In this document: in pieces, positions 1 to 64,000 of the stretch
Layout: each line of letters opens with the position of its first letter
Position numbering within the stretch: position 1 is the first letter of the stretch
Source of the DNA: Candidatus Gastranaerophilales bacterium
GTDB taxonomy: Bacteria > Cyanobacteriota > Vampirovibrionia > Gastranaerophilales > Gastranaerophilaceae
NCBI GenBank assembly: GCA_944324945.1
Contig: CALUYE010000001.1
Coordinates: 496,001-560,000 of the forward strand
Length of the DNA: 64,000 nt
Reading direction: 5' to 3'
Program-made: the position numbers and the translations under genes
The notes under the pieces: generated by a model
Seen by the model: only the letters and a program-made list of their open reading frames with translations
Told to the model about the DNA's origin: nothing
The model's database searches: none

Positions 1-725
1 CAGGGCTTGAAAAATTAAAAGAAAACGTTGATGCTTTGATTGTTATCCCTAACGATAAATTAATGGAAGTAGTTGAGCGCAGAACAACGTTTAAAGACGC
101 TTTCTCGGTTGTAGATGAAGTTCTTTTATGCGGTGTTCAAGGTATTTCAGATATTATTTTAGTCGGCGGTTTAATTAACGTTGACTTTGCCGATGTTAAA
201 ACAATTATGCAATCCTCGGGAAGCGCTTTAATGGGCATCGGTAAATCTTCAGGCGAAGGCAGAGCGCTTGAAGCCGCTAAACTTGCAATTGATTCAAAAC
301 TTCTTGAAACCTCAATCAACGGTGCAACAGGTATCATCATGAATGTTACAGGCGGCCCTGATATGACATTGTTTGAAGTAAACGAAGCAGCAAGCGTTAT
401 CCATGACGCTGTAGCGGATGATGCGGAAGTTATATTCGGTGCTGTTGTTGATGATAGAATTCAAGGAGAAATTCAAATTACAATTATTGCAACAGGTTTT
501 GAATTGAAAAACGGTGAGGTTTCGGCTCCTTCTGCAGATGCTAAATTAAGTGCCGCAGGATTATTCGGTACATTTAATTCATCGGGTCTTGCAGGTTCTT
601 CATCCTCATTCCCGTTTGGCATGCCTTCTTCAAGTGATGAAAGACCGCGCGAAAGTCAAACACCTTCGACATCAACAAGTTCTTTGGATATCCCCGAATT
701 TTTAAATCCAAAAAACAGATTATAA
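1..725 (+). CDS. ftsZ: Cell division GTPase FtsZ, C-terminal part (5' end outside window)
   Basis: The frame is open to the left edge, so this is the last ~240 residues of FtsZ, the tubulin-like GTPase that forms the division ring at midcell. The T7 loop that completes the GTPase site of the next subunit is visible as LINVDFADVK. It is followed by the C-terminal tubulin-like domain, a Ser/Gly/Pro-rich linker and the conserved tail LDIPEFLNPKNRL, which in the family binds membrane anchors such as FtsA or SepF. The gene ends in front of a strong hairpin. The minCDE genes that position the ring lie 41 kb downstream in the same window. Identity is certain; only the truncation limits the entry. 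Confidence 0.97.
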   Translation, partial: GLEKLKENVDALIVIPNDKLMEVVERRTTFKDAFSVVDEVLLCGVQGISDIILVGGLINVDFADVKTIMQSSGSALMGIGKSSGEGRALEAAKLAIDSKLLETSINGATGIIMNVTGGPDMTLFEVNEAASVIHDAVADDAEVIFGAVVDDRIQGEIQITIIATGFELKNGEVSAPSADAKLSAAGLFGTFNSSGLAGSSSSFPFGMPSSSDERPRESQTPSTSTSSLDIPEFLNPKNRL

Positions 726-745
726 TTTAAAAATAATAATTAAAC

Positions 746-776
746 AAAAATACACCTTATTTAAGGGTGTATTTTT
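746..776 (+). terminator. Rho-independent terminator after ftsZ
   Basis: A perfect 11-bp stem (746-756 paired with 766-776), a 9-nt loop, and a T-run within and after the right arm. It follows the ftsZ stop by about 20 nt. Confidence 0.85.
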
Positions 777-792
777 GTTATAATATAGTAAA
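776..792 (+). promoter_or_regulatory. Extended -10 promoter, leaderless layout
   Basis: TGTTATAAT at 776-784 is an extended -10 element. Only 8 nt separate it from the ATG at 793, and there is no Shine-Dalgarno sequence. A start site 7-9 nt past the -10 element would fall at or beside the ATG, giving a leaderless mRNA. Confidence 0.6.
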
Positions 793-1767
793 ATGAAGAA
801 AATACAGTTACTCGATTGCACCTTAAGGGATGGCGGTTATATTAATAATTGGGAATTCGGGTTTGATAACATTAAAGAAATAATTTTTAATTTATCAAGC
901 GCAAATTTTGATTTTTTGGAATGCGGATTTTTAAAACCAGATACTTATAATAAAAATAAAACAATTTTTAGTAATTTAAATCAGCTTCTAAAGCTTTTGC
1001 CAAATAAAAATTTTAAAACAAAATACGCTCTTATGATAAATTACGGCGAAGTTGATATAAATAATATTAATGAAAACGATTCAAATATTTTTTTAAGGGT
1101 TGCTTTTAAGAAATACCAACTAAAGGATGCTTTGGTTTTTGTTCAACAATTAAAAGAAAAAAATTATAATATTTTTATAAACCCCATGCACACGGATATT
1201 TATTCAAAAGATGAACTTCTGTTTCTTTTAGACAGTGTAAATGAAATTAAACCTTTTGCATTTTCCATTGTGGATACAATAGGCGCTATGGATAAAGAGT
1301 ATATTTTAAAACTTTATAATGTTATAAATTCAAATCTTTCAAATAATATATCTCTTTGTTTTCATTCTCATAACAATTTAGGGCTTTCATATTCAAATAC
1401 TCTTGAATTAATTAAACACAATAATTCAAGAAATTTAGTAATAGATTGTTCTTTAATGGGCATGGGAAGATGCGCGGGGAATTTGGCGGCTGAAAAGATA
1501 GTATCAATATTTAATTTATATGATAAAGAAATTATCAATAAAACAATTGATAAATATATAAAACCAATATATAATACGGTTTCGCGCAGATATAAAGAAG
1601 CCTATTTATTGAGCGCAAAACATAAACTTCATCCAAACTATGCGAAATATTTAATTGATAGAAATTTTTCAATTAATAAAATTGAAAAAACTTTTAATTT
1701 AATCCCTAAAGATAAAAAAGATGATTTTGATGTTAAAATAATTGAAAAAATAAGCTCTCTTAAATAA
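793..1767 (+). CDS. HMGL-like (DRE-TIM metallolyase) aldolase family protein
   Basis: 324 residues of the DRE-TIM barrel family (HMG-CoA lyase, isopropylmalate synthase, 4-hydroxy-2-oxovalerate aldolase). The N-terminal LLDCTLRDGGY carries the catalytic Arg and metal-binding Asp. HSHNN near residue 190 supplies the metal-binding histidines, and MGMGRCAGN near residue 225 is the usual late barrel motif. It is shorter than leucine-pathway synthases and lacks their regulatory domain, so it is best read as a stand-alone aldolase or lyase. Such proteins often occur in surface-polysaccharide or amino-acid loci, but no such neighbours are present and the substrate is unknown. It appears to be monocistronic and flanked by terminators. 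Confidence 0.8.
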   Translation: MKKIQLLDCTLRDGGYINNWEFGFDNIKEIIFNLSSANFDFLECGFLKPDTYNKNKTIFSNLNQLLKLLPNKNFKTKYALMINYGEVDINNINENDSNIFLRVAFKKYQLKDALVFVQQLKEKNYNIFINPMHTDIYSKDELLFLLDSVNEIKPFAFSIVDTIGAMDKEYILKLYNVINSNLSNNISLCFHSHNNLGLSYSNTLELIKHNNSRNLVIDCSLMGMGRCAGNLAAEKIVSIFNLYDKEIINKTIDKYIKPIYNTVSRRYKEAYLLSAKHKLHPNYAKYLIDRNFSINKIEKTFNLIPKDKKDDFDVKIIEKISSLK

Positions 1768-1783
1768 GAGAGCTTATTTATTT
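1748..1783. terminator. Bidirectional terminator between convergent genes
   Basis: A perfect 14-bp inverted repeat (1748-1761 with 1766-1779) around a 4-nt loop, A-rich on the left and T-rich on the right. The left arm contains the last codons of the aldolase gene, and the repeat reaches almost to the stop of the opposing GH77 gene. Confidence 0.85.
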
Positions 1784-3633
1784 TATGCGTTTAAATACAA
1801 CCTGTCAGCTTCTTTGGTTGTCATGGGGCCGTTTTGATGAAGCAAGTCCGCATAATATTTAAGCGAATCAATCATATAGCGCGGGCCGTTTTTGGCTTCA
1901 AGAGCCTTTGCAAGAGCATCGGGATAATTTAATCCTTTACCCCTTGAAAGATTTTCATGGTAATCTCTTTCATAATCCTTGCTTGCTCTATAGTCCCAAT
2001 TGTCTTCAGAAGTGTTTGGAGTATTTATTCTTCGCTCCGAGCCCAATATATCAGGCAGAGTCATAAATTGATTTTTGGTTGTAAATAGTTCCGCTGTTAT
2101 TGCTTTTGCCATGTTTTCTCTGTTGTGCAGGGAAGAAGGATTTAAGCGCAAATCGTCAGCTAAAAATTTAATTCTGTCTTTTCCATGTTCTGCCTGTTTT
2201 AATAAACTATCGTCGTCATGGGTACCGGCGCCTATTATATAGTCTCCGGGTTTCATATTTTGATATTTGCTTTCGCCTTTTGCTTCGTAATATTTTACTC
2301 TGCCCCAATCTTTTCCTGCATATCTTGTAATATGAATTAAAGTTGTTCCCGTATTTTTAACGGCATCAAGGGCATCATAAGAATTTCCTCCCAATAATTC
2401 AAGGTGTATTTTATTATGAGGAATATTGTTTTTATCTGCGGCTTTCAGGATAATATTTTTTAGAATATATTCACCGTTATTTTTTACTTTCGGCTGGTTT
2501 TTAAGTTTATTGCCGAGTTTGTTTCCTTCCCCGTCAAAAACATCACTTCCATCCTTGTTTTTTAAAGGCTCGCAAACAAGAGGAACTATATATTGCCAAG
2601 CCGCATCGATTCTTGCGCCGTCATAGCGCTTGAAAAATAAATCGAATTTATGAAATAAAAATTCTTCCGCTTCCCCGGGTATTTTATTAAAATCAATGGA
2701 AGGAGACCAGCAGGAATAGTTGTTATGACCTATATCGCAGCCAAACTCATAATTTTTTGAAAAAGCAGATTTGTGTGCCCAGAAATCTTTTTGTGAAAAG
2801 CCGATTTGAGAATCTCCGTAAATATCAATTCCTTTTTCGTTAAATTGTTTTTTGGCTTCTTTTTGTTCTTTATCCGCTATAAATTGTGCAAATTCTTCAA
2901 AATCAACGATATTATTTCCGTATTCATCTGAAACCTGTTTTAGTTCGTTAATTCTGTTTTCGTCTCCTTTAGGATTTTCATATATATCCTGATCGCGTTT
3001 CGGCCATTTTCTTATATCTCTTGTTTGATTTACAAAAGCGGCCGCTTCAAATACGGCATCTTTTTCAAGCCAGTAGCTGTTTTCGCGTTTAAAGTTTTCA
3101 AATTCCAATTTTAAGGGATGATTGGAATCATATTCCCTAAATCTTGAATAAGCAAGTTTTAAAACGGCTTCCTGGCCGTCAGGTGCAAAGATATTATTGT
3201 AATCAACCGATTCTTCCGCTGTTGTTCTGTTGAAATACGGCATATCAAAATCGTAATCGTTTAATAAATTACCGTAGTTGTCCTCTTTTAATTTTTTTAA
3301 ATCAATCAAATGTTTTCCTAAAGAAAAACTTGTACCTGAATATGGTGAGCGGGTATAGTTTGAAATTTCTCCTTCAGGGCCTGTTTGGATTGCATTAATT
3401 CCGCACATTGCCTTTAGTGTCATTGCAAGCTCCTGCGCGTCATTAGAAAAAGTTGTACCGATACCTGTATTTTTGTCAAACGTAGGTACGCTAAAGTCAA
3501 AAATCGTAGCGCTTGTAGTATTAAGCCCTAATTCTTGTCTTGCTTGATTTGTTAAATCAATATAGGACTGTTTTTCAACCGATGTTAACGCCCGCTTGAA
3601 ATTTAAGTTTGAATTCAATGCACTTATTTTCAT
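1783..3633 (-). CDS. Divergent GH77 4-alpha-glucanotransferase (amylomaltase-like)
   Basis: 616 residues. GH77 enzymes move alpha-1,4-glucan segments and act with branching enzyme on glycogen or maltodextrin. Family landmarks are visible but divergent: a GPEGE...SPY segment near residues 85-98, FIADKEQ near 251, the nucleophile motif YDGARIDAAW (Asp343), an acid/base motif LELLG around residue 410, and GTHDDDS around 470 in place of the usual THDND. The first ~20 residues (MKISALNSNLNFKRAL) are an extension without signal-peptide character, resembling the N-termini of the proteins at 28991 and 30126. A ggggtg ribosome site precedes the ATG. The GH57 branching enzyme at 20345-22078 is the likely pathway partner. 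Confidence 0.8.
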   Translation of the reverse strand: MKISALNSNLNFKRALTSVEKQSYIDLTNQARQELGLNTTSATIFDFSVPTFDKNTGIGTTFSNDAQELAMTLKAMCGINAIQTGPEGEISNYTRSPYSGTSFSLGKHLIDLKKLKEDNYGNLLNDYDFDMPYFNRTTAEESVDYNNIFAPDGQEAVLKLAYSRFREYDSNHPLKLEFENFKRENSYWLEKDAVFEAAAFVNQTRDIRKWPKRDQDIYENPKGDENRINELKQVSDEYGNNIVDFEEFAQFIADKEQKEAKKQFNEKGIDIYGDSQIGFSQKDFWAHKSAFSKNYEFGCDIGHNNYSCWSPSIDFNKIPGEAEEFLFHKFDLFFKRYDGARIDAAWQYIVPLVCEPLKNKDGSDVFDGEGNKLGNKLKNQPKVKNNGEYILKNIILKAADKNNIPHNKIHLELLGGNSYDALDAVKNTGTTLIHITRYAGKDWGRVKYYEAKGESKYQNMKPGDYIIGAGTHDDDSLLKQAEHGKDRIKFLADDLRLNPSSLHNRENMAKAITAELFTTKNQFMTLPDILGSERRINTPNTSEDNWDYRASKDYERDYHENLSRGKGLNYPDALAKALEAKNGPRYMIDSLKYYADLLHQNGPMTTKEADRLYLNA

Positions 3634-3757
3634 TTTTCACCCCTAATCTATACACAATCTGGCTATACAAAACTCGTAAAATATATTTTTTGACAAGTTC
3701 TATTGTAACACATCAACAAAAAAAATCTACTTAAATTAAATGAATTATAAACAAGAC

Positions 3758-3789
3758 TTGATTGTATTGGCGATATTTTATAATATAAT
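3758..3789 (+). promoter_or_regulatory. Probable clpP promoter
   Basis: Two overlapping TATAAT hexamers (3779-3784 and 3784-3789) follow TTGATT/TTGTAT-type -35 candidates at 3758-3767. The leader to the ATG at 3818 is about 28 nt and carries gaggt as ribosome site. Which -35/-10 pair is used cannot be decided by eye. Confidence 0.45.
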
Positions 3790-3817
3790 TAAGAAGTAGC
3801 CTGATAATGAGGTAAAT

Positions 3818-4432
3818 ATGAACGGTATTAACGAGTATAAAATAATTGATTATGTTCCGACTGTTATTGAAGCATCAAGCAGAGGAGAACGCTCTTTTGA
3901 TATATTTTCAAGATTATTAAGAGAAAGAATTATTTTTCTTGGTTCAGAGATAGATGATGATGTAGCTAATTCAATAGTAGCACAGCTTCTTTTATTGGAT
4001 AGCGAAAATCCCGAAAAAGATATCATGCTTTATATTAACTCCCCGGGCGGTGTTATAACGGCAGGCATGGCAATTTATGATACCATGAAATTAATAAAAG
4101 CTGATGTTTCAACAATTTGTCTCGGTGATGCCGCTTCAATGGGCGCATTTTTATTATCAGGCGGAACAAAAGGGAAGCGCCTTGCTCTTCCTAATTCAAG
4201 AATTATGATTCACCAACCCTTGGGTGGCGCTAAGGGCCAAGCAACGGATATTGAAATTGAAGCAAAAGAAATTTTAAGAATGAAATCCATGCTAAATTCT
4301 CTTTTAGCTGAACATACCGGTCAAAAACTTGAAACAATCAAAAAAGACACCGAAAGAGACAACTTCATGTCCGCACAAGAAGCTCTTGAATACGGATTAA
4401 TTGATAAGATTATAACAAAAGTTGAAAATTAA
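3818..4432 (+). CDS. clpP: ATP-dependent Clp protease proteolytic subunit
   Basis: 204 residues, the normal length for ClpP, the cytosolic serine peptidase that forms a barrel fed by ClpX/ClpA/ClpC unfoldases. The catalytic triad reads Ser107 in GDAASMGA, His132 in IMIHQP and Asp181 in TERDNFM. The oxyanion glycine segment NSPGG is at 75-79. Start supported by gaggtaaat just before the ATG. It appears to be a single-gene unit with its own promoter. No Clp ATPase gene is nearby. Confidence 0.96.
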
Positions 4433-5707
4433 TTATTCTAATTCATAATCCGATAAATTTACGGTTTTAAGAGTGTGCCTTAGGGTATTATCCTCGCTTT
4501 TGAAGTGAATTTTTATGTAATTTTTTGTAATTGCGCTATAGCAGCCTGTTTTTGGAGATTTTTTTTCGATTAAAATTTCTTGAATTGTGTTTTTGTTTTT
4601 ATCAAGGAAGTCTTTATGGAGCTTATTTGATAAATCAATAATTTTTTTAACTCTTTGAGTTTTAATTTTTTCCTGAATTTGAGCCATGGAATAAGCGGGG
4701 GTGTTTTCTCTTTTTGAATACGGAAAACAATGAATTTGAGACATTTTTAATTTTTCTAAATTATTATATGTTTCTAAAAAATCATCCTCATTTTCATTTG
4801 GAAATCCTGCTATAATATCGCAGCCCAAATAAGGTAATTTAAAAGAGTTATGGAGCTTTGAAACAACTCTGAAAATATCGTTGGTATTATATTTTCTGTT
4901 CATATTTTTCAATGTCTTATCGCAGACTGATTGGAGGGATAGGTGAAAATGGGGACAGAATTTTGATGATTTTGATAAAAATTCAATAATTTCATCATCC
5001 AATTCATTAACATATAATGACCCCAGGCGGTATCTTTTAATTGGTGTTTTTTCAATTTCTTTTAATAAATCGATAAGTTTTTTATTAAATTCCTGTCCCC
5101 ACTGCCCTATATGAATTCCCGTTAAAACAATTTCTTTTATATCTTTTTTAACAATTAAATCAATCTGTTTAATTATATTTTCAATATTGTTTGAGCGCGA
5201 ATTACCTCTTGCGTAAGGAATAATGCAATAAGAACATCTGTTGTTGCATCCGTCTTGGATTTTAACGCTTACTCTTGTTGTTTTAGGGTCGGTTAAAAAT
5301 TTATTTAAAAAATCTTTTCTTTCCATGATATCCTCGACAAATATTTCGTTTTCATCATCAAAAAGATTTTTTATATATTTTTCTATTTCAAGCTTTTCGC
5401 TGTTTCCTAAGATTAAATCAATGTTTTTGTAATTAAAATTTTTGTGAATTTTATGCGTTTGAGCGCAGCAGCCCGTTAAAACCCGCTTAATTTCAGGATT
5501 TAATCTTTTAGCTTGGTTTAAAAGGTAATTTGTTTGAGAATCGCTGTGAGATGTAACAGAACATGAATTTAGAATATAAATATCGGCATCTTGAATTTTG
5601 GATACTTTAATAAAGCCTGATTTTATAAGCTCGTTTTCAATTATTGCGCCTTCAAGAAGGTTTTGTTTGCAGCCTAAGGATTTTAAATAAAAAGTTTTAG
5701 CCTTCAT
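4433..5707 (-). CDS. mtaB: tRNA (t6A37) methylthiotransferase, MtaB-type radical SAM enzyme
   Basis: Radical-SAM methylthiotransferase of the MiaB/MtaB group, which adds a methylthio group to t6A at position 37 of tRNAs reading ANN codons. The N-terminal domain begins KSLGCKQNLLEGAIIE, as in MtaB, with further cluster cysteines in SCSVTS and TGCCAQTH. The radical-SAM CxxxCxxC motif is CNNRCSYC. A C-terminal TRAM-like segment follows. I chose the ATG at 5707, 11 nt inside the end of rsfS. Longer starts (5716 or 5752) would add residues that precede the conserved KTFYLKSLGC start. Third gene of the ricT-rsfS-mtaB operon. Confidence 0.9.
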   Translation of the reverse strand: MKAKTFYLKSLGCKQNLLEGAIIENELIKSGFIKVSKIQDADIYILNSCSVTSHSDSQTNYLLNQAKRLNPEIKRVLTGCCAQTHKIHKNFNYKNIDLILGNSEKLEIEKYIKNLFDDENEIFVEDIMERKDFLNKFLTDPKTTRVSVKIQDGCNNRCSYCIIPYARGNSRSNNIENIIKQIDLIVKKDIKEIVLTGIHIGQWGQEFNKKLIDLLKEIEKTPIKRYRLGSLYVNELDDEIIEFLSKSSKFCPHFHLSLQSVCDKTLKNMNRKYNTNDIFRVVSKLHNSFKLPYLGCDIIAGFPNENEDDFLETYNNLEKLKMSQIHCFPYSKRENTPAYSMAQIQEKIKTQRVKKIIDLSNKLHKDFLDKNKNTIQEILIEKKSPKTGCYSAITKNYIKIHFKSEDNTLRHTLKTVNLSDYELE

Positions 5708-6095
5708 ATTTTGCATATTCTTTTGATTCTTCTTCCCAATCTTTTCTATCAAGAATCAGAGCATGAGACCAGAATTTTTCGATTTTATACATTTCTCTTT
5801 GTTCGCTTCGCATAATATGAACTACAACTTCACCGTAATCCAATAAATTCCATTTGTTTTGCTGTTCTTTTTCTTCTCCTATGGGGAGCCTTTTAAATAT
5901 GTCTTTAATTTTTTTTCTGACGGTTTCCGTTAATCCTCTTACATGGGGGGTTGAGGTACCTGTTGCGATAATAAAATAATCAGAAAGAGAACAGACATTT
6001 GAAACATTTAAAATTATGATATCTAAAGCTTTATTGTCGTCTAAAAATCTTGCAATCGCGGATGCAAATTTTTTACTTGTTATTTGATTTTCCAT
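5697..6095 (-). CDS. rsfS: Ribosomal silencing factor RsfS
   Basis: 132 residues of the RsfS/DUF143 family (Iojap). The protein binds L14 on the 50S subunit and blocks subunit joining when nutrients are short. The core DYFIIATGTSTPHVRGLTE and the later LLDYGEVVVHIM are characteristic. It lies 17 nt downstream of ricT and overlaps mtaB by 11 nt, so the three are probably cotranscribed. Confidence 0.95.
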   Translation of the reverse strand: MENQITSKKFASAIARFLDDNKALDIIILNVSNVCSLSDYFIIATGTSTPHVRGLTETVRKKIKDIFKRLPIGEEKEQQNKWNLLDYGEVVVHIMRSEQREMYKIEKFWSHALILDRKDWEEESKEYAKYEG

Positions 6096-6112
6096 TACTT
6101 ATTCCTTTAAGT

Positions 6113-7027
6113 TTATATGTTTCCTGTTGTGGAATTTTTATCGTCGTTTAGAGTTTTGATATCCACAACTTCTTCTTCCTGATAGTTCAAATTGTTGTCT
6201 ATATTAATTTCAATATCTACTTCGCCATCTATCATTTCGATTTCTTCTTTGTTGTATTCTTTGGTTTTGCCGTCTTCAAGTTTAACGTTTACGGTTTTCT
6301 TTAAGAAATTAACCATAAATACTTTACCCACGCCTTCAGGCGTCATAACACCAGAACCAACGGGAGGAAGGGTTTTAGCGGCATCAATATAGTTGTTGTA
6401 TTCGTAATTTAAACAACACAACAATCTTCCGCATGCGCCCGTTATTTTCCCCGGGGTCATAGGAATCCCTTGGTCTTTTGCAAGTTTTGTATTTACCTGT
6501 TCAAATTTTTTCAAAAATCTGCAGCAGCAATAATCCTGTCCGCAAATACCTTGTCCTTGAAGAATTGAGGTTTCGTCCCTTACGCCTATGTGTCTTAAAT
6601 CAATTCTTACTCTCGGGAATTCTTTTGTTAAATCTTTCAATAATTCTCTAAAATCAACTCTTTCGGGTGCCGTATAGTAAAATGTTATTTTTTTTCTGTC
6701 GAAGGTGTATCTTGCCTGTGCAAATTTCATAACAAGATTTCTTTTAAGCGCTAAATCACGGCATTTGTAAAAAGCTTCAACTTCAAGCTTTTTTTGCTCT
6801 TCGTATGTTTTCATATCTTCAGGCGTCATGATTCTTACAACAGACAAAGGCTCAGGCTGATGTTTTTCCCATATTTTTTGAATTTCATTGTTTACAAGAA
6901 AAACCTTAAATACTTCTTCTCCTTTATCCGTGCGCGCAAGAACGTATTGCCCGTGTTTAATGTTGGCATTTTGTGCCACTTTTAAGGGGTGAAAAATATT
7001 TTTTATTACACGAATTGCAAATTTCAT
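6113..7027 (-). CDS. ricT: PSP1-domain protein, RicT/YaaT family
   Basis: 304 residues with a PSP1 C-terminal domain. The cysteine-rich block CGQDYCCCRFLKKF followed by GACGRLLCCLNYEY is the family hallmark. In Bacillus RicT (YaaT) forms the Y-complex with RicA and RicF, carries Fe-S clusters and promotes RNA processing by RNase Y. The partner genes are not in this window, so the function here is by family only. The tail after residue ~265 is acidic and low complexity. A TATAAT lies 6 nt upstream of the ATG with no ribosome site, so the mRNA may be leaderless. Confidence 0.85.
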   Translation of the reverse strand: MKFAIRVIKNIFHPLKVAQNANIKHGQYVLARTDKGEEVFKVFLVNNEIQKIWEKHQPEPLSVVRIMTPEDMKTYEEQKKLEVEAFYKCRDLALKRNLVMKFAQARYTFDRKKITFYYTAPERVDFRELLKDLTKEFPRVRIDLRHIGVRDETSILQGQGICGQDYCCCRFLKKFEQVNTKLAKDQGIPMTPGKITGACGRLLCCLNYEYNNYIDAAKTLPPVGSGVMTPEGVGKVFMVNFLKKTVNVKLEDGKTKEYNKEEIEMIDGEVDIEINIDNNLNYQEEEVVDIKTLNDDKNSTTGNI

Positions 7028-7033
7028 AGTTTA

Positions 7034-7039
7034 ATTATA
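7034..7039 (-). promoter_or_regulatory. -10 element of ricT, leaderless layout
   Basis: Perfect TATAAT on the minus strand, separated from the ricT ATG (7027) by 6 nt (taaact). No Shine-Dalgarno sequence can fit. Confidence 0.55.
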
Positions 7040-7074
7040 TCCGAAATTAAAGAATTAGCAAACAAAAGCATCTT

Positions 7075-7860
7075 TTACTTTTTGTTTGTGCCGGGTTTAA
7101 AATTTACTTTAATGTTATTAATCTGCATTAAATATTTTTTTAAATCTCCTATGTTTTGATTTTCTTCAAGAAGATTTTTTTGAACTTCTTGTTTTAAAAG
7201 AGAATCCTTTGTTTTTTCAAATTCTGATTTATATCCTTGTTGATTTATTTTATAAATCAATTCATCAATACTTTTAGCGCTATAAGAAGTATACTGCGCT
7301 AAAATTTCTTCTTTTGTTTTTCCGACAGGCAATTTATAAAGCCATTTAAGAGTTTCAATATCGTTTTTTGAAATATTAACAATCCCGTATTCATGGGGAA
7401 CATACATAATATCTCCTTTTGTTTTAGAGTGCCCTAATCCTAAGGAGTGTCCGATTTCATGGAGAATTGTGTGGAAAACTTCGTTTTCATCCATGTATTG
7501 ATGATGAAGTATGCCGTCTGATAAACCTATTGATAATTCAGCCGAGTAATATCTTCCGAGCTTATCAAAATTAAAAGTACATGAACCCAGTGATTTTCTA
7601 TCCACTCTTTTCCAATCGATATTTATGTTTGATTCGTATAAATCCATGGTACGCTCAAAAGCTACAAGCCCGCCCGATAATTTCTCCCAGGTATTAAACC
7701 CGTCTATTATCATTTGAGTGTATCTGTATTCATCTTGTATTCCTTGCGATTTATACCAGTTAAATTTTCCGATAAAGACTTTTAAGGGCATGACATTATC
7801 TGCCCAGCGGGACAATTTTCCTTTATTAAAACAATAGTCTATGTAGGTAATAGTTTGCAT
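7075..7860 (-). CDS. Matrixin-like zinc metalloprotease
   Basis: The metzincin signature HEIGHSLGLGH gives three zinc-binding histidines and the catalytic Glu. It is followed by a Met-turn-like DIMYVP, as in matrixins (M10). The ~100 residues before it resemble the matrixin catalytic fold (FNTWEKLSGG). The C-terminal ~80 residues are Lys/Gln-rich and may be helical. No signal peptide or membrane segment is visible with either start. I use the ATG at 7860; the ORF could begin at 7878. Matrixins are usually secreted, so a cytoplasmic or unusually exported enzyme is implied. A TATTAT lies 8 nt upstream of the chosen ATG. Substrate unknown. Confidence 0.75.
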   Translation of the reverse strand: MQTITYIDYCFNKGKLSRWADNVMPLKVFIGKFNWYKSQGIQDEYRYTQMIIDGFNTWEKLSGGLVAFERTMDLYESNINIDWKRVDRKSLGSCTFNFDKLGRYYSAELSIGLSDGILHHQYMDENEVFHTILHEIGHSLGLGHSKTKGDIMYVPHEYGIVNISKNDIETLKWLYKLPVGKTKEEILAQYTSYSAKSIDELIYKINQQGYKSEFEKTKDSLLKQEVQKNLLEENQNIGDLKKYLMQINNIKVNFKPGTNKK

Positions 7861-7926
7861 ATAAATATATAATAGCATATAATAATATATAAAAAGTACT
7901 TATGACCTAAGGGAGAAAATAATATT

Positions 7927-8262
7927 ATGATGAATATGATGCAGGTGATGCAGCAAGCACAAAAAATGCAAAAAAAATTCAAAGAAACTCAAGGAGAGCT
8001 TGAAAAAGCGGAAGTTATTTCAACATCAGGAAACGGCGCAGTTACTGCAATTTTAACGGGTCAGGCAAAATTTAAATCAATAAAATTAAAACCCGAAGCA
8101 ATTAACCCGCAGGATCCTTCCTCTGTTGACAGCGATACCCTTGAAATGCTTGAAGATTTATTAAATCAAGCGCTTAGCGAAGCAACGCAAAAAGCAACAA
8201 GCGAAATGGAAGCAAAATTAAGAGCAATAACGGGCGGTATTTCAATACCGGGATTATTTTAA
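7927..8262 (+). CDS. ybaB: YbaB/EbfC nucleoid-associated protein
   Basis: 111 residues, typical for the YbaB/EbfC family of small dimeric DNA-binding proteins found near recR or dnaX in many bacteria. Visible features are the N-terminal helix rich in Met/Gln/Lys, the central segment VISTSGNGAVTAILTG matching the family beta-sheet, and the C-terminal GGISIPGLF. It has a good ribosome site (aaggga) and stands alone here; neither dnaX nor recR is adjacent. Confidence 0.92.
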   Translation: MMNMMQVMQQAQKMQKKFKETQGELEKAEVISTSGNGAVTAILTGQAKFKSIKLKPEAINPQDPSSVDSDTLEMLEDLLNQALSEATQKATSEMEAKLRAITGGISIPGLF

Positions 8263-8287
8263 TTTTGAAAAAATTTAAAAATATAAG

Positions 8288-8316
8288 CGCCGAAAACTAT
8301 TGTTTTTCGGCGTTTA
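8288..8316. terminator. Bidirectional terminator
   Basis: A 9-bp G/C-containing stem (8288-8296 with 8304-8312), a 7-nt loop and a T-rich 3' side. It sits between convergent ybaB and the small gene ending at 8314. Confidence 0.8.
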
Positions 8317-8517
8317 TTTAAAAGGATTTACTTCACTTTTCTTTACTTTATAAATTTGACCGCATTTAGAGCATGCTAAAATTTTGCCTGTTGAATCAAT
8401 CGGAACAAAAAGATGACTGCACTTTTCTTCTGTTTGTTCTTTAGGCTTTTTTGGTTTTTTAAATTTACCTTTTTTGATGTCGTCTTTAATTTTTAAAAAT
8501 AATTCTATAATATACAT
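8314..8517 (-). CDS. Small zinc-ribbon-like hypothetical protein
   Basis: 67 residues with no family I can name. An N-terminal hydrophobic helix (IIELFLKI) is followed by a very Lys-rich stretch. The second half contains CSH and CSKCG about 18 residues apart, a possible Cys/His zinc site. The basic middle and ribbon would suit nucleic-acid binding, but that is inference. It lies between a terminator and a divergent AT-rich promoter region. Confidence 0.55.
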   Translation of the reverse strand: MYIIELFLKIKDDIKKGKFKKPKKPKEQTEEKCSHLFVPIDSTGKILACSKCGQIYKVKKSEVNPFK

Positions 8518-8540
8518 TTTTATATATTTTAATTTTAAAC

Positions 8541-8552
8541 TATAATTTTATT
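8541..8552 (+). promoter_or_regulatory. -10 element, leaderless layout
   Basis: Perfect TATAAT at 8541-8546, 6 nt before the ATG at 8553. The intervening bases (tttatt) hold no ribosome site. Confidence 0.55.
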
Positions 8553-9362
8553 ATGGAAAAGAAGTTAAAAAAATTTATATCATCAACAGTCGCATTCCAT
8601 GATTTTCAAGAAGCCGTAAATATAGCAAATTCGCTTAATTGCGGAATTGAAATTTCAAGGTTCGGGAAACTGGCAAATATTGAAATTGATTATGAAAAAA
8701 ATAAAAAAGAATACAGTGCAATCTTAAAAGATTTTAATAATGAAATTACGCTTCATGGGTTTTTTTCAAATTTAAATATAGCTGCAAAAGACCCTGAAAT
8801 TTCAAGAATAAGCAAAAAAAGATACTATCAAAGCCTTGAGCTTGCCGAGCTTTTTGATGCAAGAACTGTTGTGTTTCATACTTGTTTTAATAATTTATTA
8901 AAACAGGCAAAGTATAGGGAAATGTTTTTTTTATCAAATATAGAATTTTACAGGGAATTTATTAAAGATTTTGAAAAGCTTGGAATAACTCTGACTATAG
9001 AAAATGTCCATGAAAGCGACTCAACTTTAATCAGAAATATAATAGCGGCAATTAATTCCCCTTATTTAGGCGCTACAATTGACATAGGTCATTGTAATCT
9101 TCACAGCGACATACCCGTAAGCGAATGGATAAAAGATTACGGGATTATGCTTAAACACATGCATTTTCACAACAATTTTAAAGATGAAGATGCGCACCAA
9201 AGCCTTCTTAAGGGTAATATAAATATTAAAGATATTTTAATTACCTTAAAAGAAATGCAGCTTTATCCTACAATCACATTTGAAATTTTTGATTATGATG
9301 AATTGGTTGAATCAATAGATTATTTTGATTCTTTGTGTGAAGAAATAGGACTTGAAACATAA
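8553..9362 (+). CDS. Sugar phosphate isomerase/epimerase family TIM-barrel protein
   Basis: 269 residues resembling the xylose-isomerase-like/AP-endonuclease-2 TIM barrel. Barrel-strand motifs with likely metal ligands are visible: ITLHGFF, RTVVFHTCF, LTIENVHES, GATIDIGHCN, MLKHMHFHNN and ITFEIFDYD. These match the Glu/His/Asp metal cluster of the superfamily. The exact reaction (sugar isomerisation, epimerisation or endonuclease IV-like) cannot be told. The N-terminal KKFISSTVAFHDF lacks a signal peptide, so it is cytoplasmic. The gene is monocistronic between a leaderless-type promoter and a strong terminator. Confidence 0.8.
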   Translation: MEKKLKKFISSTVAFHDFQEAVNIANSLNCGIEISRFGKLANIEIDYEKNKKEYSAILKDFNNEITLHGFFSNLNIAAKDPEISRISKKRYYQSLELAELFDARTVVFHTCFNNLLKQAKYREMFFLSNIEFYREFIKDFEKLGITLTIENVHESDSTLIRNIIAAINSPYLGATIDIGHCNLHSDIPVSEWIKDYGIMLKHMHFHNNFKDEDAHQSLLKGNINIKDILITLKEMQLYPTITFEIFDYDELVESIDYFDSLCEEIGLET

Positions 9363-9378
9363 ATTATGCAAGATAAAT

Positions 9379-9407
9379 AAAAAGAGGATGAATTTCATCC
9401 TCTTTTT
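9379..9407. terminator. Bidirectional terminator
   Basis: A perfect 13-bp inverted repeat (9379-9391 with 9395-9407) with A-rich and T-rich edges, between convergent genes. Confidence 0.85.
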
Positions 9408-9410
9408 AAG

Positions 9411-9695
9411 TTATTGTTGTGCTTCTTCTTGTTCTTTTCTTTTTTTGAAGCATTCTTTACATAAAATTTCTTTTCCTTCTATGGGTTTAAAAGGAACTTT
9501 TGTTTGTGCACCGCATTGAGAACAAACAGCATCATGCATTCTTCTTCTGGATCTTTGTCTTCTCGCTTTACGGCAATCAGGGCATCTTTTCGGTGTGTTT
9601 ACAAGTCCTTTTTGAGCATAGAACTCTTGTTCTCCTGCGCTGAAAACAAATTCCTGTCCGCAATCTTCACAGGTAAGCGTTTTGTCTTCGTACAT
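9411..9695 (-). CDS. Zinc-ribbon protein (zf-trcl-like)
   Basis: 94 residues with two Cys-pair zinc ribbons. The first is CEDCGQEF...CPDCRKARR, which matches the probable zinc-ribbon family zf-trcl. The second is CSQCG...CKECFKK. A basic RRQRSRRR segment joins them. The ATG at 9695 is chosen because aaggag lies 8 nt upstream (complement of 9704-9709) and the cysteines begin soon after. The longer ORF start at 9746 has no such support. The role is unknown; the basic linker and ribbons would suit RNA or DNA binding. Confidence 0.8.
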   Translation of the reverse strand: MYEDKTLTCEDCGQEFVFSAGEQEFYAQKGLVNTPKRCPDCRKARRQRSRRRMHDAVCSQCGAQTKVPFKPIEGKEILCKECFKKRKEQEEAQQ

Positions 9696-9846
9696 TTTTG
9701 GGTCTCCTTGTGTTAAATTTTGTGCTTTATCTGACCACTTGTGCAAAAAATTTTTTAAAAAATAAAGAATTCAGCGCACGAATAGTTGATTAAACTATAT
9801 TTTATAACTTTTTTTTGATTTATGCAATATTTTGCCGAATTATGTA

Positions 9847-11214
9847 TTATTTTTTTAATATTTTATAAATTTCATCAATCAATGAAGGGGATGCTAAAAT
9901 AAGCATGTTTTCATTTTTTTCTAAATCGTAATAGCAGCACTCAATTGCATTTTTAATATCGCTATCCATAATAATAAGCCCCGGGTTAACTCCCGCATAT
10001 TTAAGCCTTAGCGCCATATCGTCAAACCTTTTTGAAGATACGTAAATTTTATTTTCAAAAGAAGAAAGTGCACTGAAATTAGAATCCCAAATCCAGCTTG
10101 TGTCTTTGCCGTCTTTTTTAATGTTGTCATTAAGGCAGAAAATAATTTTCACATTTTTTTGTAAATATATTTCACCTAAAGCTTCCGTTAGGGAAGTCGG
10201 GTTTTTAATCGTTTTTATTTTTATTTTTTTATCTTTATATTGAATTATTTCATCGCGCCCTTTTAAGGGAGTGAAGTTGTCAAAAGCGCTTGAAATTATT
10301 TTTCTTTCTATTCCTGTACTTAAAGCCAAACTTATTGCGCCAAGAGCGTTATAAGCGTTATATATACCCGTTAGGGGAAGTTTAAAGACAAATTTATTGT
10401 CTTTATAAAAAACATCCAAGAATGTGTAATTTGAATATATTTTAGCATTAGCACTAATATCAATCTTTGGGCGCTTGAATCCGCAGGCGCATTCGTATTG
10501 ACCTAAATGAGAATAAAATCTTTTTTTGTATTCAAGTTTTGATGAACAAAGAGGGCATTTTATTAAGTCGTTTTTTTGTTCAATTAAATTTTTACCCTGA
10601 TATTCAATTGAATTAAAACCGAAATAAATCTTATTTCTTTTTTTAAACGTTAAATCGTCTTTTATATTATCTATTTCAAAAAATAAAGGTTCATCCGCAT
10701 TTATTACAAGATTTACTTTAGAATCAAGCAAAAGCGCATTTTGTATTATTTTTCTTTTATCGCTCAATTGAGCAAATTCTTTTTGATCGCAAAAGATATT
10801 ATTCAAAAGAAGGTAATCGAATTTAATTGAATTAAAATAATTTAAAAGTTCAAATTCATCAAATATAAAAGTATAATAGTCTTTTTTATCTTCTTCAATA
10901 TTAAAAGAAGGGTTTGAAAGAGAATTTATTATTGATAAAAATACGGGATATTTTTTTGAATTTGAATCGATATTTGTAATAAAAGAGTTATTATTTTTTT
11001 CAAAAATTTGATTCAAGATGTTAAGAGTTGTTTTTTTGCCGTTTGTTGAGCAAAGGGCAATTTTTGAAATTTTTGAATATGAAAGAAGTTTGGATTGAAT
11101 TTGAGGAAAATATTTATCAAAAAGATAATCAATATTAAACTTATCTTCAAGATTAACCTTTTGAAGAAGGGAGTATATTTTGGATGTGTTGTTTATAAAT
11201 TTATCGAAATTCAT
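9847..11214 (-). CDS. murT: MurT-like Mur ligase (lipid II isoglutaminyl synthase subunit)
   Basis: 455 residues. MurT with the amidotransferase GatD amidates the D-Glu of peptidoglycan stem peptides. Features: an N-terminal ATP loop STNGKKTT (residues 56-63), a four-Cys zinc ribbon CPLC...CACGFKRP near 225-255, the Mur ligase motif GIYNAYNALGA, GRDEII, and the MurT-type C-terminal domain with DGKDTSWIWD and FDDMALRLKYAG. The ATP loop has Lys61 where Mur ligases usually have Thr. No gatD-like amidotransferase is present in the window, although murT and gatD are normally adjacent. A ribosome site (aggaag) precedes the ATG. The domain assignment is strong; activity and partner are open. Confidence 0.85.
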   Translation of the reverse strand: MNFDKFINNTSKIYSLLQKVNLEDKFNIDYLFDKYFPQIQSKLLSYSKISKIALCSTNGKKTTLNILNQIFEKNNNSFITNIDSNSKKYPVFLSIINSLSNPSFNIEEDKKDYYTFIFDEFELLNYFNSIKFDYLLLNNIFCDQKEFAQLSDKRKIIQNALLLDSKVNLVINADEPLFFEIDNIKDDLTFKKRNKIYFGFNSIEYQGKNLIEQKNDLIKCPLCSSKLEYKKRFYSHLGQYECACGFKRPKIDISANAKIYSNYTFLDVFYKDNKFVFKLPLTGIYNAYNALGAISLALSTGIERKIISSAFDNFTPLKGRDEIIQYKDKKIKIKTIKNPTSLTEALGEIYLQKNVKIIFCLNDNIKKDGKDTSWIWDSNFSALSSFENKIYVSSKRFDDMALRLKYAGVNPGLIIMDSDIKNAIECCYYDLEKNENMLILASPSLIDEIYKILKK

Positions 11215-11259
11215 TACTTCCTAATACATTTATGCGTAGCAAAATTTTAATATATATAT

Positions 11260-11271
11260 TATAATACACTA
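11260..11271 (+). promoter_or_regulatory. -10 element, leaderless layout
   Basis: Perfect TATAAT at 11260-11265, 6 nt before the ATG at 11272, with no ribosome site. It lies in the divergent region shared with murT. Confidence 0.55.
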
Positions 11272-11673
11272 ATGCTAGATTTTGTTTGTATATTTTCAAT
11301 ATTTTTAGAAGTTATTTTAACGACTGTTATAATAAACAGGGTAATAAAGCTTGAAAAAAAAGTTGAAGAAATAAATAAAAAGCTGATTGAAGCAGGAAAT
11401 GTTATTGTTATAGCGGTTAAAAAAGTTACAAATATTGTATCTAAAATTAACAAAATCGCATCTTTTGTAACGAATAAAAAAATATGGCAGATAAAAAGAT
11501 TTATTATTTTAACAATCGATATTATACAATTTATTGTTTTAATTCGTTCTCTTGATTTTTCAAAAGGTTTAAAATCGATTAATTACAAAAATCTTAAAAA
11601 ATTGCTGTTTGCGCAAGCGCTAAGGGGGCTTATCAGAAACATATTAAAAAATGTTGAAAAATGCTCTTTATAA
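11272..11673 (+). CDS. Hypothetical two-span membrane protein
   Basis: 133 residues, family not recognised. A first hydrophobic span occupies residues ~3-23, followed by a Lys/Glu-rich probable coiled coil (KLEKKVEEINKKL) and an Ile/Val/Lys-rich amphipathic stretch. A second span lies near 82-98 (FIILTIDIIQFIVLI), and the tail is basic. The layout is reminiscent of DUF948-type envelope proteins, but I cannot claim that family. It is transcribed divergently from murT with a leaderless-type promoter and precedes nusB by ~80 nt. Confidence 0.6.
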   Translation: MLDFVCIFSIFLEVILTTVIINRVIKLEKKVEEINKKLIEAGNVIVIAVKKVTNIVSKINKIASFVTNKKIWQIKRFIILTIDIIQFIVLIRSLDFSKGLKSINYKNLKKLLFAQALRGLIRNILKNVEKCSL

Positions 11674-11753
11674 ACTTTTAAAATTCTTAAAATATTCTAT
11701 GAAAAAGATTATTTTTTAAATATAATTAAAGAATAGTTAAAAAGGAATAAAAA

Positions 11754-12407
11754 ATGCAGGCAAGAAGAGCAAGCAGAGAATTAGCTTTAATATTATTTTC
11801 ACAACTGGATAAAAATATAGAAAAATATAAAAAAGAAGACTTCGCATCAATCGTTTTAAAATCGGTAAGAACGCTTATTTCTTCTTCTTATGATGAAGTT
11901 TCTTTATGTGTTTCACAATTAAACGAAGTTAAAAATCAAATAATAGAATATGAAAATTCGCATCCTGATAACCTTTCGCGTCCAATTGAGTGCGAAAATA
12001 TCCCCGTTGCAATTCCTTTGACATCGGATGCCGAAGGAAAAATAGATATTTTATTAAACGCAGCGGAAAAAACTTTAAGCGCTCTTGATATTGCGGAATT
12101 ATGTACATTGTCATCTCAAGAAGGCGTTCAGGAATATATAATTAAAATTTGCGAAGAATTTCAAAACCATAAAGAAGAAATCGATAAAATGATAAGCTCT
12201 TATGCTTTCGGGTGGGATATTGAGAGAATTTTTAAAATAGATAAAGATATTTTAAGAATCGCAATAACGGAATTGGCGTTTATTAAAGATGCTCCGCATA
12301 AAGTTGTTATAGATGAAGCACTTGAACTTGCAAAAAAATATTCAACCGACGATTCACCTTCATTTATCAATGGAATTTTAGCAAGAGTTGTTGAAAAATA
12401 TGTTTAA
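11754..12407 (+). CDS. nusB: Transcription antitermination factor NusB (cyanobacterial-type long form)
   Basis: 217 residues. NusB binds boxA RNA with NusE/S10 and supports antitermination of rRNA operons. The N-terminal MQARRASRELALILFSQL and the C-terminal block LAFIKDAPHKVVIDEALELAKKY are diagnostic. Ordinary NusB proteins are ~140-150 residues; the insertion between the first helix and the core is the form I know from cyanobacteria and supports the taxonomic inference. A ribosome site (aaaaagga) precedes the ATG. The stop overlaps the start of ftsY by 8 nt, suggesting a nusB-ftsY-comEC operon. Confidence 0.93.
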   Translation: MQARRASRELALILFSQLDKNIEKYKKEDFASIVLKSVRTLISSSYDEVSLCVSQLNEVKNQIIEYENSHPDNLSRPIECENIPVAIPLTSDAEGKIDILLNAAEKTLSALDIAELCTLSSQEGVQEYIIKICEEFQNHKEEIDKMISSYAFGWDIERIFKIDKDILRIAITELAFIKDAPHKVVIDEALELAKKYSTDDSPSFINGILARVVEKYV

Positions 12408-13332
12408 TTTTTTTAAAAAGAAAAGCGACGAAAAAGAAAACAATGAAAAAAAATCCTTAAAAGAGGTTTTATCAAACACGATTAATTCTCTTGTCGGAAA
12501 TGTCATAAACAGTGTTCAAAATGAAAAAATAGATGAATTTGAACTTGAAAACATTGAAACAATGTTAATTAAAGCCGATTTAGGGGTTGATTTAGCGCTT
12601 GAGATAACCGAAGAAATTAAAAATAAAAATATTAAACTTTCCGAGCTTAAAACTTTTTTAAAAGAAAAATTCAGCTCAATATTAAATATTGATAAAGACG
12701 ATAAACTAAAATTTGACAAAGATAAATTAAACATATATTTTGTTGTCGGGGTTAATGGAGCAGGCAAGACAACCTTAATCGGAAAACTTGCAAACAAATT
12801 TAAAAAAGAAGGTTCAAAAGTTCTTCTTGTTGCAGGAGATACTTTTAGAGCAGCAGCTGAAGAACAGCTTGATATCTGGTCTCAAAGAGCAGGTGTTGAT
12901 ATTTTAAGAGAGGATAAGGCAAACAGTGCTGCGCTGGTATATAAAGGAATAGATAAAGCACGTATTGAAGGATATAACGTTGTTATTATAGACAGTGCGG
13001 GAAGATTGCAGAATAAATTTAATTTAATTGAAGAATTAAAGAAAATTAAAAACGTAATTTTAAAGAAGCTTCAAAACGATAATCTTGAAACAATTCTTGT
13101 GCTTGACGGCTCTCAGGGGCAAAACGGTTTGAATCAGGCGCTTGTTTTTAACGAAGCCGTTGAAATTGATTCAATAGCAATAACAAAACTGGATGGAAGT
13201 GCTAAAGGCGGAATAATTTTATCTATAGCAAAACAATTAAAGCTGCCTGCTAAATTAATCGGAACCGGAGAAAAAATCGACGATTTAGAAGAATTTAACA
13301 GGAGCGAATTTATAAGCGCTTTGTTTGAATAA
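12400..13332 (+). CDS. ftsY: Signal recognition particle receptor FtsY
   Basis: 310 residues of the SRP-receptor GTPase that delivers ribosome-nascent chains to SecYEG. GTPase motifs: G1 GVNGAGKTT, the insertion-box motif DTFRAAAEEQL, G3 DSAGRLQNK, G4 TKLDGSAKGG and the closing GTGEKIDDLEEF. The acidic membrane-binding A domain is reduced to a short Lys/Glu-rich N-terminus, as in many bacteria. I take the ATG at 12400, overlapping nusB by 8 nt, rather than the TTG at 12388. comEC follows after 3 nt. Confidence 0.95.
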   Translation: MFNFFKKKSDEKENNEKKSLKEVLSNTINSLVGNVINSVQNEKIDEFELENIETMLIKADLGVDLALEITEEIKNKNIKLSELKTFLKEKFSSILNIDKDDKLKFDKDKLNIYFVVGVNGAGKTTLIGKLANKFKKEGSKVLLVAGDTFRAAAEEQLDIWSQRAGVDILREDKANSAALVYKGIDKARIEGYNVVIIDSAGRLQNKFNLIEELKKIKNVILKKLQNDNLETILVLDGSQGQNGLNQALVFNEAVEIDSIAITKLDGSAKGGIILSIAKQLKLPAKLIGTGEKIDDLEEFNRSEFISALFE

Positions 13333-13335
13333 CCC

Positions 13336-15816
13336 ATGGAAGAAGAAATTAACAGAGGTAATATATTTAAAGAAAAAGGTTTTACCGTACTTTTTTCGAT
13401 TTTTTATATTTTTTCCATAGTTTCGGTATTTTATAATAAAGAAAATTTATTTATATTTTTAATATTTATAATTTTATCCTGTTTGGTTTTATTTTTTAAT
13501 TACGGAATAAAGCGTGTATTTATTTTATTTTTCGTTTTTATTTTGGGAATTTTAAGAGCAAATTATGCCATAAAAACCGATAATTTTTTAAATGATGTTT
13601 ATTGTAAAAATGCAAAAATAGAAGGACAGATTGTTTCATCAAAACAGATTACAAATTCAAAAATAAGATTCTTTTTGAATGTTAAAAATATTAAAATATA
13701 CAATAAAAAATATGAAAATATAAATTCAAAAATTCTTGTAAATATTGATTATAATGAAAATATTATTGATAAATTTTCAATCGGAGATTATATCTATATT
13801 GAAGGAGTGCTTAATCCTCCTAAAAATTCAACCAATCCTTATCAGTTTGATTATAAAAATTATCTTTTAAACAAAAATTGCACAAATATACTGTATTCAA
13901 AAGGTAAAACCCTGAAAGTTATAAAAGAAGCGCAGTTTTTATCAAATTATAATGACAGTTTTTATTTTGTTTTAAAAAAGTTTGAAAACACAAGAAATGA
14001 AATAATAAAGAAACATTCCGAAAACATAAAATCTCCCGAGCTTGAAATTTTATCGGGATTGGTTTTTGGCTCTGAAGCAGTGAGTCCTGATGATAAAATT
14101 AAAGAAAATTTTAAAAATTCAGGGCTGCTCCATCTTTTAGCTGCAAGCGGGTTAAATGTTGCTTTAATTTACGGTATCTGGTGGTGGCTTGCAAGTTTAG
14201 CGCGCCTTCCTTATAATTTATCAATAATAACGGGTGCTGTTTTTGTTATTTTATACACTTTTATGACAGGCTTCCCGCCTTCTATTTTAAGAGCTTCGAT
14301 AATGCTTTTGTTTGTGCTTTTCGGGAAATTGATAGACAGAAAAACTTCAACAATAGCGCTTATTTTCTTTGTCGGGTTTTTGATTTTATTGTTTAGACCC
14401 AAAATGATATTTGATATCAGCTTTCAATTATCGTTTATGGTAACTTTGGGGCTTGTTGTGTGCTGTAGTGTTATAATTGAAAAGTTTAAAAATATTGATG
14501 AAAAATATAAAGAAAAATTTAAAAATTCTTCAAGATTTAAAAAGTATGTTTTCTTTTTATTTTCACCTGAAAAGCTGGTTTCAATTGTAAGCGTTCCTTT
14601 AATTGCGCAGTTGTGGGTGATACCTCTTCAATTGCATTATTTTAATAATATTGCTCCTTTAAGCGTTTTTGCAAATATTGCGGTTGTGCCTTTTATTGGT
14701 ATATTGAGTTTTATCGGATTTATCGGTTCGATTTTTTCTCTTGTTCCTAAAATTTCATCTTTTATTGTTTTTGTTTTTGATATGATTGCAAAGCCTTTTT
14801 TAACTTTGCTTGTGAAAATAAGCGAATTTTTTGCTTCTTTTAAATATTCTCTTATTACAACATCAGGGTTTAATTTATTTCAGATTTTTTCTTTTTGGGG
14901 TTTGATTTTAATTTTAACGTTTTATATTCAAAAGAATTTTTCAAAAAAATATTTAATTTATTTTCTTTCGCTTCTCGTTATTTTTCTTATGAGTTTTATT
15001 AAAATTGATAATTTTAAGCAAAACCTTGAAATTATGATGTTTGATGTTAAGAATGCGGATTGCTTTTTAATTAAGACGCCAAATAAAAAGTATATTATGA
15101 TAGATAGCGCAAAAAGCGGCTTTAGGGGGTTTGATGATGCTAAAAATATAATAAATCCTTACTTAAGAAATGAAAGAATAAGAAAAATTGATTATTTAAT
15201 AATCACCCATTTTGATTCCGATCACTCGGGAGGAGCCATATCTTTATTAAAAAATTTCAGGGTGAATAATATAATTATTCAAAACGAAAATAAAACAACA
15301 AAAACATCAAAAGAAATTCTTTCTTATCTTAAAGAAAATAAACTAAATTATAAAATTATAAACAATAATGAAACAATTTTAAAAGAAGATAATCTTGAAA
15401 TAAAAACCTTCTTGCCTTCTTTGAGCAACGAAAATAATGAAAATTCCATTATTACATATTTAAAATATAAAAATAAAAATATTTTATTTATGGCCGATTG
15501 CGGCTATAAGGGTTTTGAAAAGATTAAAAAATTTATACCTAATAATATAGATATTTTAAAAATAGGGCACCATGGTGCGCAAAACAGTATAAATAAACAA
15601 ATGATAAATTACCTGTATCCTAAGTATTCCCTGATTTCTTCAAAAGAAAATGATTATAACCATCCTCATTATTCAACCGTTAATTTATTAAATGAGATAA
15701 ATTCAAAAATTATTCAAACAAAAAACCATGGATTCGTAAAATTAATAATTAACGATGATTTTAAAATTTATCATTTTAATTCAGTAAATAAAAAATTAGA
15801 AAAAATAACTTTTTAA
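13336..15816 (+). CDS. comEC: ComEC/Rec2 DNA-uptake channel protein
   Basis: 826 residues with the full ComEC architecture: N-terminal membrane helices and an OB-like periplasmic domain (residues ~90-200), the Competence membrane core with HLLAASGLNVALIYG, and a C-terminal metallo-beta-lactamase-like domain with THFDSDHSGG and IGHHGAQNS. In naturally competent bacteria ComEC carries single-stranded DNA across the inner membrane, and the C-terminal domain may degrade the other strand. Third gene of the nusB-ftsY-comEC run. Other uptake-related genes in the window are comM (23901-25421) and a pilin-like gene (22369-23169). Length and motifs indicate an intact protein. Confidence 0.93.
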   Translation: MEEEINRGNIFKEKGFTVLFSIFYIFSIVSVFYNKENLFIFLIFIILSCLVLFFNYGIKRVFILFFVFILGILRANYAIKTDNFLNDVYCKNAKIEGQIVSSKQITNSKIRFFLNVKNIKIYNKKYENINSKILVNIDYNENIIDKFSIGDYIYIEGVLNPPKNSTNPYQFDYKNYLLNKNCTNILYSKGKTLKVIKEAQFLSNYNDSFYFVLKKFENTRNEIIKKHSENIKSPELEILSGLVFGSEAVSPDDKIKENFKNSGLLHLLAASGLNVALIYGIWWWLASLARLPYNLSIITGAVFVILYTFMTGFPPSILRASIMLLFVLFGKLIDRKTSTIALIFFVGFLILLFRPKMIFDISFQLSFMVTLGLVVCCSVIIEKFKNIDEKYKEKFKNSSRFKKYVFFLFSPEKLVSIVSVPLIAQLWVIPLQLHYFNNIAPLSVFANIAVVPFIGILSFIGFIGSIFSLVPKISSFIVFVFDMIAKPFLTLLVKISEFFASFKYSLITTSGFNLFQIFSFWGLILILTFYIQKNFSKKYLIYFLSLLVIFLMSFIKIDNFKQNLEIMMFDVKNADCFLIKTPNKKYIMIDSAKSGFRGFDDAKNIINPYLRNERIRKIDYLIITHFDSDHSGGAISLLKNFRVNNIIIQNENKTTKTSKEILSYLKENKLNYKIINNNETILKEDNLEIKTFLPSLSNENNENSIITYLKYKNKNILFMADCGYKGFEKIKKFIPNNIDILKIGHHGAQNSINKQMINYLYPKYSLISSKENDYNHPHYSTVNLLNEINSKIIQTKNHGFVKLIINDDFKIYHFNSVNKKLEKITF

Positions 15817-15823
15817 TTTTAAA

Positions 15824-15849
15824 AATGCCGATGAATTTTCATCGGCATT
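15824..15849. terminator. Bidirectional terminator after comEC
   Basis: A 12-bp stem (15824-15835 with 15838-15849) in AT-rich flanks, between convergent comEC and the DUF378 gene. Confidence 0.8.
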
Positions 15850-15857
15850 AATATATT

Positions 15858-16088
15858 TTAGCAGTTATAGTGTGAACATTCCATTTCGTCTTTAATTGAT
15901 AACAAGAAATAACCCAAAGCACACAGACCTACTATTGAATAAACAATTCTTGTTAAAACAGTCATTTCACCAAACAAAAAGCTTACAAGATTAAAATCGA
16001 ACGCTCCGATAAGCCCCCAATTCAGTGCTCCTATTAAAACCGCGCAATATGTTATCCATTTTAAAATATTAAAAACAGTGCAGCTCAT
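15858..16088 (-). CDS. DUF378 small membrane protein
   Basis: 76 residues matching the DUF378 pattern: a first span with IGALNWGLIGAF and a second with RIVYSIVGLCALGYFLL. The family is widespread and of unknown function. The C-terminus (MECSHYNC) adds two Cys and one His after the second span, which could bind metal. The ribosome site (aaaggag) lies in the 3' arm of a long hairpin (16092-16141), so translation may be gated by RNA folding. Confidence 0.85.
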   Translation of the reverse strand: MSCTVFNILKWITYCAVLIGALNWGLIGAFDFNLVSFLFGEMTVLTRIVYSIVGLCALGYFLLSIKDEMECSHYNC

Positions 16089-16091
16089 AAA

Positions 16092-16141
16092 TTTTCTCCT
16101 TTTTAAATATCATAAGTATTATGAATTTAAAAAGGAGAAAA
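16092..16141 (-). promoter_or_regulatory. Long hairpin sequestering the DUF378 ribosome-binding site
   Basis: A perfect 17-bp inverted repeat (16092-16108 with 16125-16141), then a single bulged A, then six more base pairs (16110-16115 with 16119-16124) around a 3-nt loop. In the minus-strand transcript the ribosome site aaaggag of DUF378 pairs with the opposite arm. The mirror copy of aaaggag faces the plus strand, directly before ATG 16142. Confidence 0.6.
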
Positions 16142-16180
16142 ATGAATATCATAAAGTTTATTAATATATTGCTTTAAGGG

Positions 16181-18799
16181 CTACTTTTCTTTAACAACCG
16201 TGTAAATATACGGTTTTGAAAAATATCTGTTGGCTGTTTCTATGATGTCATTTTGGGTTGTTGACATAATCATTTTCTTATATTCTTCAAGCGCCCCTAA
16301 GTCGCGCCCTAAAAGGTCATACCAGCTTAACAGGTCAGCTTCTGACATATTGGTTTCAAGAGACAGCAAGAATTGACCCATTAATTTATTTTTGGCATCA
16401 TTTAACTCGCTTGTTGTAACCATTTCTTTTTTTAAGATTTCAATTTCATTAAGAATGCCTTTTTTAGCTTGTTCAATGCTGCTTGCGTTTGTTCCGATAT
16501 AAGCAATAAATGCCCCGTCCAAAACGTTTGCATTTATGGTTGAACCTACGCTATAAGCAAGTCCTTGTTCTTCTCTTAATTTTGTGAATAATCTGCTTGA
16601 CATTCCTTCGCCTAAAATTGCGTTAATAACGCTTAATGTTGCGATATCTTTTCTTTCTTTCGGGGTTGTAATGCCGCAAATTTTATATCCTAAAGCCATC
16701 CAGTTTGCCTGCACCTCGTTTTTATATATTGTTGTTTCAATGTTTTGAGAGGGCTTATAGGGAGTAAAATTCATTTTATCATAAGAAAATTTAGTGCCTG
16801 TCGGATTTTTCTTTATTATTTCATCAAACTTTTGGGCAATGTAATCTTCATCAATATCTCCGACAACAGAAACAGACATATTTTGAGGATTCATTATTCT
16901 TGAATAGTATTCAACAATATCGTCTCTTTTAACTTTGTTTATGTTTTCAAGAACAAAGGTTGAATTTTGTCCGTAAATGGTATTTAAAAACGCAAGACGT
17001 CTAAATTCGTCAAAAACAAAGCTTGAAGGGTTGTCTGAAATTGCTTTCAATTCTTTTATTTTTCTTGATTTAATTTTTTTAATTTCGCAATCGGGGAATA
17101 CGGGCTTATTTATAATTTCATCAAGTGCAATAAATGCTTTATCAAGATTGTCTTTTGTTGTCTGAAGGGCGATTGTAAAGACATCACTTGATGATGAAAC
17201 GGCTAATTTTATTCCGTTTTCATCCAAAAATTGAGCAAATTGGGAGCTTGTATAGTTTTCACTTCCGCTTTTTGCGCTTGACGCTGCTAAAAGTGCGCTT
17301 AGGGGGACTTTTTCCTGTGCTTTTGCTCCTTTGATTGAAATATCAATTGCGATGATTGAATTTGTTGTTTTCTTTTTGGTGATTAAATTTGCTCCGTTAT
17401 TAAGTAAAACTTTTTTTGTGTTATCTTTTTCTTCAATTAATTTAGGACTCTGTTTTTGAATTTCTTCTTTATTTGAAACGGGTTTAAAACCATCGGGTCT
17501 TATTATGGATAAAGCGTATTTATCAATTGTTAAATATTTTTTTGCAGCGTTGATAATATCATTTTTTGTAACTTTTTCAATGTTTTTTATGTAATCATCA
17601 TAATAATTTTCGTTATCGGAAAAAGTAAAACTGTAGCCTAATTCATCCGATATGTTGGAGATTGACTCTCTTGAGTAGTAAGTGTCCGTTTTAATTTGAT
17701 TTTTTGCTTTAATAACGGCTTCATCGGATAATTCGCCCTGTTCGATTTTTTTGATTTCATTGATTATTTCATTTTTTACGATTTCTTCGTTTTTCGCATC
17801 AAGCGTAGCGTAGATATAAAACAATCCGCTGTCTTTTTGGGAGTAATTTCCGCTTGAGATTGATAAAACAAGGTCTTTTTCTTCTTTTAGTTTTTGATTT
17901 AGGATTGAACTTTTTCCTGTTGTGAGTATTGTTGATAAAACATCTAAAGGATAAGTTTCTTTTTCATCCGAAAATTTCGGCGCTAAAAAGGCAATCATTA
18001 AATGAGTCTTGTTAACATCCATGGGTTCTATTTTCGTTTCGATTTTTTCCAAGGGTTTAACTTTTGGATATTTTACCTTTTTTTGCTTGGATTTTTTTTG
18101 ATTAAAGGCGCTCATGACCTTATTAAGCGCTTCTTCTTTGTTAACGTCTCCTACAATAACCGTTGTATAAGCATCAGGCGTGTAGAATTTGTTGTAATAG
18201 TTTAGAATTTCTTCTCTTGTAACGTTTTCTATTATTTCTTTTTTGCCTATAACGGGTCTTTTATAAGGATGGTTTGATTTTTCGTAAATCAAAGTATAAA
18301 GATTGTCAAAAAGCCTGTTTTGCGGGCTGTCTTTTGTTTTTGATATTTCTTCAATTACAACCGGGCGTTCGCGCTCAAGCTCTTTTCTTGGTATCATAGG
18401 ATTTAAAAGCATGTCTGAATGAAGCTCGAGTGCTAAATCAAAATCTTTTGAAGGAAGCTCGATATAATAATGGGTATAGTCTTTGCTTGTTGCAGCGTTT
18501 ACGTTTGCACCTTTTGAGTCAAGAATTTTATCAAAGGTTCCCGTCGGATATTTTTGTGTGCCTTTAAAAAACAGATGTTCAAGAAAATGGCTTATTCCTG
18601 TTGTTTTGTCATCTTCATTTATTGAGCCTGTATTTATCCAGGTATCAATTTTTACTATGTTGTTATCATGGATTTCTTTTATAATTACTTTTTGCCCTGA
18701 AGGTAAAATATTAAAGCTTGTACTCTCATCAAGCGCAAAAGCTATATTAGCCGTTAAAATTACGAAAGCCGTGATAAAAATTTTCTTAAACAAATTCAT
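16181..18799 (-). CDS. M16-family zinc peptidase, two-lobed, exported
   Basis: 872 residues. A signal peptide (FITAFVILTANIAFA) indicates export to the periplasm or outer surface. The first lobe has the inverted zinc motif HFLEH in SHFLEHLFFKGT and, ~70 residues later, the third ligand in RPVVIEEISKTKDSP. The second lobe repeats the M16 fold without HxxEH, including the late EQGLAYSVGS segment used for substrate contact. This single-chain layout resembles PqqL-type peptidases rather than separate alpha and beta subunits. Likely role is degradation of exported peptides; substrate unknown. Confidence 0.88.
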   Translation of the reverse strand: MNLFKKIFITAFVILTANIAFALDESTSFNILPSGQKVIIKEIHDNNIVKIDTWINTGSINEDDKTTGISHFLEHLFFKGTQKYPTGTFDKILDSKGANVNAATSKDYTHYYIELPSKDFDLALELHSDMLLNPMIPRKELERERPVVIEEISKTKDSPQNRLFDNLYTLIYEKSNHPYKRPVIGKKEIIENVTREEILNYYNKFYTPDAYTTVIVGDVNKEEALNKVMSAFNQKKSKQKKVKYPKVKPLEKIETKIEPMDVNKTHLMIAFLAPKFSDEKETYPLDVLSTILTTGKSSILNQKLKEEKDLVLSISSGNYSQKDSGLFYIYATLDAKNEEIVKNEIINEIKKIEQGELSDEAVIKAKNQIKTDTYYSRESISNISDELGYSFTFSDNENYYDDYIKNIEKVTKNDIINAAKKYLTIDKYALSIIRPDGFKPVSNKEEIQKQSPKLIEEKDNTKKVLLNNGANLITKKKTTNSIIAIDISIKGAKAQEKVPLSALLAASSAKSGSENYTSSQFAQFLDENGIKLAVSSSSDVFTIALQTTKDNLDKAFIALDEIINKPVFPDCEIKKIKSRKIKELKAISDNPSSFVFDEFRRLAFLNTIYGQNSTFVLENINKVKRDDIVEYYSRIMNPQNMSVSVVGDIDEDYIAQKFDEIIKKNPTGTKFSYDKMNFTPYKPSQNIETTIYKNEVQANWMALGYKICGITTPKERKDIATLSVINAILGEGMSSRLFTKLREEQGLAYSVGSTINANVLDGAFIAYIGTNASSIEQAKKGILNEIEILKKEMVTTSELNDAKNKLMGQFLLSLETNMSEADLLSWYDLLGRDLGALEEYKKMIMSTTQNDIIETANRYFSKPYIYTVVKEK

Positions 18800-18880
18800 A
18801 AAATATCCTCATTTAACGATTGCTGATTTTATTTTACATCTTAAAAACCGCTCTAAATATCCCCCATAGGATTTATTGTA

Positions 18881-19699
18881 TTATTTAACGGTATAAAAAG
18901 TATAAGGTTTTGGCTGTTGTGTTCTTTGATATTTAATATCAGGATAGCCGAAAAGCATAACATAAGATAGTTTATGTGTTTTTGGAATATTCAGCGCTTT
19001 TTGAAGAGAGGGGATTTTTGATAAAACCCCTTGCGCAAATCCGCACCAGCAGGTGCCTATATTAAGGCTGTAAGCATATAATTCAAAATATGAAAGAGCA
19101 ATTATGGGATCAATATCTCTGCATGGCGAGTCTTTAGATACGCTAAGCGCAACAAGATGCGGACAGGAGCGAAATATTACATCTTGACCTTCTTTTATGG
19201 GAGCTAAAAGAGTTTTATATCTTGATAAAAAAGGACTTAAAAAAGGGTTGGATAAAACTTTAATCATTTTTTTATTAACATTGTTTCTGAATTTTTCCAT
19301 AACATCTCTATCTTCGATAAAAGAAAAATAAAGTCCTCTTCTATTGCAGCCTGTCGGGGTATAATTAAGCATTTGTTTTAATTTATTTAAATCTTCTTTT
19401 GAGACATTTTCGTCTTTAAATTTTCTTATGCTTCTTCTTGATTGAATTAAATTAAATAAGTCTTCTTCTTTTACTTTATTTTCAATTTTTGATGAGTTTG
19501 AAGGATCTTTATCAAAAATTGAAAGTGCTCCCACGGGGCAAACCATAAGGCAATGCTGGCATGATATGCAATAAGCAGGGTTTATTTCAACGGGATAGCC
19601 GTCATCACCCTGTTTTATTGCTGATGTTATACAGTCATTTGTACATTTTGCACATTTTATACATTTATCTTTATCTATTTTTAAATTTAGAGTATTCAT
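18881..19699 (-). CDS. Ferredoxin-nitroreductase fusion
   Basis: 272 residues. The N-terminal ~65 residues hold two CxxCxxCxxxC clusters (CIKCAKCTNDC and CISCQHCLMVC), typical of a 2[4Fe-4S] ferredoxin. The rest is a nitroreductase-fold flavoprotein starting SRRSIRKFKDE, with PTGCNRRGLYF and the late GYPDIKYQR. Such fusions are common in anaerobes and may transfer electrons between ferredoxin and FMN-bound substrates. The natural substrate is not identifiable. Monocistronic. It fits an anaerobic lifestyle. Confidence 0.87.
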   Translation of the reverse strand: MNTLNLKIDKDKCIKCAKCTNDCITSAIKQGDDGYPVEINPAYCISCQHCLMVCPVGALSIFDKDPSNSSKIENKVKEEDLFNLIQSRRSIRKFKDENVSKEDLNKLKQMLNYTPTGCNRRGLYFSFIEDRDVMEKFRNNVNKKMIKVLSNPFLSPFLSRYKTLLAPIKEGQDVIFRSCPHLVALSVSKDSPCRDIDPIIALSYFELYAYSLNIGTCWCGFAQGVLSKIPSLQKALNIPKTHKLSYVMLFGYPDIKYQRTQQPKPYTFYTVK

Positions 19700-19851
19700 T
19701 TTTTGTATCCTTTTTGTAAATATGTTTTATAATATAATTTTTAAAATTTTATCTCAAATTGTAAAGTTTTGTAAAAATAATATATAATATTGAAATAATC
19801 TATAAATATTCGGTTTTATATATATGTAAGACAAATTGAAGGTACAAAGTT

Positions 19852-20271
19852 ATGTTATTACAATTGCTTGCAAAATTATTAGGAACAGCACAAAGACAAA
19901 GCATAGAAAATCAAATGACGGATAATTCCATGGAATCCCGTCTAAAACATAAATATTCCGATAATGTCGTAACAAGAATCCACAGACAATACGATGAAGA
20001 ACAATCAATGATTCAAAATCAAATGGACGCTATTGATGATAAGACTTCCGACGAATATAAAGAATTAATGGCAGAATTAAAAGATTCAAAAGAAGAAGAA
20101 GATAAAGCCGTTGAAAGAGAAGAAAATAAAGCTACGGAATATCAAGATAGAATAGATAGAGAAAATGCCGTTTTAGAAGACAGGTTGAGCGCAATAAGCG
20201 CCGATCAGGAAGCTTGGGATAATGCAATAAATGATGATATTCAAGATAATTACGGATATTTTCAAAGATAA
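19852..20271 (+). CDS. Hypothetical charged coiled-coil protein
   Basis: 139 residues of unrecognised family. After a short hydrophobic start (LLQLLAKLLG) the sequence is almost entirely helical and charged, with an acidic KDSKEEEDKAVEREE stretch and heptad-like spacing from residue ~45 to 120. It ends DDIQDNYGYFQR. No cysteines and no signal peptide. A ribosome site (aaggt) precedes the ATG and a strong terminator follows, so it is a genuine single-gene unit. The acidic coiled coil suggests a structural or chaperone-like role, without proof. Confidence 0.6.
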   Translation: MLLQLLAKLLGTAQRQSIENQMTDNSMESRLKHKYSDNVVTRIHRQYDEEQSMIQNQMDAIDDKTSDEYKELMAELKDSKEEEDKAVEREENKATEYQDRIDRENAVLEDRLSAISADQEAWDNAINDDIQDNYGYFQR

Positions 20272-20290
20272 TAAGTAATAAATTATAAAT

Positions 20291-20327
20291 AAAAAACCTG
20301 CAAGCACCAAGATGTTGCAGGTTTTTT
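20291..20327. terminator. Bidirectional terminator
   Basis: A perfect 13-bp inverted repeat (20291-20303 with 20315-20327) including the CCTGCAA core, with A- and T-run edges, between convergent genes. Confidence 0.9.
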
Positions 20328-20344
20328 ATTATTTTATAAATTAA

Positions 20345-22078
20345 TTATCTGTTTGCGTACAATGGCGCTAATTTCTTTTCCTGTTGCGGGATAACACCTT
20401 CTTCAATCGGAAGATAAACTCTATAGTCAATATCAGGGAAGCAGTTATCTATTGATTCGATTTCAGATAACGCGCTTTCATCAATCGCATTGTTATCAAT
20501 CATATCCGCAATTTTTTCAAATCTTGCAACATGTTCTCTGAATCTGTCTGTTGCATAGTCTTTAGCTTGCCATGTCGTAATTAAAAACGGCCAATCTGAA
20601 CTTTGAAGCAACAGTTCTTCTCTTGCCAGTTGGTTTAAAGCTCTGTGCAAAAGTTTATCATTCGGGATATTTTCATATCTTGAAACAATGTCGATAATTC
20701 TTTTTTCGCAAGAATGAATTATAGGCCACATCCATTCGGTTAAATGGTTTTGCCATACCCAGAAATGACCGCCTTGACCCCAGGATGATTCAGGGATTTG
20801 AATTGCTTCCGTTGGCGGATGAGCTGCTAAATATTCGCCTGCCGTCATCATTTCAACTTCAGGTACGTATTTATTCAGCTTACTTATAACCTGCTTAATA
20901 AATTCGATACCTTCAAACCACCAATGTCCGTATAATTCCGTATCAAACGAAACCATAACAAGACCTTCTTTTCCGTTGTGAGAATTCTTGTAATCGTTTA
21001 AAAGATGGTAAATCAAATTCGTATAGTGGTCGGAATTTGAATTTACTTGATTCATTGCCAATACAGGGTCATAAAGCATTTTGTCTCCAAGGTCTGTAGT
21101 GGAAGAAGTTATTCTCCAGTAGTGCATGCCTGAATTGCAGTCTTTTCTGTGAAATTCCCTGTAGCATCCGTCTCCCGGATATCCGTCCGCTGCAGACCAG
21201 ACTTGAAAACCTGCTCTATCGTTTCTACCCATCACGGCAACTTGTGCATCAGGTAACCAGTATGCGCTGTATGTGTCATATCCGGTTGCCTCTCTTTTTG
21301 GTAATGGTATATACTCAATATTTCCGTAGACTCCTATATTTCTACGGTTTCCGATAGAGTTTCCACCTTCAATCACGTGTGATTCGGTGAAAAAGTATTC
21401 TATATCATTGTTTTGTAAAATTACTTCAATAGCGGGACGCCATTTTTTCTTGCCGTCTTTGCCTGTGAATTCGTACCCTTGACGGTATGCACATTCAGGA
21501 AGCCAGCAGCCTTTTGCCTTTTTGCCGAAAAGGCGTTTTGTTGTATCGGAACCTACTTTAAACTGTGCGTTTAAGTTTGTATCCGTTGCAAGCAAAGGCG
21601 AAAAACCATGGGTTGCACCTGATGTTGTTATCTCGATGCAGCCTAAATCCTGGAATTTTTTGAATCCCGAAATTAAATCTTTATTGAATTTGTTAATAAA
21701 TAAATCTTTAATTCTGTTGTACCAGTCAAAATAATATTTAGCAAGATATTTTAAATGCTGACTGTGAGCAACTTCAGGATCGGGATATCTTTCTAAATCT
21801 TCAGATACCGCTTTAATTCTTGAATCCAAATATTCAATAAAACCTTGTTGAAGGTGCTCGTCATTTAATTGTTCAGCCAGAATCGGAGTAATCCCAATGG
21901 TTAATTTAGCTTTTATTCCTTCATCATATAATTCAGAAATCATATTTAATAAAGGTACGTATGTTTCTTCCATACATTCATACAAACATTCTTCCCCAAA
22001 AGGCCACATGCCCGCTTTTCTGTAATACGGCAGATGCGAATGGAGCATGAAAACAAATTGCCCGATTTTTTGTCCCAT
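20345..22078 (-). CDS. GH57 1,4-alpha-glucan branching enzyme
   Basis: 577 residues of the GH57 branching-enzyme subgroup, which introduces alpha-1,6 branches into glycogen. Landmarks: LHSHLPYYR at the N-terminus, the nucleophile-containing CWLPECAYRQGY, and VSFDTELYGHWWFEG with the catalytic Asp. A helical C-terminal domain with LHRALNQLAREELLLQSSDWPF follows. Length is close to the usual ~530-570 residues. A ribosome site (cggagg) precedes the ATG. Pairs functionally with the GH77 enzyme at 1783-3633, although the two are not in one operon. Confidence 0.9.
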   Translation of the reverse strand: MGQKIGQFVFMLHSHLPYYRKAGMWPFGEECLYECMEETYVPLLNMISELYDEGIKAKLTIGITPILAEQLNDEHLQQGFIEYLDSRIKAVSEDLERYPDPEVAHSQHLKYLAKYYFDWYNRIKDLFINKFNKDLISGFKKFQDLGCIEITTSGATHGFSPLLATDTNLNAQFKVGSDTTKRLFGKKAKGCWLPECAYRQGYEFTGKDGKKKWRPAIEVILQNNDIEYFFTESHVIEGGNSIGNRRNIGVYGNIEYIPLPKREATGYDTYSAYWLPDAQVAVMGRNDRAGFQVWSAADGYPGDGCYREFHRKDCNSGMHYWRITSSTTDLGDKMLYDPVLAMNQVNSNSDHYTNLIYHLLNDYKNSHNGKEGLVMVSFDTELYGHWWFEGIEFIKQVISKLNKYVPEVEMMTAGEYLAAHPPTEAIQIPESSWGQGGHFWVWQNHLTEWMWPIIHSCEKRIIDIVSRYENIPNDKLLHRALNQLAREELLLQSSDWPFLITTWQAKDYATDRFREHVARFEKIADMIDNNAIDESALSEIESIDNCFPDIDYRVYLPIEEGVIPQQEKKLAPLYANR

Positions 22079-22368
22079 AATTTTAATGCCTCCGATTTTC
22101 TAGTTTATTTTATATTTATACCATAGAATAACATAAATTATAATCATTTAGAATTAGTACATTTGTATAAATTTACTAAAGTTAATATAGTCAATTAGAA
22201 TTAGTTAAATAAAAGCTTTTTAGCTAAATAAGCCGAATAATGAAATAAAAAATAATTATATAAAGCAATAAAATGTTAATATTTTAAAGCATAATTAAGA
22301 ATATAACAAATTATTTTTATCATGCTTTTTTGTGCTTAAAAATAAATACAAAAATATATAAATTATTT
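22079..22368. other. AT-rich intergenic region
   Basis: No ORF or RNA gene is seen. It contains several TATAAT/TATATT-like hexamers, two copies of the 9-mer agaattagt about 50 bp apart, and the terminator-like hairpin of the pilin gene at its right edge. It should hold the promoter of the branching-enzyme gene. Confidence 0.4.
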
Positions 22369-22382
22369 TTATTTTTGTATTT
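22344..22382 (-). terminator. AT-only hairpin at the end of the pilin-like gene
   Basis: A 12-bp inverted repeat (22344-22355 with 22371-22382) almost entirely A/T, which includes the stop codon of the pilin-like gene. It probably ends that transcript, though the stem lacks G/C. Confidence 0.4.
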
Positions 22383-23169
22383 CTTTATTCATCCACTCAT
22401 CCGCTCTTTTGCCGGGCATTATTTTACCATCTGAACGTATACCATACCCAAACGGCGCTTCGCCTTTATTGATTCCATCTATATCAAGGCAAAAAAGTTT
22501 ATATGTACAGGGTAGACCACTATCCATACTTATTGTATCTCCAAAATGCCGCCTTATACTGGTGCAATCTTCCCCCGTGTCATAGCTTGAAGTTGATTTA
22601 TTGTCCTTATTGCCGTTTTTGCAGCCATTCACAAAATATATCCCAAACGTCTGCGCAGCACTTGTTTGATAAAATACACTACCGTCTGATGCTACAATTT
22701 CTTCACCTACTTTTAGTGCTTCATCCGATGCACAAACTTTATCCAATTTCGCCTTCTGCTCTTCAATCGATGATCCGCTTACTTCCCACCCGCAATCAAT
22801 ATCCGCTCTTGTAACATCAACGGAATCAGACGTTCCGTTATCATAAAACGTCCTGCCTTCAGTCGAACAATTAACACTTTTTGTTGAAATCACATCAGCA
22901 AAAGTCTCACAAAAATACTTCTTCTGCTCATCATTAGCTCCCGATATCACGGTTCCATCATACTTAACCCCTAAATCCCCGTCTTGATAATATTTATCTG
23001 ATGACACAAGTTCTTTAATTACGGTATTTAACGTATTATTCGCCTTTTTAAATTTCATAACTTTTTCATCAGGAGAAGATTGAAATGCAATCGGTAAAAG
23101 TATCATGGTTAAAACGCCGATTATAACTAAAACAATTAGAATTTCAGCTAATGTGAAAGCTTTTTTCAT
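22369..23169 (-). CDS. Type IV pilin/pseudopilin-like protein
   Basis: 266 residues starting MKKAFTLAEILIVLVIIG, the classic prepilin leader and hydrophobic N-terminal helix. Cleavage before F5 and methylation are expected, with Glu at mature position 5. The remainder is a cysteine-rich extracellular domain (about ten Cys), including DCGWEV, FVNGCKNG and LPCTYKLFCLDIDG, and a C-terminal segment FGYGIRSDGKIMPGKR. No pilus assembly genes (pilB, pilC, pilD) are in the window, so it is a stand-alone minor pilin or pseudopilin. A link with DNA uptake through comEC is possible but unproven. Confidence 0.85.
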   Translation of the reverse strand: MKKAFTLAEILIVLVIIGVLTMILLPIAFQSSPDEKVMKFKKANNTLNTVIKELVSSDKYYQDGDLGVKYDGTVISGANDEQKKYFCETFADVISTKSVNCSTEGRTFYDNGTSDSVDVTRADIDCGWEVSGSSIEEQKAKLDKVCASDEALKVGEEIVASDGSVFYQTSAAQTFGIYFVNGCKNGNKDNKSTSSYDTGEDCTSIRRHFGDTISMDSGLPCTYKLFCLDIDGINKGEAPFGYGIRSDGKIMPGKRADEWMNKEIQK

Positions 23170-23302
23170 TATAAAACTCCTAAATAAATAGTTCTTATAT
23201 AGAATTATATATATTTAATCTATTCAGATAATAGTTTAAATATATTAAATATTATATTAAATCTATTTGTTATCAATTGAAAATAAAAATATAATTCAAA
23301 TT

Positions 23303-23638
23303 ATGTAAACAACCAAAAACGATTTAGGAATTCAAATCGGAAAGAAAATTCAACTTTTAAGAAAACAAAAAGGCTTCAGCCAGGAAAAATTTGCCGAAGC
23401 GATTAATATTGCAACAACTTCGCTAAGCTATATTGAAACAGGGAGAGGGTTTATGACATTATCTACTCTGCAGCGAATTTGCGAAGTGCTTGAAATTGAA
23501 CCTGTAGAAATTTTTCAATTTACTTCAATTAAAACAAATGAAGAAATGTGCGATTATATTTATTCAAAACTTGAAAAAATAAAAAACAACCCCCAGCAGC
23601 TAAAACTCGCTTACGGAATATTTAAAAATATTATTTAA
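23303..23638 (+). pseudogene. XRE-family HTH regulator with stop at codon 2
   Basis: The frame from ATG 23303 reads ATG TAA ACA ACC and then an intact XRE helix-turn-helix domain (IQIGKKIQLLRKQKGFSQEKF, turn region ATTSLSYIETGRG) and a ~40-residue helical tail ending FKNII. The second codon is TAA. A Lys codon AAA changed at one base would restore a 111-residue protein. No ATG, GTG or TTG lies between that stop and the middle of the HTH; the next ATG (23453) would leave only 61 residues and lose the DNA-binding helices. It is either a recently broken gene or one that initiates at a rare codon such as ATT. Confidence 0.65.
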
Positions 23639-23642
23639 AGCG

Positions 23643-23795
23643 TTATTTTGTATTTAAAAATTGAACAATTTTATAAACAAGCTCAAGTTTATCTCTGTCG
23701 TTTTCAAAGTTTTTTATTGAATTATTAATATATTTTATTAAAATTTTGCTATCGCGCAGATGATTGTTTGCAAAAAAGCAAAAAATATCAAAGAA
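23643..23795 (-). pseudogene. C-terminal remnant of another XRE-type regulator
   Basis: Minus-strand frame of about 50 codons without a start, ending DRDKLELVYKIVQFLNTK at a TAA. Its beginning (FFDIFCFF) matches the usual junction after the HTH in this regulator group, and its tail has the same length and pattern as that of the neighbouring gene (KLAYGIFKNII). The HTH part is missing. It is convergent with the XRE pseudogene on the other strand. Confidence 0.4.
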
Positions 23796-23894
23796 TCAAA
23801 AAATTCGAATCATCTTAAAGTGCTTTTGAAAAAAGGAAATATTTCAGAACTTGATAAAACGGCAATTGCTGAAATTTTAAACAACCGCACTTAG
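23760..23894 (+). other. Short ORF of uncertain status
   Basis: 44 codons from ATG 23760, rich in Lys and Asn, with a plausible helix KVLLKKGNISELDKTAIAE. It has no ribosome site and partly overlaps the minus-strand XRE remnant. It could be a gene fragment left by the same rearrangement, or chance. Confidence 0.2.
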
Positions 23895-23900
23895 CTTTCT

Positions 23901-25421
23901 TTAACTAAAACTTCTTAATTGAAGCGCTTGAGCAATATGTGAGACCTTGATATCTTCTTGATTTTCAAGGTCTGCTATTGTTCTTGAGATTTTTAAGAGT
24001 CTGTCAAAAGAACGCGCTGAAAGATTAAATTGATTAATGGCGTTTTTTAAGAAAGTCTTTTCGCTTTCGTTTATTTTGCAGTATTTTTTGATTAATTTAG
24101 GCGTAAGTTCGCCGTTTGTTAATATTCCTTCGTTTTTATATCTTTCAAGCTGAATTTTTCTTGCTTTTATTACTCTTTCTTTGATTTGAAAAGAACTTTC
24201 GGATGAGGTTTTTGTATTTATCAATTCATCATCTTCAAGCCTTTGGACTTTTATTTGAATATCGATTCTATCAAGCAAAGGCCCCGATAATCTTGAGCGA
24301 TAGCGGTTAATTTGATATTCGCTGCAGGTGCAGGGTTTTTTACTGTCTCCCAAGAATCCGCAAGGGCAAGGATTCATTGCGCCTATTAAAATAAAATTGG
24401 CGGGATATTGAACGCTTGTCTGGGCTCTCGAGATTGTAACAACGTTATCTTCAAGAGGCTGTCTTAAAACTTCCAAAGTAGAGCGGGGAAATTCTACCAT
24501 TTCATCCAAAAACAAAACCCCTCTGTGAGCAAGGGTGATTTCGCCGGGTTTTGGGTTTGTTCCTCCTCCGATTATTCCAACCGCACTTGCGCTATGGTGA
24601 GGAGAACGGAAGGGTCTTTTTGTAACAAGCGGATTTTTCCTATCCAAAAGACCCGAGATGGAATAAATTTTTGTTAATTCAATAGCTTCTTTTTTGTTTA
24701 AGGGAGGCAGAATCGACATAAAGGCTTTTGCAAGCATTGTTTTGCCTGATCCCGGGGAACCTGACATTAATACGTTATGTGCGCCTGATGCTGCAATTTC
24801 CAGTGCTTTTTTAGCTTGCAGCTGTCCTTTAACCTGATTAAAATCAATTTCAAAATTTATATCTTCATAAAGAAAATCGTCAATATTTTGTTTTAGAGTT
24901 TTTAAATTACCTTCTTTATTTAAATAGTTTACAACCTGGGCTAAATTATCGGCACCAAGCGCTTCAATATTATCAATAAAACTCGCTTCTTTTAAGTTAG
25001 CGCTCGGAAGAATTATTTTTTTGATTCCCAATTCTTCCAAACCGCAGACAATGGGCAAAATCCCGTTTACTGCTCTAAGAGAGCCGTCAAGCGATAATTC
25101 GCCCATAAAGGCGATTGAATTGTAATCAAAATCTTTAATTATTCCTTCGCGTGCTAAAATCCCAACAGCCATAGCTAAGTCATAAGATGAACCTTCTTTC
25201 TTTAAATCTGCGGGAGCAAGGTTTATTACCACTTTTGTTTTCGGAAAAGAATAAGATGAATTTTTAATTGCGAGTCTTAATCTTTCTTTGGCTTCGGAAA
25301 TCGCAGTATCTCCAAGCCCTATTATAACCACTTGCGGAAGCGAGTTTATTGTATCAACTTCTATATTTATTTCATATACTTCCAAACCGACAGTTGCAGC
25401 GCTTTTTATTGTTATTGCCAA
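23901..25421 (-). CDS. comM: ComM/YifB Mg-chelatase-like AAA+ helicase
   Basis: 506 residues, the usual length. N-terminal Lon-like (ChlI) domain ending with VNLAPADLKKEGSSYDLAMAVG, then an AAA+ domain with Walker A SGSPGSGKTMLAKA and Walker B GVLFLDEMVEF, and the zinc-binding cysteines CPCGFLGDSKKPCTC. The C-terminal domain has the family motif RSFDRLLKISRTIADLE. In Vibrio and Acinetobacter ComM is a hexameric helicase that promotes branch migration during natural transformation. Its start abuts the end of the TPR gene, so translation may be coupled. comEC is 8 kb away. Confidence 0.94.
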   Translation of the reverse strand: MAITIKSAATVGLEVYEINIEVDTINSLPQVVIIGLGDTAISEAKERLRLAIKNSSYSFPKTKVVINLAPADLKKEGSSYDLAMAVGILAREGIIKDFDYNSIAFMGELSLDGSLRAVNGILPIVCGLEELGIKKIILPSANLKEASFIDNIEALGADNLAQVVNYLNKEGNLKTLKQNIDDFLYEDINFEIDFNQVKGQLQAKKALEIAASGAHNVLMSGSPGSGKTMLAKAFMSILPPLNKKEAIELTKIYSISGLLDRKNPLVTKRPFRSPHHSASAVGIIGGGTNPKPGEITLAHRGVLFLDEMVEFPRSTLEVLRQPLEDNVVTISRAQTSVQYPANFILIGAMNPCPCGFLGDSKKPCTCSEYQINRYRSRLSGPLLDRIDIQIKVQRLEDDELINTKTSSESSFQIKERVIKARKIQLERYKNEGILTNGELTPKLIKKYCKINESEKTFLKNAINQFNLSARSFDRLLKISRTIADLENQEDIKVSHIAQALQLRSFS

Positions 25422-27044
25422 TTATATTTCCTCGCTAAAGTTATCGGGTATTAATTTTAAAAGCTTAATGTTTGCAATTTCAAAAGAAGGATTTAAATTA
25501 AGAGATGTTTTAAAGTAATGTATTGCTTCATCGTTTTTATTAAGCGCCTGATTTAAAAGACCGCAAAGATAGTAATAGTAGTAATTTTTTTCTAAAGTCA
25601 AAGAAGTGTTTGCAATCAGACCTTTAGCGGGCTTGATATTTTTGTTTTTTAAATACAATTCAACAAGTGCGCCTATTGCGTTTTCGTTTAACGGGTTAAC
25701 AAGAAGCGCGCGTTTTAGGAAATCTTCTTTTAAAACGTCATTTTTCTGTGCGATGCTTATTGCGCTTTTATAATAGCTTAAATAAGCGTTTTTTGGCATT
25801 TTATCAATTTTTGCTTCAAGTTTTGCAAGCTCTTTAGGGTTTTTAGCGTATTCTCTTTGAGCATTTGCAAGTTTTATTATGATTTCATAGTTATTTTTAT
25901 CTTTTGAATAAGCTTTTTTATACATTTTAACCGCATTTTTGTAGTCTCTGTGCATAAATTTAATATCGCCTATTCCTATTATTGTTTCTTCGTTATTCTT
26001 TTCAAGCTTATAAGAATTTACAAAAAACGTATTGGCTCTTTCAACATTTCCGCTTGCAAGTTCGCTTTTGGCGTAAAGTGTTATGATTTTTGCGTTATCT
26101 TTATCAAAATTTAAAATATTCTGACAGTCTTTTTTAACTTTTTCATAATTTCCTTCAAGAAAAGCTTTTTTAACCGCGTGATATTTCCGCTCTTTTTCGT
26201 TTCCTGATGATTGAGCTAAGATGCATTCTTTTTTTATTTGTAAATCTTGCGCAAAATTAACACAGGAAGGCATTTTTTCCAGTTTTTGAATAATTTTAAG
26301 TGCGTCAGAGTATTTTTTTGCGTTTGTTAAAATATCGATTTTAAACATTTGATATTGCAAATTATCATTAGCAATTGAAATTGCTTTATTAATTGAATTT
26401 AGAGCATCATTATATTTTTTGATTTCAAAATATGCTCTTGATAACATAAAATGATAGTAATCGTTTTTTTGATATTGAGATTTTTTTGTATTCAGTTCAT
26501 TTATTGCTTCAAGGGATGAATTATCAAAATATATGCTGCTGTATAATTTTGCAAAGTATATTTCATCTTCCTGTGATAAATTGGCTTTTGGAATATAACT
26601 TTTTTCAAGATCTGAAATGTTATCGTAGAAATAATTTTTATAAACAATTTTATCAATTGCTTTATTTCCTAAAGAAAAAAATCCAATTTCATAAAATACT
26701 TTTGATAAAGTTAATAAAGAAGTATCATCGTCTATTTTATCAATTAATTGTTTATATTCATCATAAGCAACACTTGCGTTTCCTTGATTGAATTTTGAAG
26801 TTATATTGATAAAATCTTTTCGCATTTGAACTTTTTTATCGGTAACATTTTCCTTATTTACTTTTGTTTCGTTATTTAAAAGAGTATCTACGATATTAGC
26901 TAAATTAAAATAACTTGTATTATTATTTTGCGTGTTTGATGAGGGCACTAAAAGTGAATCACTGTCTGAATAAGCGCTTGAAACAGTGAAAAACAAAAGA
27001 AATAAAATTAAAATTATATTCTTTTTTGCTTTCATTTTATTCAA
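25422..27044 (-). CDS. Exported tetratricopeptide-repeat protein
   Basis: 540 residues. A signal peptide (IILILFLLFFTVSSAYS) is followed by a Ser/Asn-rich stretch and then by at least six TPR-like helical pairs from residue ~150 to the end. Examples are YYHFMLSRAYFEIKKYNDALNSINKAI and YYYYYLCGLLNQALNKNDEAIHYFKTSLNLNP. It should act in the periplasm as a protein-binding scaffold. It lies 12 nt after the HD-GYP gene and directly in front of comM, so the three form one leftward operon. Partners unknown. Confidence 0.82.
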   Translation of the reverse strand: MNKMKAKKNIILILFLLFFTVSSAYSDSDSLLVPSSNTQNNNTSYFNLANIVDTLLNNETKVNKENVTDKKVQMRKDFINITSKFNQGNASVAYDEYKQLIDKIDDDTSLLTLSKVFYEIGFFSLGNKAIDKIVYKNYFYDNISDLEKSYIPKANLSQEDEIYFAKLYSSIYFDNSSLEAINELNTKKSQYQKNDYYHFMLSRAYFEIKKYNDALNSINKAISIANDNLQYQMFKIDILTNAKKYSDALKIIQKLEKMPSCVNFAQDLQIKKECILAQSSGNEKERKYHAVKKAFLEGNYEKVKKDCQNILNFDKDNAKIITLYAKSELASGNVERANTFFVNSYKLEKNNEETIIGIGDIKFMHRDYKNAVKMYKKAYSKDKNNYEIIIKLANAQREYAKNPKELAKLEAKIDKMPKNAYLSYYKSAISIAQKNDVLKEDFLKRALLVNPLNENAIGALVELYLKNKNIKPAKGLIANTSLTLEKNYYYYYLCGLLNQALNKNDEAIHYFKTSLNLNPSFEIANIKLLKLIPDNFSEEI

Positions 27045-27056
27045 CTTTTGATTCCT

Positions 27057-28811
27057 CTAAGAATTATAACGATAATATTTGTTAAATGTTCTGACTATAT
27101 TTTTTTCTTTTTGATTGATGGCATTATCCTCATTATTAAGGATACCATATAATTGACTCAAATTAAACTCTTTTAATAAATTTTGGTCTTTTTCTTCGAT
27201 AATATCTTTATTATCTCCAAGTATTATATTTAAAATGTCATACATGGAAATATCCAAAAATGCATCTGTTATATTTTCGTCAAAGTGGCTGTTTTTCCCT
27301 TTAACCATTATTTGAAGAGCATCTTTTATTTCCATTTTATCGCGGTAGTGTCTTTTTGATGTAACGGCGTCAAACACGTCGCACACGGCAAGAATCCTTC
27401 CGCCCAGGGGAATTTCTTCTCCTTTTAAACCTTTGAAATATCCGCTTCCGTCATATCTTTCATGGTGGGATGATGCGATTGATGCTACTTCTTTAAAATT
27501 TTTTGAAATATAGACTTTACCTAAGATGTTATCGGTTAATTTTACATGTTCTTTTATGTGTTCGTATTCATCAGGGGTTAATTTTCCTTCTTTTTGAAGA
27601 ATGGAATCTTTGATTCCTATTTTACCTATATCGTGTAATAAGGCAGCGTTTTTTATAATTTCTTTTTCTTTTTTACTTAAAGCGCACTTATCACAAATTA
27701 AATCGGCATAAAGCATAACGCGCTTTGAGTGTCCCGATGTTATTTTATCTCTTGCATCAATTGAAGCTGAGAGTGCATTAATAAAGCTTGTGAATAAATT
27801 TCTCTGTTCTTCGATTAATTTTTTTTGTTTATCGAATAAATTTGCATTCTCAAGCGCAATCCCCGCGCTTGAACCTATTGCAAGAAGTAAATCTTCGTCT
27901 TTTTGCGTAAAATCGCCTTCAAATTTATTTAAAACCTGAAAAACGCCGACTATCTGATGGGACAGGTTTCTAATGGGCATACATAAGATGTTTCTTGTTT
28001 TATAGCCTGTTTTTATATCGATTTCTTTATTGAAATATTCATTTTCGTATGCATTTTTAATGTTTATGGTTTCTCCCGTTGTTGCAACATGTCCTGCAAG
28101 ACCTTTTGTCGCGCTGAATCTTATCTCTATGCTTTCAAGACCGGGAGCGACTTTGCTCCATAATTCATTATGTTCATCATCCAACAAAAAGACGGTGCAT
28201 CTATCCGCACAAAGCGCTTTTTCAATTTGCCGCGCTATTATTTCAAGAAGACTGTCGATATTTGTTTCAATTGCAATGCTTCTTCCGACCTGTAAAAGTG
28301 CTAAAAGTGCATTGTCTTTCATTTCGTTTGGAATGAAAGAAATTTTTTTGGAATTTAATGTCGGATTTTCTTTTTCCGTTTTTTCCTTGAAAGCTAAAAT
28401 TGCAGCGTTTAAATCCTTGTTTTCGTTTGTTTTTATTAATAAACTTCCTTTTATTAAATCAAGTGAAATTTCGATATTTTTCTCATGGTATTCTACAAGC
28501 CCCGCGCAAAAAAGATTAATTTTTTGTGCAAGAGCGCTTGATGATGAATTTGCAATATATTTTGCATCGTTTAAAAGATTTACGGTTTGATAATACCTTG
28601 CTCCCGTAAGATAGTTGTTGAGCGCAAGATAAGACATAACTATCGAAACAATATCAAAAAATTTATTTGCAATTGCGTTTTTATGCAAATAAATAAGTTC
28701 ATCATTCTTGAAGGGCAGATTTTTGCAAATACGGTTAAAAAAAGAGTCAATAAGATACTCTTTTATTTTTTGATAATTGCTTATATCTGTATTTTTTAAG
28801 GTTATAACCAT
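27057..28811 (-). CDS. GAF-HD-GYP cyclic-di-GMP phosphodiesterase-like protein
   Basis: 584 residues. An N-terminal helical region (1-165) of unknown type is followed by a GAF sensor domain (~175-325, with CTVFLLDDEHNELW and GVFQVLNKF) and an HD-GYP domain (~340-520). The HD motif HDIGKIG and HHERYDGSGYFKGLKG are present; the third residue of GYP is Phe here. HD-GYP enzymes hydrolyse cyclic-di-GMP and so control surface attachment or pili. No transmembrane segment is seen. First gene of the operon with the TPR protein and comM. Confidence 0.88.
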   Translation of the reverse strand: MVITLKNTDISNYQKIKEYLIDSFFNRICKNLPFKNDELIYLHKNAIANKFFDIVSIVMSYLALNNYLTGARYYQTVNLLNDAKYIANSSSSALAQKINLFCAGLVEYHEKNIEISLDLIKGSLLIKTNENKDLNAAILAFKEKTEKENPTLNSKKISFIPNEMKDNALLALLQVGRSIAIETNIDSLLEIIARQIEKALCADRCTVFLLDDEHNELWSKVAPGLESIEIRFSATKGLAGHVATTGETINIKNAYENEYFNKEIDIKTGYKTRNILCMPIRNLSHQIVGVFQVLNKFEGDFTQKDEDLLLAIGSSAGIALENANLFDKQKKLIEEQRNLFTSFINALSASIDARDKITSGHSKRVMLYADLICDKCALSKKEKEIIKNAALLHDIGKIGIKDSILQKEGKLTPDEYEHIKEHVKLTDNILGKVYISKNFKEVASIASSHHERYDGSGYFKGLKGEEIPLGGRILAVCDVFDAVTSKRHYRDKMEIKDALQIMVKGKNSHFDENITDAFLDISMYDILNIILGDNKDIIEEKDQNLLKEFNLSQLYGILNNEDNAINQKEKNIVRTFNKYYRYNS

Positions 28812-28990
28812 TAATCTATCCCATAATATTTTAAAATTATTATTAATTCATGTCAATTAAAGGAAAAATTTAATATATAAATATTTTTTATACTAATATT
28901 TGTAAATATATTTTAATAATGTATTGAATTATTTCTATATTTTAAATATTCTTAAAGTATAAGTTATTCAACGATACGGAAGGCAAAATT

Positions 28991-30010
28991 TTGAAAGTAA
29001 ATTTAATTTTAAACAACGGCTATCTTAAAAAAAATACTCTTCAATCAAAAAGTAATTACGCTAAAGCTCCTTTTAAAAATCTTCAAAATTCAAATATACC
29101 TTTTAAATCAAATCATGAAAACATTATCGATAAAGTCTCAAATTACGAACAAAACTCTGAAGTAAGCGCTTTTATTGATGATTTTAACAATTATCCGACA
29201 AGAGAAGTAAATGAAGGCATAACTAAGCTTTATGATAACAAGTATGCTTTTTTATATGATGAAATCCATGGCATGATAAGAAACGGCGAAGAAAGTAAAG
29301 CGCGCAGTATATTAAACAGGTTAAATCTTATAGGCCCTGTCGGAACTCATGCAAACACATATTACGGAAAATATATTCCTTTCTTTATCAAAAACGAAAA
29401 AAATGAAGATCCCGTAGAATATTTTAAACAACATGCTCAAAAATCATACACCGATATAAGTAAATTAAAAGCTCCCGAAATAGTTTTTGAAAGCGAAGAA
29501 AAAACAATAGAAAAAGTAAGACAAGTAAAAAATAAAGCGCAGGATTATCAAAAACAATTAAAACCTTTTGTTAAAAAATTCCGGGATTTAAATAACGGTA
29601 AAAATCCTGAATTTCCTGACTATATTATGTTCGTAACGGATGAAAAAGCGCCTGTTTATCTTGCTTTAGAACAACTTAAAAAAGAAATCCCCGAAGCCGA
29701 TTTTATATATGTTGCAGGAAGATATTTAAGAGCGGGGATATTGCAGGAAAGACTTGCGCAAACACTTGATAAAGCAGATGATAAATACTTGATGGAAGGA
29801 AAAAGAAGCATTATTTTTGTTCCCCATCTTGATGATTTAATGAACAGAAGAAAAAATATAAGAGAAAACATTGAACAAATAAGACGCTTTACCAGAAACG
29901 CAAGTGAAGGTTATCATGTAACTTTGGTTTTTTACACAGAACCCGATACAATCGAGCTGCTTGATAAAGAATCGCTTAAAGCAAATAACAAAGGTTTAGT
30001 AATAAAATAA
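28991..30010 (+). CDS. Unknown protein with degenerate AAA-like domain (copy A)
   Basis: 339 residues from a TTG start preceded by ggaagg; no ATG is available nearby. Family not recognised. The first ~40 residues are polar and end in NIPFKSN. The middle is helical (KVRQVKNKAQDYQKQLK). The C-terminal ~130 residues read like a nucleotide-binding alpha/beta fold without a P-loop: IMFVTDEKAPVYLALEQL occupies the Walker A strand position, SIIFVPHLDDLM resembles a Walker B strand, and VTLVFYTEPDT resembles sensor 1. It ends soon after, with no lid domain. The next gene is a paralogue. Assignment to AAA+ is inference by pattern, not by search. Confidence 0.6.
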   Translation: MKVNLILNNGYLKKNTLQSKSNYAKAPFKNLQNSNIPFKSNHENIIDKVSNYEQNSEVSAFIDDFNNYPTREVNEGITKLYDNKYAFLYDEIHGMIRNGEESKARSILNRLNLIGPVGTHANTYYGKYIPFFIKNEKNEDPVEYFKQHAQKSYTDISKLKAPEIVFESEEKTIEKVRQVKNKAQDYQKQLKPFVKKFRDLNNGKNPEFPDYIMFVTDEKAPVYLALEQLKKEIPEADFIYVAGRYLRAGILQERLAQTLDKADDKYLMEGKRSIIFVPHLDDLMNRRKNIRENIEQIRRFTRNASEGYHVTLVFYTEPDTIELLDKESLKANNKGLVIK

Positions 30011-30125
30011 AAAAGATTAAAATTCTTTAATTTTTTCCAATGGAATGATGCAAAAAAATGTAATTTATAATATAATGATAATAGACAATAGAAGCAAATT
30101 AACACAATAGGGAAATTGAAAAAAT

Positions 30126-31541
30126 ATGAAGATTGGTGTTGTTGGTACAGTTGGGTTAACTCCTGCAAAAAATTCGCAAAAGCTTAGAAGCAATTCAAAT
30201 TACAAAATTTCATTCGGCTCTGTAGAGCAAGATTGTTTCGTAAAAAGAGACAGGGCGCAAATTTTTGAAAATATGAAAAAAATATACGATGCCCATGATG
30301 AAATGTTTTATAAAATAAAACCCGAAGTTGATGAATTAAGAAGCAATATATCTGATTTAACAAACAAAGCTTCACAGGTTCAATCGATAAAATACGTATC
30401 TGATGATGACAAATCACCTTTAGCGCAATTTATAAGATCAATGAAAAAAGATGAGATGAAACCCGTAAATGAGCTTTATGATATACTTGAAGAAAGTATT
30501 GCGGGTCGTTTAAATTATGGTGCTGAAGAAAGCGTTAAACAACAAAGCTCTGCAGGATGTATATTATTTAAAAGCCGCGACAGGCAGCTTGCAAAAGATA
30601 TGACTTCACTGTATCCTTTTTACGGTTTATTTAGAAAAGATAAACAAGAAACCGCTTCAGGCGTGTTTGAGCTTCTTGATATGTATAATAATAAAAATTA
30701 TCTTTTTGAAACCGAAATATTAGATTCAAGCAATAAACAAACAAGTGATTATTTTAATCAAATAATGCAAAAATTAACGGATTCAACATCCTCAAAAAGA
30801 ACAGGCTATTTTATAATTGATGATTTAGAAAGTCTTATGGATGAAAACAAAAATTCAAAAGAAAATGTTGAAACCATGAAAGATGTCCTGGAAAATTCTT
30901 TTGATAAATTTAAAAGCATTATTATTGCAAGTGCCCAAGAAGCGCCTGAAAACGCGCAGGACGGATTTATAAGGGAAATTGATCTTGATAATCTCGGAAT
31001 AACAAAAGACCACGTTGAAGCTATTAAAGGAGCAAAAAGAGAAATCGGCGCGCAAGTTGAAGAGTTTGCTTCTTTGTATGGGAAAGTTCCAAGTCAAGAA
31101 CTTGAAAGAATGGAAAAATTAAAACCCATGTTTGCCGATTTAACAAGAATAGATAAAGAACTTGAAAACTTTATTTTCACTCAAAAAAGAAGCGAATTAT
31201 GCATAGGTGTTACTGATGATGAATTTTATAAATTAAGTCATCTTCAAGATGTTGGACCTTATACAAAAACAAAAGCCAGCCTTCTTGCTAAACTTTTGGA
31301 AGAAAAAATAGCCCAGGGCGGTGCGGAGGAAATAATTGAAACAAGTGTGCCTCAAATTAATGAAAAACCGATTCAACAGGCAGCTAAAAAAACTTTCAAA
31401 GATAATATTGATGAAATAATAAATAAAATAAAAAACATGCCCCCGAATAAAACTTTTAAATATGCGGCAATTGGGCTTGCTATAGTTACGGGTATTACTT
31501 ATATTGCAAAAAGAATAAAAACTTCAAAACAACTAAAATAA
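30126..31541 (+). CDS. Unknown protein with degenerate AAA-like domain and C-terminal membrane anchor (copy B)
   Basis: 471 residues, paralogous to the upstream gene. The polar N-terminus ends NYKISFGS. A helical region (60-140) follows, then CILFKSRDRQLAKDM where an AAA+ Walker A would be, GYFIIDDLESLM as a Walker B-like strand, SIIIASAQEAP as sensor 1 and FIREIDLDNL as the usual strand after it. A region resembling a helical lid (SHLQDVGPYTKTKASLLAKLL) follows. Near the C-terminus is one hydrophobic span (FKYAAIGLAIVTGITYIA) with a basic tail, suggesting membrane anchoring with the body in the cytoplasm. It lacks GxxGxGK, so ATP hydrolysis is unlikely. Confidence 0.6.
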   Translation: MKIGVVGTVGLTPAKNSQKLRSNSNYKISFGSVEQDCFVKRDRAQIFENMKKIYDAHDEMFYKIKPEVDELRSNISDLTNKASQVQSIKYVSDDDKSPLAQFIRSMKKDEMKPVNELYDILEESIAGRLNYGAEESVKQQSSAGCILFKSRDRQLAKDMTSLYPFYGLFRKDKQETASGVFELLDMYNNKNYLFETEILDSSNKQTSDYFNQIMQKLTDSTSSKRTGYFIIDDLESLMDENKNSKENVETMKDVLENSFDKFKSIIIASAQEAPENAQDGFIREIDLDNLGITKDHVEAIKGAKREIGAQVEEFASLYGKVPSQELERMEKLKPMFADLTRIDKELENFIFTQKRSELCIGVTDDEFYKLSHLQDVGPYTKTKASLLAKLLEEKIAQGGAEEIIETSVPQINEKPIQQAAKKTFKDNIDEIINKIKNMPPNKTFKYAAIGLAIVTGITYIAKRIKTSKQLK

Positions 31542-31639
31542 ATTTTTAAGTTTTAAAGTTAAAAGTTTTATTATATAATTTTATACTCTTAAAGATTATA
31601 TTATCTAATTATTTTATATGTAGAAAACAAAAATACTTT

Positions 31640-31648
31640 TGTTATAAT
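31640..31648 (+). promoter_or_regulatory. Extended -10 promoter of ctpA
   Basis: TGTTATAAT at 31640-31648. The 26-nt leader to the ATG at 31675 carries the ribosome site aaaggaaag. Confidence 0.6.
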
Positions 31649-31674
31649 ATAATTTGTATAAAAAGGAAAGACTT

Positions 31675-32943
31675 ATGACTTTAAAACAAATGCTTAAAAG
31701 ATTTTCAATATTTATTGCAATATTTATTTTATTCTGTACAACAAATATCCAAAACCCTGCAATGGCAATTACTCCTCAAGGATTATACGACAGGGCCTGG
31801 AGGTTAATAAGCGCTAAATATGTTGATGATACTCAAAATCAACAAAACTGGCAAAGATGGCGCCATAAATACGATAGCGTAATTAAAGACGAAGAAGATG
31901 CTTATATTGCAATAGGTACCATGGTAGATTCTTTAGGCGATGTGTATACTAAATTTTTAACTCCTAAGGAATATAAGGAAGAAACAGAAAGTATTAAAGG
32001 TTCTCTAAACGGTATTGGTGTACAAATCGGAGTTAGAGACGGTAAATTATTAATTATTGCTCCGCTCGAGGATACCCCGGGGGAGCGTGCGGGTTTAAAA
32101 AGCGAGGATGAAATCCTTGAAATTGACGGAAAGTCTACAAAAGGAATTAAAGTTGAAGCCGCAGCCGATCAAATAAGAGGCCCTGAAGGAACCGAAGTTA
32201 AACTTTTAATTAAAAGAAAAGGCGAAGAAAATAAATACTACACAGTTCCAAGAGCCAAAATCGAGCTTAAGTCGGTTTCAACAAAACCTCCTAAAATCGG
32301 CAAAGTTGACGATAATTTAGGATATATAAGACTAAGTTCATTTATTTCAAGAAACGCAGCAGGCGAATTTCAAAAAGCGCTTAACGAGCTTAAAGATAAA
32401 GACGGTCTTATAATCGATTTAAGGTCAAACCCCGGCGGTCTTTTGGATAACGCTATTTATATTGCCGATATGTTATTAAGCTCAAAAGTCATAGTCTCAA
32501 CGGTTGATAGAGACGGATATAAAGAAACACAACATTCTCTATCTCAGGTTGCAACAAATCAACCGATAGTCGTATTAATAGACGGCGGCTCGGCATCCGC
32601 TTCGGAAATCCTGTCAGGCGCCTTAAAAGATAACGACAGAGCTGTAATTGTGGGTAAAAATTCTTTCGGAAAAGGCCTTGTTCAAGAAATAAACAACCTT
32701 CCTGACGGATCTGCACTTCATATTACAATACAAAAATATTTAACTCCAAATGGAACAGATATCCACAAAAAAGGTATCTCGCCCGATTATGTCGTTGATT
32801 TTACGCAGGAAGACGCCAAGAAAAACATAGATCCCCAGCTTGCAAAAGCTTGTGAGATTTTACAAAAAGCGGTCGGCAAATACACCCCTGCTCAAAATCA
32901 AGAACAAAAGAAAGAAGAAAATAAACAAGCCTTAAATAAATAA
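31675..32943 (+). CDS. ctpA: C-terminal processing peptidase (S41A)
   Basis: 422 residues from the ATG at 31675, which follows aaaggaaag; the upstream start at 31654 would add MYKKERL and lies before the ribosome site. A signal sequence (FSIFIAIFILFC) directs it to the periplasm. PDZ domain at ~95-175 (GIGVQIGV ... GLKSEDEILEIDG). The catalytic Ser is in GGSASASEIL and the Lys in GKNSFGKGLVQ. Such proteases trim C-termini; in cyanobacteria CtpA processes D1, and in other bacteria they control cell-wall hydrolases. The tail is Gln/Lys-rich. Confidence 0.94.
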   Translation: MTLKQMLKRFSIFIAIFILFCTTNIQNPAMAITPQGLYDRAWRLISAKYVDDTQNQQNWQRWRHKYDSVIKDEEDAYIAIGTMVDSLGDVYTKFLTPKEYKEETESIKGSLNGIGVQIGVRDGKLLIIAPLEDTPGERAGLKSEDEILEIDGKSTKGIKVEAAADQIRGPEGTEVKLLIKRKGEENKYYTVPRAKIELKSVSTKPPKIGKVDDNLGYIRLSSFISRNAAGEFQKALNELKDKDGLIIDLRSNPGGLLDNAIYIADMLLSSKVIVSTVDRDGYKETQHSLSQVATNQPIVVLIDGGSASASEILSGALKDNDRAVIVGKNSFGKGLVQEINNLPDGSALHITIQKYLTPNGTDIHKKGISPDYVVDFTQEDAKKNIDPQLAKACEILQKAVGKYTPAQNQEQKKEENKQALNK

Positions 32944-32962
32944 TCTTTAAATAACAATTTAT

Positions 32963-32990
32963 TCCCGCAAGCAGTTTGTTTGCGGGATTT
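32963..32990. terminator. Terminator between ctpA and aroA
   Basis: An 8-bp stem with CCCGC core (32963-32970 with 32980-32987), followed by TTTT. It serves ctpA and probably also the convergent speE-aroA transcript. Confidence 0.75.
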
Positions 32991-34282
32991 TAAATTAATA
33001 AATTAAATAAATTCAAAAACTCGGGAAAGGAAGTATTAACGCAATCAAACCCTTTAATTTTTGTTTCTTTTTTATTTATTAAGGATAAAACAAAATAAGT
33101 CATAGCAAGCCTGTGATCAAGAAATGTTTCAAGGTTCAGTTCTTTATTTATTTCTTTCTTGCCTTGAATTTCAAAACCGTCTATATTTTCTTTAATTTCC
33201 ACATCCGCCTTTTTAAAAGCTTCTGTTATTGTTTTAATTCTGTCCGATTCTTTGTTTCTTAAATCTTGAGCATCGCAAACTATTGTTTTACCTTGCGCTT
33301 GGGTTGCCAAAAGCGCCAAAATCGGTATTTCATCAATCAATCTTGGCACCATATCTCCCTTAATTTCAAAAGGTTTTATGTTTTTTGTATATTTAACCGA
33401 AATATCGCAAACTTCTTCATTGGATATTTTTCTTTTGTTTAAAAGTTTGTAATCAACCCCGGCTTGATTAAAAACATCCAGTATTCCCGTCCTTGTCGGG
33501 TTTATTCCGACATTTTTAATTAAAATCAAAGAATCGGGAACAATTGCCGCTCCAACCATAAAAAACGCAGCTGATGAAATATCTCCCGATATTTCAATAT
33601 CTTTTGATATAAGAGGTGATTTTTTTATTTTGGTAAAATAGCCTTTTTCGTTTTTTCCCGTTTTTATATCAGCTCCTAAATATTCAAGCATGATTTCGCT
33701 ATGGTTTCTGGATAGCGAAGGTTCATAAATCACGGTTTCATCATCAATACCTAATCCTGCAAGCAATAAACAGCTTTTAACCTGTGCTGAGGCGATGGGT
33801 GAATTGTAGGTTATTGCGTTTAATTTTTTCCCTTTGATTTTTAAAGGAAGCTTATTTTCGTTTGATTCAATATCTGCTCCCATCAGCCTTAAAGGTTCAA
33901 TTATTCGCTTCATGGGGCGTTTTGATAAGCTTTTATCCCCTTTTAGGGTGGCTTGATAATTACTTCTTGCAAAAAATCCTGACAATAACCTTGTTGTGGT
34001 GCCTGAATTTCCGCAATCAAAAACAAATTCACCTTCTTTTAAAACATCGGAACTATCCAAAATTAAATCGTTTTTGGATATAAATTCATATTTTGCACCC
34101 AGCTGTTTTAAAATTTTAAGGGTTGAAATGCAGTCTTCGCAAACGGAAAGGTTCTTAATTTTAATTTTGGAGTTTGTTAAAAATCCGAAAATTAAGCTTC
34201 TGTGGGATATTGATTTATCGGGAGGAATTGTTATTTCACCCGATAAACCGTTTTTTTTGATTTTTTCTATAAGTTTATCCAT
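32990..34282 (-). CDS. aroA: 3-phosphoshikimate 1-carboxyvinyltransferase (EPSP synthase)
   Basis: 430 residues, the standard length. It makes EPSP from shikimate-3-phosphate and PEP in the aromatic amino-acid pathway. Motifs: PDKSISHRSL at the N-terminus, GNSGTTTRLLSG, QVKSCLLLAGL, the catalytic acidic DEIPILALLA and the late LDHRLAM. Its start overlaps the end of speE by 8 nt, so they form one leftward unit; the combination is not a pathway pairing. Confidence 0.95.
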   Translation of the reverse strand: MDKLIEKIKKNGLSGEITIPPDKSISHRSLIFGFLTNSKIKIKNLSVCEDCISTLKILKQLGAKYEFISKNDLILDSSDVLKEGEFVFDCGNSGTTTRLLSGFFARSNYQATLKGDKSLSKRPMKRIIEPLRLMGADIESNENKLPLKIKGKKLNAITYNSPIASAQVKSCLLLAGLGIDDETVIYEPSLSRNHSEIMLEYLGADIKTGKNEKGYFTKIKKSPLISKDIEISGDISSAAFFMVGAAIVPDSLILIKNVGINPTRTGILDVFNQAGVDYKLLNKRKISNEEVCDISVKYTKNIKPFEIKGDMVPRLIDEIPILALLATQAQGKTIVCDAQDLRNKESDRIKTITEAFKKADVEIKENIDGFEIQGKKEINKELNLETFLDHRLAMTYFVLSLINKKETKIKGFDCVNTSFPEFLNLFNLLI

Positions 34283-35123
34283 TGGCTAATTCTTTAACAA
34301 AGTTAGGAACCATAAATGCTGCGCAATGAAGCATTCTGTTGTAGATTTTGCAGGTTTTTTCAATTTCTTGTGCTCTTTTTTCATCAATTTTTGTGCAATC
34401 AAAAGGAATTTCAACATCATCACTGCAAAATCCCCATGACCAGTAGCCGCCCGGATAAGTGGGCATTGGGCCGCAATAAGGAGCAACATTTTTAAAGACT
34501 TTTCTTAAAAGATGATATGTTTTTTTCATGTTTTCGCTTTGCGCAAAAGGGCCTTCCGTTTGAGGAGTAACAATGCCGCCTTTTTTAAGGGCACGTTTTA
34601 CGTTGTTATAGAATTTTTCGTTAAACAATCCTTCCCCGGGGCCGATTGGGTCTGTTGAATCAATTAAAACAATATCATAGATATCTTCTTTATCTTTGAT
34701 AAATTCAACGGCATCTTGAATTAAAACGTTTACCTTGGGGTTGTTTAATTCACTTGAAACGGTTGGGAAGAATTTCTTTGAAGCTTCAACAACAAGCCCG
34801 TCTATTTCAACCATATCAATATGTTCAACACTTTTGTGTTTTAAAAGTTCTCTAACGGTGCCGCCGTCTCCGCCGCCTATTACAAGAATGTTTTTAGGGT
34901 TTTTGTGAGTCAACATGGGGATATGAACTATCATTTCATGATAGAAAAATTCGTCGCGCTCCGTAACCATCATTAGCCCGTCCAGAGTTAAAACATTGCC
35001 GAAAGCACGGGATGAAAAAACATCAACTTTTTGATAAGGAGAAGTTTCACTATATAAATCCTTATCCTTTTCAATTGCAATTCCAAAGCCTTCGGGGGTT
35101 ATTTCATGGTATAAATTTTGCAT
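34275..35123 (-). CDS. speE: Spermidine synthase
   Basis: 282 residues of the polyamine aminopropyltransferase family, which transfers the aminopropyl group of decarboxylated SAM to putrescine. The binding loop GGGDGGTVRELLKH and the catalytic-site segment DSTDPIGPGEGLF are present, along with the N-terminal YQKVDVF and FFYHEMIVHIP. An aaaagga ribosome site precedes the ATG. First gene of the speE-aroA unit. Confidence 0.94.
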   Translation of the reverse strand: MQNLYHEITPEGFGIAIEKDKDLYSETSPYQKVDVFSSRAFGNVLTLDGLMMVTERDEFFYHEMIVHIPMLTHKNPKNILVIGGGDGGTVRELLKHKSVEHIDMVEIDGLVVEASKKFFPTVSSELNNPKVNVLIQDAVEFIKDKEDIYDIVLIDSTDPIGPGEGLFNEKFYNNVKRALKKGGIVTPQTEGPFAQSENMKKTYHLLRKVFKNVAPYCGPMPTYPGGYWSWGFCSDDVEIPFDCTKIDEKRAQEIEKTCKIYNRMLHCAAFMVPNFVKELANG

Positions 35124-35183
35124 TATTTTTTCCTTTTTTTATATTATTTAACATGTTTTTTATTATACAAAAAAAACAATATT

Positions 35184-35200
35184 TGATATAATAAGTTTTA
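35184..35200 (+). promoter_or_regulatory. Extended -10 promoter, leaderless layout
   Basis: TGATATAAT at 35184-35192, 8 nt before the ATG at 35201. No ribosome site lies between. Confidence 0.6.
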
Positions 35201-35524
35201 ATGAAAAGCAAAAATAAAATCATGGATTCGTTTGAAGAATTTCTTGCCTTGCCTTTGTCGATTTTAAAACAAAGAATAATACAAATCACAGGTTACAGGT
35301 CTGATTTTATTACAAGAAAATCAATAGACATTGATGTTAGCGATAATGCAATAAGAATTAACTGCATAAATTCTGAAGGCGCATATAACTTATTAAGCAG
35401 CGTTATTTATAAAAAAAGAAATCTTAAAAAAGCGCAAAAACAAAACACGCAAATTGTAACAAATACCCTTGAAATTGTTGATAATAAAGAAAAAGAATTA
35501 ATCGGTGCGGGTAATGAAAATTAA
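35201..35524 (+). CDS. Hypothetical protein upstream of engB
   Basis: 107 residues, family not recognised. The N-terminal half is mixed hydrophobic/charged (MDSFEEFLALPLSILKQRI), then a short beta-like region (SIDIDVSDNAIRINCI) and a basic segment (YKKRNLKKAQKQ). No signal peptide or zinc motif. It overlaps engB by 11 nt and probably forms a two-gene operon with it, which hints at a translation or ribosome-assembly connection only by association. Confidence 0.6.
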   Translation: MKSKNKIMDSFEEFLALPLSILKQRIIQITGYRSDFITRKSIDIDVSDNAIRINCINSEGAYNLLSSVIYKKRNLKKAQKQNTQIVTNTLEIVDNKEKELIGAGNEN

Positions 35525-36089
35525 AAGCGCCAAATTTTTAATAAGTTCACCGAATTTAAAACTGTGTCCGCAACTTGATAAATGCGAATTTGCGCTTTTA
35601 GGACGTTCAAATGTCGGAAAGTCAACTTTTATAAATACTCTATGCAATCAATCAAAACTCGCTAAAACTTCAAATACCCCGGGTAAAACCCGTCTTATCA
35701 ATCTTTTTGAAATAATAACAGATAAAAAACCTTTTATTTTAGCGGATTTACCGGGTTACGGATATGCCAAAGTATCTAAAAAAGAACAGGATTCCTGGCA
35801 AAAAAATCTTGAAGAATACCTTCTTAAAAGAAATTTAACATCAACAATTCAATTTATTGATGCCAGGCATGACATTCAAAAAAACGATATTCTAATGCAG
35901 GAATGGTTAAAATTTAACAACATTCCCTGTATAAATATCCTGACAAAATGCGACTATATCTCAAGAAACGAAATAACAAAAAAATTAGCCTTAATAGAAA
36001 CCAAATTCCAAAACACCACTCTCGCCTTTTCATCAAAAGACAGAACCTATATCGACAAAGTACTTAAAACAATCGAAGATTTTATGTAA
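35514..36089 (+). CDS. engB: Ribosome-assembly GTPase EngB/YsxC
   Basis: 191 residues. G1 GRSNVGKST, switch/G2 region NTPGKTRLINLF, G3 DLPGYGYAKV and G4 TKCD are all in place for this essential GTPase, which assists late 50S assembly. I take the ATG at 35514, inside the end of the upstream gene; the GTG at 35505 is possible. The 3' 57 bp overlap the end of a convergent HAD gene. The EngB C-terminus looks normal, so the overlap seems to come from the other gene. Confidence 0.93.
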   Translation: MKIKSAKFLISSPNLKLCPQLDKCEFALLGRSNVGKSTFINTLCNQSKLAKTSNTPGKTRLINLFEIITDKKPFILADLPGYGYAKVSKKEQDSWQKNLEEYLLKRNLTSTIQFIDARHDIQKNDILMQEWLKFNNIPCINILTKCDYISRNEITKKLALIETKFQNTTLAFSSKDRTYIDKVLKTIEDFM

Positions 36090-36464
36090 TTTATTTTTTC
36101 CAATAAGGCCTAAATTAACTATTTTTTCATACATATCATCATAATCCCCCTCAAATGTAATCGCTCTATCATCAATACACAAAAAAGCAGGCAACTTAAC
36201 ATTGGTTATATTACTAAAATATGAATAAAGATTATTATCAACTAACCACTTCGCGGATTTTAAAATGTTCCTTGTCGTAAACAAAACAAGATTAAATCTA
36301 CCTAAACTATATAACCTCTCAACAAACTCTCTTGCCCCCTCTCTAATCTCAGGAATAAACTCCTCATCATACTCCCCACAATAACAATTCAAAACCCCAT
36401 CCAAATCAATCAAAATATTCCGCCTAAATTTATTTTCTTCTTTTGTCTTGTTGCTTATACTCAT
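36033..36464 (-). CDS. HAD-like hydrolase/phosphatase, islet gene
   Basis: 143 residues. The HAD nucleophile motif is ILIDLDGVLN, motif II is probably in VLFTTRN, and the acidic motif is FLCIDDRAITFEGD. It resembles the small cytosolic HAD phosphatases often carried by phages and accessory regions. The domain seems complete by residue ~125; the last 17 or so residues come from the antisense of engB. Start 36464 is chosen for the upstream gggaggg; 36485 is the alternative. The coding strand is richer in G than that of neighbouring genes. The start overlaps the nuclease gene by 35 nt. Confidence 0.7.
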   Translation of the reverse strand: MSISNKTKEENKFRRNILIDLDGVLNCYCGEYDEEFIPEIREGAREFVERLYSLGRFNLVLFTTRNILKSAKWLVDNNLYSYFSNITNVKLPAFLCIDDRAITFEGDYDDMYEKIVNLGLIGKNKLHKIFDCFKYFVDIGSVF

Positions 36465-36894
36465 AAACCAAACACCCTCCCCCATTAATCATCTCTTCAT
36501 TAACATTCACTCTACCAAAATACAAAACCCCCAACGCTCTAGAATACCTATCTACTCCCTGAAATTGAAAATAAATCCTATCCTTCCCAACCTGATTAAA
36601 TAAACCACTCAAATATTCTTTTGATTTTCCCCCTCTTTCAACAACCTCATCAACACTAATCCCCCCTTCATAAGCCTGCCTATACGCCCTGCTAATCCTC
36701 ATAGTCTCATAACAATCAACCCCCTTCAACCTAACCAAAAACACCTCACCTTCAACCTCGGCTTGAACCGTATCTCCATCGTAGATTTTGGTTATGGTGA
36801 TTGGAGTTAGAGAGTCTGCGTATAACGGTAATGCAAACAGAAATAATATTGAAATTAAAACAAATATATAATTTTTAATTGAATTTTTTATCAT
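36430..36894 (-). CDS. Exported thermonuclease-like (SNase) protein
   Basis: 154 residues. A signal peptide (FVLISILFLFALPLYADS) is followed by an SNase OB-fold: KIYDGDTVQ (calcium-site Asp), the catalytic VRLKGVDCYET with Arg and Glu, and the second catalytic Arg in DRYSRALGVLY. All three catalytic positions of staphylococcal nuclease are present. It would degrade extracellular or periplasmic DNA/RNA. It runs 35 nt into the HAD gene and shares its G-rich coding strand, unlike its AT-rich neighbours. This suggests the pair arrived together. Confidence 0.82.
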   Translation of the reverse strand: MIKNSIKNYIFVLISILFLFALPLYADSLTPITITKIYDGDTVQAEVEGEVFLVRLKGVDCYETMRISRAYRQAYEGGISVDEVVERGGKSKEYLSGLFNQVGKDRIYFQFQGVDRYSRALGVLYFGRVNVNEEMINGGGCLVYEYKQQDKRRK

Positions 36895-37022
36895 AGGTAA
36901 ATTTGCAAAATTTATTGCTTATATTATGTTTATTTACCATCATTATATTGTATTCACATAATTAAATCAATATATTCCTTTAGATAATTAACTTATAATT
37001 TTAAAACAACTAAAATTAAAAA

Positions 37023-37352
37023 ATGGGTTATGACGCACTAAAGGAATTAGTAGGAACTATCATTAAAAATCTTAGAGAGTCGAAAGAAATGACTCAAGAA
37101 TCTTTGTGCGAATTAATTGACATAAATCAAGGAAATTTAAGCAATATAGAAAATGGAAAAAATTTTCCTTCTTTTGAAACGATTTGTGCACTTATTGAAG
37201 TTTTAAATATAGAGCCAAATGAATTTTTTGGATTTTTAAAATATAATACAAATACAAAAGACGCAACAGATGTTGAATTTTTAGAACACTATAAAATATT
37301 GCCAAAATCAGTTAAGCTAAGTCTGCTTGATGTTGTAAAACATATAAAATGA
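37023..37352 (+). CDS. XRE-family HTH regulator (intact)
   Basis: 109 residues. HTH domain LRESKEMTQESLCELIDINQGNLSNIE, then a ~40-residue helical tail. It has the same organisation as the broken regulator at 23303 and is the only intact copy in the window. No clear ribosome site precedes the ATG. It is divergent from the SNase-HAD pair and may control it; this is inference from position. Confidence 0.75.
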   Translation: MGYDALKELVGTIIKNLRESKEMTQESLCELIDINQGNLSNIENGKNFPSFETICALIEVLNIEPNEFFGFLKYNTNTKDATDVEFLEHYKILPKSVKLSLLDVVKHIK

Positions 37353-37408
37353 GCCTCTTCTATTTACGTCTTCCACTTAAGAATGCTTTTAAATTTTACT
37401 TATTGAAC

Positions 37409-37645
37409 GTTCGTTTCTCTTTCTTTGCTCCTGTGGGTATCTCGGCTCTGCTCGGCTTTACCGCCTCACAGCCTCGATTATCCGCACCCCAAGGGCACTT
37501 CCAATCCCTAAGGCTCATTCTTCGCCAAGGGATTTAGGGCGTCGCCATCGTACGGTTACAGCGAAAACTCATCGTTTCCGCTTTCACCTCGGCTCACGCT
37601 TTCTTTTCCACTCAATCGCCGTAAGCAAAAGAAAGAGAAACGAAC
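37409..37645. repeat. GC-rich element with terminal inverted repeats (MITE-like)
   Basis: About 237 bp bounded by near-identical inverted repeats: gttcgtttctctttctttgc (from 37409) and, at 37624-37645, its reverse complement with one inserted base. The interior is much richer in G+C and CG dinucleotides than the surrounding DNA and contains smaller inverted segments (for example aatccct/agggatt). It has no convincing coding capacity; a 62-codon ORF across it looks accidental. Candidate non-autonomous mobile element or long structured intergenic repeat. No target duplication was recognised. Confidence 0.6.
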
Positions 37646-37872
37646 CAAAGAGAAAGAAAACAGAGGCTGCCTCAAGCCAATTTGCTTCGCAAAGATATAT
37701 TATAATTATTTTTTTATTGCTAATTAATTTAAAAACAAAAACATTCAACCATCCTATCTACCCACATCAAACCAAGCCGTTATTTTTTTTGTTTGGCTTT
37801 TTATTATAATAACGTTAGGATTAAAGATTTTTGCTGTAGAATTTGAAAATTGTTATATAATTTAATTAAATT

Positions 37873-38295
37873 ATGAAAAAGAGGATGAAAGTTAGGATAA
37901 TTAATTTTGTAATAGCTCTTTTGGTGTTTGGGGCGGGGTATGTTTATTTTGATGTGGGGTATGTGCCTTTGGAGTTGTATGAAGTGCAAAATATGGAACC
38001 TGCGCAAAAAGAAGCTTATTATGTTGAAAAGTGGTGCTCTGCTTCGTTTGGGAGAAGGGAATACGTTCTTTTGGATAAAACGCGTGTTGATTGTTATACG
38101 AAAGATTATGCGATTGAATTTGATTTTGCTCATAAATGGGCGGAATCCATAGGGCAATCTTTGTATTATTCAAAAATGACAAATAAAAAACCTGCGGTTG
38201 CGATAATTTTAAATTCCCCTGATGATTTAAAATATGTAAAAAGAATTGAAAAAACCAAGCAGGATATTAAGATATTTTTAATTAAGGCTTATTAA
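37873..38295 (+). CDS. Hypothetical protein with KWAEAIGQSL-type core, membrane-anchored
   Basis: 140 residues. One N-terminal membrane segment (RIINFVIALLVFGAGYVYF) is followed by a domain with DKTRVDCYTKDYAIEFDFAHKW and AESIGQSLYYSKMTNKKPA. This arrangement (Asp, then AIE-D-F-A-KW, then GQSLYYA...KP) is known to me from small uncharacterised proteins and resembles a PD-(D/E)XK nuclease core with Asp/Glu/Gln. Catalytic function is not proven. The coding strand is G-rich like the SNase and HAD genes at 36.0-36.9 kb, so it probably belongs to the same islet. A TATAAT lies 11 nt before the ATG. Confidence 0.65.
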   Translation: MKKRMKVRIINFVIALLVFGAGYVYFDVGYVPLELYEVQNMEPAQKEAYYVEKWCSASFGRREYVLLDKTRVDCYTKDYAIEFDFAHKWAESIGQSLYYSKMTNKKPAVAIILNSPDDLKYVKRIEKTKQDIKIFLIKAY

Positions 38296-38325
38296 AAAAT
38301 GAGCCTTGTTTAGAAGGCTCATTTT
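38296..38325. terminator. Bidirectional terminator
   Basis: A perfect 12-bp inverted repeat (38296-38307 with 38314-38325), GAGCCTT core and A/T edges, between the convergent 37873 gene and hpf. Confidence 0.85.
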
Positions 38326-38341
38326 AATCGGATATTTAATT

Positions 38342-38704
38342 TTATACTTCCGCTTCACTTTCTATTGTCGCTGAGGTTCTGATTGATTCTACGCCGCCTT
38401 TGGATTTTGACAGTCCTTTTTCTTTGAATTTTTTTACCTGACGGTCTAATTTGTCGCAGACAAGGTCAATTGAAGCGTACATGTTTTCCGCATGTTCTTC
38501 TACTCTGATTGTATCGCCGCCTATTTTACACAACACTTCCGCAATGTGCGAATCACTAACGGAGGGATTTTTGATAACAGATAAAACAACATCAATAGCG
38601 TCAATCTGTTCGTAGTGTGCTGCTACTTTTCCTGCTTTCTCTTTGACGTAAGCTTTGATGGCATCGGTAATTTCGATGTTACGTCCGTTAACGTGGATAT
38701 GCAT
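38342..38704 (-). CDS. hpf: Ribosome hibernation-promoting factor, short form
   Basis: 120 residues of the HPF/RaiA family, which binds the 30S decoding region in non-growing cells. The N-terminal MHIHVNGRNIEITDAIKAYV and the repeat-like AEVLCKIGGDTIRVEEHAENMYASIDLV define the fold. The long form found in cyanobacteria (~190-200 residues) has an extra dimerisation domain. Here the protein stops after a short basic tail, so it is the short type or has lost that domain. Ribosome site cggag. Confidence 0.92.
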   Translation of the reverse strand: MHIHVNGRNIEITDAIKAYVKEKAGKVAAHYEQIDAIDVVLSVIKNPSVSDSHIAEVLCKIGGDTIRVEEHAENMYASIDLVCDKLDRQVKKFKEKGLSKSKGGVESIRTSATIESEAEV

Positions 38705-38752
38705 AAGTTTTCTCCGTTTCTAGCGCAGATAGTCTCCATCTCGCATTTATAT

Positions 38753-38758
38753 ATTATA
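38753..38758 (-). promoter_or_regulatory. -10 element of hpf
   Basis: TATAAT on the minus strand about 48 nt upstream of the hpf ATG, leaving a leader with a good ribosome site. The perfect palindrome CCTATATAGG (38760-38769) sits just upstream and could bind a regulator. Confidence 0.45.
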
Positions 38759-38808
38759 CCCTATATAGGATTTTTTTAAAAGGTATTTGAATAAAAAGTA
38801 AAAATTAT

Positions 38809-39016
38809 TTACTTAAAATTTATTAAGTCGCAACATCCGACGTTTAGTGCTTTTGCAATTTCAAAAAGCTTATTTAAGCTTACTTTTTTATGCCCACGTT
38901 CAATATCAGCTATATATTCTCTTGATAAATCAACCATTTCGGCTAGAGAATTGAGATATATTATTTTGTTTTCTTATTTTTTTAATATTTAATCCAAGCA
39001 GTTTATATTTTTCCAT
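38809..39016 (-). pseudogene. Frameshifted XRE-family HTH regulator
   Basis: From ATG 39016 the minus strand reads MEKYKLLGLNIKKIRKQNNISQF and then meets a stop. In another frame the domain continues SLAEMVDLSREYIADIERG, then KVSLNKLFEIAKALNV, and ends at 38809. The break lies near 38945-38952 in a CT-repeat (ttctctag in coding sense); two missing bases would restore QFSLAEM. The repaired protein would be ~69 residues. The defect is too short for either half to stand out as an ORF. Confidence 0.75.
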
Positions 39017-39154
39017 AAAATTATTATTTCACTAATTTATTAAAATAACTTGACCTATTTGTCCAAAAAAAAATTTTATGACCGAAAAATAGCTTACATA
39101 CTTTTAAAACATTCTTTTTTATAATTAATAAATCAGTAAATAAGGAGAAATTTT

Positions 39155-39385
39155 ATGGAAAAAGATTTTTTAATTCCTCAAAAAGAAATGGAAAAAATTG
39201 TTAAATTGACTGATGACGCTTCAAGTATTTCGATTGTTGTTTTAAAATATTGTCAAGCTGAGCTTGAGGATACTGTTGAAACGGATGCTATTATACCCGT
39301 TATTGACCATTTGGTAAATAAATTGGGGCAGCTGTATCATATTATTTTTAATTTGTATGAAGACATAAAAACCGAAGAAACTTGA
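39155..39385 (+). CDS. Hypothetical small acidic helical protein
   Basis: 76 residues, all-helical in appearance, with no Cys pairs, signal peptide or named domain. It begins MEKDFLIPQKEMEKIVKLTDDASS, and the second half alternates hydrophobic and acidic residues (VIDHLVNKLGQLYHIIFNLYEDI), suggesting a helical dimer. It has a strong ribosome site (aaggag) and a TATAAT at 39120-39125, so it is a real transcription unit. Function unknown. Confidence 0.6.
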   Translation: MEKDFLIPQKEMEKIVKLTDDASSISIVVLKYCQAELEDTVETDAIIPVIDHLVNKLGQLYHIIFNLYEDIKTEET

Positions 39386-39410
39386 CTATACTTTATTAAA
39401 GGTCTAAAAT
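39382..39410 (+). promoter_or_regulatory. Promoter of the aminotransferase gene
   Basis: TTGACT at 39382-39387 and TAAAAT at 39405-39410 with an ideal 17-nt spacer. The ribosome site agaggtg precedes the ATG at 39436. Confidence 0.65.
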
Positions 39411-39435
39411 AGTTAAGCAATAAAGAGGTGAAAGT

Positions 39436-40683
39436 ATGATTAGCGAAGATTTATTTAACAACCAGATTAAAAATATGTCAAATTATATTATGTTCAGGAT
39501 TAAGGCGCGTCAAATTGAGTTGACTCCTGAATTAAAAGCTAAAAACAGGGCCCCTATAGCGCTTTCGATGGGCGCTCCGGTTGAAGCCGTTCCTAAATTT
39601 GTAATTGATAAAACAAAAGAATATTTAGACATTGATTCGCTTCATACTTATTCAACCCCAAAGGGAGAAAAGAAATTTTTAGAAGCAGTTAAATCAAGAA
39701 TGAAAAAAAGATTCGGAGTTGATTTAAATGCGGAAAATGAAATTTTTTCTTTAATAGGTTCAAAAGAAGGTATAGCAAATTTAATCAGAGCTTTAGTTAA
39801 TTATAAAGATATTGAGGAAGAAAAAGATGTTATTTTAATTCCTTCTCCAAGCTACGCTTCATATACTCAAATGATTAAAGCATCGGGCGCAAGGGCTTAT
39901 GCGGTCGATTTAAACGAAGAAAATAATTTTATGCCTGATTTAAATGAAGTTTATGAAAAATATTTAAAAGAAGGCAATGACCCCAAAAAAATTAAAGCGC
40001 TGATTGTAAATTATCCTAACAACCCGCTTGGGTGCACTTGTGATTTTGAATATTTACAAAAGTGCGTTGATTTTTGCAATAAGCACGGCATTGTTTTAAT
40101 ATCCGATGTTGCATATTGCGAGATGTATTTTGATGAAAGCTATAAACCCCACAGCATGCTTGAATGCAAAGGGGCAATGGAGTGCTGTATTGAAATGCAC
40201 AGTTTTTCAAAAACTTATGCAATGACAGGCTGGCGTTTAGGCTGGGCTTGCGGTAATTCGACCATAATTAAAATGTTATCAAGAATGAAATCAACTGTTG
40301 ATACGGGTATATTTAAAGTTCTTCAATATGCCGCTGCTGACTTATTGGTAGGCGAAGAAGGGGATAAGTATATTGAAGAGCAAAATATTAAATTTAAAAA
40401 TAAAATTCAAACTTTTGTTGACGGACTGAATTCCCTGGGTTATGAAGTTAAAATGCCTAAAGCCGCGTTTTATTTGTGGTTGAAAATTCCCGAAAGATTT
40501 AAAGATTGCGAAGAATTTGCAACGCAGATGCTTGAAAAATCAGGCATTGTAATAGTCCCGGGTACAGGCTTTGACGAAAATTCAAAAAGACATGTAAGGG
40601 TATCTGTTGTGGCGTCTGATGATGATTTAAAAGAAGTCATAAGACGTATGAAAGAAGACGGATTTCAATACAGCGAAAAATAA
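39436..40683 (+). CDS. Class I/II aminotransferase, LL-diaminopimelate aminotransferase-like
   Basis: 415 residues, PLP-dependent fold type I. The PLP lysine is in SFSKTYAMTGWRLGW. NYPNNPLGC and VLISDVAYCEMYF supply the Asn and Asp/Tyr that hold the cofactor, and the C-terminal Arg is in SKRHVRVSVV. The segment LIGSKEGIANL matches DapL-type LL-diaminopimelate aminotransferases, the route to meso-DAP and lysine used by cyanobacteria. Other aminotransferases share the fold, so the substrate is probable, not certain. The gene has its own promoter (TTGACT-17-TAAAAT). Confidence 0.85.
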   Translation: MISEDLFNNQIKNMSNYIMFRIKARQIELTPELKAKNRAPIALSMGAPVEAVPKFVIDKTKEYLDIDSLHTYSTPKGEKKFLEAVKSRMKKRFGVDLNAENEIFSLIGSKEGIANLIRALVNYKDIEEEKDVILIPSPSYASYTQMIKASGARAYAVDLNEENNFMPDLNEVYEKYLKEGNDPKKIKALIVNYPNNPLGCTCDFEYLQKCVDFCNKHGIVLISDVAYCEMYFDESYKPHSMLECKGAMECCIEMHSFSKTYAMTGWRLGWACGNSTIIKMLSRMKSTVDTGIFKVLQYAAADLLVGEEGDKYIEEQNIKFKNKIQTFVDGLNSLGYEVKMPKAAFYLWLKIPERFKDCEEFATQMLEKSGIVIVPGTGFDENSKRHVRVSVVASDDDLKEVIRRMKEDGFQYSEK

Positions 40684-40685
40684 TT

Positions 40686-40697
40686 TATAATAGTTTT
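40686..40697 (+). promoter_or_regulatory. -10 element, leaderless layout
   Basis: Perfect TATAAT at 40686-40691, beginning 3 nt after the aminotransferase stop codon and 6 nt before the ATG at 40698. No ribosome site. Confidence 0.55.
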
Positions 40698-41348
40698 ATG
40701 AAAAAAATATTATTAACGGTTTTTCTTTTGTTTTTGTTAAGCGGAATTGTATTGGCTGATGTTGCGCCTTATTATATTAATTCGCTAAAACGCTACGGCA
40801 TCGGCTTTACAAAAGTACAAAGCCCTCTTGTAATGAGGCTTGAGCCGAAGAAAGATGCAAAAATTTTAGAAACCCTTACTTTTGATTATAATAACAGCGC
40901 AAAATGTGCGATAAATAAAAACAAATGCGAAATAGACGATATTTTTGCGCAGTATTCGACGGATAAAAAAATTGCATTTTTAACAACCATTGATTCAACC
41001 GAAAATTGGAATATGGTTTGCTTTAATCAGGCACAGGCTCCCGTTTGCGGCTGGGTTGATGATAATTTGAATAAATATTATAACTATATTGAATTTTTTG
41101 AGCAATTCGGTAAAAAATACGGAATATATCTTTTTAAAGATTTAAAAAAACCAGATAAAATCTTATATGCAGCTCCTTTAAAAGAAACAAATTCCTTAGG
41201 GTCAATTGAAATGCCGAGATTTATTTCCCCATGGCTTATCAGGGGAAATTGGATGCTTGTTAAGGTTAAAGATTTTAAAGATTCAAAAACGGGCTGGATA
41301 CAATTTAGAGGCTCTGACGGAAAATTAAGACTTTTTGTTAAGTTTTAA
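40698..41348 (+). CDS. Exported SH3-like domain protein
   Basis: 216 residues with a signal peptide (ILLTVFLLFLLSGIVLA). Two SH3b-like repeats are suggested: the first around SPLVMRLEPKKDAKILETL ... WNMVCFNQAQAPVCGWVDD, the second around LYAAPLKETNSLGS ... NWMLVKVKDFKDSKTGWIQF. Four Cys in the first half could form disulfides in the periplasm. Bacterial SH3 domains often bind cell-wall peptides. The gene starts 15 nt after the aminotransferase gene but has its own TATAAT. Function uncertain. Confidence 0.6.
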   Translation: MKKILLTVFLLFLLSGIVLADVAPYYINSLKRYGIGFTKVQSPLVMRLEPKKDAKILETLTFDYNNSAKCAINKNKCEIDDIFAQYSTDKKIAFLTTIDSTENWNMVCFNQAQAPVCGWVDDNLNKYYNYIEFFEQFGKKYGIYLFKDLKKPDKILYAAPLKETNSLGSIEMPRFISPWLIRGNWMLVKVKDFKDSKTGWIQFRGSDGKLRLFVKF

Positions 41349-41408
41349 AAAATAAGAGTTTGATTTCTTTATTTTTATGTTATTTTAAAAATAAAGAAGG
41401 AAAAATAA

Positions 41409-41630
41409 ATGACTACATTTTTTTATACACTGCAAATTTTAAGCGCACTGTTCAGCATTATTTTAGTATTATTGCACTCGCCTAAAGGCGATGCTGCTTC
41501 TGCACTGGGCGCTGCAAGCCAGTTATTTTCATCTCAAAAATCAACGGAAAAAGGTCTGAACCGTCTTACATATTTCTTTGTAGGGATTTTTGTGGTTTCG
41601 ACTTTTATACTTGGTTTTATTTTAAAATAG
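41409..41630 (+). CDS. secG: Protein-export membrane protein SecG
   Basis: 73 residues, two membrane segments joined by a Gly/Ala/Ser-rich loop. The conserved LVLLHSPKGDAASALGAAS and the second span LTYFFVGIFVVSTFILGFIL match SecG. It is the small subunit of the SecYEG translocon. A strong ribosome site (gaaggaaaaa) precedes the ATG and a terminator follows. Confidence 0.93.
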   Translation: MTTFFYTLQILSALFSIILVLLHSPKGDAASALGAASQLFSSQKSTEKGLNRLTYFFVGIFVVSTFILGFILK

Positions 41631-41650
41631 CGCTTAAATAAAAGTTTTAG

Positions 41651-41683
41651 AAAAATTGATAAACAAAATGTTTATCAATTTTT
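41651..41683 (+). terminator. Rho-independent terminator after secG
   Basis: A 14-bp AT-rich inverted repeat (41651-41664 with 41670-41683), a 5-nt loop and trailing T-run. Confidence 0.75.
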
Positions 41684-41794
41684 TATATCTAAAAGAAAAT
41701 TTTACATAACGTCATAAATAATTGTAGTTAAAAAATGTTTAATGTACTCTTTTCATGAGTATTAGAATATTTGATTAAGGTATGAAAATTATTT

Positions 41795-42922
41795 ATGTAT
41801 GACAATGAGTTTTTTGTAGTAGACATGGCGTCTTGCTCATCAACCGGCGAAATCATCAACAGCTTGTCTTTGGCTTTGGAAACTTTAAATCATTCGGGTA
41901 AAAAAATAGTACTTAAATTAAATGACAGCTATTTTAACCAATCGCAAATGTTAAGTATTCAATCTTTAATTACAAGCTACGGATGCATTTTAGACACCGT
42001 TGAAACAACAAATGAGGATACAATTAAAGTTGTTGAAAATATGAACATTCCTGTTCAAAAACCTATTGAAAAAAGAGTAGACAACAGCTATTCAAATATT
42101 AATTCAACAAACAGCTTTGAACCGTTTTCAATGAGTTCTCAAAATAATATTGAACAAAAAGAAGAAAACTTGCATTTTGAAGCGGATTTAGATGCTTTTA
42201 AAAAACAAAATGAGGTTGATATACCTTCATTTAATAATGTGCAGGATGGTAAAGATGAAGATTTTACAATTATGCAAAATCATTTTACTGCGCATCATGA
42301 TGATATAATTGAACCTGAAACAGTAATATCCGATGAATTTCAGGACGCTGATGATTTACATACAGCCGCTTTATATGCTCAAAATTTAAATACGATTAAT
42401 AAAGAGCAAGAATCAAAAGAAGAAAAGACCGAGGAATTTGAAAACACGGAAAAAAAATCAATCGGTGTATATAAAAAAGCTTATGATGAAAATGCGATAG
42501 ATCAGGACGAGTGGGAAGAGGTGGATTTTTACGAAACTCCTTCAAACGACCCTGTTGTGTCTGATTCTAAGCATACAACATACATAAATCAAACCCTTCG
42601 CTCGGGGCAGGTAATTGAATCGGACGGAAATGTTGTAATAATCGGCGATTGCCATCCGGGAAGCGAAATAAGAGCTATAGGTGATATTACCGTCTGGGGA
42701 ATATTATCAGGGATTGCCCATGCGGGATATAAGGGAAATAACAGCGCAAAAGTCAGAGCGCTTAAAATGAATGCCGTTCAATTAAGAATAGGCGACTGTT
42801 ATTCAAGACGTCCCGACGGTACAAACATTCCCTATATTATTAAATCCTCCATCTTTACACCCGAAGAAGCAAGGGTGGTTGATGGTGAGATTATGTTATT
42901 TAAGATAAATCAAAAAAATTAA
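41795..42922 (+). CDS. minC: Septum site-determining protein MinC
   Basis: 375 residues, against ~230 in E. coli. The N-terminal ~80 residues are MinC_N-like. A long acidic, Asn/Gln/Glu-rich linker spans ~85-260. The C-terminal beta-helix domain is clear: QTLRSGQVIESDGNVVIIGDCHPGSEI, then GDITVWGILSGIAHAGYKGN. MinC, carried by MinD, blocks FtsZ polymerisation at the poles. The linker is unusual and may set the reach between domains. minD starts 11 nt later. Confidence 0.93.
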   Translation: MYDNEFFVVDMASCSSTGEIINSLSLALETLNHSGKKIVLKLNDSYFNQSQMLSIQSLITSYGCILDTVETTNEDTIKVVENMNIPVQKPIEKRVDNSYSNINSTNSFEPFSMSSQNNIEQKEENLHFEADLDAFKKQNEVDIPSFNNVQDGKDEDFTIMQNHFTAHHDDIIEPETVISDEFQDADDLHTAALYAQNLNTINKEQESKEEKTEEFENTEKKSIGVYKKAYDENAIDQDEWEEVDFYETPSNDPVVSDSKHTTYINQTLRSGQVIESDGNVVIIGDCHPGSEIRAIGDITVWGILSGIAHAGYKGNNSAKVRALKMNAVQLRIGDCYSRRPDGTNIPYIIKSSIFTPEEARVVDGEIMLFKINQKN

Positions 42923-42933
42923 AGGAGCATAAA

Positions 42934-43743
42934 ATGACAGGTTCTGTTATTGTTATTACATCAGGAAAGGGCGGTGTCGGTAAGACTACTACATCCGCAA
43001 ACATTGGCACAGCGCTTGCGCGTTTGGGCAACAAAGTCGTTTTAATTGATACGGACATCGGTTTAAGAAATTTAGATTTATTGTTAGGTTTGGAAAATCG
43101 TATTGTATATACAATTGTCGATGTTGTTGAAGAACGCTGCAAGCTAAAACAAGCACTTGTAAAAGATAAGAAAAATCCTAACCTTTGTCTTTTAGCAGCG
43201 GCTCAAACACGCGATAAATCTGCAGTTGATGCGCAGCAGCTAAAAGATATCTGCGATCAACTAAAAGAAGAATTCGATTACGTTCTTGTTGATTGCCCTG
43301 CAGGAATTGAACAAGGGTTCCAAAATGCAGTTGCTGGGGCAAATGAAGCAATAGTTGTTACAACTCCCGAAATGAGCGCCATAAGAGACGCAGACAGAAT
43401 TATAGGTCTTTTGGAATCAAAAGAAGGCGTTGAAAAATACAGACTTCTTGTAAACCGCGTCAGACCCAAACTTATTAAAAATAACGATATGATGGGCGTT
43501 GATGATGTTGTTGATATTTTATCGTGCGATTTAATAGGGGTAATTCCCGAAGATACAAATATTATCACATCAACAAACAAAGGTGAACCCGTTGTAAATG
43601 ATGAAAAATCGCTTGCAGGTCAGGCTTATATGAATGTTGCAAGAAGAATCACGGGTGAAGAAGTGCCTTTGCTTGATATTGATGAACCGGATACGATAAT
43701 AGATAAAATTAAAAAATTCTTTTCAAAGAAAGCGCAGGGCTAA
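42934..43743 (+). CDS. minD: Septum site-determining ATPase MinD
   Basis: 269 residues. The deviant Walker A SGKGGVGKTTTSAN, VLIDTDIGLRNLDLLLGLE, and the C-terminal amphipathic helix DKIKKFFSKKAQ used for membrane binding are all present. MinD binds the membrane in the ATP form, recruits MinC and is released by MinE. It has an aaaggag ribosome site and ends immediately before minE with no gap. Confidence 0.97.
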   Translation: MTGSVIVITSGKGGVGKTTTSANIGTALARLGNKVVLIDTDIGLRNLDLLLGLENRIVYTIVDVVEERCKLKQALVKDKKNPNLCLLAAAQTRDKSAVDAQQLKDICDQLKEEFDYVLVDCPAGIEQGFQNAVAGANEAIVVTTPEMSAIRDADRIIGLLESKEGVEKYRLLVNRVRPKLIKNNDMMGVDDVVDILSCDLIGVIPEDTNIITSTNKGEPVVNDEKSLAGQAYMNVARRITGEEVPLLDIDEPDTIIDKIKKFFSKKAQG

Positions 43744-44265
43744 ATGAAAGATATTTTTTCAGATATTTACGATAGAGTTTTAAGCTTTTTTAACTCTCAA
43801 AATGACGATACAAAGCAGGTTGCCAAAAGTCGTTTAAAAACTGTTTTAATGCAAGACAGAGTCGGCTTTTCGGAGCGTGCTATGCAGATGCTTAAAGACG
43901 ATATGATTGATTCGATTTCAAAATATTTGGAAATCGATGTTGATTCTTTTGATTTAAGTATTGATGCGTCTGAAAATGCTACGATTTTAAACTTGAGTAT
44001 TCCTGTTTTGCGTCCTAAGACCGATGAAGAAATTGATGAAGCTCTTGCAATTGTGAAAAATGCAAATATAGAAAAAACAAATGAAATTGTAGGAGAGCTT
44101 CAAGAGCTTGTAAAAGAAAAAGCTCAGGCTCTTGCGCAGGCAAAAATTGAAGAAGATAAAGAAAATAAAGAAGAATCGGAAGAAAAAGAAGATACAGAAG
44201 AAGAAAAAGAAGAAAAAACAGAAGAAGAAACTTCAAAACAATCCGAAAAAGAAACGGAAGAATAA
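43744..44265 (+). CDS. minE: MinE topological specificity factor with long acidic tail
   Basis: 173 residues; MinE is usually 80-100. The N-terminal MKDIFSDIYDRVLSFF is the membrane-targeting/MinD-binding helix, AKSRLKTVLMQDRVGFS is the anti-MinCD region and the topological specificity domain ends near residue 95. The remaining ~75 residues are a coiled, increasingly acidic tail (almost only Glu/Lys/Asp/Thr from ~140). No such tail is known to me in ordinary MinE. Its start abuts the minD stop, so translation is probably coupled. Confidence 0.93.
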   Translation: MKDIFSDIYDRVLSFFNSQNDDTKQVAKSRLKTVLMQDRVGFSERAMQMLKDDMIDSISKYLEIDVDSFDLSIDASENATILNLSIPVLRPKTDEEIDEALAIVKNANIEKTNEIVGELQELVKEKAQALAQAKIEEDKENKEESEEKEDTEEEKEEKTEEETSKQSEKETEE

Positions 44266-44274
44266 TTATAAAAT

Positions 44275-44305
44275 AAGCATGGCTTGAAATTTAGTCATGT
44301 TTTAA
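44275..44305 (+). terminator. Possible terminator after minE
   Basis: A 10-bp stem including two G-U wobbles (44275-44284 with 44293-44302), an 8-nt loop and a short T-run. It ends the minCDE unit before rplI. Confidence 0.5.
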
Positions 44306-44346
44306 ATAAGATTAAATAGCTAAATACTATAACAAAGGAGAAACCA

Positions 44347-44844
44347 ATGCAGGTTATATTAAAAAAAGATGTACAAAATATAGGTGAAGTAGGCGATTTA
44401 GTTAACGTTAAAGACGGTTATGCAAGAAACTACTTAATCCCTAACGAATTAGCGGAAGTTGCCACAAAAGGCGCTTTGGCTCAAAGAGAAAGAAACATAG
44501 CACGCATTAAAGCAAAAGCTGAAAAATTACACCAAGAAGCACTTAGCGCTAAAGAAGAAATCGAAAAAATCGAAAAAATTACTCTTAGCGCAAAAGCAGG
44601 TGAATCGGGTAAATTATTCGGAACAATTACAACAAAGAAACTTTCCGAAGAATTGCTTAATAAAACAGGCATGGAAATTGATAAAAAATCAATTATTCTT
44701 GACAGCCCGATTAACCATATCGGTAATTTTGTTATGACAATTAAATTATCATCAAAAGTTAAAGCTCAATTGAATGTTGAAGTAAGCGCTTCTGAAACCA
44801 TTAAAGAAGTTTACGAAGAAGAAGAAAAAAGCGAAGAAGCTTAA
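44347..44844 (+). CDS. rplI: 50S ribosomal protein L9
   Basis: 165 residues. The N-terminal domain MQVILKKDVQNIGEVGDLVNVKDGYARNYLIP is diagnostic and the long connecting helix plus C-terminal RNA-binding domain (GKLFGTIT, HIGNFVMTIKL) are present. L9 binds 23S rRNA near L1. The C-terminus carries a short Glu/Lys extension. Ribosome site aaaggag. Confidence 0.97.
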   Translation: MQVILKKDVQNIGEVGDLVNVKDGYARNYLIPNELAEVATKGALAQRERNIARIKAKAEKLHQEALSAKEEIEKIEKITLSAKAGESGKLFGTITTKKLSEELLNKTGMEIDKKSIILDSPINHIGNFVMTIKLSSKVKAQLNVEVSASETIKEVYEEEEKSEEA

Positions 44845-44865
44845 AAATAATAGTAGATAATATAT

Positions 44866-44903
44866 AAAAAGCAGGTTCATTTTAAAATATGAACCTGCTT
44901 TTT
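44866..44903 (+). terminator. Strong terminator between rplI and polA
   Basis: A perfect 15-bp inverted repeat (44866-44880 with 44889-44903) with GCAGGTTC core and T-run. It covers the first codons of the longest polA reading frame, which argues for the downstream polA start. Confidence 0.9.
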
Positions 44904-44957
44904 GTTAAAACTGTATTTGATTGGAATTTTATAGTAAAATATTTTCAAGGGGATTTT

Positions 44958-47576
44958 ATGGAAGATAAAAAGACTTTAATTTTAATTGACGGGCATGCTT
45001 TAGCTTTCAGAATGTTTTTTGCGCTTGAGCGAACAAACATGCAAACAACCGATCATATCCCCACTTGGGCAGTGTATGGGTTTTTTAAAGCGGTTTTTGA
45101 CATACTTGCGGATAAAAAATTAAATATAAAACCCGATTCCATTGCTGTTGCTTTTGATGTTTCAAAAGCAACTTTCAGGCTTGAAAAATATGAAAATTAT
45201 AAAGCAAACAGACTAACAATGCCTGACAGTTTAAGAAGCCAGCTTGCTTTAATTCAAGAAGGGCTTTGCGCGCTTGATATACCCGTTTATACTTATGAAG
45301 GGTATGAGGGGGATGATGTTATAGGTACAATTTGCGCTCAAGCTCAAAAGCAAGGTCATAAGACTTATGTCTTAACAGGAGATAAGGATTCATTCCAGCT
45401 TGTTGACGATGAAGGTTTAACCACAATTTTAATTCCTTCAAAAGGCGAGATTGTTAAATATAACAAGCAGGAAGTGTTTGAAAAAATGGAGGTTTACCCC
45501 AACCAAATTGTTGATTATAAGGCTTTGTGCGGGGATAGCTCGGATAATATTCCTGGGATTAAGGGAGTCGGCCCAAAAAGTGCCGTTTCACTTTTAGGTG
45601 AATATAAAACGCTTGATAATATTTATCAAAATATTGAAAATATAACAAAAAAATCCTTGAAAGAAAAGCTTATTCAAGGCAAGGAGGATGCTTATTTATC
45701 GCAATTTTTAGCAAGAATTGTTCAAAATCTTGATATAAAATTTGATTTTGACGGTGCATGTTTAGCAATCCCCAACAAGGAAAATGTTAAAAACTTTTTC
45801 CAAAAAATGCAATTTTATAAATTCATTAATAATATTGATAAATTACTTTTGCCTTTTAATAGTGATAAAAATTGTGAAAATATCGTAAAATTTGAACCCT
45901 TGATTGAAGAAAAGCAAATGGGGCTTTTTGATGAAATTATATCTAAGGAAAATAAAAAAATTAATAAATTAGATAAAAATGAAATAAAAGACTATTTAAA
46001 AAATATCAAAAACGGTGATAAAATCGGATTTTTAGCTGATTTTGAAGACAGGGAATTTTGTTATATAGCGCATAACAGCACTGTTTTTAAAACTTCCTGT
46101 CTTGAAATTATTGATATAATTAAAAATTCTGATATTAAAAAGGTGGTCTATCAAATAAAATCAATAGATTATGATATTAAAGGCGTAGTTTGCGATGTTG
46201 AAATATCAAGCTATATTAAGGATTCATCAAGAAAACATGATTTAATCACCCAGATTAACGAAAATCTTCAAGTTGTGGTTGATGAAAAAGATTATTATTT
46301 ATTGTGTTCGTATTTATTGGATTTAGATGATTATTATTCTAATCATCTTACAAAAAAAGAACTGGAACTTTTAAATAATACCGAACTTCCCCTTTCTTAC
46401 GTTTTAAAAGATATGGAAAATACGGGTGTTAAGCTTGATATTCAATATTTAAAATCAATCGGCGATGAAATCGATCTTAAAGTAAAATCTCTTGAAGAAA
46501 AGATATTTCTTGAAGCAAAATGTAATTTTAATATAAATTCTCCAAAACAGGTTGCTGAAGTTCTTTTTGATAAACTTCAAATTAAACCCAAAAAGAAAGG
46601 AAAATCAGGAAACTATTCAACAAATGCTAAAATTTTAGATGAACTTGCCTTGGAATATGATATTGCAAAAAATATTCTGGAGCATAGAGGTTTGATGAAA
46701 TTAAAAACCACATATATCGACGCTCTGCCTAAATTGGTTAAAAAAGACGGTAAAATTCATACGCACTTTAACCAGATTGTAACAACAACGGGAAGATTGT
46801 CTTCATCTGAACCTAATTTACAAAATATTCCGATTAAAACCGATTTTTCAAGCAGAATAAGAGCGGCTTTTGTACCCGCAAACAGCGAAAATGTTATTTT
46901 AAGCGCGGATTATTCACAGGTTGAACTGAGGCTTTTGGCGCATTATTCAAAAGATGAAACATTAATGAAAGCTTTTATTGATGATCTTGATATCCACAGT
47001 ATAACTGCTTCTAAAATTTTTGGTGTTCCTTTGGAATCGGTTACAAAAGAACAGAGAAGAAAAGCAAAAACCGTAAATTTCGGCATAATATACGGACAAA
47101 CCCGTTTTGGTTTAGCTCAAACTCTTAATATATCTCATTATGAAGCGCAGGAGCTTATAAATAAATATTTTATGACATATCCGGGTATTTCGCGCTATAT
47201 AAATGATACTCTTGAATCGGCACAAGAAAAAGGCTATGTTGAAACGCTTTTTGGAAGAAGAAGATATTTGGGCGCTCAATTGAATTCAAGAAATGCAAAC
47301 ATCAGAGAATTTGCGCACCGTGCCGCAATTAATGCTCCGCTTCAAGGAACAAGCGCTGATATCATTAAAATGGCGATGGTTGATTTATTTGAAAAATTGA
47401 AAAATTATAAATCAAAAATAATTCTTCAAATCCATGACGAGCTTGTTTTGGAAGTTTTAAAAGACGAACTTGAAGAAGTTAAAAATTTAACCATAAAAGC
47501 CATGGAACAAAACCAGCCCTTAAGAGTACCCCTAAAAGTTGAAACAGGCTGGGGTAAAACGTGGATGGAGAAATAG
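44958..47576 (+). CDS. polA: DNA polymerase I
   Basis: 872 residues from the ATG at 44958, which has the ribosome site aagggg; the frame opens at 44889 but that start lies in a terminator. The 5'-3' exonuclease domain includes ILIDGHALAFRMFFAL, VLTGDKDSFQLV and GDSSDNIPGIKGVGPKSA. The middle 3'-5' exonuclease-like domain is divergent, so I cannot say if it proofreads. Polymerase motifs A (LSADYSQVELRLLAH), the O-helix (KAKTVNFGIIYGQ) and C (IHDELVLEV) are intact. PolA fills repair gaps and removes primers. First gene of the polA-priA-helicase-nuclease run. Confidence 0.96.
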   Translation: MEDKKTLILIDGHALAFRMFFALERTNMQTTDHIPTWAVYGFFKAVFDILADKKLNIKPDSIAVAFDVSKATFRLEKYENYKANRLTMPDSLRSQLALIQEGLCALDIPVYTYEGYEGDDVIGTICAQAQKQGHKTYVLTGDKDSFQLVDDEGLTTILIPSKGEIVKYNKQEVFEKMEVYPNQIVDYKALCGDSSDNIPGIKGVGPKSAVSLLGEYKTLDNIYQNIENITKKSLKEKLIQGKEDAYLSQFLARIVQNLDIKFDFDGACLAIPNKENVKNFFQKMQFYKFINNIDKLLLPFNSDKNCENIVKFEPLIEEKQMGLFDEIISKENKKINKLDKNEIKDYLKNIKNGDKIGFLADFEDREFCYIAHNSTVFKTSCLEIIDIIKNSDIKKVVYQIKSIDYDIKGVVCDVEISSYIKDSSRKHDLITQINENLQVVVDEKDYYLLCSYLLDLDDYYSNHLTKKELELLNNTELPLSYVLKDMENTGVKLDIQYLKSIGDEIDLKVKSLEEKIFLEAKCNFNINSPKQVAEVLFDKLQIKPKKKGKSGNYSTNAKILDELALEYDIAKNILEHRGLMKLKTTYIDALPKLVKKDGKIHTHFNQIVTTTGRLSSSEPNLQNIPIKTDFSSRIRAAFVPANSENVILSADYSQVELRLLAHYSKDETLMKAFIDDLDIHSITASKIFGVPLESVTKEQRRKAKTVNFGIIYGQTRFGLAQTLNISHYEAQELINKYFMTYPGISRYINDTLESAQEKGYVETLFGRRRYLGAQLNSRNANIREFAHRAAINAPLQGTSADIIKMAMVDLFEKLKNYKSKIILQIHDELVLEVLKDELEEVKNLTIKAMEQNQPLRVPLKVETGWGKTWMEK

Positions 47577-47577
47577 T

Positions 47578-47940
47578 ATGAAAAAAACAGCTGTTTTGTT
47601 ATTTTTTTTATTAATCACAACTTGTACTTTTGCAACATCATCTGAATGTTACAGAAATTTCAGCCAAAATCCCGATATTTTATTTATGAGCGCTGTTGCT
47701 GCAATTGATTCTTTAAACCAATTGGAGTTATGCGAAATACAATCAAAGAACGGCTATATTTTATTTTCGAAGGGTTCAAAGTTTTATCTTTTGACTCTTA
47801 CGAAAAAATATCAAAATCAAACGGAAATCAAAATCCTGCCTCAGGACAGTAATTATAACGATAATAACGAAGTTGCAAAAGCGGTTTTTTCTTTAATTGA
47901 TTTTCAACTAAAATATCAAAAAATGGAGCAGGTTAAATAA
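47578..47940 (+). CDS. Small exported protein of unknown function
   Basis: 120 residues from ATG 47578, one base after the polA stop. A signal peptide (TAVLLFFLLITTCTFA) is followed by a short domain with two Cys (SSECYRNF, ELCEIQ) and several beta-like stretches (SKGSKFYLLTLTKKY). It overlaps the priA start by one base (TAATG). Its position within a DNA-replication operon is odd for an exported protein; no function can be deduced. Confidence 0.6.
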   Translation: MKKTAVLLFFLLITTCTFATSSECYRNFSQNPDILFMSAVAAIDSLNQLELCEIQSKNGYILFSKGSKFYLLTLTKKYQNQTEIKILPQDSNYNDNNEVAKAVFSLIDFQLKYQKMEQVK

Positions 47941-49973
47941 TGCATGCTGATTATAAATATGCTCTTGTTTTGGTTGATATTAATAAACTCGGCTCCAAAA
48001 CATTCAGTTACTTAATACCTGATAATTTAAAAGAGAATATTAAAATAGGGCAGGCGGTGAGTGTTCCTTTCGGGAGAAGAAAAGAAAACTTAAAAGCTTA
48101 CGTTGTCGGTTTTTCTTCATATCTTGAAAAAGGAATTAAACCTAAAGCAATTGATGAAATACTTGAGTATCAGCCTTTATTTACAAACGAATATTTAAAA
48201 CTTTTGGATTGGGTTTCAACTTATTATTATTGCGATATTCAAACGGTTTTAAACACCGCGCTTCCTCAAAAGTTTTTTGAAAAAAACGTTAAAAAATACA
48301 GAAAACCTAAAATTAAAAACGAAATTTTTGAAATTTCAAAAATAAAAACAAATAATACTCTTTCAAATGAACAAAAAAAAGTTTACGATGAAATAAAAAG
48401 AATAAACCCCAAAACATCGCTTATCTATGGCATTACGGGTTCAGGCAAAACCGAGATTTATTTTAAGTTAATGGAAGATGCGATTAAAAAAGGTAAAAAT
48501 GTTATATTTTTAGCTCCTGAAATAGCCCTTGTATCCCAGCTTGTTATAAGAACAACAGAGCATTTTGGCACTGATTCAATAGCAATCTGGCACAGTTCAA
48601 TAACTGAAGCCGAAAAATATGAAACCTGGAAAAAATTAAGAAATAATGAAATTAAAATCCTTTTTGGAGCGCGAAGTGCTATTTTTGCGCCGATTCAAAA
48701 TTTAGGGCTTATTATTATTGATGAAGAACACGATTCAAGCTACAAACAAAATATGCCAAACCCGAGGTATAACGCTAAAGATGTTGCAAAAAAATTATGC
48801 GAACTCTATGATGCAAAGTTAATTTTAGGCTCTGCAACCCCTTCGATTGAAAGCTATTATGAAGCCGTTAATACCAATTCTTTATTTACCTTAAAAGAAA
48901 GATATAATAACGCATCCCTGCCTAAAGTTGTTGTTGTTGATATGAGGCAAGAAAGGTTTGAGAGAAATTACACTCTTTTTTCAAAAACGCTTGTTGAAAA
49001 CACCAAAAAAACGATTGAAAACGGAAATCAGGCAATTTTTTTAATAAACAGACGCGGTTTTGCAACATATACGCAGTGTCTTGAATGCGGTAAGGTGGTT
49101 GAATGTAAAAAATGCGCAATTCCTTTGATATACCACGCTCAAACAAATTCATACAAGTGTCATTATTGCAATTATGAATTAAAAGCGCCGATAAGATGTC
49201 CTTCTTGTAATAGCGAAGCTCTGGAAAATTTCGGTGCAGGTTCTCAAAAAGTTGAACTTCAAGCAAGAGAGATTTTTAAAGACTACAGAATTGAAAGGCT
49301 TGATTCCGATAGTTTATCCAAAAAAAACGAACATATTAAAATTTTAAAAAGGTTTCAAAATAAAGAGATTGATATTTTAATCGGTACCCAGATGATTGCC
49401 AAAGGTCTGGATAACAAAAACGTTACGCTTGTCGGGGTGATTAATGCGGATTTGAGCTTTAATTTGCCCGATTATCGAAGCTCCGAGCGGGGTTTTTCAA
49501 TATTGACACAGGTTGCAGGCCGCTCAGGGCGCGGGGAAGAAGAAGGAAAAGTAATTTTTCAAACTTATAATGAAGATAATATTTTCTTAAAAGATGCGCA
49601 AAATCAAGACTATGAAAATTTTTACAAAAGCGAGATTGAATTAAGAAAACTTTTTGACTATCCTCCTTATTCTAAAATGATAAGAATAATACTTTCTTCA
49701 AAAAATGAATACAGAGCTGAAAAATCAGCTCTTGAAATAGAGCTTCATTTAAGCGAATATTTAAAAAAACTCTCGCTTGATGAAACAATTTTGGTTTTAG
49801 GGCCAAGCCCTTGTGTTATTAACAAGATTAAGGATGAGTATCGTTTTAATATTTTAATTAAAAATAAAATAGATGAACTCGGACACAGAACGGTTTTAAG
49901 ATTTTTAAAATCGATCAAACTCCCATCAGACATTAAACTTACCGTAGATATAGACCCTTTGGATATATTATGA
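47940..49973 (+). CDS. priA: Primosomal replication restart helicase PriA
   Basis: 677 residues, at the short end for PriA. It restarts stalled or recombination-generated forks. The N-terminal DNA-binding domain (FSYLIPDNL) is followed by the helicase core with Walker A GITGSGKTEIYF, DEEH in IIIDEEHDSSYKQ and the late QVAGRSGRG. The zinc-binding insertion has four Cys pairs (CLECGKVVECKKCAIP ... CHYCNYELKAPIRCPSC). It overlaps the next helicase gene by 4 nt (ATGA), implying coupled translation with the recombination genes. Confidence 0.95.
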   Translation: MHADYKYALVLVDINKLGSKTFSYLIPDNLKENIKIGQAVSVPFGRRKENLKAYVVGFSSYLEKGIKPKAIDEILEYQPLFTNEYLKLLDWVSTYYYCDIQTVLNTALPQKFFEKNVKKYRKPKIKNEIFEISKIKTNNTLSNEQKKVYDEIKRINPKTSLIYGITGSGKTEIYFKLMEDAIKKGKNVIFLAPEIALVSQLVIRTTEHFGTDSIAIWHSSITEAEKYETWKKLRNNEIKILFGARSAIFAPIQNLGLIIIDEEHDSSYKQNMPNPRYNAKDVAKKLCELYDAKLILGSATPSIESYYEAVNTNSLFTLKERYNNASLPKVVVVDMRQERFERNYTLFSKTLVENTKKTIENGNQAIFLINRRGFATYTQCLECGKVVECKKCAIPLIYHAQTNSYKCHYCNYELKAPIRCPSCNSEALENFGAGSQKVELQAREIFKDYRIERLDSDSLSKKNEHIKILKRFQNKEIDILIGTQMIAKGLDNKNVTLVGVINADLSFNLPDYRSSERGFSILTQVAGRSGRGEEEGKVIFQTYNEDNIFLKDAQNQDYENFYKSEIELRKLFDYPPYSKMIRIILSSKNEYRAEKSALEIELHLSEYLKKLSLDETILVLGPSPCVINKIKDEYRFNILIKNKIDELGHRTVLRFLKSIKLPSDIKLTVDIDPLDIL

Positions 49974-52900
49974 TAATTAATGCAAATTCAACTACAAACA
50001 GGACTTTAATTTTAATTGATGAATACATAAACCTTTTAAAAAAGGGTGTTAACAGCGAAAAAATTCTTGTCCTTGTTCAAAATTCAAAAAAGAAAAACGA
50101 ATTTATAAATTTAATTAAAGAAAAATTCGATTTCGGAAATATCGGTAATTTAAAAATATACAGTTTTTTTGGGCTTGTGTATAATTATGTAAATGAAAAT
50201 TGGGCGCTTATTGAAAATTCGATAAAAGATACAAAAAACGTTAAAATTTTACCTAACTTGTGCGGGCTTGAAGTTTCGCAGTATATTTTTAAAAATTGCA
50301 TAAATGAAGTTGATTTTACGGGGTATAATTCCAAAACAAGCCTTTTGCACCAGCTTTTAAGAAGATATTCTTTGATTAACTTTAATGCTCTTGATAAAAA
50401 AGAAATAAAACTAAGGGAAAATATCCTAAAAGAAAGTTACAGCAATGAAGCGCGGGAGGCAATAAATAAATATAAACTCAAAACCATTGAAAAGCGCGCT
50501 TTTGATTATATAAGACAGATTAATTTATTTGAATACCTTTATAAAAATTTAAAAAACGAATTCGAATACGTTTTTTTGGATGACGGAGATGAGATAATTC
50601 CAGCACTTTTGGAGTATTTAAAATATATTAAAAAAGATATTAAAGAGTTTTTTATAGGGTATGATTCAAACGGCTCTTCGCGTCTCGGTTATCTTGGCGC
50701 CATAAATGTTGATTTTGAGGAATTTTTAGGAGAAAAAGCGCATAAAATAACAACCATTGATAAAAAAACAAAAAACGCACTTAAGATTTTAAATTCAATT
50801 AAAAACGACGAGTTAATTGAACTTGAAAATATTGAACAAAGAACTTTCTTAAGACGCGATGAGATGCTTGATGATGTAATTAATGAAATTAAAAACCTCA
50901 TAAATCAAGGGGTAAAATATAGCGATATATCTATAATAACTCCATTGTGCGACGAATTTTTAAAAAGCAGCCTTGAAAAAAGCGGTTTTGAATTTAATTT
51001 CATATCAAAAAGCGAAAAATTAAATCAAAACAGATTAATAGGCTATATTCTTGAATTTTTAAAAATTATAAACGATACAAATAATTCAGATATCTCCCCC
51101 TATTGCTTAAAAGGGATATTAATGGAATTAATCGGCCTAAGGGGGGCTAGTGCACTTCAATTTATTCAGGAATACAAAATTAAAAGAGAATTGGAAGATA
51201 AAAATTTATTTGAATTAATAAAAGAAAAAAAAGAAGAAGATTTTAAAAAATTATATGAGATTTATGAAAAAATAAGATTTCAAAAGCTTTCTTTTCAACT
51301 TTGCGAAATAATAACAAATTATATTCCTTTAAATAAAGAAATATCAAAAGATATTATTAAAATTAATCAGCTCTTAAAACAGATTTATGATTTTGAAGAA
51401 GTCTTTGATGATGAAGTCGGGATAAATGAATTAATTAATCAAATTGAAAATACGATAATATCTGAAAATCCGTTGTCTGATGATGAAATTGAAGAAAATT
51501 CAATTGTTGTTTCATCGATTCAAAAAATAATCGATTATTCTCATAAAACAAAATATCAATTCATGCTTGATATTAATAACGAAGGCTGGCTGAAACAGGA
51601 TATAGGGCCTTTGTATAACGCATGGGTTATGCAAAAAAGCTGGAAAAAAGAGAGTTTTGAACTTGAAGATAACATGGAATTAACAAAAGACAGAAGCGCA
51701 AGAATGCTCTATAAGGCGTATCTGTTGGCAGATAAAATATATCTTTATTCTTCTTCGTATGATTCTTTAGGATTGGAAAATTTTTCAGGGATTGATAAAT
51801 TCTATAAATTTGATTCAAAAATTGAAAATTCCACACTTCAAAAACCGATTATTCCAAGGCAAGACCAAAAAGCCGTTTTTGATTATAACGGCGGTTTGAT
51901 GTCTGTCAGCGCGACTGCAGGCTCCGGCAAAACGACGGTTATGCTTCTTTTAATTGAAAAAATATTATCAAAAGAAATTTTGAATAATGAAGAAATCGGA
52001 GAAATTGAGCCTAAAAATATTTTTGTTTTAACTTTTATGGAATCAGCCGCAAGGAATTTCAAAGAAAGAATTAAACAAAGATACCCGCAATTAAAAGAAT
52101 TACCCAACATTTCAACAATCCACGGGCTTGCGCTTAGAATAATCAAAGAAAATAATAACTATTCAAGGCTCGGGCTTGATTATGATTTTGAAATAATTGA
52201 TGAAATAAAAAGAACATCGTTATTGAATGAAATTTTATATACTCTGGGCATTCAAAACGATAAATTAAATTTATACGACAGTGCCATTTCAACTTATAAA
52301 AGCGAACTTGCAAAGTATGGCGATTATAATTGTTCAAATAAATTATTTTTAAAGGTTTTTAATTTATATCAGGCAAAATTAAAAGAGAGTAATTTAATAG
52401 ATTACGATGATTTGTTGTTCTTAAGTTTGAAACTTTTAAAGGAAAATTCCGATATTCTTGAATATTATCAAAACCTTGCAAAAATAATAATTGAAGATGA
52501 AGCGCAGGATTCAAGCTTTATTCAGCAAAGTTTAATTACGTTTTTATCGGGCAAATATAATAACGTTATAAGATGCGGTGATATTAATCAGGCAATAACT
52601 TCAACATTTACAAACAGCGATGTTGAAGGGTTTAGAGAATTTATGAAAAAATCCAAAAATGTTGAAATGAACAGATGCCAAAGATGCGCAACGGGAATAC
52701 TGGATTGCGCCAATAATGTTGTTAAATTTGCAAATAATAAAAATTTCAACCCTTTTTCAACATTAATTATGAAACCGGTTGAGGGGGTAAATATTGTTGA
52801 TAAAAACGCGGTAAAATTGAATATTTTTGAAAAAGAAAATGAAGAAATTGATTTTGTTATAAATAAAATAAAAAATATCTTATCTAAAGACAATAAAGCA

Positions 52901-53779
52901 AGCTGCGCGATACTTTTGAGGAGTAATTTTGCAATAGCAAGATGGGAGCAATTGCTTAAAGATAAAAAAATTAAAACATACTGCAAGTCTGATGCTTTTA
53001 TTAATAACCCTGTTTTTAAAATTTGCCTTTTGATTTTGGAATATATTATAGAGCCTTATGATATTAAAAAAGTTAAAACATTAATTGAAGAACTTTTCAA
53101 ACTTAAAAAATACGATATTGCAACTCTTGAATATGTTAAAAATATAAATACTCCTCTTTTCCTGTGCCAAAATTATGATGAACAGTTTTTTTGGGATATG
53201 AATTATTTTTTATATAAAAATCATTATTCAATTTATAACCTTGTTTATGAAATCGGGAATTTTTATTTTAAAAATACAAAACAGGAAGTAAATATTTCGC
53301 TTGTTGCAACGATAGCTCAAAAAATAAGATTAAATCAAAAAAGTTTTGAAAATACGGTTAAAAAATTAAGAGAAATTCAATTCAGAAGCAATTTCTCAAA
53401 TATTAAACTCTTTAATGACGATAAAAATGATGAATCACGCGAACAAACGGTTCAGATTATGACCCTTCATAAATCAAAAGGGGATGAATTTGATTACGTA
53501 TTTATCCCTGAATTATCGCAGGATAATATGTGTTTTAATATTGATGAATATAAATTAAAAGAAAATTCAAAATTTAATCAAAAAATTAAAAAAATTCCGC
53601 TTGATGACCTTTCTTTAAAAAAAGAAATCATTGAAGAAAATTTCAGGCTAATGTATGTCGGAATTACAAGAGCAAAGAAAAAATTATTCATCAGTGCTTC
53701 AAACAGCTATAAGATATATAATAAAGTAAGACCTTCAAAAAATTCGGAGTTTTTTGAAGGAATGGAGAGTATTATATGA
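49970..53779 (+). CDS. Giant double UvrD-like helicase (AddB-like dead half fused to AddA-like active half)
   Basis: 1269 residues. The C-terminal half has every superfamily 1A motif: Walker A TAGSGKTTV (~650), STIHGLALRI, Walker B IIEDEAQD, GDINQA, VQIMTLHKSKGDEFDYVF and RLMYVGITRAKKKLF. The N-terminal ~620 residues follow the same order in decayed form: ANSTTNRT in place of a P-loop, LKIYSFFGLVYN, FLDDGDE, FFIGYDSNGSSRLGYLGA (motif III-like) and RMLYKAYLLADKIYLYSS (motif VI-like). An inactive plus an active UvrD fold is the architecture of AddB/AddA or RecC/RecB, here in one chain. No nuclease domain is seen in it; the next gene supplies one. Likely role: DNA end processing for recombination, an inference from architecture. 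Confidence 0.8.
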   Translation: MIINANSTTNRTLILIDEYINLLKKGVNSEKILVLVQNSKKKNEFINLIKEKFDFGNIGNLKIYSFFGLVYNYVNENWALIENSIKDTKNVKILPNLCGLEVSQYIFKNCINEVDFTGYNSKTSLLHQLLRRYSLINFNALDKKEIKLRENILKESYSNEAREAINKYKLKTIEKRAFDYIRQINLFEYLYKNLKNEFEYVFLDDGDEIIPALLEYLKYIKKDIKEFFIGYDSNGSSRLGYLGAINVDFEEFLGEKAHKITTIDKKTKNALKILNSIKNDELIELENIEQRTFLRRDEMLDDVINEIKNLINQGVKYSDISIITPLCDEFLKSSLEKSGFEFNFISKSEKLNQNRLIGYILEFLKIINDTNNSDISPYCLKGILMELIGLRGASALQFIQEYKIKRELEDKNLFELIKEKKEEDFKKLYEIYEKIRFQKLSFQLCEIITNYIPLNKEISKDIIKINQLLKQIYDFEEVFDDEVGINELINQIENTIISENPLSDDEIEENSIVVSSIQKIIDYSHKTKYQFMLDINNEGWLKQDIGPLYNAWVMQKSWKKESFELEDNMELTKDRSARMLYKAYLLADKIYLYSSSYDSLGLENFSGIDKFYKFDSKIENSTLQKPIIPRQDQKAVFDYNGGLMSVSATAGSGKTTVMLLLIEKILSKEILNNEEIGEIEPKNIFVLTFMESAARNFKERIKQRYPQLKELPNISTIHGLALRIIKENNNYSRLGLDYDFEIIDEIKRTSLLNEILYTLGIQNDKLNLYDSAISTYKSELAKYGDYNCSNKLFLKVFNLYQAKLKESNLIDYDDLLFLSLKLLKENSDILEYYQNLAKIIIEDEAQDSSFIQQSLITFLSGKYNNVIRCGDINQAITSTFTNSDVEGFREFMKKSKNVEMNRCQRCATGILDCANNVVKFANNKNFNPFSTLIMKPVEGVNIVDKNAVKLNIFEKENEEIDFVINKIKNILSKDNKASCAILLRSNFAIARWEQLLKDKKIKTYCKSDAFINNPVFKICLLILEYIIEPYDIKKVKTLIEELFKLKKYDIATLEYVKNINTPLFLCQNYDEQFFWDMNYFLYKNHYSIYNLVYEIGNFYFKNTKQEVNISLVATIAQKIRLNQKSFENTVKKLREIQFRSNFSNIKLFNDDKNDESREQTVQIMTLHKSKGDEFDYVFIPELSQDNMCFNIDEYKLKENSKFNQKIKKIPLDDLSLKKEIIEENFRLMYVGITRAKKKLFISASNSYKIYNKVRPSKNSEFFEGMESII

Positions 53780-54360
53780 AAAAAATCGATACTTTTAGCG
53801 CAAACTCTCTAAAGCTTCTTGATAAAAGCGTTTTGGAATTTGAAAATAAATATCTGTACAATCTTTCTATAATGAAAAAAGATAAAAGAGCAATTTTAGG
53901 GCAAAAGTTTCATAATCTCATTTGTTTTTATATAAAAAATTTTGATGTTTCAAAATTAATCCTGAATTTGACACAAGATGAACAAAAAAGCTGGCAAAAG
54001 CTTAAAGACTACCTGAAAGACAAGAAAGATGACTTTATTAAAACGGAATATTCTTTTTTAATTAAAGAAAAATTAAACTCTAAACCCTATTTTTTAACAG
54101 GGCGTTTTGATGCCGTATATAAAAAGGATGGCTTTTATGTAATTTATGATTGGAAAACTCTTAATATTCCTAAAAATCCCAAAGATGACTTACAGAGTAT
54201 TGTTTATTTATTCTGTGCAAATAAAATTTTTAAAACAGAAAAGATAAAACTTAAATATCTTTCGATAGAAAAGCTTGATTCTTTTGAAATACCTTTTATA
54301 AATCCTGATTATTATAAAGAAAAGCTTGATAAAATAATATTAAAACATTTTATTAAGTAA
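53776..54360 (+). CDS. RecB/Cas4-like PD-(D/E)XK nuclease
   Basis: 194 residues. Motifs of the RecB nuclease domain: His46 in GQKFHNL, Asp112 in TGRFDAVY, Asp125 and Lys127 in IYDWKT, and Gln140/Tyr144 in DLQSIVYLF. No Cys cluster for an Fe-S site as in AddB or Cas4. It overlaps the giant helicase by 4 nt (ATGA), so the two probably form one complex, with this subunit supplying the nuclease that is normally fused to AddA or RecB. Its last 49 bp overlap the opposite-strand gene ending at 54312. No CRISPR genes are nearby, so a Cas4 role is unlikely. Confidence 0.85.
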   Translation: MKKIDTFSANSLKLLDKSVLEFENKYLYNLSIMKKDKRAILGQKFHNLICFYIKNFDVSKLILNLTQDEQKSWQKLKDYLKDKKDDFIKTEYSFLIKEKLNSKPYFLTGRFDAVYKKDGFYVIYDWKTLNIPKNPKDDLQSIVYLFCANKIFKTEKIKLKYLSIEKLDSFEIPFINPDYYKEKLDKIILKHFIK

Positions 54361-54620
54361 GGGTATAATTTAACAAAAGCAAAATAAAACAGAAAGCAAA
54401 AGCCGATTGAAAGCATCTGAAATTTATAATATTTCGGACAAAATAAAAATAAAATTGCGCATAAAACAAGAAGCAAAAATTCGACCTGGCGAAAGATATA
54501 GTTATAAATTACAATACTTTTAAAAAATGTTTTAATTATGGCAGGTATGAGCGTTATACAGCAGCATGCAATAATTAATAAAATTAAACCTGTTATAAAA
54601 TATCTTGTTTGTCGTTTCAT
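54312..54620 (-). CDS. Small hydrophobic membrane protein
   Basis: 102 residues, with about three membrane segments (FITGLILLIIACCCITLIP; VEFLLLVLCAILFLFC; MLSIGFCFLFYFAFVKLYP) and a basic N-terminus. No family recognised. Its 3' end overlaps the nuclease gene on the other strand by 49 bp. The long run of hydrophobic spans with positive flanks supports a real protein. Promoter not clear, but TAATAT/TATAAT-like hexamers lie directly upstream of the ATG. Confidence 0.5.
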   Translation of the reverse strand: MKRQTRYFITGLILLIIACCCITLIPAIIKTFFKSIVIYNYIFRQVEFLLLVLCAILFLFCPKYYKFQMLSIGFCFLFYFAFVKLYPYLIKCFNIILSSFSL

Positions 54621-54639
54621 AAATTATATTATCGTTAAT

Positions 54640-55503
54640 TTAGCCTATATTATCAAGTGATTTTTTTAAAAGCTCCAAAAACTCTTTCCTGTCTTCAAGG
54701 GGATATACAATATTGCATAATGAATCGTATCTTAAAAGTCTTTTAAAGAGCTTTTGCTTATCTTGAGAGTAGTTTGTAATTACAATTTTATCTTTAAATA
54801 CATCTTTCAAGACTTCATTTTCTTTTAAGACATAATTTTTAGCCAGTCTTCCTCTTAATTCAAAAACGGTTTCTTTTTCGTTTTTGTTGCTTGATGTTTC
54901 TTTTATGGGGTGCATGCTTAAAATATCACAGGGAGAAATTTGTTTTTTTTCTCTTGTTTCAACATCTTCAAAAAGAAAAAAAGAATTTTTTTGTCCCCAG
55001 ATATATTCAACAGGCTTTAGAATAAGATTTTCTTTTTGTTTTGTTGTGATATTCAGGGTATATTTTTTATTTAAATATTTTTGAAAAAGTTCTGTTTTTT
55101 CGCTACATTCGCTATCTTGCGTTATTTTATTGAAAAGAGTGTATTTTTCAATAAAATTGTCGTAATCGTTTTTTGATGACAAATATAAAAATTTTTTAAA
55201 AATAAAATGCAGCTCTTTTGTTTTATTTTTTGGAAAAATACCGTTTGCTAAAGTTAAAAGATGCGCCATTATATTTATATTAAGTATAGAATAATTGATT
55301 AAATTTTTAAAAGAGACTATTTTATATTTTCTGTTTTCTTTTATATATTTAAACCCTGCAAATAAAATAAGCCTTAAGTTTTTAAAAAAGGTAACCTGTT
55401 TTATATTCAGTGCTTCCATGATTTCTTCTTTCGAATAAAAATTATCCAAAAGCATGCGTGTCATAATAAGCGGTGTTTTATTTATCGAGCGGTTGTTTTT
55501 CAT
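54640..55503 (-). CDS. WYL-type regulator, second of a pair
   Basis: 287 residues. An N-terminal helical DNA-binding-like region (YSKEEIMEALNIKQVTFFKNLRLI) is followed by a WYL-like domain (ILKPVEYIWGQKNSFFLFEDVETREKKQISPCDILSM) and a C-terminal WCX-like extension. WYL proteins bind nucleic acids or nucleotides and often control DNA-damage or phage-defence genes. It overlaps the upstream WYL gene by 26 nt, as in the tandem pafB-pafC arrangement of actinobacteria. The sequence is divergent. Confidence 0.65.
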   Translation of the reverse strand: MKNNRSINKTPLIMTRMLLDNFYSKEEIMEALNIKQVTFFKNLRLILFAGFKYIKENRKYKIVSFKNLINYSILNINIMAHLLTLANGIFPKNKTKELHFIFKKFLYLSSKNDYDNFIEKYTLFNKITQDSECSEKTELFQKYLNKKYTLNITTKQKENLILKPVEYIWGQKNSFFLFEDVETREKKQISPCDILSMHPIKETSSNKNEKETVFELRGRLAKNYVLKENEVLKDVFKDKIVITNYSQDKQKLFKRLLRYDSLCNIVYPLEDRKEFLELLKKSLDNIG

Positions 55504-56401
55504 AGTTTGATTTCAGTATTTCCAATTTTTCCCTGACCTGATTTTTTATTTTGCCTTCCGAAATATAATAAACATCGGGGCAAAAATGAAGTATTCTTTG
55601 TATTAAATTAAATTCGTTTATAATCGGTGCTTTAATTATCACAAAATCATCTTCTTCTTTTACTATTTCGTTTTCATCTATTGTTGCATTTAAATACGCA
55701 TTTTTTGAGACTTTATATGTAACGTAATTTGATTTAAAATTAAACATCACGCATTTTCTTAGAACTTTTTTTACCATAAAAATTCTATCTATCGGAAGTT
55801 CAAAAAAATCAGTTGCCCCCTCAAGCATCCCGTGAAGATAAAGCCTTTGAGACATTGTGCTGAAGCTTATCTTATCAAGATGAAACCATATTAATTTATT
55901 TCCGCCTTCAGGCAATATATAATCCAAAATTACAATATCTTTTGTTTTGCAATGATTTTCAAGAATTTCAATCAACCCCCAGTTGAGAGTTGAAAAATAA
56001 CCAAAGTTAAGAAATTGTTTTTTTCTTTCTTCATCTTTTATAAAATCCGAGACTTTATAAAATAATTCCATTAAGGCTCTTATTGCTTTATAATCTTTTT
56101 GCGCAAAAAGCATGTTTTTTGCATCATTTAATACTTTTAAGTTTTCTTTTGTTAATTCAAGATTGTTTTTTGTATTTTCAACCGAATAATATATTGCCCT
56201 GTTTATTTTTTCTTCATTTACGGTTATATCATGCGCTCTTAATTTATTTATGTAATTTAGAATTGAAGTTTGCCCTGCTTCAATTGAGAATTTTTGAAAC
56301 TCGTCTATTAATTCTTTCCTTGTATATTTGCCGTTAATTAAAAGATTCAGCAAAAGCAAAATTTTATGAATTATTGTTTTTTTAGCTGTTTTTAATTCCA
56401 T
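55478..56401 (-). CDS. WYL-domain transcriptional regulator, first of a pair
   Basis: 307 residues. The N-terminal winged-helix-like region (LLINGKYTRKELIDEFQKF) is followed by a WYL domain (IVILDYILPEGGNKLIWFHLDKISF ... LYLHGMLEGATDFFELPIDRI) and a C-terminal WCX-like region (DFVIIKAPIINEFNLIQRILHF). In mycobacteria a WYL pair (PafB/PafC) activates the SOS-independent DNA-damage response. Here the pair lies convergent to polA-priA-helicase-nuclease, making DNA repair a plausible but unproven target. A TATAAT sits 7 nt before the ATG. Confidence 0.78.
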   Translation of the reverse strand: MELKTAKKTIIHKILLLLNLLINGKYTRKELIDEFQKFSIEAGQTSILNYINKLRAHDITVNEEKINRAIYYSVENTKNNLELTKENLKVLNDAKNMLFAQKDYKAIRALMELFYKVSDFIKDEERKKQFLNFGYFSTLNWGLIEILENHCKTKDIVILDYILPEGGNKLIWFHLDKISFSTMSQRLYLHGMLEGATDFFELPIDRIFMVKKVLRKCVMFNFKSNYVTYKVSKNAYLNATIDENEIVKEEDDFVIIKAPIINEFNLIQRILHFCPDVYYISEGKIKNQVREKLEILKSNYEKQPLDK

Positions 56402-56408
56402 AAATTAA

Positions 56409-56414
56409 ATTATA
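56409..56414 (-). promoter_or_regulatory. -10 element of the WYL pair, leaderless layout
   Basis: Perfect TATAAT on the minus strand, 7 nt before the ATG at 56401, with no ribosome site between. Confidence 0.55.
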
Positions 56415-56517
56415 AACTAATATTGTTATTCATACAAATGTAGTAATTTCATTTTATTATATTTGATGAAAAATAAAATTCGCTATAATAAAGTTAAATA
56501 AGGATACAAGAGGCTAT

Positions 56518-57549
56518 ATGATTACTGATGACGAATATTTAAAATTATTGCAAGACTACGATTTTAATTATAAAAGCGGCGATATAGTAAAAGGTACAAT
56601 CGAAGGCTATGATAAAAATAATTTAATTGTTGATATCAAAGCAAAAAGCAGCGCAATTTGCCCTGAAAAAGAAATTTTAAAAGAAGAAAATGAAAATGTA
56701 AAAGATTTATACAAATTAAAAAAAGAATACGACTTTTTTATTATGTATAAAGATGAAGATGAAGATATATATTATCTTTCAGCTAAAAAAGTCGCCGTTT
56801 CAATAAATTCTAAAATATTAAAAGAAAAATATAAAAATAATGAAACAATAAAAGGAAAAATAACCGCAATTACAAAAGGCGGAATTCTTGTTAATGTTAA
56901 CGGCATAAAAGGTTTTGTACCTTTGAGCCAGATTAAGGAAAACAAGGTAGAAATCGGAGACAGCATAGACTTAAAGGTTCTTTCTTTTGACAACAGTCTT
57001 ACAAACTTTATTTTTTCAAACAAAAAAGTGTATCAGGATAATATTGAAGAAATTAAAAAAGAAATTTTTGATAAAATCGAACTCAACATGGTAATCAAAG
57101 GAACAATAACACGCCTTGTTGATTTCGGTGCTTTTGTTGATATAGGGGGAATTGAAGCACTTTTACCTTTATCTCAAATTTCATATAAATGGATTGATAA
57201 ACCTGAAGATATTTTAAAAGAAGGTGATAAAAAAGAATTTGAAATTATAGGAATAGATAAAGAAAAGCAAAGAATTTCTCTGAGCCTGAAAAGTCTTAAA
57301 GAAAACCCTTGGCTTAAAGCGCAGGAATTTATTGAAGATAAAAAAATTATTGAAGGAAAAGTAACAAATATTAAACCCTTTGGGGCATTTGTTGAAATAT
57401 ATCCGGATGTTGAAGGGTTAATAAATAACAAACAGATTGAAGAATATCAGCTAAAGACAAATAAAACCCTTGAAATAAATTCAACTCTTCAGGTTGAAAT
57501 CAAACGGTTTGATGCAAAAGAACAAAAAATTATTTTAAAAATTGTTTAA
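56518..57549 (+). CDS. S1-domain RNA-binding protein (ribosomal protein S1-like)
   Basis: 343 residues with four S1 OB-folds: ~20-95 (GDIVKGTIEGYDKNNLIVDI), 105-170 (IKGKITAITKGGILVNVNG), 190-265 (IKGTITRLVDFGAFVDIGGIEALLPLSQI) and 275-343 (IEGKVTNIKPFGAFVEI). The third is the most canonical. Cyanobacterial S1 proteins are similarly short, with three or four domains, so this is probably the organism's ribosomal S1, which brings mRNA to the 30S subunit. Whether another longer rpsA exists elsewhere cannot be seen. Ribosome site about 8 nt upstream (agagg). Confidence 0.85.
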   Translation: MITDDEYLKLLQDYDFNYKSGDIVKGTIEGYDKNNLIVDIKAKSSAICPEKEILKEENENVKDLYKLKKEYDFFIMYKDEDEDIYYLSAKKVAVSINSKILKEKYKNNETIKGKITAITKGGILVNVNGIKGFVPLSQIKENKVEIGDSIDLKVLSFDNSLTNFIFSNKKVYQDNIEEIKKEIFDKIELNMVIKGTITRLVDFGAFVDIGGIEALLPLSQISYKWIDKPEDILKEGDKKEFEIIGIDKEKQRISLSLKSLKENPWLKAQEFIEDKKIIEGKVTNIKPFGAFVEIYPDVEGLINNKQIEEYQLKTNKTLEINSTLQVEIKRFDAKEQKIILKIV

Positions 57550-57551
57550 TT

Positions 57552-57989
57552 TTATTCATCACCCTTGACGTAGGTTACGAATGAAGGCGGTTTAATTACC
57601 GTTCTTGATAGGAGTTCGCCGTTTTTGTCATAAACCGTAAGTACAACCATGGATAAATCATCATTATAATCTACACTGTTACATAAAGTGCAGGCAGTAT
57701 CAAATACGTAAGCTTGTTCATCTTTATTAAATAAATTTTTACTTACGGCATTTAATTCAGCTGCCACTTTTCTTGCGGCGTTTGAGGCTTTTATATTTTT
57801 ATCTTTGTTAAATTCTTCTAAAATTTTTGTTGTAAAAATGCTGTTTGATTTTTTAATTTTTGAAATTAATTGAGCTTCACGCTTATTTTTATAATAAGGC
57901 AGAAAATAAATTCCAACTGCAATAATCGCAAATATTAAAATTGTTGCTAAGATGATAGTTGTTATTTTTGTGTTGTTGGAATTTATCAT
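57552..57989 (-). CDS. Hypothetical single-span membrane protein
   Basis: 145 residues: one N-terminal membrane segment (IILATILIFAIIAVGIYFLP), then a soluble domain outside the membrane with helices (ISKIKKSNSIFTTKILEEF) and a C-terminal beta-like region containing CTLC (TACTLCNSVDYNDDLSMVVLTVYDKNG). The CxxC pair might be redox-active or disulfide-bonded; no thioredoxin fold is evident. Last gene of the leftward lptB-lptF run, with its own ribosome site (aaggag). Family not recognised. Confidence 0.6.
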   Translation of the reverse strand: MINSNNTKITTIILATILIFAIIAVGIYFLPYYKNKREAQLISKIKKSNSIFTTKILEEFNKDKNIKASNAARKVAAELNAVSKNLFNKDEQAYVFDTACTLCNSVDYNDDLSMVVLTVYDKNGELLSRTVIKPPSFVTYVKGDE

Positions 57990-58015
57990 TTTTTCTCCTT
58001 TATTTTATTATACAA

Positions 58016-58816
58016 TTATTTTTCAATAACTAAAAATGATTTAACTTTTCTTTGATATCTGCCCATAGAGCCAAGAGAGACATTTTTATAGTTAAGTGCC
58101 GTTGATAAACCGCCATCAAGCGCCATAGCCTTTTTAACTTTTAATTTATCTTTCATATAATCTCTCATTTCATTGGCATCAACCTGATAATCTCTTGTAA
58201 ATATTACGATATAAAGATATTTTCCTTTTAAACCGAGCGCTGTTCTTTCTCTTCTTTTTAAAATATCTACACTCTGGCTTTTAACAAAACCGTCATCATA
58301 AACAACAAAACCTTCTTTTTCTAAATCCATTAAAGGTAAAAGTTCGGGGCCTGCTTGAAGTGCATGTTTAATTTTATAACCTTTTTGAGGAGGTGTGTTG
58401 TGAGATGTTATATCGAATTTTAATTTATGTCTTTTGTTTTCAAGAATTCTAAATTCCGCCCTTGATAAGACTTTATCAAGTCTGCCTTCTTCTTTTAGTT
58501 GTTTACATAATTCTTCATAATCTTCAACATCTGCTACCATTTTATTATCAATCGTTACGTAAGATACGCTTTTTTGATTATCGACATCAAAAAAACCGCC
58601 GTTAACAACTAAATCAAAACAGCAGTCGTTATATATTTTTTTGGGTGTTTCAACATCAGGTACGATATAGGGTTTTATTTTATCTCCGTATTTTTTTATA
58701 TTTATTTTAAAAACATAAATACCCGAGTTATCGTTAATCATTTCAATTTTTTCTTTTGCAAAAACAGGCGCAAAAGAAAAAATCATTAAAATAAATACGG
58801 ATATAATTTTTTTCAT
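58016..58816 (-). CDS. Exported phosphodiester glycosidase (NAGPA) family protein
   Basis: 266 residues with a signal peptide (ISVFILMIFSFAPVFA). NAGPA-domain landmarks are VVNGGFFDV, RTALGLKGKYLYIVIF and AMALDGGLSTAL. The domain is known from the lysosomal uncovering enzyme and from bacterial sporulation/envelope proteins and cleaves sugar phosphodiesters. Start overlaps the lptF stop by one base, so it is co-translated with an LPS-export component; a role in envelope glycan turnover is a reasonable inference. Confidence 0.85.
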   Translation of the reverse strand: MKKIISVFILMIFSFAPVFAKEKIEMINDNSGIYVFKINIKKYGDKIKPYIVPDVETPKKIYNDCCFDLVVNGGFFDVDNQKSVSYVTIDNKMVADVEDYEELCKQLKEEGRLDKVLSRAEFRILENKRHKLKFDITSHNTPPQKGYKIKHALQAGPELLPLMDLEKEGFVVYDDGFVKSQSVDILKRRERTALGLKGKYLYIVIFTRDYQVDANEMRDYMKDKLKVKKAMALDGGLSTALNYKNVSLGSMGRYQRKVKSFLVIEK

Positions 58817-59943
58817 TATAAATCCTTCACTTTCTTAATTATAAATATTGAAATAATAAACATTATAATAGGAAAAGAGGCTGCAATAAACGAAGGCACA
58901 ACCCCTTTTTGCGCCAATAAATCAAAAAACGGCAGCGTGATATAATATCCGAATATCATACCGACTGCAATAGTATAACCGACAAGCCTTTGAGAGCGAG
59001 GAGGCGAAAAACCAAGCATGCATCCTATTATTGCAAATAAAATACATGTAAGAGGATGAAGGTATCTTTGGTATAGTTTTGCTTTAAAATATCTGTATTC
59101 GTCCGAGAAATTAGCTTTTTTTAAAAGTTTTGAATATTTTGAAATTTGCCTGTTTGTAAATACTCTTTCTTTTCTTGTGGTATTAAGCATTAAATCAAAG
59201 ACTTCTCTTGATTGGTTTTTTTCTTCAAGGATGGGGTATTTATCTTTTTTTTCAACTTTTTTATAAATACCGTTTGAATCAATCGTGTAAATAAGGGCAT
59301 CTTCCAATACCCAGGCATTTTTTTGAACTGTTGCAACGGGAGAAAATACAATACTTTTAAATGTCGTGGCGTCGCTATAGTTTTCATTTGAAAAATTTAA
59401 AACCGTAATATTAAAGATTTTTTTAGGAGTAAAGTTTGAAACAATAATGTTTTGTTTTGGTGTTTTATTGGGGTTTTCTACGATATATACAAAATGGCTT
59501 CCGCCGCCTTTTGATTCTCCAAGTTTTTGGCTTGCAAAAGGAACAAGTCTGTCATTTACAATGTAGCATAAAACCGACAATACAACCCCGAGATAAATAA
59601 CAGGGAGCATTATTCGATAAAACGAAAGCCCTATTCCTCTTAAAATTGAAAGTTCTGAGTTTTTGGATAATCTGTCAAAAGTAAATAACGATCCCAATAG
59701 AATCCCGACAGGAATAGCTTTTGCAAGGACTTTAGGAATTTCAAAAATTAAAAGTTTGAAAGCAGTATAAATGCTTATATGATCATTTAAAACTTTTTTA
59801 ATAATTTTAAACAGTGTCTCGGGCGCAATCCAGACTATTATAAATAAAATTAAGCAAACAAAAGTCGCACCCAAAACTTGAGATAAAACAAATTTATCAA
59901 GCAGACTAAGTTTAAAATTTTTTATTTTATTTACAAATTCCAT
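58816..59943 (-). CDS. LptF/LptG-family lipopolysaccharide export permease
   Basis: 375 residues with the YjgP/YjgQ layout: three N-terminal membrane spans (with PKVLAKAIPVGILLGSLF), a periplasmic jellyroll domain (~120-275) and three C-terminal spans (CILFAIIGCMLGFSPPRS). LptF/G extract LPS from the inner membrane with ATP supplied by LptB. Only one such gene is present here, as in cyanobacteria. It follows lptB by 5 nt. Its presence indicates an outer membrane carrying LPS or a related glycolipid. Confidence 0.9.
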   Translation of the reverse strand: MEFVNKIKNFKLSLLDKFVLSQVLGATFVCLILFIIVWIAPETLFKIIKKVLNDHISIYTAFKLLIFEIPKVLAKAIPVGILLGSLFTFDRLSKNSELSILRGIGLSFYRIMLPVIYLGVVLSVLCYIVNDRLVPFASQKLGESKGGGSHFVYIVENPNKTPKQNIIVSNFTPKKIFNITVLNFSNENYSDATTFKSIVFSPVATVQKNAWVLEDALIYTIDSNGIYKKVEKKDKYPILEEKNQSREVFDLMLNTTRKERVFTNRQISKYSKLLKKANFSDEYRYFKAKLYQRYLHPLTCILFAIIGCMLGFSPPRSQRLVGYTIAVGMIFGYYITLPFFDLLAQKGVVPSFIAASFPIIMFIISIFIIKKVKDL

Positions 59944-59948
59944 AATTT

Positions 59949-60689
59949 TTATAATACGAAATCTTTACCAAGATAAAATTCTTTTGCAACAGGGTCAACC
60001 GCAACATCCGTACTTTTACCCGATATTTTTATTTTTCCGTCAAAAATAACATTTGCTCTATCCGTAATTGAAAGAGTGGCTTTTGGGTTGTGGTCGGTAA
60101 TTAAGATTCCTATATTTTTTTCTTTTGCAAGTTTATAAATGTTTTCTTTAATTTCGCCGATTGCAATAGGGTCAATCCCCGTAAAAGGTTCGTCAAGTAA
60201 AATAAACGAAGGAGTCGCAGCAAGTGCTCTTGCAATTTCAACCCTTCTTCTCTCACCCCCTGAAAGCGCTACTGAAGGCGCTGTTCTTAATTTTTTAACA
60301 CCGAATTCCGTTAATAAGCTTTCAAGAAGGTCTTTTTTTTCTTCTTCGTTTAATTTATCGTTCATCTCTAAAACAAGCTTTAAGTTATCTTCAACATTTA
60401 ATTTTCTGAAAATTGAAGTTTCTTGAGGAAGATAGCCTATACCCAGTTTTGCTCTTTCATTCATGGGAAGATTGGTAACATCAATTGTTTCTTTGTTGTC
60501 GTTTTCAATTAAAACCTGGCCTTTATTTGCCCTGACTAATCCTACAACCATGTAAAAAGTTGTGGTTTTTCCTGCTCCATTAGGGCCTAAAAGTCCTACG
60601 ACTTCTCCTTTGTTAACATCAAAAGAAATATCGTTTACGACGGATCTATCCCCGTATATTTTAACAAGATTTTTTGCTATTATTCTCAT
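59949..60689 (-). CDS. lptB: LptB-type ABC transporter ATPase
   Basis: 246 residues. Walker A GPNGAGKTTTF, Q-loop LPQETSIFRKLNVEDN (LptB signature), ABC signature LSGGERRRVEIARA, Walker B FILLDEPFTGIDP and the H-loop LITDHNP. It energises LPS transport with the neighbouring permease. A TATAAT 24 nt upstream of the ATG and an agagag ribosome site suggest a promoter of its own. Confidence 0.93.
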   Translation of the reverse strand: MRIIAKNLVKIYGDRSVVNDISFDVNKGEVVGLLGPNGAGKTTTFYMVVGLVRANKGQVLIENDNKETIDVTNLPMNERAKLGIGYLPQETSIFRKLNVEDNLKLVLEMNDKLNEEEKKDLLESLLTEFGVKKLRTAPSVALSGGERRRVEIARALAATPSFILLDEPFTGIDPIAIGEIKENIYKLAKEKNIGILITDHNPKATLSITDRANVIFDGKIKISGKSTDVAVDPVAKEFYLGKDFVL

Positions 60690-60741
60690 ATTGTCTCTCT
60701 TTTTATTAATTATATTATAAAATTAATTTATTTTGGCGTAT

Positions 60742-61611
60742 TTATTTATAAATTTTAATTAAAAAATCACTTCCTTTAACCGTGACATAACTTGGATTTT
60801 TCTCTATGATTTCATAAGCATTTTTATTTTTATTATTTTCATCGGGTTCTAAAAATTCGTAATTTTTAACTTTTATATACTTTCTAACTAACTTTACATA
60901 CGCATCAGCCCAGGGGTATAAGGCTCTTAGGTGTCTTTTTACATCTTCTTTTGATTTTGTTAAATCAAGAATTACATCTTTTGTTGATATCTGCGCTTCA
61001 TAAGTTGCATATTTTTCATCCTGCTTTAGAGGCTGAATTTGACCTTTGTCGTATAAATCTAAAAATTCTTTTACCATGGCTCTTGCAAGCTTTGTTGTTT
61101 TTTCTTTTAAAGTAAAACCTGTTTCATTGTCATCTATTGTGATTGCTTCCTGAAGGATTATATCACCTCTGTCAAATTTTTCATTCATAAAATGAATAGT
61201 TAAACCCGTAACTTTTTGATTGTTATAAATTACCCAAAAATAAGGATTTGCTCCTCTGTTTTTAGGCAAAAGCGCGGGATGAAAATTAACACATGGTATT
61301 AAAGATAAAATCCTGCTTTTAAATTTTTCACCCCATGAACCTACTATAATCATATCAGGATTTAATTTGATTATTTCGTTATAAAATTTGTCGCAATTTA
61401 CGCTTGTTCCTTTGATATCGTATATTTTTTTTGATTTTATTATCGTTTTTTCCATTGAAGGATTAAAAATATCCTTAAAAAAAAGTTCAAAAGGATTATA
61501 TTTTCTTCTGTCGTTTCTAAAGACTCCGAGAATTTCATGCTTAGAATCCGATATTCCTTCAATTAAGGAATAAAGCATTTTCCCGTAACCCACTAAAACT
61601 ACTTTTGCCAT
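60742..61611 (-). CDS. Formyltransferase-family protein (Fmt-like)
   Basis: 289 residues. The formyltransferase catalytic triad is visible as Asn-His in VNFHPALLPKNRGANP and Asp in KFDRGDIILQE, with THF-binding context TGLTIHFM. A C-terminal OB-like region (DLTKSKEDVKRHLRALYPWADAYVK) matches methionyl-tRNA formyltransferase. The N-terminal binding loop is short and unusual (GYGKMLYSLIEG). It may be Fmt itself or a formyltransferase acting on amino sugars or nucleotide sugars. It starts 4 nt after the kinase gene upstream. Confidence 0.75.
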   Translation of the reverse strand: MAKVVLVGYGKMLYSLIEGISDSKHEILGVFRNDRRKYNPFELFFKDIFNPSMEKTIIKSKKIYDIKGTSVNCDKFYNEIIKLNPDMIIVGSWGEKFKSRILSLIPCVNFHPALLPKNRGANPYFWVIYNNQKVTGLTIHFMNEKFDRGDIILQEAITIDDNETGFTLKEKTTKLARAMVKEFLDLYDKGQIQPLKQDEKYATYEAQISTKDVILDLTKSKEDVKRHLRALYPWADAYVKLVRKYIKVKNYEFLEPDENNKNKNAYEIIEKNPSYVTVKGSDFLIKIYK

Positions 61612-61615
61612 AAAA

Positions 61616-62482
61616 CTATTCTTCGTAAAAATTATTTGTAATTAAATTTATATATTCAACCATATGTGAAAAATATTCTAAATCGCATTCTCCGTTTAAA
61701 ATTATATCGCATTTGTCTTTGTTTGATGCTACATATTTTTTTCCTGCGGTTTGAATATAATCCCAGTGCTTAAGCGCATTGTTTTCATCCTGATTTCTTT
61801 GTTTTGCGCGGTTTAGAAATCTTTTTTTGCGCTCTGTGTCATCTAAATCAATATAAATTTTTATATCGAAAACATCCTGAATTTTATCGTAAATTGAACA
61901 CATTCCTTCAACAATTATAATTTTTTGAGATTTTACGGGTATGGATTTTGGTTTTGATTTTCCTTCGCCGTTAACAAGATACTCGGGACTTAGAATGTCT
62001 TCTCCTTTTTGAAGGGTTAAAATATCATTTCTTAATAAATCCAAATCAAAATTCTCGGGCGCATCAACATCATATCCTGCATCTCTTAATAAATCAAAAT
62101 TTCCGTATTTTTTAATTAATTGCGAAATGTCTTTAAAGTAATTATCCGCTGTTAAAATATTAACAGGCAGATTTAATTCTTTTATACATTTTGTTATTTG
62201 GTTGCATATAGTTGATTTTCCGCTTGCGCTTTCTCCGCTTAAAGCGATTAAAATTCTGTCATTAGGGCGGTTTATAAGCCTTGTGCTGAATTCGTCAAGA
62301 AAATTTTCCCTATAGCTTAATATTATTTGTTTTGGGGACTTTTTGTCATGATTTATTATTTGTCTGAATTTTGTTTGAAGATAAAACGCAAGAAATGACC
62401 TGCCCGAGCGGGTTTTACAGTTGGGCTTTTGTATTTTTTCTTTCAGTTGATTTTCTAATAAATTTTTAACTAAAGAGTCCAT
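61616..62482 (-). CDS. Uridine kinase-like P-loop protein
   Basis: 288 residues. An N-terminal ~75-residue extension rich in Lys/Arg precedes a P-loop kinase domain with Walker A SGESASGKST, the substrate segment ADNYFKD, the uridine-kinase type DVDAPENFDLDLL and VEGMCSIYD. The fold matches uridine kinase/phosphoribulokinase. The exact substrate is not clear; the C-terminal part lacks other domains. It lies 24 nt after rnpA, in the rpmH-led operon, an unusual place for such a gene. Confidence 0.78.
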   Translation of the reverse strand: MDSLVKNLLENQLKEKIQKPNCKTRSGRSFLAFYLQTKFRQIINHDKKSPKQIILSYRENFLDEFSTRLINRPNDRILIALSGESASGKSTICNQITKCIKELNLPVNILTADNYFKDISQLIKKYGNFDLLRDAGYDVDAPENFDLDLLRNDILTLQKGEDILSPEYLVNGEGKSKPKSIPVKSQKIIIVEGMCSIYDKIQDVFDIKIYIDLDDTERKKRFLNRAKQRNQDENNALKHWDYIQTAGKKYVASNKDKCDIILNGECDLEYFSHMVEYINLITNNFYEE

Positions 62483-62506
62483 GGTATTTATTTAAATCTT
62501 GTGAAT

Positions 62507-62869
62507 TTATTTATTTGCCAATTTTTGGATTAATTGCGAGATTATTTTTTGAATTTCTTCAAAATCGGAATCAAGTATTGAATCTTTTGCGTAAAATATT
62601 AAACTTTTATATCTGTTTATTATATCTGTTTGATTGTTTTTAAACATCAGTCTTACGGTTTCTCTCATAAGACGTTTTATTCTGTTTCTTTTGGTTGCTC
62701 TTTTATGAACTTTTTTAGAAACAACAAAACCTACCCTGGTGGGGCAGTTTTTGTCTTGTTTTAATATTCCTGCGTATAAAATCATTTTGGGGTCAGAAAC
62801 AAAATTTCGATTTTTATACGTTAAGTTAAATGCAAAATTAGCATTTAATCTGTTTTCTTTTTTAAGCAC
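62507..62869 (-). CDS. rnpA: Ribonuclease P protein component
   Basis: 120 residues with a GTG start that overlaps the last 8 nt of rpmH. The RNR motif region [19 protein letters not shown] and the preceding [11 protein letters not shown] are diagnostic. RnpA helps the catalytic RNA trim tRNA 5' ends. The rpmH-rnpA pair is conserved across bacteria. Confidence 0.95.
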
Positions 62870-63014
62870 GATTTTTAGCTGTTATTGAAACACTGTGGCG
62901 ACCTTTAGCGCGTCTTGCATTAATGACGCGTCTGCCGTTTTTTGTAGCCATTCTTGCTCTAAAACCGCTGACATTTTGTCTTTTTCTTTTGGTGCCTTCT
63001 AATGTACGGCGCAT
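62862..63014 (-). CDS. rpmH: 50S ribosomal protein L34
   Basis: 50 residues beginning [13 protein letters not shown] and continuing [16 protein letters not shown], the standard L34 core, with a slightly extended tail ([11 protein letters not shown]). It is too short for most ORF filters but unmistakable. An aaggag ribosome site lies at 63023-63028. It shares a divergent promoter region with proC and overlaps the rnpA start. Confidence 0.96.
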
Positions 63015-63056
63015 TTTTTATTCTCCTTGTATATAAATATTAATTTTTGTTAATAC

Positions 63057-63114
63057 TTGACATCGGGTCTGTGTCGGTATTTACTATACTATATTAGACA
63101 AAATAGGGTGTCAA
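63057..63114. promoter_or_regulatory. Back-to-back rpmH/proC promoters
   Basis: Minus strand: TTGACA (63109-63114), a 17-nt spacer and TAGTAT (63086-63091), followed by a leader with aaggag for rpmH. Plus strand: TTGACA (63057-63062) and overlapping TACTAT/TATACT hexamers at 63082-63090 before proC. The two -35 boxes form the inverted repeat CTTGACA/TGTCAAG, and the -10 regions overlap, so only one promoter can be occupied at a time. Confidence 0.6.
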
Positions 63115-63118
63115 GATT

Positions 63119-63934
63119 ATGGAAATAAATGTTAATAAAGATGTTAAGCTTGGAGTTATCGGATGCGGCAAAATGGCAAGCGCTATTTTAGGCGGAGTCT
63201 ATAATAATTCCTTTTTAAAGCAGTCCGATATTTTTTTGTATGACGTTAATAATGATGCCGTTGATAATCTGGTTTCAAAATATAATTTTAATAAAACAAA
63301 ATCAATTTCCGATTTGTTATCAAAAACAAACACAATTCTTTTGGCAATTAAACCGTTTGTAATTAAAGAAGTATTGGATGAGATTAAAAAAGATTATAAC
63401 AATCACCTTATCTTGACAATCGTTGCAGGTGTTAAAACGGAAAAATATAATTCAATTATAAATAGTGCAAAAATAATAAGAATCATGCCAAATACCCCTT
63501 CTCTTATAAACGAAGGAATGAGTGCCGTTTGCTCGAATGATAAGGTTGATATTCAAGAGCTTGATTTTGGTTTTAATTTTATGAAAAATTGCGGTAAGGT
63601 AATTAAAACAACGGAAGATAAAATCGATATTATAACCGCCCTATCAGGTTCAGGCCCCGCTTTTTACTATAGAATAATCGATTTAATGGCAAAAAGTGCT
63701 CAAAAATTAGGACTAAGCTATGATGAAGCCGTTTTATTGTCCTCTCAAACGGCTCTGGGAAGCGCTAAAATGGTTTTAGAAAACGATTTTCAAATTGAAC
63801 AATTAATAAAAAACGTTACAACCCCCGGCGGATGTACGGAAGTTGGCAATAATGTTTTAAATGAATCGGACATTGATAAAATTCTTGATAAAACAATTAA
63901 AGATACTATGCAAAAAGCAATCGAATTAGGTTAA
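63119..63934 (+). CDS. proC: Pyrroline-5-carboxylate reductase
   Basis: 271 residues, the last step of proline synthesis. The dinucleotide-binding N-terminus is GVIGCGKMASAILGG, the substrate region IRIMPNTPSLINEGMSAV, and the C-terminal helical dimer domain ALSGSGPAFYYRIIDLMA ... TPGGCTEVG is intact. The start is very close to the divergent promoter, with only a weak ribosome site (gggtg). Its stop codon overlaps that of the gene ending at 63931 on the other strand. Confidence 0.95.
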   Translation: MEINVNKDVKLGVIGCGKMASAILGGVYNNSFLKQSDIFLYDVNNDAVDNLVSKYNFNKTKSISDLLSKTNTILLAIKPFVIKEVLDEIKKDYNNHLILTIVAGVKTEKYNSIINSAKIIRIMPNTPSLINEGMSAVCSNDKVDIQELDFGFNFMKNCGKVIKTTEDKIDIITALSGSGPAFYYRIIDLMAKSAQKLGLSYDEAVLLSSQTALGSAKMVLENDFQIEQLIKNVTTPGGCTEVGNNVLNESDIDKILDKTIKDTMQKAIELG

Positions 63935-64000
63935 TAACCTATCTGGCTATAAACGGCATCAACGTATTCTTGTCCTTGCTGCGTATTAATACCGTTTTTG
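63931..64000 (-). CDS. 3' end of a gene running in from the right edge
   Basis: An open minus-strand frame of 22 codons reaches the window edge and ends TQQGQEYVDAVYSQIGY at a TAA that overlaps the proC stop. It could be the C-terminus of a convergent gene. The fragment is too short to name a family. Confidence 0.45.
   Translation of the reverse strand, partial: KNGINTQQGQEYVDAVYSQIGY

Follow-up and report, generated by a model that had tools for sequence, protein, structure and literature searches.

The two adjacent genes that we call A and B probably encode the P-loop-less outer subunits of a cassette in which a P-loop ATPase gene stands between an A-type and a B-type gene; the ATPase gene is missing here, and the complete cassettes are read as encoding a split-site heteromer. 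The genes lie in a window (the whole stretch of DNA that was analysed, 64,000 nucleotides) from a Candidatus Gastranaerophilales bacterium. A preliminary description, made from the letters alone, had taken them for tandem paralogues resembling AAA+ domains without a P-loop, one of them membrane-anchored, and possibly for a regulatory or scaffold derivative of a AAA+ ATPase that belongs to no known family. The genes and the gap between them are the following.

28978-28983, forward strand: GGAAGG, probable ribosome-binding site of gene A, 7 nt 5' of its TTG start codon
28991-30010, forward strand: gene A, P-loop-less AAA-derived protein of 339 aa (ORF list, profile matches and tree)
30011-30125, forward strand: gap between A and B, the place of the P-loop ATPase gene in relatives
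30126-31541, forward strand: gene B, P-loop-less AAA-derived protein of 471 aa with a C-terminal membrane span (ORF list, full-length B-like profile and tree)

Both frames are intact and run in the same direction. In an i.i.d. sequence of matched base composition, the chance of such a stop-free run is 9e-14 for A and 7e-19 for B. On one side the pair is flanked by a gene on the opposite strand (27057-28811), which we take from its translation to be of the GAF/HD type, and on the other side by a gene (31654-32943) that presumably encodes a ctpA-like protease, the name being likewise read off the translation.

Searches with the single sequences were of little help. Protein A was matched to the Pfam AAA model (PF00004) at 19.4 bits (E 0.0015), below the curated cut-off of 21.2, and B had no match to this model, to which 3 of 19 P-loop-less domains were matched at E <= 0.01. 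The searches of NCBIfam, PHROGs and PADLOC with A and B returned only weak matches to unrelated models; for the PADLOC anti-phage profiles there was none for A, and the best for B was PDC-S05 (E 5.2e-4 over 71 residues). The single-sequence PDB search matched A to nothing and B to nothing noteworthy, a related-locus search with A alone found nothing, and the direct BLASTP match between A and B was weak (E 0.006). AlphaFold, run on the single sequences with no alignment, gave pLDDT values of 34 and 38 for the two proteins, too low for a confident model of the fold. As judged from sequence, no family described in Pfam, NCBIfam, PHROGs or PADLOC covers the A/B pair, as had been proposed.

The relationship was much clearer with profiles. 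Profile A1 was made from 19 P-loop-less domains (A and B included) and A2 from 13 P-loop domains, whereas the B-type profile A3 was built without A, and the cassette-ATPase profile A4 without A or B. In an alignment of 32 domains, the P-loop and P-loop-less classes lined up over the whole core with the same strands, and A1 was aligned to A2 by hhalign with a probability of 99.7 and an E value of 4.6e-26 over 157 columns. Vps4/CdvC (E 1.5e-4) and a VCP-like ATPase (E 0.0042) were among the top five PDB matches of A1, and the three others were AAA chains too; A2 and A4 likewise matched a VCP-like ATPase, at 1e-33 and 7e-18. The phr column of A1 was aligned with the R of the VCP pGRFd segment, which we take, as established AAA knowledge, to be the known arginine finger. 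Moreover, window A was found by A3 at 1.8e-10 and by A4 at 1.4e-6. Since A is found by profiles made without A or without both window proteins, common ancestry with AAA is well supported, and it is likewise well supported that A and B are AAA-derived domains that lost the P-loop, which is what the first reading had proposed. A set of 80 loci matching A2 came from widely scattered taxa; these look like generic AAA proteins and were set aside.

The motif positions of the two proteins, placed by MAFFT alignment except for the finger regions and the span, are listed below.

29630-29668, forward strand: degenerate Walker A position of A, FVTDEKAPVYLAL, aa 214-226
29804-29839, forward strand: Walker B-like strand of A, RSIIFVPHLDDL, with PH in place of DE
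29912-29944, forward strand: sensor-1-like strand of A, YHVTLVFYTE
29978-30007, forward strand: SRH/arginine-finger position of A, Arg replaced by Asn (aa 333), at the C-terminal end of the protein
30564-30602, forward strand: degenerate Walker A position of B, LFKSRDRQLAKDM, aa 147-159
30804-30836, forward strand: Walker B-like strand of B, GYFIIDDLESL, with DD in place of DE
30909-30941, forward strand: sensor-1-like strand of B, FKSIIIASAQ
30960-31007, forward strand: finger loop of B, about 7 residues shorter, without the PHR motif, a single Arg (aa 283) kept
31455-31511, forward strand: C-terminal hydrophobic span of B, aa 444-462

The Walker A-, Walker B- and sensor-1-like segments named in the preliminary description fell on the right columns when aligned with P-loop relatives. 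The segments FVTDEKAPVYLAL and LFKSRDRQLAKDM stand at the GPxGxGKT column of these relatives, and in place of GxxxxGK[ST] this column reads TDEKAPVY in A and SRDRQLAK in B; the acid pair of the Walker B strand is intact in neither protein. That A and B only resemble AAA proteins by chance, within generic alpha/beta proteins, is very improbable. The unconvincing single-sequence Pfam and PDB searches would agree with it, but the results with A1, A3 and A4 and the column-by-column agreement with P-loop relatives of the same cassettes do not. By hydropathy, the span of B is weak (17-residue mean of 1.5); four B relatives have spans at the same place, with means of 1.55-2.33 over 19 residues, and B is probably membrane-anchored as suggested earlier.

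The relatives of A and B were searched for in other genomes. At least 66 of 145 genomes of the order had an A1 match at E <= 0.001, some of these matches being P-loop members, and of 194 genomes drawn from the phylum, 31 were matched at 1e-10, every one of them in the window's own family. The cassette family is large and patchy within the bacterial order. Among 58 genomes, our own included, the strongest matches to A and B were on one contig of a species of the same genus (G012:C58), where adjacent genes encode a 753-aa A-like protein, a 397-aa AAA protein with the P-loop GPNRNGKT, and a 537-aa B-like protein. This is the full order of the cassette: a P-loop-less A, a P-loop ATPase and a P-loop-less B with a C-terminal membrane span. 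In the complete cassette of G121 (L192), the three proteins have lengths of 394 aa (A), 442 aa (ATPase) and 493 aa (B). The cassette ATPase was matched to PF00004 at 39.4 bits, above the cut-off.

With E < 1e-70 and most of the 470 profile positions covered, matches to A3 were found at 10 places in 9 of the 383 genomes searched, and in two further genomes (G138 and G244) the B gene is cut by the contig end. Of the 11 genomes that hold B, 9 have the A-ATPase-B order, 7 of them complete (G012, G121, G189, G178, G256, G148 and G376) and the 2 others contig-cut. G149 has B alone, and G267 has A and the ATPase with no B adjoining. The window has the A-type and B-type order, the C-terminal span of B and the N-terminal SF motif of the cassettes, and no gene for a P-loop ATPase stands in the gap of only 115 bp from A to B. 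The earlier wording of tandem paralogues was right as to paralogy, which is given by the A3 and A4 matches; the tandem pair, however, corresponds to two parts of a three-gene layout.

The regions fetched were 20 around the first matches and then 40 from among the profile matches listed. In these 60 regions and the window, which exclude L228-L233 and were chosen by hits rather than at random, a P-loop gene lay within 4 kb of 47 of the 57 P-loop-less genes. Hydrophobic spans outside the domain were present in 22 of 57 P-loop-less proteins compared with 7 of 73 P-loop proteins. Furthermore, the dN/dS ratios in three related cassette pairs were 0.14-0.29 for the P-loop-less genes and 0.12-0.24 for the ATPases; the P-loop-less genes in these pairs are under purifying selection.

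Some features vary among the cassettes. The A-type proteins range from 388 to 781 aa owing to long N-terminal regions, some of which contain repeated helical-looking units, and a Pfam search with the two longest (L232:1269-3611 and L058:6989-9247) found nothing. In G148 there are two tandem B genes (L195:6815-8254 and 8270-9709) that look identical in the alignment; either the gene was duplicated recently or the contig end was misassembled.

A tree was made from 117 non-redundant domains, left from 143 matches after those under 60 bits were dropped (130 remaining), without L228-L233. The cassette ATPases formed one clade (support 99/97), and so did the B-types including window B (100/98). Window A was grouped with the A of G121 at 100/66, which is moderate support only. 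Four P-loop-less proteins match the P-loop regular expression; their aligned column is degenerate (e.g. GKTDIAIQ, GKSKEERE) and their class was kept, and 4 of the 73 proteins of the P-loop class do not match the expression. Since 2-3 class changes are needed by the tree, P-loop loss may have occurred more than once. The small P-loop-less clade L076/L216/L217 is nested next to the ATPases from the same cassettes and may reflect a separate, second loss of the P-loop within a cassette.

We then considered the missing ATPase. By profile search, no family ATPase was found elsewhere in the window, and none of the cassette subclass elsewhere in the genome, which is 99.85% complete in 15 contigs with gaps that could hide one. 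The best in-genome match to A4 was 161 bits, compared with 425-648 bits in four cassette genomes, where 425 bits is the score of G376, the sole cassette ATPase tested outside the A4 training set. P-loop relatives in the same genome, for which a profile search had been proposed, do exist: the searches found four other P-loop family ATPases, at C1:597k, C1:600k, C2:46k and C7:78k. P-loop-less partners adjoin those on C1 and C2, 3 of the 4. These make up two cassettes of ATPase and P-loop-less partner, at G000:C1:597-602k (L067) and G000:C2:46-49k (L196), and the ATPase at G000:C7:78k (L068) had no partner within its 10.4-kb region.

With these four ATPases encoded elsewhere, the window pair could still be functional and take one of them, from another cassette, as a partner in trans. 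Solitary P-loop-less genes in other genomes (L203, L204 and L071) would be in line with such an arrangement. Nevertheless, we consider it unlikely: the four candidates are placed on branches of the tree other than the cassette ATPase clade, most of them have P-loop-less partners of their own nearby, and window A is missing the finger Arg.

The arginine finger distinguishes the subunits of the complete cassettes. The segment that follows sensor 1 has the ending [IV]FP[IV]xMSI in the 10 cassette ATPases; in the profile alignment of A4 with VCP, an Ile of these proteins stands at the VCP finger Arg, and none of the 10 carries a finger Arg. The finger motif [APS][HG]R was present in 10 of 10 A-types (window A not counted), and the finger Arg in 8 of 8 B-types (7 from cassettes and the solitary B of G149; window B not counted). 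Across the 117 domains of the MAFFT alignment, in which window B was mis-registered and scored as H before its finger row was re-read by hand, Arg occupied the finger column in 45 of 50 P-loop-less domains and 23 of 67 P-loop domains. Among the P-loop proteins, the finger-column Arg was found in 11 of 41 near a P-loop-less gene and in 12 of 26 of the rest; none of these finger counts is phylogenetically independent. The counts indicate that complementarity is strong in the A-ATPase-B cassettes, weaker across the family and not universal. Together with the dN/dS ratios and the hydrophobic spans, the finger pattern suggests that the P-loop-less subunits anchor a machine and lend it the finger, and that the cassette encodes a split-site heteromer with fingers given in trans.

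The three proteins of a complete cassette would most likely assemble into a mixed ring or stack of AAA domains. The ATPase between A and B, with its Walker motifs kept and its finger absent, is predicted to bind ATP; A and B would not bind ATP in the usual way and would supply the finger in trans, while B may tether the assembly to the membrane. As the ATP site and the finger would be on different proteins, we propose that hydrolysis occurs only at heteromeric interfaces.

The cassette proteins can be compared with known AAA systems. The core strand order and the motif spacing are common to them and to classical AAA proteins of PF00004 (Vps4/CdvC, VCP/Cdc48). However, A and B have neither the Walker A motif nor the Walker B acid pair, and the cassette ATPase is without the arginine finger, which classical proteins carry themselves. 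The clamp loader belongs to a different AAA+ clade; its delta-prime subunit is itself no ATPase, and we know of no membrane span or cassette layout in that system. According to PMC11044049, Arg158 of delta-prime (HolB) is a trans-acting finger, and the gamma subunit has its own finger, Arg169. The lending of a finger to a neighbour, which for the cassette A and B is proposed from the sequence, is thus a likeness to delta-prime, whereas the cassette ATPases differ from gamma in having no finger of their own. The delta-prime-like pattern, an Arg finger with no ATP site, was found by sequence in the relatives of A and B and not in window A.

Magnesium chelatase is of another AAA+ clade. According to PMC3789969, ChlI is the active and ChlD the inactive AAA+ protein of one machine, ChlD keeping a Walker A lysine (K49) that is needed for activity and acting as an allosteric nucleotide-binding site. 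In contrast, a P-loop lysine is missing from both A and B. In the Pex1/Pex6 double ring, as described in PMC9265785, D1 is inactive yet keeps the Walker A lysine, and the inactive domains are joined to active ones in one protein; A and B differ in both respects. To our knowledge, no precedent combines P-loop-less partners with a finger-less ATPase class in a mobile-looking cassette.

The window pair departs from the complete cassettes. With an Asn at the finger of A, a cut loop in B and no matching ATPase, it is expected neither to hydrolyse ATP nor to activate a partner, and it may either serve as a membrane scaffold without catalysis or be a remnant in decay. That it is a functionless remnant after loss of the ATPase gene, whose frames persist since the loss is recent, appears somewhat unlikely. 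Such decay would account for the missing ATPase gene, for the finger gone in A and the loop shortened in B, and for the terminal branches, 1.96 for A and 2.22 for B, which are among the longest of the tree (median 0.52). However, both frames (339 and 471 aa) are intact, which would be very improbable had selection not acted until recent times, and the ribosome-binding site and the hydrophobic core strands have been retained; the many changes with no frame break speak for selection that was relaxed or changed, not for a long neutral period. The intact frames argue for a useful role of the window pair, and the long branches and lost residues argue against one.

The site of the pair was compared among related genomes. 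The GAF/HD gene was present in all 27 genomes of the genus searched, at 28 loci. In G026 and G015, whose GAF/HD genes score second and third behind that of the window, this gene directly adjoins ctpA without A or B, and at 25 other GAF/HD loci neither ctpA nor A/B was seen in the fetched flanks. The A/B pair is therefore absent from the corresponding site in two sister species, and the extent of the insert, as placed by aligning the empty sites, is as follows.

about 28900-31595, no strand: insert relative to the empty site of two sister species, between the GAF/HD gene and ctpA; the left edge is uncertain by tens of bases

By eye, neither flanking repeats nor an integrase were recognised at the insert. 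The cassette of G012 sits elsewhere, between the counterparts of window genes 38345-38704 and 39436-40680, between which the window has nothing but one small frame.

The patchiness of the cassettes and their differing insertion sites would also suit a decoy or inhibitor, in which A and B would enter and poison the ATPase rings of a competitor or of related cassettes that look mobile; a dominant-negative subunit would have to lose the ATP site and the finger alike. We give this only a slim chance, because no defence or mobile link was found (PADLOC gave nothing of note and no integrase was recognised beside the pair) and the idea is purely conjectural. The reading as outer subunits of a cassette that lacks its ATPase here is preferred.

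On a wider scale, we offer only tentatively the possibility that the order harbours a large family of fast-evolving split AAA machines, in which the mixed, membrane-tethered assembly alone fires, and that the window pair would be one step further on, a purely structural or inhibitory module at the membrane with neither ATP site nor finger. If the complementary loss is real, the ATP site and the arginine finger would stand on separate chains in many cassettes of one order; such natural pairs would allow tests of what the finger does in assembly and in hydrolysis, and would give a first mechanism for a whole protein class without a family name. A narrow literature check of titles and abstract openings found no description of A-ATPase-B cassettes, and a search for pseudo-ATPase heteromers found nothing.

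A short motif near the N-terminus is shared by A and B.

29096-29110, forward strand: N-terminal motif of A, IPFKS, a variant of the SF[KGC][GASCN] type
30207-30221, forward strand: N-terminal motif of B, ISFGS

The motif SF[KGC][GASCN] occurred within the first 75 residues of 50 of 144 family proteins, compared with 24 of 424 other ORFs, and its frequency in internal windows was about 1%. Further examples are L076:290-1186, L216:12006-12890, L217:729-1613 and L209:763-1587. Unrelated proteins carry the motif at their head too, so that in this lineage it may serve as an N-terminal signal for sorting or docking.

Follow-up and report, generated by a model that had tools for sequence, protein, structure and literature searches.

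A fused pair of UvrD-like helicase folds, one of them inactivated, with a coupled PD-(D/E)XK nuclease: a candidate DNA-end-processing machine of Gastranaerophilales

Do two overlapping genes, the first carrying two UvrD-like helicase halves in one chain and the second a small nuclease, encode a machine that processes double-strand DNA ends, and if so, is this AddAB in a rearranged form or an assembly of its own? The genes lie in the window, i.e. the whole 64,000-nucleotide stretch of DNA that was analysed, in a genome of 1.92 Mb (99.85% complete) whose closest named relatives are Candidatus Gastranaerophilales MAGs, mostly from animal guts. The initial annotation had described a fused AddB-like/AddA-like helicase from which the nuclease was split off. 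Both open reading frames and their shared ATGA were found where it had placed them (Table 1), and polA lies farther upstream of priA.

Table 1. Positions in the window of priA, the fused helicase gene, the nuclease gene and their motifs
Feature	Position	Strand	Description and evidence
priA	47940..49973	+	677 aa; 3' end shares 4 nt (ATGA, 49970-49973) with the helicase start
Fused protein, dead UvrD-like half and active UvrD-like half	49970..53779	+	1269 aa; Pfam
N-terminal half, residues 1-626	49970..51847	+	Complete UvrD fold, inactivated motifs; Pfam, AlphaFold2, fold searches, hhalign
N-half Walker A/P-loop remnant, ANSTTNRT	49982..50005	+	Residues 5-12; alignment A2, motif table
N-half motif II remnant, LDDGDE	50576..50593	+	Alignment; DExx catalytic Glu replaced by Asp
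C-terminal half, residues 627-1269	51848..53776	+	UvrD helicase, all motifs; Pfam 3.6e-45 and 4.3e-27, alignment A3
C-half active Walker A, ATAGSGKT	51911..51934	+	AVPGAGKT in relatives; alignment A3, tree rows
C-half active motif II, DEAQD	52496..52510	+	Invariant alignment columns
C-half motif VI, ITRA with arginine finger	53663..53674	+	Invariant alignment columns
ATGA stop/start overlap, helicase gene to nuclease gene	53776..53779	+	4 nt
Stand-alone PD-(D/E)XK nuclease, RecB/Cas4-type	53776..54360	+	194 aa; Pfam, alignments, AlphaFold2, fold searches
Nuclease active site, D112 (GRxDA) and D125-x-K127 (DWKT); also H46, E91	54109..54156	+	Invariant in 16 diverse relatives

The helicase halves and the nuclease

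The C-terminal half carries the complete UvrD motif set that had been claimed for it. Pfam UvrD-helicase matches at residues 632-894 (3.6e-45) and UvrD_C at 905-1245 (4.3e-27), and motifs I (ATAGSGKT), II (DEAQD), III (GDINQAI), V (HKSKGDEF) and VI (GITRAK) are intact and mostly invariant among 23 relatives. The description of this half as AddA-like did not hold: its nearest sequences in the PDB are PcrA, UvrD and Rep (1e-68 to 1e-51), followed by AddA (6e-37), the fused protein scores 90 bits against the AddA profile TIGR02785 (cut-off 708), and in the profile search the half stayed far under the AddA, RecB and PcrA equivalog cut-offs. In a maximum-likelihood tree, the C-terminal halves of the fused proteins, the UvrD of a three-gene operon described below and the second UvrDs of cyanobacteria form one clade (100/100), with PcrA, Rep and UvrD-Cas4 outside it and the fused forms grouped together (99/97); some rows are long-branched, which leaves the inner order of this tree unsure.

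For the N-terminal half and the nuclease we relied on profiles and folds, because phmmer against PDB sequences gave nothing significant for either. Residues 1-620 alone match Pfam UvrD-helicase above the gathering cut-off (E 1e-5), with residues 9-229 aligned to profile positions 24-244, and the same match is obtained in 13 of 23 relatives (best 3.4e-10). The profiles of the two halves are collinear over 356 columns (hhalign probability 97%, E 8.8e-11), in keeping with the proposal that the N-terminal half holds a decayed motif set in the same order. The AlphaFold2 model of this half (23-row alignment; pLDDT 85.3, pTM 0.84) has the UvrD fold that the initial annotation had predicted, being matched over its whole chain by UvrD and PcrA with Z 28-29 (Foldseek, VIA-align). 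AdnB (Z 24.3, 578 residues, 4.9 A), AdnA (Z 24.2), AddB (Z 22.2, 579 residues, 5.7 A, collinear over AddB residues 4-699) and RecB (Z about 20) follow, and the AddB NCBIfam profile is unmatched in all 23 relatives. Judged by the model, then, the UvrD fold is secure, but the half cannot be identified as AddB in particular, its fold being about equally near to UvrD, AdnAB, AddB and RecB.

The motor of the N-terminal half is, on its motifs, dead. The P-loop site is decayed in all 80 surveyed loci; it corresponds to GPxxSGKT in sister families and is G-x4-GKT-like in Cyanobacteria, so that the absence of a P-loop noted at first is true of the window's genus, where a remnant nevertheless persists (Table 1). 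The Walker B glutamate is replaced by aspartate (DDxDE) in 21 of 23 relatives, and the arginine finger of motif VI is gone. D207 and E208 are invariant within the order, and in the alignment they are strongly conserved along with D232, G235, R238, G240, W540, D544 and Y549. Such strong conservation outside the dead motifs points to a role of this half in structure or in reading the DNA.

The 194-residue protein belongs to Pfam PDDEXK_1 (2.5e-9). Its residues G42, H46, E91, D112, D125, K127, Q140 and Y144 are invariant among 16 diverse relatives, and the alignment shows the catalytic residues to be intact in the window's protein, all of which agrees with the separate, coupled nuclease that had been annotated. 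Its AlphaFold2 model (pLDDT 91.8) is best matched by the AdnA nuclease (Z 17.1, 2.7 A), followed by ACE1 Cas4-like proteins (Z 14-15), AddB (Z 12.9) and RecB (Z about 11); phmmer of a cyanobacterial orthologue (L212) against the PDB gave no match at E 0.01. In sister genera the nuclease has retained four cysteines, one N-terminal and three C-terminal (C...CxxCx5C), a pattern that is the predicted Fe-S signature of nucleases of the AddB, Cas4 and Dna2 types. These cysteines are lost in the window's genus, and the C-terminal CxxCx5C occurs in 42 of 75 helicase-adjacent nucleases.

Convergent with the nuclease gene, two overlapping open reading frames (287 and 307 aa; window 54640-56401, minus strand) possibly encode HTH-type regulators; a Pfam search with them returned zero matches. 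A promoter scan was uninformative, with 80 promoters found against 63 expected.

Distribution within the order and the phylum

The N-terminal half is present in 185 of 192 genomes of the order, and the two halves are fused in 80 of 80 Gastranaerophilales loci, which rules out a chance or pseudogene fusion. The nuclease gene adjoins the helicase gene in 75 of 78 testable loci, with overlapping reading frames in 67 of those 75, and the pair seen in the window is thus a regular feature of related genomes; the patterns of this contig survey were Gastranaerophilales-specific, and its coverage is this order. The polA-priA neighbourhood, which had been taken to fit a role in end resection, fared less well. 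Although priA does overlap the helicase start here, it lies immediately 5' of the fused gene in 30 of 68 related loci, and the context is therefore lineage-specific.

Within the window's family, two genera keep the fused helicase with a weak or absent nuclease match, namely g17 (G087, G112) and g20 (G105, G109, G122, G123, G125, G127, G157, G178, G189). It follows that the helicase can work alone or with another nuclease.

Outside the order the parts are arranged differently. A genome from another order of the same class (G380) encodes a 1451-aa fused protein that overlaps a 283-aa nuclease, and one genome of the phylum (G200) has an operon of three overlapping genes, for a 673-aa dead helicase, a 712-aa UvrD and a 280-aa nuclease. 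In Cyanobacteriia the dead helicase is a stand-alone protein of 660-770 aa (A4 profile, E down to 1e-282), for which the examples scanned matched no Pfam or NCBIfam family. Dead helicase and nuclease are found in nearly all sampled Cyanobacteriia genomes, and in those examined the nuclease and a second, non-PcrA UvrD (SAVPG[AS]GK[ST]) are unlinked to the dead helicase. A recent internal duplication was rejected as the simple account of the two halves, since the N-terminal half has these stand-alone orthologues of its own. One cyanobacterium (G225, f19) has a dead-helicase homologue (8e-274) and a second UvrD with no nuclease match, and its congener G320 differs.

Counted by hand over 386 genomes, with cut-offs of 1e-12 or lower for A4 and 1e-20 or lower for the nuclease, dead helicase and nuclease go together (both in 295, helicase only in 16, nuclease only in 1, neither in 74; phi 0.88). 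RecC (PF04257) was found in 62 of the 386, 5 of them with the dead helicase and 57 without; 306 have the dead helicase only and 18 have neither. All 57 belong to one family (f36; 1.6-3.7 Mb), which is without both dead helicase and nuclease and is consistent with a picocyanobacterial type matching marine Synechococcus/Prochlorococcus, reported to have recBCD (PMC5101192). Fisher p-values overstate the exclusion between RecC and dead helicase, because this is essentially one replacement event; the exclusion rests mainly on f36, and five genomes hold both.

These five are four genomes of one family (G194, G198, G203 and G212; f13) and G226, in which RecC occurs together with a dead-helicase homologue of divergent sequence. 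The f13 homologues may be a subfamily of their own or an intermediate one, and G226 is 9% contaminated. A further genome without RecC and dead helicase (G192) has an AddA-type gene (L252, G192:C15:70014-73568; 8e-161, 1229-aa frame). Two families of small genomes in sister orders of the same class (f8, f10) showed no RecC, no AddA over the cut-off and no dead helicase, and from the f8 order, without all these systems, it follows that such a machine is not indispensable.

Other end-processing genes and known systems

As the initial annotation would require, the window's genome was found to have no RecC match (PF04257) and no canonical AddA or AddB, with no protein above the AddA cut-off. Its best AddA-profile score, 105 bits, belongs to a protein on contig 5, and this same protein and the 194-aa protein are the only two PF12705 nucleases of the genome. 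The contig-5 protein (L011:2562-5609, minus strand; G000:C5:48579-51578) is a solo 1015-aa UvrD with a C-terminal PD-(D/E)XK nuclease and a cysteine cluster, and no AddB neighbour was found beside it. It is a second possible end-processing enzyme, one that could do resection, and in that respect a caution. The genome also encodes PcrA, a Rep-like helicase and a 965-aa protein with a UvrD helicase domain (L012:817-3714, minus strand; G000:C8), the N-terminus of which we take to be PHP-like. UvrD-Cas4-like fusions, the kind to which the contig-5 protein belongs, are described in PMC5704561.

AddAB has a single motor and two nucleases, that of AddA cutting the 3' strand and that of AddB the 5' strand, and Chi is read by the inactive helicase fold of AddB, as it is by the dead helicase of RecC (PMC4824097). 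The present locus is like AddAB (B. subtilis; PDB 3u4q, 4cej) in joining one active UvrD motor to a dead UvrD fold, and in its RecB-type nuclease, relatives of which carry the Fe-S-type cysteine signature. It differs in having both helicase folds in one chain, one separate nuclease instead of two, no AddA or AddB profile matched at cut-off, the dead fold and the nuclease on separate proteins, and a helicase chain without the C-terminal nuclease that AddA bears. AdnAB (mycobacteria; PDB 6ppr, 9np6) likewise has two UvrD folds, with AdnA as the best structural match of the nuclease and AdnB among the best of the N-terminal half, but these are two chains, each with a C-terminal nuclease, whereas the one chain here has none. 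As in RecBCD of E. coli, a dead UvrD fold (there RecC) is combined with an active UvrD motor (there RecB), and only one nuclease is active; unlike there, the nuclease is not fused to the motor, and the RecC family is unmatched.

Among less complete likenesses, the fusions and operons of UvrD with Cas4-like (pfam12705) proteins also tie a UvrD helicase to a PD-(D/E)XK nuclease, but a dead UvrD partner is not described for them in the portion of PMC5704561 consulted. ACE1, an Argonaute-associated Cas4 family protein (PDB 9iab, 9iac), is a cyanobacterial stand-alone Cas4-like nuclease of a sequence family other than that of the 194-aa protein. Gabija (GajAB) differs in that no GajA ATPase-nuclease is present here, the neighbours being priA and the PDDEXK_1 nuclease. 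Searches of the literature on AddAB, RecBCD or DNA repair in Melainabacteria/Gastranaerophilales turned up no account of this helicase-nuclease pair.

Interpretation of the proposed machine and its evolution

Taken together, the two genes probably encode a single-motor, single-nuclease machine of the RecBCD/AddAB kind that processes double-strand DNA ends. It can be hypothesized that the UvrD motor of the C-terminal half moves 3' to 5' and splits the duplex, while the fused dead half would provide a wedge or a channel and might also scan the sequence of one strand, as in AddB and RecC. The coupled RecB/Cas4-type nuclease would dock on the dead fold and cut one emerging strand, presumably the 5' one, as the AddB Fe-S nuclease does, and the single-stranded DNA left would be for RecA in break repair. 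Such an enzyme would cut the 5' strand constitutively and form 3' overhangs, possibly without a Chi switch.

A different function was considered for the same parts, in which the helicase is an accessory to replication forks and gap repair coupled to PriA: the motor would remodel stalled forks, the dead half bind DNA and the nuclease trim flaps, double-strand ends not being the substrate. The 4-nt overlap with priA in the window, the nearness of the C-terminal half to PcrA/UvrD rather than AddA and the genera that retain the helicase without the nuclease all point this way, but priA is linked to the helicase gene in no more than 30 of 68 loci, the genome already has PcrA and a Rep-like helicase, and genomes without the dead helicase often have RecC or AddA instead, so that we regard this account as unlikely. 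Less likely again is a role in defence, in which the enzyme would destroy plasmid or phage DNA entering the cell, like Gabija or the UvrD-Cas4 fusions. The parts occur almost throughout the phylum, mostly in one copy each, they have housekeeping neighbours with no defence-island context seen, and a viral-contig scan with the N-half profile, a weak one based on a single short pattern, found no relative, which likewise led us to reject a phage or mobile origin. The PADLOC matches to GajB and Cas4 that favour defence arise through shared domains, that to GajB via the UvrD domain. UvrD-Cas4 fusions do occur in defence contexts (PMC5704561), and uvrD, cas4 and a PD-(D/E)XK gene of S. elongatus limit RSF1010 plasmids (PMC10653904), but this plasmid phenotype does not discriminate, because RecBCD and AddAB also degrade foreign DNA. 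Slightly less probable still is a genuine AddAB descendant, in which addA would have taken up the helicase-like part of addB while the addB nuclease became a separate gene. The collinear AddB fold match and the AddB-type cysteines of sister-genus nucleases favour it; against it stand the missing AddB profile match in 23 relatives, a C-terminal half that is far under the AddA cut-off and nearer to PcrA, the fit of the UvrD and AdnB folds to the N-terminal half, which is as good or better, and the existence of unfused three-gene forms.

The same three-gene relatives, the operon of G200 and the dispersed genes of Cyanobacteriia, speak against the splitting off of a nuclease as originally proposed, and suggest that the parts began as separate genes of which two were later fused. 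The best reading of these sequences is that the end-processing machine was put together separately, from UvrD and RecB-nuclease modules, and would not be a simple shuffle of AddAB. Whether it also represents an unnamed enzyme of the whole phylum, composed of a dead UvrD, a dedicated UvrD and a Cas4/AddB-type nuclease and serving Cyanobacteriota in place of RecBCD/AddAB, we judge to be an even call. On this phylum-wide reading, Cyanobacteriia would encode the enzyme in three genes lying apart, one lineage in an operon and Gastranaerophilales in fused form.

Two reports bear on the cyanobacterial members. In S. elongatus, loss of a non-PcrA uvrD raises RSF1010 plasmid maintenance and natural transformation, as does loss of a PD-(D/E)XK protein, Synpcc7942_0992 (PMC10653904); if these hits are the candidate orthologues, the phenotypes might fit the loss of an enzyme that degrades DNA ends. 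S. elongatus is also stated to encode AddAB (PMC10269773). A published survey (PMC5101192) found recB and recC missing from most cyanobacteria, the genetic models Synechocystis PCC6803 and Nostoc PCC7120 among them, and the enzyme that opens double-strand breaks in them is for that reason unsettled. The three-part set is a candidate for this break-processing enzyme, seemingly missing from most cyanobacteria, and in the layout described here it is a minimal one, with one motor and one nuclease. Read as a Rosetta stone, the fused gene predicts that three unlinked cyanobacterial proteins, currently unnamed or generically named, would work together, which gene removal in model cyanobacteria can test. 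If the phylum-wide reading is true, it would add a further, separate assembly of such a machine from UvrD and RecB-nuclease modules.
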